DNA of 29,144 nucleotides. Source: a virus. The notes under the pieces were generated by a model. It made no database searches. It saw only the letters and a list, made by a program, of their open reading frames with translations, and was not told the origin of the DNA. The translations under genes were made by a program, and so were the position numbers. Of this stretch, positions 1 to 29,144 are shown in pieces. Location: the IMG/VR virus record IMGVR_UViG_3300028392_000232, positions 1 through 29,144 of that record, one strand, 5' to 3'. Every line of letters begins with the position of its first letter. The stretch's first letter is position 1.

Positions 1-685
1 CCGTCTTCCAGTCAGCAACGGAGATTACCTTGAGTGCGTCCAGAGCCTTATCAATGCGGCCCAAGAAGCTAGTCGTCGGACCAATACGCCCAATGGTTAT
101 GTATTCGTGACATGGTGCGCACAAGTCCCCCACGAATCGACCTTGGTGCTTGTGGTTCTCGCACCCGCGAACAATACACCGCGAACAAGGCGATGCAGGA
201 GAGTGTCCCTGATCTTGGTCGTTGTGCAGAGAATCGCAGGCGTGATCCATGCCGCGTAATTGTCCGCAAGTTTGGCAGTGCATCAGCGGGTGTAGCGTTT
301 CGGACTCACTCCATCTATCACACGCGGTTTTCAGCCTTTTACACTCATACGCGAATCGACGGTCGCACACTCCGCCAAGCTGCCAGTTGCGGTATCCGTT
401 GGACTCCATCCACACTCTGATTTTTTCGGCGGCATCCACGATTTCAGCGGGAGGCAACAAATCGGAAAGAGCACAACAAGGCTCCTGCTGGCAACCTGCC
501 ATCTGGGGCGAGTTCGGGACGGGCGGGGTATCAGGCGTTTCCATTTGATTTCGGAGTTTGAGTGTCGGCGTGCATGGCCTCGGCCTGTTCGCGAGACCCC
601 GAACAAGTGGAGGCACATCGACCCCCACTACGTCCTCAGTTAGTTCGGCGGTTTCCGGCTTCGATTCTGGTGTCTGGTTTTCCAT
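1..685 (-). CDS. Cys-rich zinc-binding-like phage protein, 3' end beyond window
   Basis: Reading the minus strand from ATG at 685 gives 228 codons with no stop to position 1, so the C-terminus lies outside the window. The N-terminal part is Pro/Glu/Thr-rich and low in complexity. The second half is globular and holds three paired-cysteine clusters: CQTC near residue 137, CSRC followed by GCENHKH near 167, and LCAPCH near 190. Spacing of this kind suggests one or two zinc ribbons or knuckles. The stretch around GRFVGDLCAPCHEYIT resembles a small zinc-finger-like phage protein I have seen in early regions of other phages; that is recollection, not a search. It is the last gene of the early operon in the window, 11 nt after its upstream neighbour. 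The start is preceded by AAGCCTAACACC and has no Shine-Dalgarno. Function unknown; nucleic-acid binding is a guess. Confidence 0.75.
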   Translation of the reverse strand, partial: MENQTPESKPETAELTEDVVGVDVPPLVRGLANRPRPCTPTLKLRNQMETPDTPPVPNSPQMAGCQQEPCCALSDLLPPAEIVDAAEKIRVWMESNGYRNWQLGGVCDRRFAYECKRLKTACDRWSESETLHPLMHCQTCGQLRGMDHACDSLHNDQDQGHSPASPCSRCIVRGCENHKHQGRFVGDLCAPCHEYITIGRIGPTTSFLGRIDKALDALKVISVADWKT

Positions 686-696
686 GGTGTTAGGCT

Positions 697-1422
697 TCAT
701 CTAGCTGTCACTACGGGTTTGCGGAATGCGCGGATGCCGATGGCGGCGGCGGCTAGGACGGGATCAAGATCATTCTCGGCCTCGGTAGCCTTCAACCAGT
801 CGAGAATTGCGCTGCGCTTGGCTGTCACTTCGCACAAGCCTGGCGCATTCATGTAGATTGCACCAAGGTCAAACACCTCAAAGTCCCATGCGAATCTCAC
901 GCCTTGGGCGATCTTCGTCGTCGCCACCTCATTGCTAGATGCCAGCTTGGCGGCAACTGCATTACGCATTGCCAGCACGTCTGCGATCCGGCCTGTCTCC
1001 TCCGCCTGCTCACGCGCAGCACGGGCAAACTCGAACGCCTTGCGCTCCTCGGCCTCGGCGGCGGCTTTCAGTCGCGCCACCTCGCTGGCATGGTTGCCGA
1101 TTAGCGCGCGTATGCGGCTCTCCTCCATCTCAAACGACTCGGTAAATGACTTTGCTGCCGCGTCGATCAATTTTTTTGTCCGGTTCAGCGGCTCATTCAA
1201 TGCCTTGCGGCTTTTCTCCACCTCGATCCGCATCTGCGCGAGCCGAGCCAAGTGCGAGCGGGCTACGCCGCTCTCGTCATTACTAGTCACTTGCACGATG
1301 GTCGCGCTGCCAGCGAGTATCTGTTGTTTGCGGACCTCCGCCTCGGGCGAGATGGTGAGCTGATAGCCTTCACCGGCAAGGATGAGTGCTTCGGTGTCGA
1401 GTTGTTGTGTTTTCGTTATCAT
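697..1422 (-). CDS. Coiled-coil early phage protein, function unknown
   Basis: 241 aa if translation starts at the ATG at 1422, whose first four bases overlap the stop of the upstream gene (ATGA). A longer reading from 1530 would run through that neighbour and is unlikely. Residues about 45-170 are strongly alpha-helical and charged, rich in Ala, Glu, Arg and Lys (for example ARLKAAAEAEERKAFEFAR), consistent with a long coiled coil. The last 70 residues form a compact domain with FDLGAIYMNAPGLCEV and a C-terminal IGIRAFRKP. Similar coiled-coil proteins sit beside single-strand annealing recombinases and ssDNA-binding proteins in other phages, and here an ssDNA-binding-type gene is in the same operon. 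A role in phage DNA metabolism is inferred from that context only. Confidence 0.75.
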   Translation of the reverse strand: MITKTQQLDTEALILAGEGYQLTISPEAEVRKQQILAGSATIVQVTSNDESGVARSHLARLAQMRIEVEKSRKALNEPLNRTKKLIDAAAKSFTESFEMEESRIRALIGNHASEVARLKAAAEAEERKAFEFARAAREQAEETGRIADVLAMRNAVAAKLASSNEVATTKIAQGVRFAWDFEVFDLGAIYMNAPGLCEVTAKRSAILDWLKATEAENDLDPVLAAAAIGIRAFRKPVVTAR

Positions 1423-1700
1423 CGGTTGCGATAGTCTGAAATTTCCTTGGAGAACTGCGTGCGGAGCGTGGTGAACGTGTCCATGTCCACTTCGTGCATC
1501 CCGTTGGCCACTCCGCTGGCGAACTCGCACACCTGCGTCTCATAGCCAGTCAGCATGAACCCGCACTTGGCGAGGATCGCGGTGGCGTCGGCCTTGCGCT
1601 CATCTTTCATCTCCGCCGTGCGGTCGTTTTTGATGTCGCGCAGTTCTGCGGCGTGTTCGAGTTGTAGCGCGTAGCGGTCTTGGTCGGGAGTGGTTATCAT
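1419..1700 (-). CDS. Small hypothetical early protein (93 aa)
   Basis: Starts at ATG 1700 (MITTPDQDRY). The start overlaps the stop of the Cys-rich ORF before it by ATGA, and its stop overlaps the next start in the same way, so it sits inside a translationally coupled chain. The protein is soluble and mixed charged, with a helical N-terminal half (AAELRDIKNDRTAEMKDERK) and a C-terminal half containing VANGMHEVDMDTFTTLRTQF. No signal peptide, membrane segment or recognised catalytic motif is seen. I do not recognise the family. The longer reading from 1760 would overlap its neighbour and has no support. Confidence 0.65.
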   Translation of the reverse strand: MITTPDQDRYALQLEHAAELRDIKNDRTAEMKDERKADATAILAKCGFMLTGYETQVCEFASGVANGMHEVDMDTFTTLRTQFSKEISDYRNR

Positions 1701-1915
1701 AGTATTCTTGGGAAAAAGTGTTTCATGCTCAGGTTCACTCCGCCGTTGCAGATGCAACAAGTCTTGAGGAGCAGGCGGCAGGATTGGTGGAAGCAGGTTT
1801 CACAGTGGTTGGGTGGGCAGGGTTTTTCTCGGAGTTTTCTGGCGTTGGCCGCGAGGCGTGCGCGGATTGTTAGTATGGCGCGTTCTCCTCGCGGGGCGTC
1901 GCTGGGTGCTCGCAC
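1697..1915 (-). CDS. Small Cys-rich (zinc-knuckle-like) ORF, start uncertain
   Basis: An open frame fills the gap between the genes ending at 1870 and starting at 1700. It ends with a TGA that overlaps the ATG at 1700 (ATGA). The C-terminal 40 residues contain CPPNHCETCFHQSC followed by KTCCIC: seven cysteines and two histidines with metal-binding spacing. The start is the problem. The nearest conventional start is GTG at 1915, which overlaps the upstream gene by 46 nt and gives 72 aa. A good AGGAG motif lies just before an in-frame ATA at 1875, which overlaps the upstream stop. Cysteine spacing, gap filling and coupling support a real gene. It may be a small zinc-finger regulator. Confidence 0.45.
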   Translation of the reverse strand: MRAPSDAPRGERAILTIRARLAANARKLREKPCPPNHCETCFHQSCRLLLKTCCICNGGVNLSMKHFFPRIL

Positions 1916-2346
1916 AGAATCCACGGCAGACGGTGCAGTAGGATCGGCGGCAGCTCTGGCCGGTGCGCTTGCAGTGCCAGCCAGATCACCTCCGGCTCGT
2001 TCGGGTCGCGCATCACGCAAAGCTGAGTCTCGAAGCTGTTCAGCGCCGCGTGCCAGGTCTGCGTCTCCTTGTCTGCGTCGGCTGGCACCATCGGCACCGC
2101 CTCGCCCTTGCTGCGGCTCAGGCTCCGCAGCTCGGAGTGGTGCGCCTTCTCCGCGATGTCTGCCTGCGGCAGCGGGGCGGATGCCGACAGCACCATCCCC
2201 GCCCGCCGCTTTCCCACACTCGGCGGGTCGATCCGGTCAATGGCAGCTTCGAGTGCCACGTCCACTGGCGCGGCCTGCGGTGCGGCAAGCGCCTTGCCAG
2301 CGGCGGCGGCTTTCTTGGCGGCGATGATTTCTGCGATGGTGGGCAC
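1870..2346 (-). CDS. Hypothetical early phage protein (158 aa)
   Basis: The best start is GTG at 2346 (VPTIAEIIAAKK), preceded by AACAATCAATAAC rather than a Shine-Dalgarno. The N-terminal 45 residues are Ala/Lys-rich and helical, probably a flexible tether. The C-terminal 70 residues look globular, with LCVMRDPNEPEVIWLALQ, a PPILLHRLPWIL segment and a Pro-rich tail ending in NAPY. I have seen this type of C-terminal domain in hypothetical phage proteins near ssDNA-binding genes but know no function for it. It follows the ssDNA-binding-type gene in the operon after a 130-nt gap. Confidence 0.7.
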   Translation of the reverse strand: MPTIAEIIAAKKAAAAGKALAAPQAAPVDVALEAAIDRIDPPSVGKRRAGMVLSASAPLPQADIAEKAHHSELRSLSRSKGEAVPMVPADADKETQTWHAALNSFETQLCVMRDPNEPEVIWLALQAHRPELPPILLHRLPWILCEHPATPREENAPY

Positions 2347-2347
2347 G

Positions 2348-2428
2348 TTATTGATTGTTGAGAAAATTAGGGTATAAGTCCGGTGACTGATCCGGTGTCC
2401 GCTGTGTGGCGCGGCAGTGGTTATCCAT
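2348..2428 (-). CDS. Possible 26-aa leader peptide or microprotein
   Basis: The 130-nt gap between genes 2477-3166 and 1870-2346 contains a short frame, ATG at 2428 to TAA at 2348-2350, ending one nucleotide before the next GTG start. It is preceded by CCGGAGAA, a Shine-Dalgarno-like run placed close to the ATG. The peptide begins MDNHCRATQR and has no recognisable feature. The close stop-start spacing would permit translational coupling. The gap may equally be an untranslated leader, so this is listed only as a candidate. Confidence 0.25.
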   Translation of the reverse strand: MDNHCRATQRTPDQSPDLYPNFLNNQ

Positions 2429-2476
2429 TTCTCCGGCTAGCCCCCACCGGGATCTCCCAGCAGGTCGGGAAATTGT

Positions 2477-3166
2477 TCAGTATGGGATCTCGTCGCCAGT
2501 GAGCAGGGCAGACAGCTCAGTGAGCGCAGCGATCAGCCCGGCATCCTCCGGCCCATTCTTTGCCTTTGCCGTTGGTAGCCACTTCTCGATCAGCGTCTTC
2601 ACGCCGGTCTCATCCACGTCGGCAAGCCGCCTGTCTTTATACTTCCCGACATGCACGACTACTGCCTCCCATCCGCTCGCCGCAGGCTCATCCGCAGCGT
2701 CGTCGTTATCAGGCTCCTCGCGGTCTTTGATGCGAGTGTATTTGCCGGACGGCTTGAGTGTCTTCTCGTCCTTGTCCGGCGCGATGAAGCTGATGTTCGC
2801 GTAAGTCTTATCGTCCTTGTGCTCGTGCTGGATGATGAGTTTCACACCGTGGCCGATCAGGCACTCGATGTCGAACTCGTTCAACTCGGCGGATGTAAGC
2901 TCGCGGCCCATCATCTTCTTCAAGTCCTTCCGTAGTGCGGCTTTCTCGTTGAGCGACGGCGTGTAGCCACGACTCCAGATGCAGAACCGGCGGTCATTCT
3001 CGTCATCCATGCACTCGGTCTCGAAGACCATGCGGAACTCATCCTTCTCGCCGTATTGAGTTTGCCGCTTCTTGAGGTCGGTGATGTCCACCAGCACCGC
3101 TTTGATCGGCCCTTCCGACTCAGGGTGCGGGGTGAAGTTGCTGTTCTTTTTTTCTGATAGCTTCAT
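2477..3166 (-). CDS. Phage ssDNA-binding-type protein (OB-fold-like)
   Basis: 229 aa from ATG 3166. The body has the pattern of a widespread phage family: an N-terminal beta strand GPIKAVLVDITDLKK (near 19-33), FRMVFETE and RFCIWSRGYT strands, then SLNEKAALRKDLKKMMGRELT (near 91-111), NEFDIECLIGHGVKLIIQHE and KTYANISFIAP. This family is encoded in phage recombination and replication clusters and is taken to bind single-stranded DNA or act with the replisome. The tail from about residue 150 is acidic (DREEPDNDDAADE), as in many ssDNA-binding proteins, followed by a small helical end. The ATG overlaps the stop of the MarR-like gene (ATGA). The leader is an AAC triplet run with no Shine-Dalgarno. 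The family match is from memory. Confidence 0.7.
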   Translation of the reverse strand: MKLSEKKNSNFTPHPESEGPIKAVLVDITDLKKRQTQYGEKDEFRMVFETECMDDENDRRFCIWSRGYTPSLNEKAALRKDLKKMMGRELTSAELNEFDIECLIGHGVKLIIQHEHKDDKTYANISFIAPDKDEKTLKPSGKYTRIKDREEPDNDDAADEPAASGWEAVVVHVGKYKDRRLADVDETGVKTLIEKWLPTAKAKNGPEDAGLIAALTELSALLTGDEIPY

Positions 3167-3480
3167 ACTGTTGTTGTTGTTGTTGTTATTGGTTGTGGGA
3201 GATTGAGAATGTTATGGAGCACACCGAACCCATGGTCGGTGATCTCCAGCGTCCAGACTCGCCGGTCGTGGCGCAGCGAGCGACGCTTGGCATACCCTTT
3301 GTCGATCAACGCGTCCGCGATGCCGGTCATGTTCGCCGATGACCTGCCAGACATGGCCGCAAGCGCAGACAACTTGGTCCCCGGATGCTCGGCGCAGTGG
3401 AGCAGGACCATCAGCTTCGTCAGGCCTACGCCGCGTTTGCTGCTGTTCGCTAGGATGTCTGTCAGTTCGGAGGTGTTCAT
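3163..3480 (-). CDS. MarR-like winged-helix regulator
   Basis: 105 aa from ATG 3480, which overlaps the previous stop by one base (TGATG). A winged-helix fold can be read: LTKLMVLLHCAEHPGTKLSALAA (helices 1-2), a recognition helix MSGRSSANMTGIADALIDKG (near 43-62), then the wing RSLRHDRRVWTLEITDHG, whose DRR plus T-D-H-G signature is typical of MarR proteins. The flanking dimerisation helices of full-size MarR proteins (about 140 aa) are mostly missing, so this is a short phage version. It probably regulates early or late phage transcription by DNA binding. The last residues are Pro-Ile followed by a run of threonines encoded by an AAC/ACA triplet repeat that also forms the leader of the next gene. 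Confidence 0.75.
   Translation of the reverse strand: MNTSELTDILANSSKRGVGLTKLMVLLHCAEHPGTKLSALAAMSGRSSANMTGIADALIDKGYAKRRSLRHDRRVWTLEITDHGFGVLHNILNLPQPITTTTTTV
3168..3187 (-). repeat. AAC/ACA trinucleotide run, coding tail and leader in one
   Basis: The plus strand reads TGT/TTG repeated about six times here. On the minus strand it encodes the poly-threonine end of the MarR-like protein and is also the A/C-rich leader just before the ATG at 3166. Confidence 0.8.
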
Positions 3481-3662
3481 CAGCGGACGACAAGGTAGAT
3501 AAGCGTGGCGAGGAACCAAGCGACCAAAGCCAGCGCAGCCCATGCGATGACGTATTCGCTCTTGTCGTCTTTGCGCTCGTTGATCCAACGAAGCAGCTCG
3601 ATGTCGGCTTTTAGGTTGTTGCCGAACGTGTCGGACGCTTCGCGTTTGTTGGTGTTATTCAT
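3480..3662 (-). CDS. 60-aa protein with C-terminal membrane anchor
   Basis: Starts at ATG 3662 (MNNTNKREAS), overlapping the stop of the 28-aa membrane gene by ATGA. The first 38 residues are soluble and charged, with an amphipathic stretch LKADIELLRWINERKDDKSE. Residues about 39-59 form one clear transmembrane helix (VIAWAALALVAWFLATLIYLVV) ending in a single Arg. With the next upstream gene it makes a pair of small membrane proteins inside an otherwise regulatory operon. Superinfection exclusion, host-membrane modulation or an anti-phage function is possible, but nothing in the sequence decides. Confidence 0.7.
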   Translation of the reverse strand: MNNTNKREASDTFGNNLKADIELLRWINERKDDKSEYVIAWAALALVAWFLATLIYLVVR

Positions 3663-3745
3663 GGCAGCAGTTGGTGGGAGAATACGATGACGAGAGTCCA
3701 CACGGTCAGGTTGACCCCTACGCAGATGGCGATGGCGATCTTCAC
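3659..3745 (-). CDS. 28-aa single-pass membrane microprotein
   Basis: GTG at 3745 to TGA at 3659-3661, 28 residues starting MKIAIAICVG. Almost the whole peptide is one hydrophobic helix (residues 2-22), followed by a short polar end (SHQLLP). The frame is fitted exactly between neighbours: its GTG overlaps the upstream stop as GTGA, and its TGA overlaps the downstream ATG as ATGA. Double four-base coupling plus a clean membrane helix is good evidence for a real gene despite its size. It may assemble with the 60-aa membrane protein encoded next. Function unknown. Confidence 0.6.
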   Translation of the reverse strand: MKIAIAICVGVNLTVWTLVIVFSHQLLP

Positions 3746-3867
3746 GCTCCCCGCCTTTCTAATTGACGCTTCTGCTTGAGCAGCGAGTGAAGCCGTGCGG
3801 CCCACTTGTTATCGAATGGCGTCGAGCGGATCGCCGCGCTGATCTCCTTGGTGTTTTTTGGTTTCAT
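3742..3867 (-). CDS. Small basic hypothetical protein (41 aa)
   Basis: The preferred start is ATG 3867 (MKPKNTKEIS) because the leader CAACCAACAAC directly before it matches the other starts of this phage. A longer form from ATG 3933 (63 aa) would put coding sequence through the foldable region. The peptide is basic and helical (WAARLHSLLKQKRQLERRG). It could be a small nucleic-acid-binding or regulatory protein; no family is recognised. Its stop overlaps the following GTG start (GTGA). Confidence 0.55.
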   Translation of the reverse strand: MKPKNTKEISAAIRSTPFDNKWAARLHSLLKQKRQLERRGA

Positions 3868-3883
3868 GTTGTTGGTTGATGGG

Positions 3884-3970
3884 TTCCCTCCCCGACTGCC
3901 TTCGATATTGTTCCAGCCGGTAGCCTTGGGCATTAGTGGTCGCCACCCTTTAGGGCAGAGGGGGAGGGAA
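3884..3970 (-). ncRNA. Candidate structured 5' leader RNA
   Basis: The 110-nt gap between the MerR-like gene and the 41-aa gene can fold on the transcribed (minus) strand into a long closing stem. TTCCCTCCCC (3970-3961) pairs perfectly with GGGGAGGGAA (3893-3884), then a 2x2 internal loop, then CTGCC (3958-3954) with GGCAG (3900-3896). Inside are a GTGG-CGA-CCAC hairpin (3946-3936) and a weaker CCA...TGG element (3929-3913). No U-run follows, so it is not a simple terminator. It may be a regulatory leader or a processing site. Only base pairing is seen. Confidence 0.45.
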
Positions 3971-3977
3971 GGTGTTT

Positions 3978-4181
3978 TCAGAACGTCGGCACCATGCCGG
4001 TCCTTGAAGGTGTTTGTGGTTTGGCCGCGAGTTGCTTGATGACGGTTTTCAGGTCGAACCTGACGAACGCATGGCGGTCGATGTCGGCGGTGATCAGCCC
4101 CTTGCGCTTCCAGCGCAGCACGACTTGCGGCGACATCCTGAGTTCGGCTGCGACCTCGGCGGCGGTGAGGAGCTGTTTCAT
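3978..4181 (-). CDS. MerR/excisionase-type helix-turn-helix protein
   Basis: 67 aa from ATG 4181, two nucleotides after the stop of the ribbon-helix-helix-like gene. The first 40 residues are a typical HTH_17 domain: LLTAAEVAAELRMSPQVVLRWKRKGLI, then a wing with HAFVRFDLKTVIKQL. Such domains occur in excisionases (Xis/Cox), AlpA-type regulators and small phage activators. Lying beside attP and the integrase, it is the best candidate for the recombination directionality factor, though a Cro/CII-like transcription role fits as well. The C-terminal 20 residues are probably unstructured. The longer reading from 4403 would run through the upstream gene in another frame and is not supported. Confidence 0.75.
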   Translation of the reverse strand: MKQLLTAAEVAAELRMSPQVVLRWKRKGLITADIDRHAFVRFDLKTVIKQLAAKPQTPSRTGMVPTF

Positions 4182-4183
4182 GG

Positions 4184-4387
4184 TTAAACAGAGTCGGTCG
4201 TTGCGAGCATGGGCGATGTCACCTTGAACTCTCCAGATTCCAGTTTCGCCAGTCCGTCGCGGATCAGAATCCGGGTCAGGTTGGTGGGGGTCGTTCCGGC
4301 GATGCCCGCTTGGGCGTCGAGGGTTTTTTTGTCTTCGTAGAGATCCACGCAGACCCTTCCGTTCGGATTGCTTTTTCGTTTGGCCAT
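4184..4387 (-). CDS. Ribbon-helix-helix-like small regulator (first early gene)
   Basis: 67 aa from ATG 4387 (MAKRKSNPNG); a GGAAAG lies about 8 nt upstream, one of the few plausible ribosome sites in this genome. The pattern is basic N-terminus, one beta strand (GRVCVDLYED), then two helices (TLDAQAGIAG and TTPTNLTRILIRDGLAKLESG), the order of Arc/CopG/MetJ ribbon-helix-helix DNA-binding proteins. It is the first gene of the leftward operon and faces the XRE repressor across a 78-nt control region. That position is where a Cro-like regulator would be expected. An upstream extension to 4435 would read through the operator and is unlikely. Confidence 0.65.
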   Translation of the reverse strand: MAKRKSNPNGRVCVDLYEDKKTLDAQAGIAGTTPTNLTRILIRDGLAKLESGEFKVTSPMLATTDSV

Positions 4388-4465
4388 GCGAAAGACTTTC
4401 CAATTTTGGAAACCGACGTAAAGAAAAACTTTCAAAAAAGAGAAACTTTGTTATATTGGAGAGCT
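4388..4465. promoter_or_regulatory. Divergent early/repressor control region
   Basis: An AT-rich 78-nt spacer separates the leftward early operon from the rightward repressor gene. A rightward promoter can be proposed with -35 TTTCAA (4430-4435) and -10 TATATT (4452-4457), 16-nt spacer, which would put the start almost on the repressor ATG (a nearly leaderless mRNA). A leftward promoter can be proposed with -35 TTGGTC (4477-4472) and -10 TATAAC (4455-4450). Both are read by eye and overlap each other. Confidence 0.4.
4397..4412. promoter_or_regulatory. Palindromic operator candidate
   Basis: TTTCCAA-TT-TTGGAAA is a perfect 7-bp inverted repeat with a 2-bp centre, lying between the early operon start and the repressor gene. 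Its size and place fit a dimeric XRE repressor or Cro-like site. Related TTCC...GGAA dyads occur within the repressor gene at 4593-4614 and 4676-4697. Confidence 0.6.
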
Positions 4466-4930
4466 ATGAATGACCAAACTGAGAAACAACGGATTGCCGG
4501 GTCGATACTCCCAAACATCGTGCAGGCCTTTAGAAACAAGGGATTATCACAGGCCCATCTGGCGAAGTCGCTAGGGAAAAGCGAGGCGTGGGTTTCCAAA
4601 CTTTTGTCTGGAAAACAGAAGTCGGTGGACGAAAAAACCTTCCGAAAACTGGAAATCACGCTCGAAATCGACTCGTTCCAGTTAGCGAAAACTGGAAATA
4701 TCTCCCCGCTCGCGGCCCAGATCGCCGCGCTGGTCGATGCCGACCCGATCTTTGCGAAGCTCTCCCTCTGCGCGCGGGAGGCGATCATAGGGGCAAGAGC
4801 CACATTCACGCCCCGCTACGTCCCTACGGATGAAATGGCCGGGCTTGGGAAGAAGATCATCGACATCATCCAGTCCAACCCAGACAAGCCGGGGAAAGTG
4901 GCGAAGCTCGTCCTGCAACTTTTAGCGTGA
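4466..4930 (+). CDS. XRE-family phage repressor (CI-like)
   Basis: 154 aa from ATG 4466, preceded by GGAGAG four to five bases upstream, so this gene does have a ribosome site. Residues about 8-66 form an XRE/CI-type HTH: IVQAFRNKGLSQAHLAKSLG, then the recognition helix KSEAWVSKLLSGK, then KTFRKLEITLEI. The C-terminal half (residues 75-154) is helical and lacks the Ser/Lys catalytic dyad of a LexA-like self-cleaving domain, so DNA-damage autocleavage is not expected. It is transcribed away from the early operon and is the likely lysogeny repressor of the switch at 4388-4465. The longer reading from 4310 crosses the operator and the opposing gene and is rejected. Confidence 0.8.
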   Translation: MNDQTEKQRIAGSILPNIVQAFRNKGLSQAHLAKSLGKSEAWVSKLLSGKQKSVDEKTFRKLEITLEIDSFQLAKTGNISPLAAQIAALVDADPIFAKLSLCAREAIIGARATFTPRYVPTDEMAGLGKKIIDIIQSNPDKPGKVAKLVLQLLA

Positions 4931-4949
4931 TGAGGCGATAAGAGGGCGA
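4929..4949 (+). repeat. attP-flanking direct repeat, left copy
   Basis: GATGAGGCGATAAGAGGGCG with upstream TTTTAGCGT nearly repeats the sequence at 5101-5119. It starts at the end of the repressor gene and lies about 50 bp left of the att core. It is a candidate arm-type binding site for integrase or excisionase. Confidence 0.55.
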
Positions 4950-4998
4950 TTTCCCACCAAGCAACAAAAACACCTACGGGCATATAGGCCACTCGGCC

Positions 4999-5044
4999 AT
5001 TCGTAATGAATAGGTCGTCGGTTCAATTCCGACCAGCGGCTCCA
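4999..5044 (+). other. attP core: 3' half of a tRNA-Thr(CGU) gene
   Basis: The block reads as the 3' part of a tRNA. It has an anticodon loop TTCGTAA (anticodon CGU, Thr), the 3' anticodon-stem strand TGAAT, a variable loop, a perfect T-arm stem GTCGG/CCGAC around TTCAATT, the 3' acceptor strand CAGCGGC, discriminator T and encoded CCA. Upstream there is no matching 5' acceptor or D-arm, and the bases before the loop cannot pair with TGAAT, so it is not a functional tRNA. A tRNA 3' fragment directly before an integrase gene is the usual form of a phage attachment site that restores the host tRNA on integration. Confidence 0.8.
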
Positions 5045-5100
5045 TAACTCCTTGATTTATCGTTACCATGCTTTACTTGTTTTTACCCCTTTTTTAACGC

Positions 5101-5119
5101 GATGGGGCGATAAGGGCGA
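5101..5119 (+). repeat. attP-flanking direct repeat, right copy
   Basis: GATGGGGCGATAAGGGCGA, preceded by TTTTTTAACGC, matches the copy at 4929-4949 with two substitutions or small gaps. It lies 8 bp before the integrase ATG and covers its only possible ribosome site, so integrase or excisionase binding here could also regulate int. Confidence 0.55.
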
Positions 5120-5126
5120 CAATGTT

Positions 5127-6179
5127 ATGGCTAAAAGACCGGACTTCATTCCTCTCGAAACTCCCCGAGGCTGGTGCGTGAACGTGCCAGCCTCGATGAC
5201 GGCGAGCGGTGCGCGGCGTCGGAAGTATTTCCCGACGCTAGTGAAGGCTCAGAAGTTCTCAGCGAGCGTGCGTGCCAGTCACGCCGCCGGTGTGCGTGGG
5301 TCGATGATCTCCGCGTCCCTTGCGCTCCAGGCGGCGGAGGCGGAGCGGGTTTTGGCTGGCAGCGGCGTGACAATCGTTGAGGCGGCGCGGATGGCGGTTG
5401 CCAAGCTGGGTGGTAATGAGTCGAGGGAGACGTTCGGAGAGCGGTATGCGCGGGCATTGCTGGCCAATGAAAATACTTGGAGTGCCATCTACTCGAACCA
5501 GATGGCCGCGCTGACAAGGTGGGTTCCTGCATCTTTCATGGATCGTGTCTGCGGAGGAATTGATCGCGCTGTCATTGAATCGGCATGTCGGGAGATGCAG
5601 CCGACGCTCAAACAATCATCGCTCGACATGAAGGCGTCGCGGATACTTGCGATCATCGGATTTCGGCCGCGTCACCGTAAATCCACGGACATCTCGATCC
5701 TGTCTGTCGCTCAGTGCGCGAAACTCCTGCGCGTCTGCGAGCGCGTGGAGGAGCGGCGGGTGGTCGCTCTGTTGTTGTTCTCCGGCATCAGGCCGGACTC
5801 GGAGAACGGCGAGATAGGCAGGCTCGAATGGAGCGCGGTGAAGGATGACTACATCGACATTTCCCCCGCTGTCTCGAAGACCTCATCCGACCGTCATATC
5901 CCGATCACGCCACGGCTGCGCCGACTGATTAAGGGCCACCCGAAAGACGGTCCCGTCTGTCCGTCCGGCTGGCGGCGGGCATGGCAGCGCATCCGGCGCG
6001 ACGCGGGTATCGCGGAATTGAGCGATGTTTGCCGCCACACGTTCGCGTCGAACTTTCTCGAATGGAAAGGTTCCGACTCCTGCAAGGCCGCGATGGGCCA
6101 CACGGCGGGAAGCACCGTGCTCTTCCGCCACTACGCCCGCGCCATCAAGAAGGATGCCGGCGAGAAGTTTTTCAGATGA
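5127..6179 (+). CDS. int: Tyrosine recombinase, phage integrase
   Basis: 350 aa from ATG 5127. Residues 80-180 look like the SAM-like core-binding domain, and residues 185-350 the catalytic domain. Catalytic residues readable are Arg222 (SGIRPD), Lys251 (SKTSSDRH), Arg303 (CRHTF), His325 (MGHTAG) and the nucleophile Tyr336 (FRHYA). The first His of the box II HxxR motif is replaced by Asp300. The protein should join attP at 4999-5044 to a tRNA-Thr gene. A TTG-started version from 5052 would translate through the attP flank and repeat, so the ATG is preferred. The stop overlaps the next gene's start (ATGA), which couples the second HTH protein to int. Confidence 0.92.
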   Translation: MAKRPDFIPLETPRGWCVNVPASMTASGARRRKYFPTLVKAQKFSASVRASHAAGVRGSMISASLALQAAEAERVLAGSGVTIVEAARMAVAKLGGNESRETFGERYARALLANENTWSAIYSNQMAALTRWVPASFMDRVCGGIDRAVIESACREMQPTLKQSSLDMKASRILAIIGFRPRHRKSTDISILSVAQCAKLLRVCERVEERRVVALLLFSGIRPDSENGEIGRLEWSAVKDDYIDISPAVSKTSSDRHIPITPRLRRLIKGHPKDGPVCPSGWRRAWQRIRRDAGIAELSDVCRHTFASNFLEWKGSDSCKAAMGHTAGSTVLFRHYARAIKKDAGEKFFR

Positions 6180-6589
6180 ATCCACAACCCACCACCACCA
6201 TGACTGAACCACAGAAATTTGCAGCCAAGCTCCATGCCGCCCTTGTCGAGCGCGGGTGGAGCCAGTCCGAGCTGGCACGCCGCGCCGGGTTGAGGCGCGA
6301 TGTCATCTCAACTTGCTGCCGGGCGGCTTCGCTGCCGTCGCGGTCGAGCCTGTTGAAAATTGCCAAGGCACTGGGCGGGTCGCCCGCCGAGCTGCTGGAT
6401 GGCAGTTTGCCGTCGCTTGAATTGCCGACAGCCTCACCGGACCCCAAGCCGAAACTTGCTCCTCGTCCGCCGGGCGGTGGTGAGATTCATGCGGAGGATG
6501 GCGGCATCCGGCTGCGGATCGACCAGCGCGTCAGCGTGGAACAGGCGATGAGCATCCTTTCGATCCTGTCATTGAAACCGGATGCGTGA
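6176..6589 (+). CDS. XRE-family HTH protein coupled to integrase
   Basis: 137 aa from ATG 6176, overlapping the integrase stop by ATGA; an internal ATG at 6200 is possible. Residues about 12-70 make an XRE HTH: FAAKLHAALVERGWSQSELARRAGLRRDVISTCCRA, then SLLKIAKALGGSPAELL. A Pro-rich linker (about residues 80-105) leads to a small C-terminal domain with RLRIDQRVSVEQAMSILSIL, perhaps for dimerisation. Linked to int, it may control integration or excision, or be a second immunity regulator. Its 3' end overlaps the 3' end of the opposing endolysin gene by 21 bp, so the early-plus and late-minus transcripts collide here. Confidence 0.75.
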   Translation: MNPQPTTTMTEPQKFAAKLHAALVERGWSQSELARRAGLRRDVISTCCRAASLPSRSSLLKIAKALGGSPAELLDGSLPSLELPTASPDPKPKLAPRPPGGGEIHAEDGGIRLRIDQRVSVEQAMSILSILSLKPDA

Positions 6590-7045
6590 GCGGATCGCGG
6601 TCAGGTTGCGCGTCTTGGCATACACTCCGTCGCCGAGGCGCCCCCCGGCGGCATTCGTGTTCCCCTCGACCGTAGGCACGTTGCCGTGCTCGTCCGGTGG
6701 ACCCGTGGCGATCCCGATGTGGCTGAAAGTATAGACCACGATGTCCCCGCGCTGGATGTCGCCCATCGTCGGCTTGCGGAGTTTCACCGTCCCATCCACG
6801 CCGCGGCACCACCGCTCGAAGTCCCATGCGCCGGCTGTCTGCGGCAGCGGGAAGCTGACCTTCGTGGTCCCGACTCCCGTCCTGACGCACCAGCAGACGA
6901 AGGCGGCGCACCACGACCACGCGCCCGGAGGCAGCCATGTGGCGCGCTGGTATTCCTCGATCTTGGCTCCGCCGTTCGGCTTGGTTTCCCGCACGCCGAT
7001 CTGGGATTCGGTAGCGGCTGCGATTTGTTCGGGTAGGTTTGACAT
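6569..7045 (-). CDS. CHAP/NlpC-type endolysin
   Basis: 158 aa from ATG 7045. The order of motifs fits a papain-like peptidoglycan amidase or endopeptidase: IGVRETKPNGGAKIEEY, then the catalytic Cys46 in WSWCAAFVCWC, IQRGDIVVYTF, the catalytic His109 in SHIGIA, and VEGNTN (third polar residue near 127-129). There is no signal peptide or membrane helix, so export should depend on a holin. Cleavage of peptide stems or cross-bridges of host peptidoglycan is expected. It is the last gene of the late operon, far from the holin/spanin-like genes at 27.5-28.8 kb, and lies 4 nt after the giant virion gene. A virion-associated role cannot be excluded. Confidence 0.8.
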   Translation of the reverse strand: MSNLPEQIAAATESQIGVRETKPNGGAKIEEYQRATWLPPGAWSWCAAFVCWCVRTGVGTTKVSFPLPQTAGAWDFERWCRGVDGTVKLRKPTMGDIQRGDIVVYTFSHIGIATGPPDEHGNVPTVEGNTNAAGGRLGDGVYAKTRNLTAIRSRIRFQ

Positions 7046-7049
7046 GGAA

Positions 7050-10000
7050 TCAGAAGCCTGTTGGTTTTTTCTGCATGGGTCCGCCCTGCTTCATCGGCGC
7101 GCCGGCCACCGCCTTGACCATCGCTTCCCTCATGCCAGGGTGGTTGAACGCTTGGATCGCCAGCGCGGGGATCGCGTAGCCGGGCATGGTGGCGAACAAC
7201 GAGTTCGCGATGGGCTTCGCCGCCACGTCGTAGAGCGACCTCGCTGTCTTGCGCTCGTGCGTGTTGGTGTTCGGCGAGTCCTGCGCTCCGCCCGTGCCGA
7301 TGAGCTGAGCCACCGTCGATGATGCCGAGCCGAGGGACGGACCCAGCAGGCGCACCGCTGGGTCTCCGCCGTGTCGCGCGCCGGTCATCATGTTGTAGAG
7401 GATGTCGTAGCCGCCGAAGATGTTGGCCCGTGTCGCTGTCGAAAGCAGGCGCATTTTTGCGATGTCCGCCGGGGTCTTCCGCTCGTCCTGCATCCGGGCG
7501 GGGTCGGAGAACAGGTTCTCACGGATCACTTGCAGACCGTATTGAGCCACGCCGATGACAGCGGCGGCCTTGAGCGTGTCGCCGACCATCTGTGTCCGCT
7601 CCGCGCCGGAAAGTTTCTCCGTCGCGCCATCGACCAGCGCCTCTCCTTTGATAGCCGTCTTCATCAGACGGTAGTGGCGGGACAGCACTTGGTCCTGGAA
7701 GGCGAACAGGAAGGATTGGAACGCATAGAACATGCTTCCGACTGGAGTGCTTCCCCAGCGTGGCCTGGAACCTCGGGTGCCGGTCAGAGACCCACCGGAC
7801 GACTTGACGAGGTGCATGGCGTCCCGATACATCTTCGCCTCCGGCGTGTCTGCGGTGAGCAGTCCCACCTTGTCGTTGGACTTCGCGAGGTCGTCGGTGA
7901 ACTTCAGCATCGCTGGGATGTCTTTGCCGGAGATGCCGATCTCGTTGAGTGCCTTGCCGGCGGTGGTCTTGTATTTTCCGCCAGCCGCCCGCAATTCAAG
8001 CTGGCTGCGGATGAAGCTGTGGGTCATCTCGCCGGATACCGCGTGGGTCGCGTTGGTGAGCGCCGTGAGCAGCGTCTTGGTGTGCAGCAGTGCCGTCAGC
8101 TCCCCGCCCTTGCCTTCCCACAGGTCGCCGCTCAGGAAGCGGTTCGAGGCGAGGATCGAGTTGAAGCCGTCCTCGCTCGCGCCCATCAGGTTGGAGACGA
8201 TGCGACCCTCGTCGGGTCCGAGACCGCGCATCTCGCGGACCATCTTGCGGGCGATGTTCAGGTAGATGTGGCCGGTCTTCATCAGTTGTCCGGTCCTCAG
8301 CGCGATGAGCGCGGGTTCGCCGCCGGATGATAGCGTCGCCCGCGCGAGGTAGGTCATCTGCCCGTGAAGGTGCGCGATGCCGAGTGCCTTGCGGAGCACC
8401 GGGTTGGCGTGGCTCCCTCCGAGGGAGTAGAAATCCTTGAGGAGAGTGGCGGCCATCGGAACCATGTCCGAGTTACCCTCGTCGATCAGGTCCTGCCGAA
8501 GCTTTTTCCATTTCGCGAGCGGGTCGATCTCGCCTGTCTGCATGGGTTTCCCCTGCCCATCGAGGGCAGGCCCGGACAACGACTTCGCGACGGCGGCACC
8601 GCGCACCGCGTCGGCGATCTCTTGTCTGAGGATATCGTTCGGGTCGCGGCGGTAGAACTTGCCGAGAAGCTGGTCCGCCTCGGGTCCGAACTCGCGGCTC
8701 TTGGAGGAGTTCGGGTTGCCGTTGTTGTGGCTGAACAGGTCGTTGCCGTCCGAGGTGATCCCGATTTGGTCTGCCTCGATGTTGGTCATGTATTTCCTCG
8801 CGCTGTCTGCGGCGTCGCGTCCTGCGATCTCTGACAGGTCCGTCTTGATCGCGGCCAGCCGCGCCTTGTCCTTGACCGGATCGAGGCCTGCGGCCTCGGC
8901 GTTGAGCTTTGCCGTCTCCGCGCGCCATTTCGCCTTGTAGGCGTTGGCTGCCTGCTTCACGAACTCCTCCGGGTTGCCGAGGATCGTCGGACGGTCGAGA
9001 ATCCGCCGCATCGTGCGAGGGCCGGCGTCGCCCACCTCCATGCCGGAGTCCCGCATGTGCTTGAGCAGGTCCTTGCGTAGCTCGACGATTGACTCGACGG
9101 CGCGCTTCAACTCCGGCTGGTTGGCAAGCTCGTGGTCGCGGCTGGCGTCGGTCACATGGTCGCCCACGCGCTCCATGAACGCCTTGCGCTCGCCGCGCGG
9201 CATCTTGTTGAGCAGCGGCGCAAGCTCGTGGTTGGCGCGGTCGAGCTGGTTGGCGAAACGCTTGATGTCGATGTCCATCCGCAGGTCGTCGGAGACGCGG
9301 TGAACGCCGTCTGCGCCCTTGGCCAGACCGACAAGATCCTCCGTGAAGCGGGCCAGCGCGGTGCTCTTGTTGCCGGTGATGTTGCCTTCCGCCAGGTGCC
9401 GGAAAGTATTGCCGATCCCGGTCATGAAGTTGGCGTGGATCTTGGTGAGCGTCTGCTTGGTGGCCGTGATGCCCGCGCCCTTGGTGATCGAGTCGGAGAG
9501 TTTGCGAACCCCGTCCACGGCGGCGTCGCTCCACTCGCCCCACTCGCGCTGGCTGGCGGTGGTCCGCGACAGGTGGGTGTCGCGGGTAAAAAGCATGTCG
9601 TTGAAAATCTTGTCGCCGTTCGCCTTGATGTAGGGCGCGTGGTCGGGGAAGCGGTCCGCAAGCGCGCGGGTCAGGTCTTGCACGCTGGGGGTCTTGCCCT
9701 GCGCGGCGAGTTCCTCCGCGATCTTCGGCATCTCGTGGATGAGCTTCGCATCGCGCTCGCCCATGTATCGCTGGTGCTCCACCGACTTGGCGATGAGCGC
9801 AGCCTTGATCGTTGCCTTCTCCTCCTTGGCGAGATTACGAGATTGTTCGATGTGGGCGAGTCCCGCCTTGACTGCCTTGCCGATGGACACACCGGCTTCG
9901 AGACCCTTGACCACGATGTCGAGCGCGGCCTGGTATGCCTGCGCGCCGAGAATGTCGATGGGCATCGAGTTCATCCGCCCGGAGTTCTTCTCCTTGTTGA

Positions 10001-13000
10001 TCCAGTCCTGCACGTCATTGCTGTGCGCCCTGAGTCCGTCGATGAGTGATTTCTGCTGTGGCGCGTCCCCGCGCTGATTGAATAATGGCGTGTCGCCCGC
10101 GGTGGGGTCGAGCATGTCCGCCGTGGTGTCGCCGAGCGTGCCGGTCATCCGCGCTTTCCGCAGACGCTCAATCTTCTGCGCGTCGGTCTCGACGGGCGCG
10201 GCTTTCGCCCGCGCCTCGGCGGCGGCCGCGAACGCCGCGTTCTCCGCCTTGATCTCGGCGTCGCTGGTATGAGCTTTGAGTGCGAAGTCGTCTGCGGGAT
10301 CAACGTGCCGATATGTGTCACCGTCGAGTTTGTAGCTGTCTGGCAGTTTCATGCCGTAGGAATCAACCGTCTCCTTTGCCACAGGGATCTGAAATCTCTC
10401 GACATCAGACATGATCTTTTGCGCGGCTTTCGCGTGATCCACAGGACGGACAGTTGATGAAAGCTGTCCCTTTTGCTGCGCTCTCAAAATGGATTCCATC
10501 GAATGGCCAGCGATGCCGCCTTCTGCCTCAGTCACTGCACTCGATTTTGCGGCGGGGGCTGGCTTCGCTCCATTCTCCGCCGCGTGCTCCGCATTCTGTC
10601 TGGCAGTCATCGCCTTGTCTGCCGCGATGGCGTGCGGTGCCTCCTCCGCGATGCGGGCTTGCGCCTGCGAATCGACGTTCTCCGCCGGGATCGGGTGATC
10701 CAGCGGCACCTCCTGGTCGCCGAACTTGTCGTGGTCGCGCAGCGTGACACTCTCGTCGGTGGCGGCCACCACGCGCAGCGGCTCGCCGTCGATGGTGAGC
10801 GTATCGCCCTTCTCCAGACCAAGCTCGTCGGGTGTCGCCTTGGCGTGTGTCGGCGCGTCCTCCACCGCCTTCTCGAAATCGTAAAACTGCCGCTCAAGGC
10901 GGGCGTAGATCTCCTCAACGGCGTTTGCCTGGGGGCCGTTGTTCTTGTGGATGCTGTCCAGCTCGGCATTGAGATTTGCGTGGAACTCCGGGACAGTCAT
11001 GTCCATTGCCGTCGCCAGCTTGTCCACGCTGAGGGCGAATGGCGACTTGTTGTGCAGCGACCGCAGCGTCGCCGCTGCCAGGTTGCCGCCGGGCGTGTCG
11101 GGGAAATCGCTTGGGCGTGCGGCGTCGTCGCGGGACTCGCCGAATCCATCCGCCACTCTGCGTGACTGGTCGGAGAGCTTTGCCCCGCGCTGGGCGTTGC
11201 GCTCGATCAGTCCCACCGCCTGGTCCTGTGGCGCGAAGCCACCGTTCTGCCGGATGCGGTTGATGGTCTCGAACTCGCCGGAGTTGTGAACCTCGTCCAC
11301 GCGCTTGCCGAGCGCGGTGGCGCGGCTGTCCGGTGCCGGGCCTGCCGCCTCGATCTGGGCGTTGAGAGTGTCGATGCTGGCACGGAGCTTGGTGATTTGC
11401 TCGGGGTCCGCCTTGCCGTTTGCTTCGAGTTTGGCGAGTTGGTTCGTCTTCTTCGCCAGATTCATCTTCGCTACCTTCACGCTGCCCGTGAGCGGCTCGA
11501 TGGCTGTCGGCGGCTCCGGCACTACCGGAGTTTTACCTTGCGCTTGGGGAGGCTCAGGAGCTTGCGGAACGACGCCATCAGGCTGAGTGACCGCGGGTGG
11601 CGTCTCTGCAACTGGCAGCGGTGACACCAGCACTTGTGCTTGTGGGACGACTTCTGCCGGGGCGAGTCCTTGCGGGTTCGGCTCATTGACGGGGATGGGG
11701 GTGGGTTCGACGGGTGCTTGCGTGTCGGTGAAAAACTGCCGCCCCACCTTGATTTTCGCGGGGCCATCGACCACCGGCCCCAGCGGACCATCGACGACGG
11801 GCCGATCCACGGACGGGCCTGTGATTGCCGGGCCTTGCTCTGTCTGGAGTGCTTGCGGTGTCTGCCGCGCCGCCTCCACGATTGGAGTGTCACCCATTAC
11901 CGGACCTTGGACGAGCGGACCAAGCGGCCCAAGCGGGCCGTCCATCACGGGGCGGTCGATCTGCGGGCCGCGGACTTGCGGCGGATCGACGGGGAGTGGT
12001 CCCTGCCATCCCTCGCGGGGCGGGGTGGCTCCCACGGTCGGGATGCTTGGACCATTGACTGTCGGACCTTGGACCTGCGGCCCCTCGACCACCGGACCGC
12101 GCACCATTGGACCGAAGACTTGCGGGCCGCCATCGAAAGTAAGCGGCTCGCTGTTGGCGATTGGTCGGGGAATTTCGAGCGGTTGCCCCGTCTTGAGACG
12201 GTTGGCCAGCGCGTTCGCCTCCATGATCGCGAATGCCCGCGACGGACTCTGCCCGTCGCCCGTCATCGGCATGACCACGGCCGCATTTGTTTCGATGGGA
12301 CCACCACCGGCCCTGACCGGCGAACCCGTTGCAGGATCTCCCTGCACACCATGTTGCGTATCCGTGGAAATCAATGTCGGATGGAGCATCTTGCCGAACC
12401 TGTTGTGCTCGTTGAACACGGCACCCACCAGCCCGTCGCCAATGACGTGCAGCGGGTCGATGGGTTGCCCCTGCGCGGCGGACAAGCCGGCGGACAAGCC
12501 CGCGCCGATGCCTGCGCCCGCGCCGATGTTGACCCTGGCGGCGGTCATGGCCGCCTGCTCCGCCTCTGTGGCGACCCTGCCGAGCGGGCCAATCGCCTTG
12601 CCGAAGGTCGAGACCCCCGGTTTCATCGTCACCACCATCGGGGCCATGCCGCCGAGGTAGCTGGCGACCGGGTGCGCCTGCTCGTCGAGCTGCCGTTGCT
12701 GCTCGCGCTCCGGGGTCATCGGGTAAGCCGCCTCCTCGCCCTTGCCGCCGATATAGCCGCCGCCGAGTCCGGCGATCAGCGGGATCGCGAGACCGGAGAG
12801 TCCAGCCGTCTCCGGCATGAGCGCCGTTGCGATGGCGGTTGCCGCCGTCGCGCCGACGCCAGCACCGATATTGTCGCGGAATCCTCTTGCAAACGAACCG
12901 AGCGCCGATGGCTGCGGGACAGGCGCGTGGAGCGCGTTCATCCGCGCGAGGTTGTCTGCGCTGAGTGGATGGGAGTAGTCCATCCCGGTAGGCTTCGGGG

Positions 13001-13094
13001 AATTGCGCTGGATCGCGGTTGAAATATCGGCGTCAGTCATCCCGTCTGGAAATGACACTTGGCCCATTCCGGGGACTTCAATGATCTGAGGCAT
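7050..13094 (-). CDS. Giant internal virion / DNA-ejection protein (2014 aa)
   Basis: One uninterrupted frame from ATG 13094. It opens with PQIIEVPGMGQVSFPDGMTDADI, a short N-terminal module common on phage ejection proteins. A Gly/Ala-rich hydrophobic stretch (75-117, GGGYIGGKGEEAAYPMTPE) follows, able to insert in a membrane. Residues about 315-450 are a proline-glycine repeat region of GP-x-V-x-GP units. A helical linker sits near 540-590 and long mixed helical domains run to the C-terminus, with an aromatic FYAFQSFLFAFQDQ segment near 1810. Giant proteins at this place, after smaller ejection proteins, resemble T7 gp16-like or large polyvalent phage proteins and probably enter the cell with the DNA. 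No catalytic motif is confidently seen. Confidence 0.75.
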   Translation of the reverse strand: MPQIIEVPGMGQVSFPDGMTDADISTAIQRNSPKPTGMDYSHPLSADNLARMNALHAPVPQPSALGSFARGFRDNIGAGVGATAATAIATALMPETAGLSGLAIPLIAGLGGGYIGGKGEEAAYPMTPEREQQRQLDEQAHPVASYLGGMAPMVVTMKPGVSTFGKAIGPLGRVATEAEQAAMTAARVNIGAGAGIGAGLSAGLSAAQGQPIDPLHVIGDGLVGAVFNEHNRFGKMLHPTLISTDTQHGVQGDPATGSPVRAGGGPIETNAAVVMPMTGDGQSPSRAFAIMEANALANRLKTGQPLEIPRPIANSEPLTFDGGPQVFGPMVRGPVVEGPQVQGPTVNGPSIPTVGATPPREGWQGPLPVDPPQVRGPQIDRPVMDGPLGPLGPLVQGPVMGDTPIVEAARQTPQALQTEQGPAITGPSVDRPVVDGPLGPVVDGPAKIKVGRQFFTDTQAPVEPTPIPVNEPNPQGLAPAEVVPQAQVLVSPLPVAETPPAVTQPDGVVPQAPEPPQAQGKTPVVPEPPTAIEPLTGSVKVAKMNLAKKTNQLAKLEANGKADPEQITKLRASIDTLNAQIEAAGPAPDSRATALGKRVDEVHNSGEFETINRIRQNGGFAPQDQAVGLIERNAQRGAKLSDQSRRVADGFGESRDDAARPSDFPDTPGGNLAAATLRSLHNKSPFALSVDKLATAMDMTVPEFHANLNAELDSIHKNNGPQANAVEEIYARLERQFYDFEKAVEDAPTHAKATPDELGLEKGDTLTIDGEPLRVVAATDESVTLRDHDKFGDQEVPLDHPIPAENVDSQAQARIAEEAPHAIAADKAMTARQNAEHAAENGAKPAPAAKSSAVTEAEGGIAGHSMESILRAQQKGQLSSTVRPVDHAKAAQKIMSDVERFQIPVAKETVDSYGMKLPDSYKLDGDTYRHVDPADDFALKAHTSDAEIKAENAAFAAAAEARAKAAPVETDAQKIERLRKARMTGTLGDTTADMLDPTAGDTPLFNQRGDAPQQKSLIDGLRAHSNDVQDWINKEKNSGRMNSMPIDILGAQAYQAALDIVVKGLEAGVSIGKAVKAGLAHIEQSRNLAKEEKATIKAALIAKSVEHQRYMGERDAKLIHEMPKIAEELAAQGKTPSVQDLTRALADRFPDHAPYIKANGDKIFNDMLFTRDTHLSRTTASQREWGEWSDAAVDGVRKLSDSITKGAGITATKQTLTKIHANFMTGIGNTFRHLAEGNITGNKSTALARFTEDLVGLAKGADGVHRVSDDLRMDIDIKRFANQLDRANHELAPLLNKMPRGERKAFMERVGDHVTDASRDHELANQPELKRAVESIVELRKDLLKHMRDSGMEVGDAGPRTMRRILDRPTILGNPEEFVKQAANAYKAKWRAETAKLNAEAAGLDPVKDKARLAAIKTDLSEIAGRDAADSARKYMTNIEADQIGITSDGNDLFSHNNGNPNSSKSREFGPEADQLLGKFYRRDPNDILRQEIADAVRGAAVAKSLSGPALDGQGKPMQTGEIDPLAKWKKLRQDLIDEGNSDMVPMAATLLKDFYSLGGSHANPVLRKALGIAHLHGQMTYLARATLSSGGEPALIALRTGQLMKTGHIYLNIARKMVREMRGLGPDEGRIVSNLMGASEDGFNSILASNRFLSGDLWEGKGGELTALLHTKTLLTALTNATHAVSGEMTHSFIRSQLELRAAGGKYKTTAGKALNEIGISGKDIPAMLKFTDDLAKSNDKVGLLTADTPEAKMYRDAMHLVKSSGGSLTGTRGSRPRWGSTPVGSMFYAFQSFLFAFQDQVLSRHYRLMKTAIKGEALVDGATEKLSGAERTQMVGDTLKAAAVIGVAQYGLQVIRENLFSDPARMQDERKTPADIAKMRLLSTATRANIFGGYDILYNMMTGARHGGDPAVRLLGPSLGSASSTVAQLIGTGGAQDSPNTNTHERKTARSLYDVAAKPIANSLFATMPGYAIPALAIQAFNHPGMREAMVKAVAGAPMKQGGPMQKKPTGF
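11750..12140 (-). repeat. GP-rich degenerate repeat region inside giant virion protein
   Basis: About a dozen short units of the form GPxVxGP, GPQxxGP or DRPVMDGPLGP are encoded here (residues about 318-448). The DNA repeats are degenerate. They also create long stop-free antisense frames, which are not genes. Confidence 0.75.
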
Positions 13095-13096
13095 GA

Positions 13097-14986
13097 TTAT
13101 TCGATGGTTCCGGTGGCTGGGTTGTAGCGGCGAACTGCTCCTTGCGAAGCTGTCTGCGGGGAAGGCTTGAGTGAATTGATCCTGCTCTTGAGCGTGTTGT
13201 ATTCATCGAGGCGGGCGTTGTATTCGTCGTTGCTCATCAATGACAAATGGCGGGTGCCTGGGGATGACATGCCGTATGCGCCACTCACTGACGGGGATTC
13301 GACGGTCTCGTTGCCGGTCTGCAAATTACGGGTCACGTCTGTCAGGCGGGCTTCAAGTTTTGCGATCTCCGCCTGCTTGGATTTGGCTGCCGCCATCTCC
13401 GTGCTTGACAAGCGGCGGGTGAACGCTGATGCCGCGCCATCCACACCTGTCTGCGGAACCACTGTGGCCGGAGTGGTTGCGGCGGGAGCACCCACGGTCT
13501 GCGGCTGCGTGGCGGTTGCCGCCGGTTGACTGAGGTCCATGCCGAAAACCTGGGCGGCGTTCGCGATCCGCTCGATGTCGCTGCCACCTCCCGCACCTCT
13601 GGAATATCCCGCGGCGACCTGTGTCGCCTGCTCCTGGGTGATCGGGGTCGGGTTGAAGTTTTTGTAGTCCTTGCTGGGGCTGGAGAACCATCCGTCCTCG
13701 GTCGTCGGTAGCCCGTGATGGGTATCGGCGGTCATCTTTGCCACCTCAAAAGGCACTCCGAGGTTGGTCTGCTCCGCCACCGACGCCGCCCATGCCTGCG
13801 CCTTCGGCCTGTCGGCGTCGCTGATGGTCTTGCCGTCGGCAGAGAACCGGGCTACTGTCGCGCTCCCGATGTCCTTCGTCCCGTCGAACGGGTTGGACTT
13901 GCCGCCGACGCCGTGAGTCCCGTTGCCGACGCCTGCGGTGGCAGCTCTGAATACCTCCGTTTGGCTCCTCTGGTTGTTGTTGGCGGCGTCGCGCTGGCCT
14001 GCGGCTAGGTTGTTGGCGGCGTCGCGCTGGCCTGCGGCTAGGTTGTTTGCGTCGGTGTTATAGACATGGGGGATACCCGCGACACCAAGCGATGCTTGGT
14101 TCATCTGCTCCGGCGTGCGGGCGAACAGTCCGGCGGCTCTAGCCATCGCCTGTATTGTATTATCCGAATTTGAGTCACTGGATACTGCCGAGTTGATCGC
14201 GAGGCGCTGGATGTCCGCTTCGGAATTGATCGGGTGGGCGGAGTGGATCTCGCCGCTTCTGAAAATTGATGCGGCAGGGTCGCCGCCGAGTTGTTGGTAG
14301 AATTTCGAGACGCCGCCCCCCCATCCGCCGTTTGTTCCGTTCGGATCGTTCCCCGCGCCTGGGGGAGCATAGACGCCGCCAATCTCAGCGAGCGTCCGTT
14401 TGCCCTTGTAGGGACCATTCGGGTCTGCAAGAACCTGTGCCATGCGGTTGATCGACTCGACCGGATCAGTGAATGAGATGGGTCCGTTCGCATCGGATAC
14501 TCCCATCGCGTTTTTCTTTTGCAGATATGCGCTTGATGTGCCGTTTCCAGTTTCAAGCATCGCAATCGACTTGAGCACGCGAGGGTCGATACCGTTGGCT
14601 GTTCCAGCCGCATTGAAGGCGGCGTCTAATGAGTCAAGCCCGGTGGTGCCAGCGCCTGCCGTTGATTCGAGCATCCGTTGTTGCCCGACGTTGCGGCCAT
14701 TCCAGTGTTGCGTCTGCGCTCCTGCCAATGCTGCTTGTGCGTCCGACTGGCGTGCGTTGGCCATGCCTGCCGCTGCTGTTCCATTATGCGCTCCAATCTC
14801 GGCCTGCGCCGTCTGCGGGAACCATGTATTGCGGGTCCGCTCGAAATCCGTCTGCGCCCCTAGCAGCGCGTTCTGGTTGCCGAGCAGCGCGGCCTTGGCG
14901 CGCGCCTCCGGGTCGTTCATCCTCATGAATGCGTCTCCGATTCCGGCGAGGTTCTGGCTGAGTGCCGCTGCGGTCTGGTAGTTCAT
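13097..14986 (-). CDS. Internal virion protein with lysozyme/transglycosylase-like domain
   Basis: 629 aa from ATG 14986, preceded by AAACCACC. The N-terminal 110 residues are Ala/Gln-rich helices like those of ejection proteins. Residues about 118-232 resemble a muramidase fold: LDAAFNAAGTANGIDPRVLKSIAMLETGNG with Glu145 a candidate catalytic acid, then KKNAMGVSD, SFTDPVESINRMAQVL, and GGGVSKFYQQL. Such virion-borne domains cut a local hole in peptidoglycan during DNA entry. The centre has a perfect 11-residue duplication (NNLAAGQRDAA). The C-terminal 120 residues include a coiled coil (AEIAKLEARLTDVTRNL). It lies directly before the giant ejection protein. The exact enzyme class is uncertain. 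Confidence 0.7.
   Translation of the reverse strand: MNYQTAAALSQNLAGIGDAFMRMNDPEARAKAALLGNQNALLGAQTDFERTRNTWFPQTAQAEIGAHNGTAAAGMANARQSDAQAALAGAQTQHWNGRNVGQQRMLESTAGAGTTGLDSLDAAFNAAGTANGIDPRVLKSIAMLETGNGTSSAYLQKKNAMGVSDANGPISFTDPVESINRMAQVLADPNGPYKGKRTLAEIGGVYAPPGAGNDPNGTNGGWGGGVSKFYQQLGGDPAASIFRSGEIHSAHPINSEADIQRLAINSAVSSDSNSDNTIQAMARAAGLFARTPEQMNQASLGVAGIPHVYNTDANNLAAGQRDAANNLAAGQRDAANNNQRSQTEVFRAATAGVGNGTHGVGGKSNPFDGTKDIGSATVARFSADGKTISDADRPKAQAWAASVAEQTNLGVPFEVAKMTADTHHGLPTTEDGWFSSPSKDYKNFNPTPITQEQATQVAAGYSRGAGGGSDIERIANAAQVFGMDLSQPAATATQPQTVGAPAATTPATVVPQTGVDGAASAFTRRLSSTEMAAAKSKQAEIAKLEARLTDVTRNLQTGNETVESPSVSGAYGMSSPGTRHLSLMSNDEYNARLDEYNTLKSRINSLKPSPQTASQGAVRRYNPATGTIE
13977..14042 (-). 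repeat. Perfect 33-bp tandem duplication
   Basis: Two exact 33-bp copies, 13977-14009 and 14010-14042, encode NNLAAGQRDAA twice in frame. No mismatch is seen, so the duplication is recent or kept by recombination. Confidence 0.9.
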
Positions 14987-14992
14987 GGTGGT

Positions 14993-15781
14993 TTATACTT
15001 GGTTGGGGACGATGGTGGCCTTGGGCGCGCCAATCGTCTTGAACATCCCTTGGCTGTTCGCGCCGTAGCCGATCTCGCCGAGGGTGCTCAGGGCGGACCC
15101 GGCGAGGGCCAGTCCCGCGCCCTTGTTGAGAATCCCTTCCTGCTGTGACTGGTAGTATTTCGACGAGGCGTCCGAGAGAAGGTTGTTCGCCGCGAGCGGG
15201 CGGTTGAGCGCGTTGTTGCGCGCTCCCGCAAGCTGGATGGCGTCCGCGCTGTCTTGCAGCCGCTGGTTGCCGGAGATCCTTGCCTGTGCGAGCGCCTGCA
15301 TCGCGGCCTGCGCCCCGGCCTGCTGGGTGTTGATCCCGCCGGCGTGGGCCAGATTGGCCGCCAGTGCCTGATCGTAGGCAGACGAGCCAGCCGTCTGCGA
15401 GTCCTGACCCTGCCCGCCGTTCTGCACCTGCACCGAGCCGCTGGACCGCGTGGCGTCCGCTGAGATGGGTGCTGCCGCGCGGTCGCCTGCCGCGGACAAT
15501 GCCGCCGCCAGCGGGTTCTGCGCCGCCGCGCTGTCCGCCGCGAGCTTGTCGGGCGTGTAGGCCGGCAGGGTGTTGTCTTGAAATGCCTTCCTCGATACCA
15601 GCGCGTCCTGCCGCTGCTGTTCTTGCAGCTTCATCTGGTCCTGCATGATCGACCCTTGCCGCCCAACCTCTTGGAGCCGGGCATTGGCCGCTGCCGACTG
15701 CTGCATGTTCGATGCGCGGGCGGACATGGCTGCTCCTCCGAGCGTGGAGACTAATGCAATGGCGGATACTGGGTCGCACAT
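14993..15781 (-). CDS. Internal virion / ejection-type protein (262 aa)
   Basis: ATG 15781 follows ATTAAACC, three bases after the stop of the upstream gene. It starts MCDPVSAIALVSTLGGAAMSARA, a short hydrophobic N-terminus, then Gln/Ala-rich helices (NMQQSAAANARLQEVGRQGSIMQDQMKLQEQQRQD). The centre is Ala/Gly-rich with QAGAQAAMQALAQARISGNQRLQ. The C-terminus holds a glycine-rich hydrophobic hairpin (GLALAGSALSTLGEIGYG). Composition and position between the GNAT-like gene and the muramidase-like gene match the middle ejection proteins of podoviruses. The family is not recognised beyond that. Confidence 0.65.
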   Translation of the reverse strand: MCDPVSAIALVSTLGGAAMSARASNMQQSAAANARLQEVGRQGSIMQDQMKLQEQQRQDALVSRKAFQDNTLPAYTPDKLAADSAAAQNPLAAALSAAGDRAAAPISADATRSSGSVQVQNGGQGQDSQTAGSSAYDQALAANLAHAGGINTQQAGAQAAMQALAQARISGNQRLQDSADAIQLAGARNNALNRPLAANNLLSDASSKYYQSQQEGILNKGAGLALAGSALSTLGEIGYGANSQGMFKTIGAPKATIVPNQV

Positions 15782-15784
15782 GGT

Positions 15785-16477
15785 TTAATGGATGGTTGAG
15801 ACTTGGTTGCCGCCACCACCGCCGGATGCGGGGGACTGGCGGTTGAACAACGGGCTGAACGCGCCGTAGGACTGGCCGTTCGGGCTATACAGCGCGTTGT
15901 TGTAGTCCATCGACGCATACTTCGCGGCCTGCCCGAGCAGGGCGGAAATAGGCTCGAACGCTGGTCCCGTCTGGAGTGCGCCCACCGCGCCGCTGGCGGA
16001 CTGGAGTCCCACGTCGGGCGACTCGCTGCCATACATCTGGGCGATGGAGTTTTGCTTCGCCATCTGGACCTGTCCGCGCTGCTGGTTGGAATAGTCGAGC
16101 GCCTTCGACTGGGCGTCGCGGTAGATGCCACCGTAGGTGGTCGCCAGCTCGCCCTGCTGGGCGGCGTCGGTCGAGGAGTGGAGTTTGCCCTTGTTGGCCA
16201 GTGCCGAGCGCAGACCTGTCTGCGCGTGGAGCTGCGACTGCTCGATCTGCGGGTTCGCGTAGGCGAGGTAGTTGTCCTGCAAGCCCTTGTAGTAAGGGTC
16301 GTCGAAACCGCTGAACTGCGAGTTGATCTTGCTCAGTCCCTCGCTCATCGCGGCGCGCTTGCCGTCGGCGTCCGCCTTCGCCGCCGCCGCCTGGTCCTTC
16401 TGCCACTGGAACTGCTGCTGCGAGAGCTTCGCCGCCGCCTTGTTGGCTTTCGCCGCCCCTCCGTCGCTCATACACAT
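15785..16477 (-). CDS. Internal virion / ejection-type protein (230 aa)
   Basis: ATG 16477 (MCMSDGGAAK), 4 nt after the GNAT-like gene; a second ATG two codons in is possible. The first 45 residues are an Ala/Lys/Gln coiled coil (ANKAAAKLSQQQFQWQKDQA). The middle contains FSGFDDPYYKGLQDNYLAYANPQIEQ and a Gln-rich helix, and the end is Gly/Ser-rich. Many podovirus genomes have such a protein right after the tail stabilisation and acetyltransferase-like genes, and it is packaged in the capsid for ejection. This assignment rests on composition and position. Confidence 0.65.
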   Translation of the reverse strand: MCMSDGGAAKANKAAAKLSQQQFQWQKDQAAAAKADADGKRAAMSEGLSKINSQFSGFDDPYYKGLQDNYLAYANPQIEQSQLHAQTGLRSALANKGKLHSSTDAAQQGELATTYGGIYRDAQSKALDYSNQQRGQVQMAKQNSIAQMYGSESPDVGLQSASGAVGALQTGPAFEPISALLGQAAKYASMDYNNALYSPNGQSYGAFSPLFNRQSPASGGGGGNQVSTIH

Positions 16478-16480
16478 GGC

Positions 16481-16981
16481 TTAGAAATTCCTCCCTTTTG
16501 ACCACCCGAACAGGTGGAAGGTTTCGCCGCCCCGCCCGTAGCCGGGGGCCACGCACTCCTCGGTCGCGCCGAGGTGGCGCAGCCAGCGGTGCGCGGTGTC
16601 GTGACCAGACAGACTCCAGCACTGCGCTCGGTGTATGTTTGCATCAGACATGATCTGGAAAATCGCTTTTTTCGCCCAGCGGGTCAATGCCAAAGCGACT
16701 TTCTCCCAGCTATCCGTGGCATACATCCAGACAGACGCCACTCCCGGCCACATCATCGAGATCCCGATCACCGCGACGGGTTCCCCGGCGATGCTCGCAA
16801 TCCAGCCGCAGCCGTCGCGGTTGGCGGCGTCGTAGGTCCGCTGCACCATCAGCTCGTCGTCGCTCGTCGCGCTGTCGTCGAGCACCGGGTAGCAGGTGGC
16901 GAACACCTCGTCGCGGTCAATCCGCCGCATGTTGCGGACGATGAACGACAGCGGCTCGTAGTCCACCGGGCCGAGCACCAT
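16481..16981 (-). CDS. GNAT acetyltransferase-like virion-region protein
   Basis: The preferred start is ATG 16981 (MVLGPVDYEP), 7 nt after the stop of the gp10-like gene, giving 166 aa. A longer frame from 17080 would overlap that gene by 92 nt with a Pro-rich N-terminus. The layout is GNAT-like: IVRNMRRIDRDEVFA, then GWIASIAGEPVAVIGIS (beta strands 2-4), WMYATDSWEKVALALTRWAKK (the place of the acetyl-CoA loop), and HRWLRHLGATEEC with FHLFGW at the end. The acetyl-CoA signature Q/RxxGxG/A is not clearly kept. T7-like phages carry an acetyltransferase-fold internal virion protein at this place. A structural role is at least as likely as catalysis. Confidence 0.7.
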   Translation of the reverse strand: MVLGPVDYEPLSFIVRNMRRIDRDEVFATCYPVLDDSATSDDELMVQRTYDAANRDGCGWIASIAGEPVAVIGISMMWPGVASVWMYATDSWEKVALALTRWAKKAIFQIMSDANIHRAQCWSLSGHDTAHRWLRHLGATEECVAPGYGRGGETFHLFGWSKGRNF

Positions 16982-16988
16982 GCGCGGC

Positions 16989-18731
16989 TTATTTCGGCGG
17001 CTCAGTGAACTCGAAGTGGCAGGCGAAGGAGGATAGTTTGGCGGCGGCTGCATCGGTGGAGGTGAATTTGAATCCGACATGCGTCCCGTAGCCGGCGATT
17101 CCGAACGACGGGAGGCTGAAATTCTGGCCGATCACATGGCCCGCCAGCACGAACTCGCTGCTCACCGGGTCCGTGCTGTAATCAATCCGCCACGTCCCCT
17201 CGCAACTCGCGTCGATGCCGTGGAACCGCTTGCGGTGCGCGGCCTTGTCGGCGTCCAGCCATGACAGCTCGACCGCCGCCTCGGACGTGTCGTAGGTGTC
17301 GCCGGTGTCGCCGCCGTAGAGATAGACGGTGTTGCCGGAGCGGGCGTAGAGCCTGCTGTCCTGCACCGCCCAGTCACTGACCGTGAAACCCGGCTCGTAG
17401 GTCGTCCACGCCGAGATGTTGGACGCCGGGAAGAACGAATAGACGAACACCTTGCCGCCGATGGCGAGCATGTAGCGCCCCTCCCGCGGCTCGATCACGC
17501 CGCAGACCTTGAGAAGCTCCGTCTCGCTGCGCGTCTTCATCTGGGTGATGACGAGCGGGTCGATGCTCGTCCCCACGTCATAGACCACCGCGGCGTTGGA
17601 GGCGTCACGCGCCCGCAGGCTGCGGATGCCGGTGTCGGAAAGGAAGAACACGTCAAGCTCGCCGAAGTTGATTGCGCTGCGCGGGGCGAAGGTCCCGATG
17701 TTGTCGAGGATCTGCACTGGCACGTTGGACGACGGGTCGCCGGCCACCACCGACCAGATCTGAGTCACCCGGCGGGCGAACACCGCGAGGTAGTTCTGGT
17801 AGGGGGCCATCGCCACCAGCGCGTCGGCCTGCGCCGTCTGCGAGGAAAGGTTCTCGAAGCCCGCGAACGATGTCGGGACGGTGGGCGCTGGCGTCCACTC
17901 GGTCGCGTTCTCGGTGTCGGAGTAATAGAGCAGCCCCTGGCTGGTCGCATACATCTTGCTGCGGAAGGTCCGCACCGCGCTTCCTGTCACCGAGCCTGAT
18001 GTCGAGAGCGTGTAGGAAACGCCGTTGACGGTGATCGACCAGATCGCCGCCGCCGTGTTGTTACTGGTCGTCAGGGTGACGGTCGTCACCTGCGCCGTGG
18101 TCGATCCCGGAGCGGTGGTGGCGACGATGGCCACGCTCATGCTTGCCGTGTCGAGCGGGGTGATACCGGATGCGATGGTGAACGCCGTGTTGACCGCATC
18201 CGCGGTGATCGCGATGGTCGCCTTGCCGCTCACCGTGCTGTATGCCGCGGAGACCAGCGGTGCCAGCGTCACGCGGTCCGCGAGTCCCTGTCCGAGCGTG
18301 AAGACGCTGCCGGACATCAGGTCCCAGTCGGTGACTCGGGTGCCGTTGTAAAAGTGGTGGATCGCGCCGCTCGCGTAGCGGGCGACGACGTAGGGACTGC
18401 CCGCGAAGGTCTCGGTCGAGATGACTTCGGTCATGTCCGACGCTACTGCCGCGACGAGCTGCTGGTAGGTGACGCCTGATGGAATAGCTGGAGCGGCAAG
18501 CGACCCCGGCACCTTCGAGCCGAACGTGTAGATGGCCGCGCGGGTCGCGTGCAGACCGAACGTGTCCGCAGACAGCGCGTATTTCGAGACGAACGCCTTG
18601 CGCTTCTCGATCTCCCCGCCTCGGTTGATGTGGACGTTCTTGCCGCTCACCAGGCTGCCCTGCTGGGCGCTGATCTTGGAGCGGCGGGCGTCAAGCCCCT
18701 GCTTGAACGAGTTGACGAAGACGTAGGCCAT
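16989..18731 (-). CDS. P22 gp10-like DNA stabilisation / tail nozzle protein
   Basis: 580 aa from ATG 18731. The N-terminus (FVNSFKQGLDARRSKISAQQGSL, then NVHINRGGEIEKRKAF) has the typical opening of phage stabilisation/tail tubular proteins: a G-L-D-x-R motif followed by a G-G-E-I-x-K-R motif. The rest is beta-rich with a Thr/Ser/Val-rich insertion near 150-240, then propeller-like strands (FLSDTGIRSLRA, VYLYGGDTGD). Members form the lower tail tube that plugs packaged DNA in the capsid. It follows the adaptor gene by 3 nt. This gene and the absence of tape measure or sheath genes are the main evidence for a short-tailed virion. Confidence 0.8.
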   Translation of the reverse strand: MAYVFVNSFKQGLDARRSKISAQQGSLVSGKNVHINRGGEIEKRKAFVSKYALSADTFGLHATRAAIYTFGSKVPGSLAAPAIPSGVTYQQLVAAVASDMTEVISTETFAGSPYVVARYASGAIHHFYNGTRVTDWDLMSGSVFTLGQGLADRVTLAPLVSAAYSTVSGKATIAITADAVNTAFTIASGITPLDTASMSVAIVATTAPGSTTAQVTTVTLTTSNNTAAAIWSITVNGVSYTLSTSGSVTGSAVRTFRSKMYATSQGLLYYSDTENATEWTPAPTVPTSFAGFENLSSQTAQADALVAMAPYQNYLAVFARRVTQIWSVVAGDPSSNVPVQILDNIGTFAPRSAINFGELDVFFLSDTGIRSLRARDASNAAVVYDVGTSIDPLVITQMKTRSETELLKVCGVIEPREGRYMLAIGGKVFVYSFFPASNISAWTTYEPGFTVSDWAVQDSRLYARSGNTVYLYGGDTGDTYDTSEAAVELSWLDADKAAHRKRFHGIDASCEGTWRIDYSTDPVSSEFVLAGHVIGQNFSLPSFGIAGYGTHVGFKFTSTDAAAAKLSSFACHFEFTEPPK

Positions 18732-18734
18732 GTC

Positions 18735-19424
18735 TCAGCGCGGCACGCGGATGTAGGTCCTGCCTCGGGTGATCGGGATTGTCTCTCCCATGACGAACAT
18801 CGCCTCCTTCTGGAAGCGTCCTTTCAGGCGGTTGTAGTGGCTGGTCGCCATCTGGAGCTTGAGCGGCGCGTCCTGCGCCTTCGAGCGGGCGAGGAGTTCG
18901 GCGGCAGCCGTCAGCACCAGCAGCGTGCCGTCGATGTCGCAGGTGTCCGTGCCTGCGACGAGCGGGGCGAGCGTCTTCATCGCCCGGAAGCGGATCGCAC
19001 CGTCATGGGTGGGTGTCGGCCAGACCTCGAACTGGTTGCCCTCGTAATGGCACCACTTGTAGATCCTCGACTCGGCGGCTCCGGTGTCGGAGTTGGTCGT
19101 GTTGTAGTCGGCCGGCGTGATGCCGTAGCCGATGATCCGCCAGTTCGGCGTGGCGGCGTCCGCGTCCCGCGACCACGCGCCGAAGATCCGCTCGAAGTCG
19201 AGGTCGTTGTTGAACGTGTAGTATCGCTCGCCAGCCAGCATCGCCTCCTCGCGGAACACGCGGAGGTGGGGCCAGTTGAAGTCGGCGTAGTAGGTCTCCT
19301 GCACCCGCCGCAAGGTCTGTTGCAGGCCGGGCAGGGACTGCGCCCCCATCGAGGCGTTCGTCGAGTCGCCGATCTCCGCGCGGAGGGCGATCACCAGTTG
19401 GTCAAGCGTTTGTCCGGCGGGCAT
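18735..19424 (-). CDS. Head-tail adaptor (podovirus gp4/gp11-like)
   Basis: 229 aa from ATG 19424 (MPAGQTLDQL). It starts with helices LVIALRAEIGDSTNASMG and QTLRRVQETYYADFNWPHLRVF, common in phage adaptor proteins that dock on the portal. A beta-rich centre follows (GERYYTFNNDLDFERIFG, QFEVWPTPTHDGAIRFRAMK), then a long helix (LVLTAAAELLARSKAQDAPLKLQMATSHYNRL). It lies between the coat region and the gp10-like gene, as adaptors do in P22- and T7-like phages. The match is by pattern and gene order. Confidence 0.7.
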   Translation of the reverse strand: MPAGQTLDQLVIALRAEIGDSTNASMGAQSLPGLQQTLRRVQETYYADFNWPHLRVFREEAMLAGERYYTFNNDLDFERIFGAWSRDADAATPNWRIIGYGITPADYNTTNSDTGAAESRIYKWCHYEGNQFEVWPTPTHDGAIRFRAMKTLAPLVAGTDTCDIDGTLLVLTAAAELLARSKAQDAPLKLQMATSHYNRLKGRFQKEAMFVMGETIPITRGRTYIRVPR

Positions 19425-19441
19425 GGCGTGGAGCGGGTGGG

Positions 19442-19831
19442 TCAGCCAATCGGCAGTTCGCCGCCGTCGTCGCCTTTGGATGCCAGTTTGAGGCCGGTGC
19501 GCTTGGTCGGACCGGCTGGCTTCTCCTCATCCGCTTCCGGCTCTTCCACGATGTCGGAAAAGACCGCTGTCAGACGGGTCGGCAGGGTGATGTTGAACCC
19601 GCGCTGGCCGAGGATCGCGGTGGTCGCCTCGTTGCCGTAGATGTTGGCGATCCGGTCGAATTCGGCGAGGTGGTTGACGGGAAGTTCGCTGGTGCTTTCC
19701 TGCACGCGGGCCACGCCGTCGATGCCGTGGATGCCGATCAGCACGCCGATCTCAGGCACGGACACGTTTTCGCGGAGGACGGTGTTGGAGAGGTCGCCAC
19801 TGCGGGCGACTAGGACGGAGCAGTGTTGCAT
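19442..19831 (-). CDS. Small structural-region protein (129 aa)
   Basis: ATG 19831 (MQHCSVLVAR) after the leader CCAACCAAAACCAACC, a very clear case of the A/C-rich leader in this phage. The N-terminal 80 residues are mixed alpha/beta (ENVSVPEIGVLIGIHGIDGVARV, TLPTRLTAVFSDIVEE). The C-terminus is charged and flexible (EADEEKPAGPTKRTG). It follows the coat gene after the terminator hairpin and precedes the adaptor. It may be a head completion or capsid-associated protein, but no family is recognised. Confidence 0.65.
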   Translation of the reverse strand: MQHCSVLVARSGDLSNTVLRENVSVPEIGVLIGIHGIDGVARVQESTSELPVNHLAEFDRIANIYGNEATTAILGQRGFNITLPTRLTAVFSDIVEEPEADEEKPAGPTKRTGLKLASKGDDGGELPIG

Positions 19832-19877
19832 GGTTGGTTTTGGTTGGTTGGTGGAGAATGCGGGGGGAAAGGGGGAA

Positions 19878-19903
19878 GGCGGGACCGGCGAACCAGCCCC
19901 GCC
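19878..19903 (-). terminator. UUCG-loop hairpin terminator after coat gene
   Basis: On the transcribed strand GGCGGG-G-CTGG pairs with CCGG-T-CCCGCC (11 pairs, two of them G-U) around a TTCG tetraloop, followed by a pyrimidine run (TTCCCCCTTTCCCCCC). It begins 12 nt after the coat protein stop. It is likely a partial terminator or 3' stabiliser that raises coat protein mRNA over downstream genes. Confidence 0.7.
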
Positions 19904-19915
19904 CGTGAATCTCGC

Positions 19916-21004
19916 TTAGGCGATGGAATAGACGCCGCACGAGTTCATGCGCTTGACGACAGTGCCGCCAGTCCATGTCATCGAGCGATAGAGGGCATAC
20001 TTGTCCTCGGGGCGGGCCGGGGCGTGGACCTTGTTATCCTCGCCGTCCATGACGTAGAGACCGATGGCGTCCGTGTCGATGAAGTAGCAGCGCTTCGAGT
20101 AGTCGATGCTGCCGCCGCCCGCGCCCGCTGCCTGGAGATCGTCCAAGGTCGGGTCATAGACGAAGGTGCCGATGCCGTTGATCGTCACCGTTGGGCTGGC
20201 GATGTTCTTGGTTCCGGCGACTCCGCTTTGCGAATACAGCGACTTCGCGGCGACTTCGGCTTCGAGGGCGTCGAGGAACTTCGATCCGCAGAGGATGAGG
20301 TTCGGCTTGCCTCCGAAACGCGAGAGCTGGCGCACTTCCTTGCGGAGCGCGGAGGTGAGACCGTCTGACCCGGCGGTGATGCCGAGCAGGTAGCGGTTTC
20401 TCCACCAGGTGCTGGTCGCGCGGTTGATGCCTCCGATGGACCCCGTGGCGGTGGTGTCGGTGATGTAGGCGAGCAGTCCCGCGGGAACCTTCGCGTCCTG
20501 CGTGCCGTCGCGCCACAGCAGCTCGTTCATCTTGCGCGACCAGCCTTCGCTCATCGAGGCGAGCTTGTGGTCGAGCAGTCCGGTGAGGGCGGTGAGTTCG
20601 CGGCCGGAGACCTGCGAGGCCTTCTCGCCGAACGCGCTGTCGAGGATGGTGATCCCGTCAGCCTTGAGTTCGGAGAACGAAACGGTGATGCCCGCGTGGA
20701 TTTCGTAGTATCCAAAAACCGCACGCTTGAGGTATGCGGGGTTCTGGAAGGTGACGGAATCGGTGCCGCTGAACCCCTTGAAGAAGTTCGAGTCGGAGTT
20801 GAGGTAGTCGCCGACGACGGGGACGCTGATTTTTTCCTTGCCGCCCGGAAAGGTCTTCTGCTTGCCGCGAAGGGCTGCGAGAAGGGGCTTGTCCTGGGTG
20901 GTTTGGTCGAAGGCGTCGCCTTTGACGTAGAAGTCGAGGGCGGCCGAGGCGATGGATTCGAGTTGACCGGCGGTGATGCCGGTGGCTGATGGTGAGAATG
21001 ACAT
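19916..21004 (-). CDS. Major capsid (coat) protein, HK97-fold type
   Basis: 362 aa from ATG 21004, preceded by CTAACATCCTAAAATC with no Shine-Dalgarno. The N-terminal helix region AGQLESIASAALDFYVKGDAF, a strand/E-loop-like part KQKTFPGGKEKISVPVVGDYL, then YEIHAGITVSFSELKADGI, a long spine-like helix (ELTALTGLLDHKLASMSEGWSRKMNELLW) and the late beta region (DYSKRCYFIDTDAIGLYVMDGE, ALYRSMTWTGGTVVKRMNSCGVY) are all typical of phage coat proteins. It sits directly after the scaffold gene (20-nt gap) and before a hairpin terminator. Length fits unprocessed podovirus coat proteins, and no maturation protease gene is seen. Confidence 0.85.
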   Translation of the reverse strand: MSFSPSATGITAGQLESIASAALDFYVKGDAFDQTTQDKPLLAALRGKQKTFPGGKEKISVPVVGDYLNSDSNFFKGFSGTDSVTFQNPAYLKRAVFGYYEIHAGITVSFSELKADGITILDSAFGEKASQVSGRELTALTGLLDHKLASMSEGWSRKMNELLWRDGTQDAKVPAGLLAYITDTTATGSIGGINRATSTWWRNRYLLGITAGSDGLTSALRKEVRQLSRFGGKPNLILCGSKFLDALEAEVAAKSLYSQSGVAGTKNIASPTVTINGIGTFVYDPTLDDLQAAGAGGGSIDYSKRCYFIDTDAIGLYVMDGEDNKVHAPARPEDKYALYRSMTWTGGTVVKRMNSCGVYSIA

Positions 21005-21024
21005 GATTTTAGGATGTTAGAGGA

Positions 21025-22050
21025 TTACTGTCCGGCAGCCATTCGCACCACTTCCGCCAGGCTTTTCGGCATGGCTCGGGCTGAACTGACTGATTGCAAA
21101 CTCGACGGTGCGTTGATGGCCATCCGCTTTGGCATCGCGGCCTTGAGCACTTCGGTTGCGCCACAGTAGGCGGCGTCGGCGACTGCCAGTGCCTCCTGCG
21201 GGGTGCGTGCGGGGTTCTCAAATTGCGACAGGCGGATCTTGTCATACACAATCGACTTCTTGGCGGCATAGTCGGGATCGCGTGTCGCGATCTGCTGCTC
21301 CCATTGCTCCACACTGCTGATGATGCTCTGCTTAGTCATCCGCTGCTGGTGTGCCTGCTGCTGTTGCAGCGACTCCTGGTTGCGGTGTTCTTGCAGGGCG
21401 ACCTGCGCCCGGTAGCGGCTCAATTCCTTGGCCGCCGCTTCGCTCATCTCGCCTTCGTCCACCATCCGGCTGTCCGCTTCGCCGAGGATCTCCCCCGTCA
21501 CCGCATCGAGTTGCCGCATGGTCTCCGCCAGCATCTGCCTTGCCCTCACCGGATCGTTCTTGATCGCGGACATGATCACAAACCCCTGGTCAACCTCGTC
21601 TGCGGACAGACGGTTTTGGGCCATGTAGTCTGAAATCGCCCGGAACTGCGTGGCGTCCTCCTTGAAGGAGTTCTTCTCGCGGACAATCTGCTGAAAGCGC
21701 GGGTGCTTGTGGAACGGGAGCTGTTCGTCGTTCTTGTCCTCCTGCCCTTCCTGTCCGTCCTTCTCGCCGCTCGGCGTAGGTGCGTTGGGATCGTGGGTGG
21801 GATTCTCCTCGGACGGGGGTTCCGGTTCTGCTGCCTGTTCTTCCGTGGTCGGCGCTGCCACTTCGCCCGTCCTCGCGGCCACGTCTTTCACAAGATCGAG
21901 CAGCGTCAACGGCTTTTCGCCGGGTGTTTCGGTCGTGGACGGTGTGACCTCGGTGGCGTCCGCTGATCCCTCGGAACCTTGCGGCACCTCAGGGTCAAGA
22001 GTGTCTGTCTGTTGGTCGGATGACGAATCCGACGCGGTTTGGGGCGTCAT
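21025..22050 (-). CDS. Capsid scaffolding protein
   Basis: 341 aa from ATG 22050 (MTPQTASDSS); an in-frame TTG at 22086 would add 12 residues in the CAGACAGA leader. The first 110 residues are acidic and disordered (Pro, Glu, Asp, Ser, Thr-rich). Then follow helical segments: FHKHPRFQQIVREKNSFKED, VRARQMLAETMRQLDAVTG, and a Gln-rich coiled coil near 225-260 (LQEHRNQESLQQQQAHQQRM). The C-terminus has a basic helix (PKSLAEVVRMAAGQ), in the place where scaffolds bind coat. The position between portal and coat is the classic one for scaffolds. It should direct procapsid assembly and leave before DNA packaging. Confidence 0.8.
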   Translation of the reverse strand: MTPQTASDSSSDQQTDTLDPEVPQGSEGSADATEVTPSTTETPGEKPLTLLDLVKDVAARTGEVAAPTTEEQAAEPEPPSEENPTHDPNAPTPSGEKDGQEGQEDKNDEQLPFHKHPRFQQIVREKNSFKEDATQFRAISDYMAQNRLSADEVDQGFVIMSAIKNDPVRARQMLAETMRQLDAVTGEILGEADSRMVDEGEMSEAAAKELSRYRAQVALQEHRNQESLQQQQAHQQRMTKQSIISSVEQWEQQIATRDPDYAAKKSIVYDKIRLSQFENPARTPQEALAVADAAYCGATEVLKAAMPKRMAINAPSSLQSVSSARAMPKSLAEVVRMAAGQ

Positions 22051-22090
22051 GCCCGTCAATGTCTGTCTGTCTGACAGCCCCGTCAATCCA

Positions 22091-22113
22091 AAATCTTAGT
22101 CTGGCTAAGATTT
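22091..22113 (-). promoter_or_regulatory. Portal-scaffold intergenic hairpin
   Basis: AAATCTTAG-(5 nt)-CTAAGATTT is a perfect 9-bp inverted repeat between the portal stop and the scaffold start, extended by an imperfect CCAA/TTGG. It is AT-rich and followed by only a short TTTT, so it is more likely an RNA-processing or attenuation site than a strong terminator. Confidence 0.55.
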
Positions 22114-22132
22114 ATTGGTAAGGATGATTTTC

Positions 22133-24325
22133 TTAGCCTCCCATCATCCCGCTCGGCCCCGCCGGCTGCGGCGCGGTCGGGCCGGACGGCGGCTGCCCCT
22201 CGCCCGGTCCCTTCTTCTCGTTGTCCGCCCCCTGCTCGCCCTGTTCTTCCGGCGCGTTGCCGGCTGGAGGCATCCCGCCCCCCATCTTGGCCATCGCGTT
22301 CTGGGTGATGATGCTCGGCAGACCGGCGGCGATGGCGTCGGTCGGGTCGATCCGGTCGTCGAGGCGCATGATGAGCTGCTTGACCAGCCACGCGGGCTTG
22401 ACGCCCGGCATCTGGAGGAGCAGCGGCGCGAGGCGCTCGATATTGGCGATCTCGGTGGCGCGGTTCGGCCTCCCGCTCGATCCAGCCTCTACTTCAAGCA
22501 GGAGTTCGTCGGCCACGTCCTGCACGCTGAGTTGCGGCCAGACGGCTCCGGGTCCGGCGATCTTCATCACCGTCTCCTGCGACATTTCGAGGAAGAATAC
22601 CTGTCCGGCGGCGCGGGACAGCTCGTTGAGCATGTCGTCCAGGTCGTCCACGTTGGAGGCGATGGCCACCGTCCGGTTCTGCTCGGCGATGCTGTCGCCG
22701 GTGGCGGTCACGCCGCTCTGCGCCGAGCCGATGCTGGCGTCGGACTGCCCGACAACCCGCAACAGGTCCTCATACACCGGGCTGGTGTCGTAGAGTGCCG
22801 GGTCGATGGGTGGTGATTTGATCGGTTGCAGGAGTTTCGACACGTCGCCGTTCGGCGGCAGCGAGTTGAGCGTAATCACCGCGTTGGCGGGATGGCTGCG
22901 GAGCTTCTCGATGTCCTCCTCGTCAAGCTGGCCGGCGGCTACCGCGGTCTTCGGGCGGTTGGCGATCCGGTGCTGCCTGAGTCCCTCGCGGCAGCGGTTG
23001 TATTCCTTCTGGAGCGGCTTGAGGAGATGCACGTCGCTGCGAGGGTAGATGCTGTCCTCGTTCTCCGTCTCGTTGAAGATGAGCGGGAACACCGGCCAGA
23101 ACCGCTCGATGAACACGTCCGGCTGCTTCGGCGCGACAAGGAAGTCGGCGTAGCCCTCGCAGATCGTGCAGGTCTGTCCGGTGGTCTTGTCCCAGATCAC
23201 CCACACGCACTTGCCGTCCTTCACCCGCGGCGTCGGCGAGCCGTCCTCGCTCATGACGGCGGTGATCCGCTCTTTGAGTCCGGGGATGCCGGTCTTCGCC
23301 TCGGTGTCATAGCTGGTGGCGCTGCCGGAGGTGGATAAGTCAACGGCGTAAATCTCCTTGATCGTGTCGGTCGGCAGGATGTATTCCTCCGCGATCCACC
23401 GCGCGCCCGTGAACGTCCGCAGGTGGCGGCAGGCGGGATCGACGATAACGCTGGTCGCTGTCGGGAAGTCAAAGCACAGCCCCTCGCGGGAAACCTGGTG
23501 CTCGCGCTTCTGGTAGTCCTCCAGAATCAGCTTCAGTTTCGCCAAATCCGCACTGGTGTCGTCGAGCTTGTCGTCGGCCTTGTCCGCCAGCAACCGCTCC
23601 ATCACCGAGATTTGCTCGGTCAGCCCGTTGATCCGCTCCACGTCGTCCGGGCTGCGCTCCAGCACCCGCTGGAACCCGAGCTTGACGTAGCCGACGCCGG
23701 TCGTGCAGACGCGGCGGACGAGTTGCTTCATCTGCACCTTGAACGGCGGCAACTGCTGGTTGAGCGTGTAGTCGTAGAGGATCGTGAGCGTGCTGGCGAC
23801 CTTTTCGAGCATCGCCCGCCGCTGGACCCCCTGTGAGATGTCCTGGATCAGCCCCATCACCTCCGGCGGCATCGCCATCCCGGTCTGCTGCGCCATCTGC
23901 ATCGCCGTCTGGATGTTCTGGAGCGCGTCGGTCGTGCCGTCCCACTGCGTGAAGTCCATCGTCCGGCGCTTGCGGACCACCACCTTCGGGTTCTTGGCGT
24001 AGAGCGCGGCGACCCGCTGGTTGATGTGGCGCTGGATGATGTTGGCCTGATACTTGTCCGGCTCCTCGCGGCCGTCCCACTGCGCCCCGCCGAGAAACGC
24101 TTGATCCTCGCGCATCCGCTTGAAATCCTTCTCCCAGTGCTTCTTCGCCAGCTTCACCTTTCCCTGCCACTGTGTCACCAGCGCGGCGGTGGACGGGTCG
24201 GGTGTCGGCGCGTCGCGCCGCATCCCGCTCTTCACCGGCTCCGCCAGCTCGTTGTCGGAGATTCCTCCCATCGCCTCCAACGGTTCGTTGTCGAGGCTCG
24301 GCTGGGGTGTCGGTGGGTAGGTCAT
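22133..24325 (-). CDS. Portal protein
   Basis: 730 aa from ATG 24325, leader CCAATCCAACAACC. Signature stretches are KKHWEKDFKRMREDQAFLGGAQW (64-83), ANIIQRHINQRVAALYAKNPKVVVRKR (94-120), a wing region with RRVCTTGVGYVKLGF, and DVHLLKPLQKEYNRCREGLRQHRI (the helix lining the channel). SDASIGSAQSGVTATGDSIAEQ follows. The last 60 residues are Gly/Pro/Gln/Glu-rich and disordered. The size fits podovirus portals (P22 portal is 725 aa). It forms the dodecameric vertex ring through which terminase pumps DNA. It lies between the large terminase and scaffold genes, the standard order. Confidence 0.88.
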   Translation of the reverse strand: MTYPPTPQPSLDNEPLEAMGGISDNELAEPVKSGMRRDAPTPDPSTAALVTQWQGKVKLAKKHWEKDFKRMREDQAFLGGAQWDGREEPDKYQANIIQRHINQRVAALYAKNPKVVVRKRRTMDFTQWDGTTDALQNIQTAMQMAQQTGMAMPPEVMGLIQDISQGVQRRAMLEKVASTLTILYDYTLNQQLPPFKVQMKQLVRRVCTTGVGYVKLGFQRVLERSPDDVERINGLTEQISVMERLLADKADDKLDDTSADLAKLKLILEDYQKREHQVSREGLCFDFPTATSVIVDPACRHLRTFTGARWIAEEYILPTDTIKEIYAVDLSTSGSATSYDTEAKTGIPGLKERITAVMSEDGSPTPRVKDGKCVWVIWDKTTGQTCTICEGYADFLVAPKQPDVFIERFWPVFPLIFNETENEDSIYPRSDVHLLKPLQKEYNRCREGLRQHRIANRPKTAVAAGQLDEEDIEKLRSHPANAVITLNSLPPNGDVSKLLQPIKSPPIDPALYDTSPVYEDLLRVVGQSDASIGSAQSGVTATGDSIAEQNRTVAIASNVDDLDDMLNELSRAAGQVFFLEMSQETVMKIAGPGAVWPQLSVQDVADELLLEVEAGSSGRPNRATEIANIERLAPLLLQMPGVKPAWLVKQLIMRLDDRIDPTDAIAAGLPSIITQNAMAKMGGGMPPAGNAPEEQGEQGADNEKKGPGEGQPPSGPTAPQPAGPSGMMGG

Positions 24326-24374
24326 GGTTGTTGGATTGGCGAAATCTTGTCTGTCTGTCTGGTAAATGGCAATC

Positions 24375-25964
24375 TCAGAATCCCGCGGCGGCCCTGACGT
24401 TCGCCTTCTGCCGGTCCTGCGCCTTCGAGCGGGCCTTGACCCACGCGAGCGTGCCGCTCTGCGGCTGAACCGACTTGCGGCTCGGCGCGGTGGCCGCGGT
24501 CATCCGGCCCAGCCCCATGCCGATGTAGGCGATGGTGTCCACGAAGTCATCGTGCTTGCCCGCCGGGAACGAGAGCATCTGCGCCCGCGCCGCCTCCCAC
24601 CACGGCGCGAAGCCGGGGAACCGCACCTTGCCCATGCTCATCCGCCCGCGGATCGACTGCGCCCGCGTCTGCTTGTCCTTCACCGGCACCACCTCGTCGA
24701 TGGCGCAATAGACGCTCTCCTCCTGCATCCGCTTCCGCAGGAACGGCGCGATGGACTTGGAGATGTGGCCGCGCTCCGCCCACCAGATGAGCGGCTTGTG
24801 GCGGGCCATCATGTCGAGCATCGCGTCCACCACGTCGTCCGTCTGCGCCCTGCGCCACCAGACATCCGGCAAGATCCAGATCGTCCCCTGCTCGTCCACG
24901 CCCACCGGCAGGAGCACGGTCGGGTCGCGGTCCTGCGCCACCGAGACGGCGTGGTCGCTCGCGCAGTAGTAGCGGAGGTTCTTCGGTAGATCCTCCGGCT
25001 GGTAGGTGGTCATCCACTCGCGCTTGAAAAAGTCGCCGTCCTCCGGCGCCGGCCGCCCTTGGTAGAGCGCCGAGAAACCCCGCGGATTGAGCCGTCGCTG
25101 GGAGTTTAGAAACTCCTTGGTGATCCGCTCCGGCCACAGCGGATCGTCCTTCTCGCGGCCCATGATGTCGTTGTCCTCGGCTAGCGCCGGGAACGAGATG
25201 ATCTTCCACTGCTTCGCCTCCTCCGCGTTGTAGTGCTGGTTGCCGGGGTCGGTCAGGCGTCCCACTAGGTCGTCCTCGTGCCAGCGGGTCATGATGATGA
25301 CCACGCGGCCCATGCCGCCCATCAGACGGGTCATGGCGACATCGGTGAACCAGCTCCACAGCTTCTCGCGCACAATCGCGCTGTCCGCGTCCTCGCGGTC
25401 CTTCACCGGATCGTCGATCAAAAGCACGTCCGCGCCCCGTCCCGTGAGCGCGCCGCCCGCACCGACAAAGACTCCCAGCCCGCCCTGCTCGGTCTGCACC
25501 CGGTCTGAGGCTGCGCCACCTTTCCGCAGCGAGCACATGGGGAAAACCTGCTGGTAGGCCGGCGTCTGCATGTAGGACCGCACCTCCCGGCCGAAATCCT
25601 CCGCCATCGTCGCCGAGTAGGACGCCACGATCATCTGCCGGTAGGGGTCTCGCCCCATGAACCACGCGGGGAACGCCTTCGAGGCGATCTGCGACTTGCC
25701 GTGCCGCGGTGGCAGCGTGATGATGAGCCGGGGCATGTTCCCCTTGTCCACCTCCTCCAGCGCCGCCGCGAGAACCTGGTGGTGCTTGGCCACGATGTAG
25801 CGCGACAACTGCACGTCGTCAGGGTCGTTCGGGTCCGGCATCATCAGCCGAACGAACTCGATCAGCGAGTCGTGCGCCCGCTTCGCCGCAAGCAGCCGGT
25901 GGGTCGCCTTGAGCTGCAATTCCGCCTGCTCCAGCGGCGTCAGTTCCTTGCGCTTGGCGGACAT
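24375..25964 (-). CDS. terL: Terminase large subunit
   Basis: 529 aa from ATG 25964, one base after the tail fibre stop. ATPase motifs are clear: Walker A LPPRHGKS (84-91), Walker B DVLLIDDP (179-186) and a coupling motif IIMTRWHEDD (223-232). The nuclease half has the RNase H-like acidic residues Asp337 (CASDHAV), Glu397 (WWAERGH) and Asp472/473/476 (HDDFVDT). It packages concatemeric DNA into the procapsid through the portal and cuts it. No small terminase is recognisable nearby; one of the small genes beyond 28.8 kb or outside the window may serve. Confidence 0.93.
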   Translation of the reverse strand: MSAKRKELTPLEQAELQLKATHRLLAAKRAHDSLIEFVRLMMPDPNDPDDVQLSRYIVAKHHQVLAAALEEVDKGNMPRLIITLPPRHGKSQIASKAFPAWFMGRDPYRQMIVASYSATMAEDFGREVRSYMQTPAYQQVFPMCSLRKGGAASDRVQTEQGGLGVFVGAGGALTGRGADVLLIDDPVKDREDADSAIVREKLWSWFTDVAMTRLMGGMGRVVIIMTRWHEDDLVGRLTDPGNQHYNAEEAKQWKIISFPALAEDNDIMGREKDDPLWPERITKEFLNSQRRLNPRGFSALYQGRPAPEDGDFFKREWMTTYQPEDLPKNLRYYCASDHAVSVAQDRDPTVLLPVGVDEQGTIWILPDVWWRRAQTDDVVDAMLDMMARHKPLIWWAERGHISKSIAPFLRKRMQEESVYCAIDEVVPVKDKQTRAQSIRGRMSMGKVRFPGFAPWWEAARAQMLSFPAGKHDDFVDTIAYIGMGLGRMTAATAPSRKSVQPQSGTLAWVKARSKAQDRQKANVRAAAGF

Positions 25965-25965
25965 T

Positions 25966-27495
25966 TCATCTAATGACTGAGAACGCCCCGAACGTCGGGA
26001 TATAGGTTCCGTAGGCGTTGGAGAAATTTACTGTGAAACCAGTGGTCGCTATTGAATTTATGGTTATTCCACCACCTAACGATTGATCCGCTCCTGTCAC
26101 CATATAGTTCGCATCAGGCATTGCGGTAGCGAATAACACATTGAAACCTGATGTGGATGTGGTGTCAACGCGGGTGATGGATATAATGTTGCCGGATGCG
26201 TTAATCAGGCGGGCGTTGGCGACAGTGGATGGTGTATTGAATGTGTCTTTCGCACCATTGAAGCGTGCCCACGCCCGGATGCCGTATATTGGCGCGTCGC
26301 CGGTCTGCCTGCCGCTCAGTTTTGTGGCTGTGACGTTGCCGTCCTTGATCTTGGCCGTCTCCACCGCGTCGGTGGCCAGCTTCGCCACTGTGACGTTGCC
26401 GTCCTTGATCTTGGCTGTCTCAACCGCGTCGGTGGCCAGCTTCGCCACTGTGACGTTGCCGTCCTTGATCTTGGCTGTCTCAACCGCGTCGGTGGCCAGC
26501 TTCGCCACTGTGACGTTGCCATCCTTGATCTTGGCTGTCTCAACCGCGTCGGTGGCCAGCTTCCCGTTGTCCACCGCTCCCGGCTGGATGTTCGCTGTCT
26601 GCACCGCGTTTGTCGCCAGCTTCGTGCTGTCGATGGCCCCGCCTGCGATCTTTTCGCCGGTCACTGCCAGTGCGGCGAGCTTCGCCGTCGTCACGTTGAG
26701 ATCCTTGATCTTCGCTGTTTCCACCGCGTCGGTGGCAATTTTCAGCGCCGTTACCCCGCCGTCCGCCAGCTTGCCGGTCGTCACGTTGAGGTCGATGATG
26801 GCGTTCGTTCCCACCGAGTTGTTCGGGATCGTCACCACGCTGTTGATGATTTCCGCAGACACGCCGATGACCACCTCGATGTTGTTCGTGCCGAATGCCG
26901 GCGCGCTCACGAACGTCAATACCGCCGGAGAGGTGCCGACGATGGAATAGGTGCTCTTCTTCTGATACACGCCGGCCACATAGACCTGCGTGTTGTTCGC
27001 CGCGGCGGGGTTCTTCGTCAGGCTGAACGCTGTCTGCGATCCGGTGCCGCTGAAGGTATTCACCACCAGCGTGTCCGTCGTCGGGCGGTAGCCGAGGATC
27101 GCCCATACGCCAGATGCGTAATCAGTGATGAAACTGCCGCTGCTGGTGTGCGCGAATCCGCAGAGATACGGGTAGTTGTCGGTGTTGGAGATGATGATGT
27201 CTCCCGGTGAATAGCCCGTCCCGGTGTTCCACTGCCCGAGGTAGTTCGACCCAGCGGCTGCCAGCGCGGTCCGAAAGTCCTCCGACATGGCGGGAAGACC
27301 GACCACGCCGTTCCTGATCGCGCCGTCGTCGCGTTGCAACTCGGCGAGCCGGGCCTGTGTCTCCGTGAGTGCGGTTGCGATCTCAGTGAACTCGCTGTCG
27401 AGTTGTGCCCCAGGCAGTCCCGAAGTCGTGATCGGCGTTGCTGCAAGGGTGGCGTAGCTTGAGTTTTTCGTGTAGGGTGTGGGTGCGGCGCTCAT
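25966..27495 (-). CDS. Tail fibre with tandem shaft repeats
   Basis: 509 aa from ATG 27495. The N-terminus (GLPGAQLDSEFTEIATAL, then LAELQRDDG) has the L-D-x-E-F pattern of podovirus fibre attachment regions. Residues 70-200 include YLGQWNTGTGYSPGDII, a carbohydrate-binding-like module. Residues about 215-390 are a series of near 10- and 20-residue repeats of the type KLATDAVETAKIKDGNVT, expected to form a trimeric beta-helical shaft. The last 110 residues are a compact beta domain (WARFNGAKDTFNTPS, NYMVTGADQSLGGG), likely the receptor-binding tip. It should determine adsorption. Its place between the lysis-type genes and terL is unusual for a fibre. Confidence 0.82.
   Translation of the reverse strand: MSAAPTPYTKNSSYATLAATPITTSGLPGAQLDSEFTEIATALTETQARLAELQRDDGAIRNGVVGLPAMSEDFRTALAAAGSNYLGQWNTGTGYSPGDIIISNTDNYPYLCGFAHTSSGSFITDYASGVWAILGYRPTTDTLVVNTFSGTGSQTAFSLTKNPAAANNTQVYVAGVYQKKSTYSIVGTSPAVLTFVSAPAFGTNNIEVVIGVSAEIINSVVTIPNNSVGTNAIIDLNVTTGKLADGGVTALKIATDAVETAKIKDLNVTTAKLAALAVTGEKIAGGAIDSTKLATNAVQTANIQPGAVDNGKLATDAVETAKIKDGNVTVAKLATDAVETAKIKDGNVTVAKLATDAVETAKIKDGNVTVAKLATDAVETAKIKDGNVTATKLSGRQTGDAPIYGIRAWARFNGAKDTFNTPSTVANARLINASGNIISITRVDTTSTSGFNVLFATAMPDANYMVTGADQSLGGGITINSIATTGFTVNFSNAYGTYIPTFGAFSVIR
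26329..26562 (-). repeat. Four 60-bp tandem repeats in fibre shaft
   Basis: Exact 60-bp period units start at 26341, 26401, 26461 and 26521. The second and third are identical, the first and fourth differ by a few bases, and the last is cut at 26562. Each encodes 20 residues (core AKLATDAVETAKIKDG). Diverged units continue to about 26790. Confidence 0.92.
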
Positions 27496-27519
27496 TCCGT
27501 TATGATGTTGGTGATAATT

Positions 27520-27714
27520 TTATTTCAGGTGATGGATCAGGCAGGCATAGACGAGGCAAGCTAAGACCAGCGCAAAGACCGCCACCCATCTCTCAGATGA
27601 CATCGTTTTCAGATGGCCCCATACCAGGCCGCAGGTGTTCTCCAGCCACATGCTGACCAGCAGGCCGACAAGGCCGATGCCGATAGCGGCGATGGTAAGG
27701 GCGGAGGTCTTCAT
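27520..27714 (-). CDS. Small two-helix membrane protein (holin-like candidate)
   Basis: 64 aa from ATG 27714, overlapping the previous stop by ATGA. Two hydrophobic helices are visible: residues 5-23 (ALTIAAIGIGLVGLLVSMW) and 42-61 (RWVAVFALVLACLVYACLI), joined by a polar loop with Lys, Ser, Glu and Arg. This is the topology of class II holins, though many phage membrane proteins look alike. It ends the lysis-type cluster and precedes the tail fibre by 24 nt. Confidence 0.65.
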   Translation of the reverse strand: MKTSALTIAAIGIGLVGLLVSMWLENTCGLVWGHLKTMSSERWVAVFALVLACLVYACLIHHLK

Positions 27715-27839
27715 GAGAAGCGGCGGGCGGATTCAACGCGGGATAACTGCCGCCAGCACGGCGGCGGTAAAGTGGTGCCGGAGGTCTGCGCCCCGGTGAA
27801 ATAGAGTCCGGCAAGCAGATGGAGGAGATGGCTTTTCAT
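27711..27839 (-). CDS. 42-aa peptide with hydrophobic N-terminus
   Basis: ATG 27839 (MKSHLLHLLAGLYFTGAQ) overlaps the upstream stop (ATGA), and its own TGA overlaps the next ATG. The first 15 residues look like a short signal or membrane segment. The rest is polar with WRQLSRVESARRFS. The size and coupling argue for translation; function is unknown. It might be a small lysis accessory or only a coupling ORF. Confidence 0.5.
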   Translation of the reverse strand: MKSHLLHLLAGLYFTGAQTSGTTLPPPCWRQLSRVESARRFS

Positions 27840-28039
27840 GGTTCTTCGTCGGGTAGTTCGATCTCTGCCATCGCACGCTTTAGATAGATGGCTTGATCCA
27901 GACACTCCTCATAGGCGTGCTGGAGCCATTCACGCAGAGCTAGCGGGTTATCTGCAACTGATACGCGATACTTCGCGAGCCCGAGCTGTTGTCGGCACGC
28001 GATGTCTTCACAAACTAAGGCTTCGATCCCGGTCGTCAT
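27836..28039 (-). CDS. Small helical hypothetical protein (67 aa)
   Basis: ATG 28039 overlaps the o-spanin-like stop by ATGA; the leader ends CGAACC. The protein is soluble and helical, with LREWLQHAYEECLDQAIYLKRAMAEIEL at the C-terminal end. I have seen this W-x2-H-A-x-E-E-x2-D-x-A-x-Y-L pattern in other small phage proteins with no known function. Its place within a membrane and lysis gene group is odd for a soluble protein. Confidence 0.65.
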   Translation of the reverse strand: MTTGIEALVCEDIACRQQLGLAKYRVSVADNPLALREWLQHAYEECLDQAIYLKRAMAEIELPDEEP

Positions 28040-28278
28040 GGTTCGTTCGAGTTACCGATGATGATGGCCCGGCGGTAGGAATAGTCGGAGTGGAATTTCT
28101 GCATCCGTCCGGCCAGCGTCCCCTCTTGGAATTGATAGACTTTATCCGGCAGCAGTGTCACCGTCGGCGGGTCATAGAGGGCCGATTGATTCGCGCTTGC
28201 GTTTGAGACGTTGCGCGAGGCGTTCGATCCGCAGCTTTGAAGCAGGAGAACCAGCAGCAGCAAGGGTGTCGATTTCAT
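28036..28278 (-). CDS. Outer-membrane spanin-like lipoprotein (Rz1-like)
   Basis: 80 aa from ATG 28278 (MKSTPLLLLVLLLQSCGS). Lys at position 2, a Leu-rich helix and a lipobox ending LQSC indicate a lipoprotein with Cys15 as the lipidated residue. The gene begins inside the Rz-like gene in another frame and overlaps it by 107 bp, the arrangement of lambda Rz/Rz1-type spanins. The mature part has SALYDPPTVTLLPDKVYQF and is longer than lambda Rz1. It would bridge to the inner-membrane spanin and fuse the two membranes at lysis, which implies a host with an outer membrane. A general phage lipoprotein is the alternative. Confidence 0.7.
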   Translation of the reverse strand: MKSTPLLLLVLLLQSCGSNASRNVSNASANQSALYDPPTVTLLPDKVYQFQEGTLAGRMQKFHSDYSYRRAIIIGNSNEP

Positions 28279-28372
28279 CTTCGATGCGGTCAATTTGTGT
28301 TTCTCGCTGCCACCGCACCCACTCCGTAAACGCAGTGAGGGCGGCGGTTAGCGCAGCGAGCAGTGCGGTCAT
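28172..28372 (-). CDS. Inner-membrane spanin-like protein (Rz-like)
   Basis: 66 aa from ATG 28372 (MTALLAALTA), overlapping the holin-like stop by ATGA. A hydrophobic N-terminal segment (residues 2-18, ending EWVRW) is followed by a charged coiled coil (ETQIDRIEDEIDTLAA and KLRIERLAQRLKRKRE). Signal anchor plus periplasmic coiled coil is the i-spanin plan, but at 66 aa it is short (lambda Rz is 153). The Rz1-like lipoprotein gene begins within it out of frame, which strengthens the pairing. Confidence 0.65.
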   Translation of the reverse strand: MTALLAALTAALTAFTEWVRWQRETQIDRIEDEIDTLAAAGSPASKLRIERLAQRLKRKRESIGPL

Positions 28373-28524
28373 GGCTTGGCGTCTGCCGCGTGGATGAGGC
28401 CCCAGCCAGCGGTGATCCCGGCGAAGACGACGGGAATGTCGAGACTGCCGGTTTTTGAGAACGACAGGAACGCAGTGCAAAGCGTGGCGATAATGGTAAC
28501 GATGCCGAGTAATGTGGTCTTCAT
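28369..28524 (-). CDS. 51-aa two-helix holin-like protein
   Basis: ATG 28524 (MKTTLLGIVTIIATLCTAFL) with the leader AAGCAACAAACACC; the TGA overlaps the spanin start (ATGA). Two membrane segments are seen, residues 3-23 and about 28-46 (LDIPVVFAGITAGWGLIHAA), and the end AADAK. The GWGLIxAADAK ending is common in small holin-like phage proteins (from memory). It lies directly before the spanin pair, where a holin is expected. It probably forms the inner-membrane hole that releases the endolysin encoded at 6569-7045. Confidence 0.65.
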   Translation of the reverse strand: MKTTLLGIVTIIATLCTAFLSFSKTGSLDIPVVFAGITAGWGLIHAADAKP

Positions 28525-28571
28525 GGTGTTTGTTGCTTTGTTATTTCTAGCGGGCCAGAGTGGCCGGAGAG

Positions 28572-28814
28572 TTAGCGGGACGGACGCCAGTGGCAGATTT
28601 CGATTCCGCAGCCTTTAGACATGCGGGCAACGTCGTCCTGGAGCCGCTCGATCACGGTCGTCTGCGAGGCAATCAGCTTGTCTTGAGCGGCAAGGCGCGA
28701 GCGCACGAAATTCCAAATCACCGTCGCCATCGTCGCGATGGTTAGCCCGAGGGTGGAAATGATCGCAAGAATCCAAGCGATCGGCAGTTCGACAATTTCG
28801 GGGGAAGGCAGCAT
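28572..28814 (-). CDS. 80-aa membrane protein with coiled coil
   Basis: ATG 28814 (MLPSPEIVEL), 4 nt after the preceding stop. One clear membrane helix covers residues 12-36 (AWILAIISTLGLTIATMATVIWNFV). A basic stop (RSR) and a coiled coil follow (LAAQDKLIASQTTVIERLQDDVARM), then a Cys-containing tail GCGIEICHW. It may be another i-spanin-like or holin/antiholin component. Two Cys in the tail could form disulphides if periplasmic. Confidence 0.65.
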   Translation of the reverse strand: MLPSPEIVELPIAWILAIISTLGLTIATMATVIWNFVRSRLAAQDKLIASQTTVIERLQDDVARMSKGCGIEICHWRPSR

Positions 28815-28818
28815 ATTG

Positions 28819-29144
28819 TCAGACGTTGAGCGCGGCGGCTTGGATGAACATCGCGTCCACTTGCTCGCTGGTGAGCGCGAGGGCAGTGGCTAGCGCGGTG
28901 ACAGTTGCTCCATGGCGGACCAGTGGCGCACCACCCTCCCATGCGGCGAGGACGACGGTTTTTTGCGGTTCGCTCATCGCGGCCATGATCGCGGCGACTT
29001 GAGACGTTAGCCCAGCGAGTTCGATCACCGCTTTAGCCCGCCAGTTGGCGATTTCGGTCGGCACCTTCGGCCCGCGCACTGGCCGAGGCTTGAGCGCGGT
29101 GTAGCCATCCAGCGTCTCGGCGACGGTGAAGCTTGGGCCTTGCG
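28819..29144 (-). CDS. Hypothetical phage protein, 5' end beyond window
   Basis: The frame is open to the right edge, so the start is outside. A GTG at 29079 exists but conserved-looking sequence (PSFTVAETLDGYTALKP) continues upstream of it. The visible 108 residues include VPTEIANWRAKAVIELAGL, EPQKTVVLAAWEGGAPLVRHG and ALTSEQVDAMFIQAAAL. This last W-E-G-x-L-V-R plus L-T-x-E-Q-V-D-x-M-F pattern is known to me from small phage proteins located next to lysis or tail genes, function unknown. It ends 4 nt before the next start. Confidence 0.65.
   Translation of the reverse strand, partial: QGPSFTVAETLDGYTALKPRPVRGPKVPTEIANWRAKAVIELAGLTSQVAAIMAAMSEPQKTVVLAAWEGGAPLVRHGATVTALATALALTSEQVDAMFIQAAALNV

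Follow-up and report, generated by a model that had tools for sequence, protein, structure and literature searches.

A probable attP in a tRNA-Thr(CGU) 3′ half, flanked by two pairs of putative arm-type sites, in a phage assigned to Verrucomicrobiota

Sequence comparison indicated with high confidence that positions 4929–5126 of the window (the whole analysed stretch, 29,144 nt of an IMG/VR virus record) represent the attP of a temperate tailed Verrucomicrobiota phage, whose integrase would recombine the anticodon loops and for which the flanking repeats would serve as two pairs of arm-type sites. Systems of this kind, in which a lambda-type integrase acts on a tRNA-gene attP with paired arm-type sites, are already well known. 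The present case adds a host group, a crossover interval, a spacing rule and a candidate specificity residue, so that a guess about two repeats becomes a quantitative intasome model with a testable specificity residue. An uncultured phage is tied to a host group in this way, in a phylum whose phages are poorly known outside those of Akkermansia muciniphila, and the site together with its integrase could serve integration tools for Verrucomicrobiota.

The tRNA core, its host group and the crossover interval

As its common core, the site contains a tRNA-Thr(CGU) 3′ half on the plus strand (4998–5044), which extends from the anticodon stem to the CCA end (5042–5044) and includes the anticodon loop TTCGTAA (5000–5006), the putative strand-exchange region. 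Positions 4999–5044 read ATTCGTAATGAATAGGTCGTCGGTTCAATTCCGACCAGCGGCTCCA; since C4998 also matches the host gene, the shared block comprises 47 identical nucleotides rather than 46. The 5′ half of the tRNA gene is absent. ARAGORN detected no complete tRNA in the 29,144-nt window, indicating that only the 3′ half is present, and an Rfam search of 4850–5200 returned weak, sub-threshold matches only. The core lies 82 bp upstream of the integrase gene (5127–6179). This position just before a tyrosine integrase, together with the unique direct repeats that bracket the core, pointed to an attP.

To find the corresponding host gene, the core was searched as an exact 46-nt match against bacteria and archaea, with one genome per species. 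All 20 contigs recovered belonged to Verrucomicrobiota (most of them labelled Akkermansiaceae, besides Akkermansia, Verrucomicrobiaceae and others). According to ARAGORN, 18 of them carry a complete tRNA-Thr(CGT) gene consisting of GCCGCTGTAGCTCAGGGGTAGAGCAATTC followed by the core, whereas of the other two one is truncated at the contig end (L002) and one represents a junction (L004). As is characteristic of a tRNA-gene attP, the core matches the 3′ portion of a host tRNA gene exactly. The search for a bacterial tRNA-Thr sharing the core had been set beforehand as a refutation test, and its outcome supports the initial annotation, which had placed an attP in a tRNA-Thr(CGU) 3′ half. The accompanying expectation that the core would name the host held for a Verrucomicrobiota group but not for a single species. 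Given the exact core in these contigs, the phage most likely infects a member of the core-carrying group. In the viral contig set, the exact core pattern gave no match, the phage's own record included (the set may omit that record), and a looser pattern gave 21 matches. The attP core of L022 (4880–4925) differs in two respects: its variable region is longer (AGGATAAAC), and the CCA end is not encoded. The closest relative of the large terminase of the window (24375–25964) is that of Microcystis phage Mae-Yong1326-1 (52% identity over 99% of the query), although attP points to Verrucomicrobiota.

Integrated relatives revealed the fate of the tRNA gene. In L047, whose integrase is 68% identical, a complete tRNA-Thr is followed by GGCGATAAGGGCGA and then by int, an arrangement that corresponds to attL. 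Another contig (G139:C346, L077) contains both ends of an 8.4-kb integrated element. Its attL consists of a complete tRNA with a 3′ half unlike the usual one, and its attR of the displaced usual 3′ half. The two ends are continuously identical only over CATTCGTAATGAGC and then diverge; this shared block suggests that strand exchange occurs within the anticodon stem-loop. A tRNA restored at one junction was observed in relatives (L047 and L049/L077), not in this exact phage. We thus propose that the integrase encoded from 5127 would recombine the loop of the phage 3′ half with the same loop of the host gene. The host would retain its own 5′ half and gain the identical 3′ half of the phage, so that the tRNA gene would be restored at the int-side junction (attL), and attR would be marked by the displaced host 3′ half.

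Further family members showed variations of this arrangement. Two segments of one MAG (L004:3631–3786 and L003:3800–3942) resemble the attL-like and attR-like ends of a third element, in which the core is reversed relative to int, whereas neither the orientation of the arm pairs towards int nor their 11/9 spacing is altered. When an empty site for this element was sought via L007, the flanks matched on the 5′ side only. By eye, the neighbours of the element appear satellite-like, with replication-type and small DNA-binding proteins. More distant integrases of the family are found at tRNA-Thr(TGT) and tRNA-Asn genes and beside other tRNA fragments. In contig G103:C36 (L052 / L078:1054–1215 and 9365–9439), a family integrase follows the 5′ half of a tRNA-Thr(CGT), which is interrupted immediately downstream of TTCGTAATG and has no 3′ half, and a complete tRNA-Thr(CGT) is located 8.3 kb from the broken half. 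The broken tRNA is either a far junction or a tRNA that was not rebuilt, and tRNA-dependent lysogeny is not established for G103.

Anatomy and spacing of the flanking repeats

The direct repeats reported on either side of the core (4929–4949 and 5101–5119) proved to be real and far beyond chance. Their gapped alignment (TTTTAGCGTGATGAGGCGATAAGAGGGCGA / TTTTAACGCGATGGGGCGATA--AGGGCGA) scored 34, compared with a maximum of 25 in 2000 first-order shuffles of both flanks, and GGCGATAAG is unique to the repeats, with no other occurrence on either strand of the window. The motif TTTT-A-GC, described as preceding both copies, does not apply to the right one, which is preceded by TTTTAACGC rather than TTTTAGC; the T-run before the repeat is not kept in L024. 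Each repeat contains two GGCGA units on the plus strand. In the distal (left) arm (4934–4949), the units at 4934–4938 and 4945–4949 are 11 bp apart and lie 66 and 55 bp upstream of the anticodon loop. In the proximal (right) arm (5106–5119), the units at 5106–5110 and 5115–5119 are 9 bp apart and lie 106 and 115 bp downstream of the loop's first base. The 2-bp length difference between the repeats results from this spacing of 11 bp on the left and 9 bp on the right.

Fourteen integrase relatives from IMG/VR likewise have a tRNA fragment upstream of int and repeats on both sides. A scan of 121 spacing combinations (spacings of 6 to 16) across ten distinct attPs identified 11/9 as the best pair, with 8 summed mismatches compared with 24 for the next. 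Nine of the ten attPs showed at most one mismatch to the 11/9 rule (shuffle p = 0.003–0.01 for each of the nine), the exception being L022 with 11/10, while 13 host tRNA-Thr loci treated in the same way as a control gave 2–6 mismatches. The distances to the anticodon loop are nearly fixed as well, with the distal pair at about –66 to –68 and the proximal pair at +105 to +107 or roughly a helical turn beyond. Departures in spacing were found in L046 and L102 (10/11) and in L048, L049, L051 and L053 (proximal spacing of 10). The unit sequence varies between phages (GGCGA, GGCA, GTCA, GTCC) and matches within each phage.

The initial annotation had put forward the repeats as arm-type sites by inference, and the spacing rule and the covariation described below now lend comparative support to this idea. 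A heterobivalent (lambda-type) organization, in which arm-type sites distinct from the core-type sites flank the core, is indicated here by sequence anatomy and covariation only. According to our model, the repeats represent two pairs of arm-type sites that would be bound by the β-β-β-α N-domain of the integrase. The four units, all in direct orientation and placed about 66 bp before and about 106 bp after the anticodon loop, would hold the intasome together.

The candidate reader of the units

The gene at 5127–6179 (plus strand) encodes a tyrosine integrase of 350 aa (PF00589, E = 1.4e-6; phrog_1 integrase, E = 5e-15; profile match to P2 Int 5c6k, E = 1e-12). The PF00589 match exceeded its cut-off and R222, K251, R303, H304, H325 and Y336 are invariant in 15 relatives, as expected of a catalytic tyrosine recombinase; in the catalytic HxxR motif, Asp (D300) stands in place of His, a substitution shared by nearly all relatives. 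AlphaFold predicted an N-domain with the three β strands and helix of an arm-binding domain (strands 10–12, 15–20 and 31–35, helix 38–53; block pLDDT 66–90) besides core-binding and catalytic domains, in a model with a low pTM of 0.48 and modest Foldseek TM-scores. Three regulatory genes are located nearby. An excisionase-like HTH_17 protein of 67 aa, a candidate RDF, is encoded at 3978–4181 on the minus strand (HTH_17 below the curated cut-off; phrog_66 excisionase, E = 7e-6). An HTH_3-like regulator of 154 aa is encoded at 4466–4930 on the plus strand, and the left repeat (from 4929) begins within its stop codon. Downstream of int, a Cro/C1-type HTH regulator is encoded on the plus strand (6200–6589; HTH_3, E = 3e-9).

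A comparison of L024 and L092 was informative with respect to the protein that reads the units. The two phages possess sister integrases (support 99/97) and attP regions that are otherwise closely alike, but the units are GGCAA/GGCAA and GGCAA/GGCAC in L092 and GGCGC/GGCGA and GGCGA/GGCGA in L024. Differences between them amount to 1/70 residues in the excisionase, 4/154 in the HTH protein, 14/57 in the Int N-domain and 44/350 in the whole integrase. A change of units with a nearly constant excisionase and HTH protein and a changed Int N-domain suggested that the integrase is most likely the reader. Immediately before each pair, both phages carry an additional GCGATG that is unchanged between them and is thus probably not an Int unit. 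How an arm-binding domain shifts its DNA specificity could readily be tested with the pair L024/L092.

Residue 34 is the sole column of the 350 that fully separates the phages by unit type: Tyr is present in 8/8 GGCGA phages and in 0/14 GGCA phages, which have Phe, Thr or Val instead. It is located in strand β-3 of the predicted N-domain and may act as the base reader. The association comprises 2–3 independent changes, too few for significance (sign test on independent pairs), and a split of sequence identity by arm type (50% vs. 43% for the N-domain, 53% vs. 52% for the catalytic domain) is suggestive only. We tentatively propose a Verrucomicrobiota integrase family with near-rigid attP geometry at anticodon loops (distal 11 bp at about –66; proximal 9 bp at +106 or one helical turn further), whose arm specificity could be switched via β-3, with Tyr or Phe at residue 34 reading G or A as the fourth base of every unit and with L024/L092 as a natural specificity-swap pair. 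In our estimation, this proposal falls slightly short of an even chance.

RDF sites are usually confined to one arm, unlike the unit pairs observed here, which occupy both arms. This difference, together with the single excisionase substitution that accompanies the altered units of L024 and L092 (as opposed to 14/57 in the Int N-domain), renders it improbable that the repeats are binding sites of the excisionase or RDF and not of the integrase. Binding of the 3978–4181 protein to the repeats, as envisaged earlier, is likewise disfavoured, even though RDF sites often consist of direct repeats spaced by about a helical turn (PMC7498355) and most relatives carry a homologous excisionase gene near int.

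We consider it very unlikely that the repeats are operators through which the HTH regulator (4466–4930) controls int. The adjacent position of its gene, which ends within the left repeat, and the location of the right repeat in front of int would fit this role. However, among the relatives checked the gene was detected only in L022, L024, L025, L092 and L103, and unit pairs are also present in relatives without it. Furthermore, none of the differences between the L092 and L024 proteins falls in the matched HTH segment (23–69), yet the units changed.

The right repeat had also been described as overlapping the ribosome-binding region of int (ATG at 5127). This is correct for the window, where 7 bp separate the end of the proximal pair from the ATG and the pair contains AAGGG, a plausible Shine-Dalgarno sequence about 10 nt upstream of the ATG. 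The overlap is shared by close relatives of the phage but is not general: where the units are TGGCA or GTCA, relatives lack a Shine-Dalgarno overlap but retain the pair at its usual distance from the anticodon loop. Since a matching pair also exists across the core, where there is no gene start, there is scant probability that the proximal pair is mainly a ribosome-binding site or regulator of int without a role in the intasome. As an arm-type site, the proximal pair may nonetheless contribute to regulation. After integration, the tRNA, the proximal arm and int would follow each other in one direction, similar to attL of KplE1, where arm-type sites lie between the tRNA and intS, and the integrases of KplE1 and other prophages arranged in this way repress their own genes (PMC2951348). 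Position and precedent make it plausible that binding of the integrase to the proximal pair, 7 bp from the start codon, also lowers int expression here, whereas negative autoregulation is established for KplE1; a scan of 4300–5300 found no sigma-70-like promoter.

Attachment site versus prophage border, and known systems

The reading of the site as an attP and not a prophage border was corroborated by the presence of both arms, the absence of the 5′ half and the surrounding phage genes (regulator, excisionase, endolysin, capsid, portal and terminase). In contrast, the integrated relative L047 has a complete tRNA, and its distal arm is replaced by other DNA. Although the record is classed as linear and may be a fragment, the exact 46-nt host match, the two arms, the missing 5′ half and an identical layout in more than ten distinct phages leave a negligible chance that 4998–5044 is a prophage border or chance tRNA fragment and no working attP. 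Circular closure of the window was considered because the end ORFs (1–700 and 28819–29142) join in frame, but the left-end protein has a 97% relative (L084) whose sequence differs beyond WKTA; closure is thus doubtful and is not claimed.

The attP resembles several described systems. In Cluster K mycobacteriophages (CrimD, Pixie), a tRNA/tmRNA core likewise lies upstream of int between putative arm-site pairs, and arm-sequence variation was associated with two N-terminal residues of the integrase (17 and 19) by an argument similar to ours (PMC3203893). These phages have actinobacterial hosts, and P3/P4 of CrimD are inverted whereas all four units are direct here; we have not seen the 11/9 spacing described for Cluster K sites (PMC3203893). 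Other mycobacteriophage attPs that overlap tRNA genes have common cores of 30–45 bp and share with the present site a core formed by a tRNA 3′ half, a tRNA rebuilt at one junction and flanking arm-site pairs (PMC10865867). They differ in host phylum and integrase family, and in the tRNA-dependent lysogeny reported there, which the phage of the window would not need, as its tRNA would be restored. A crossover centred on the tRNA anticodon loop is also found at class A (anticodon-centred) tDNA sites of genomic islands (Islander, PMC4383910), which are mapped islands as opposed to the free phage record analysed here. Lambda integrase (1z1g, 1z1b) has the N-terminal, core-binding and catalytic domains predicted here (Foldseek E ~1e-4), but shares 14% identity, retains the His that corresponds to D300, and uses an attB outside tRNA genes.

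Two further ORFs of the window contain repeats. A single ORF of 2014 aa (7050–13094), located between the endolysin and the structural genes, has GPxVxGP-type repeats and no PHROG match; its product is possibly an ejected virion protein. A tail-fibre-like ORF (25966–27495) contains tandem LATDAVETAKIKDGNVTVAK repeats.
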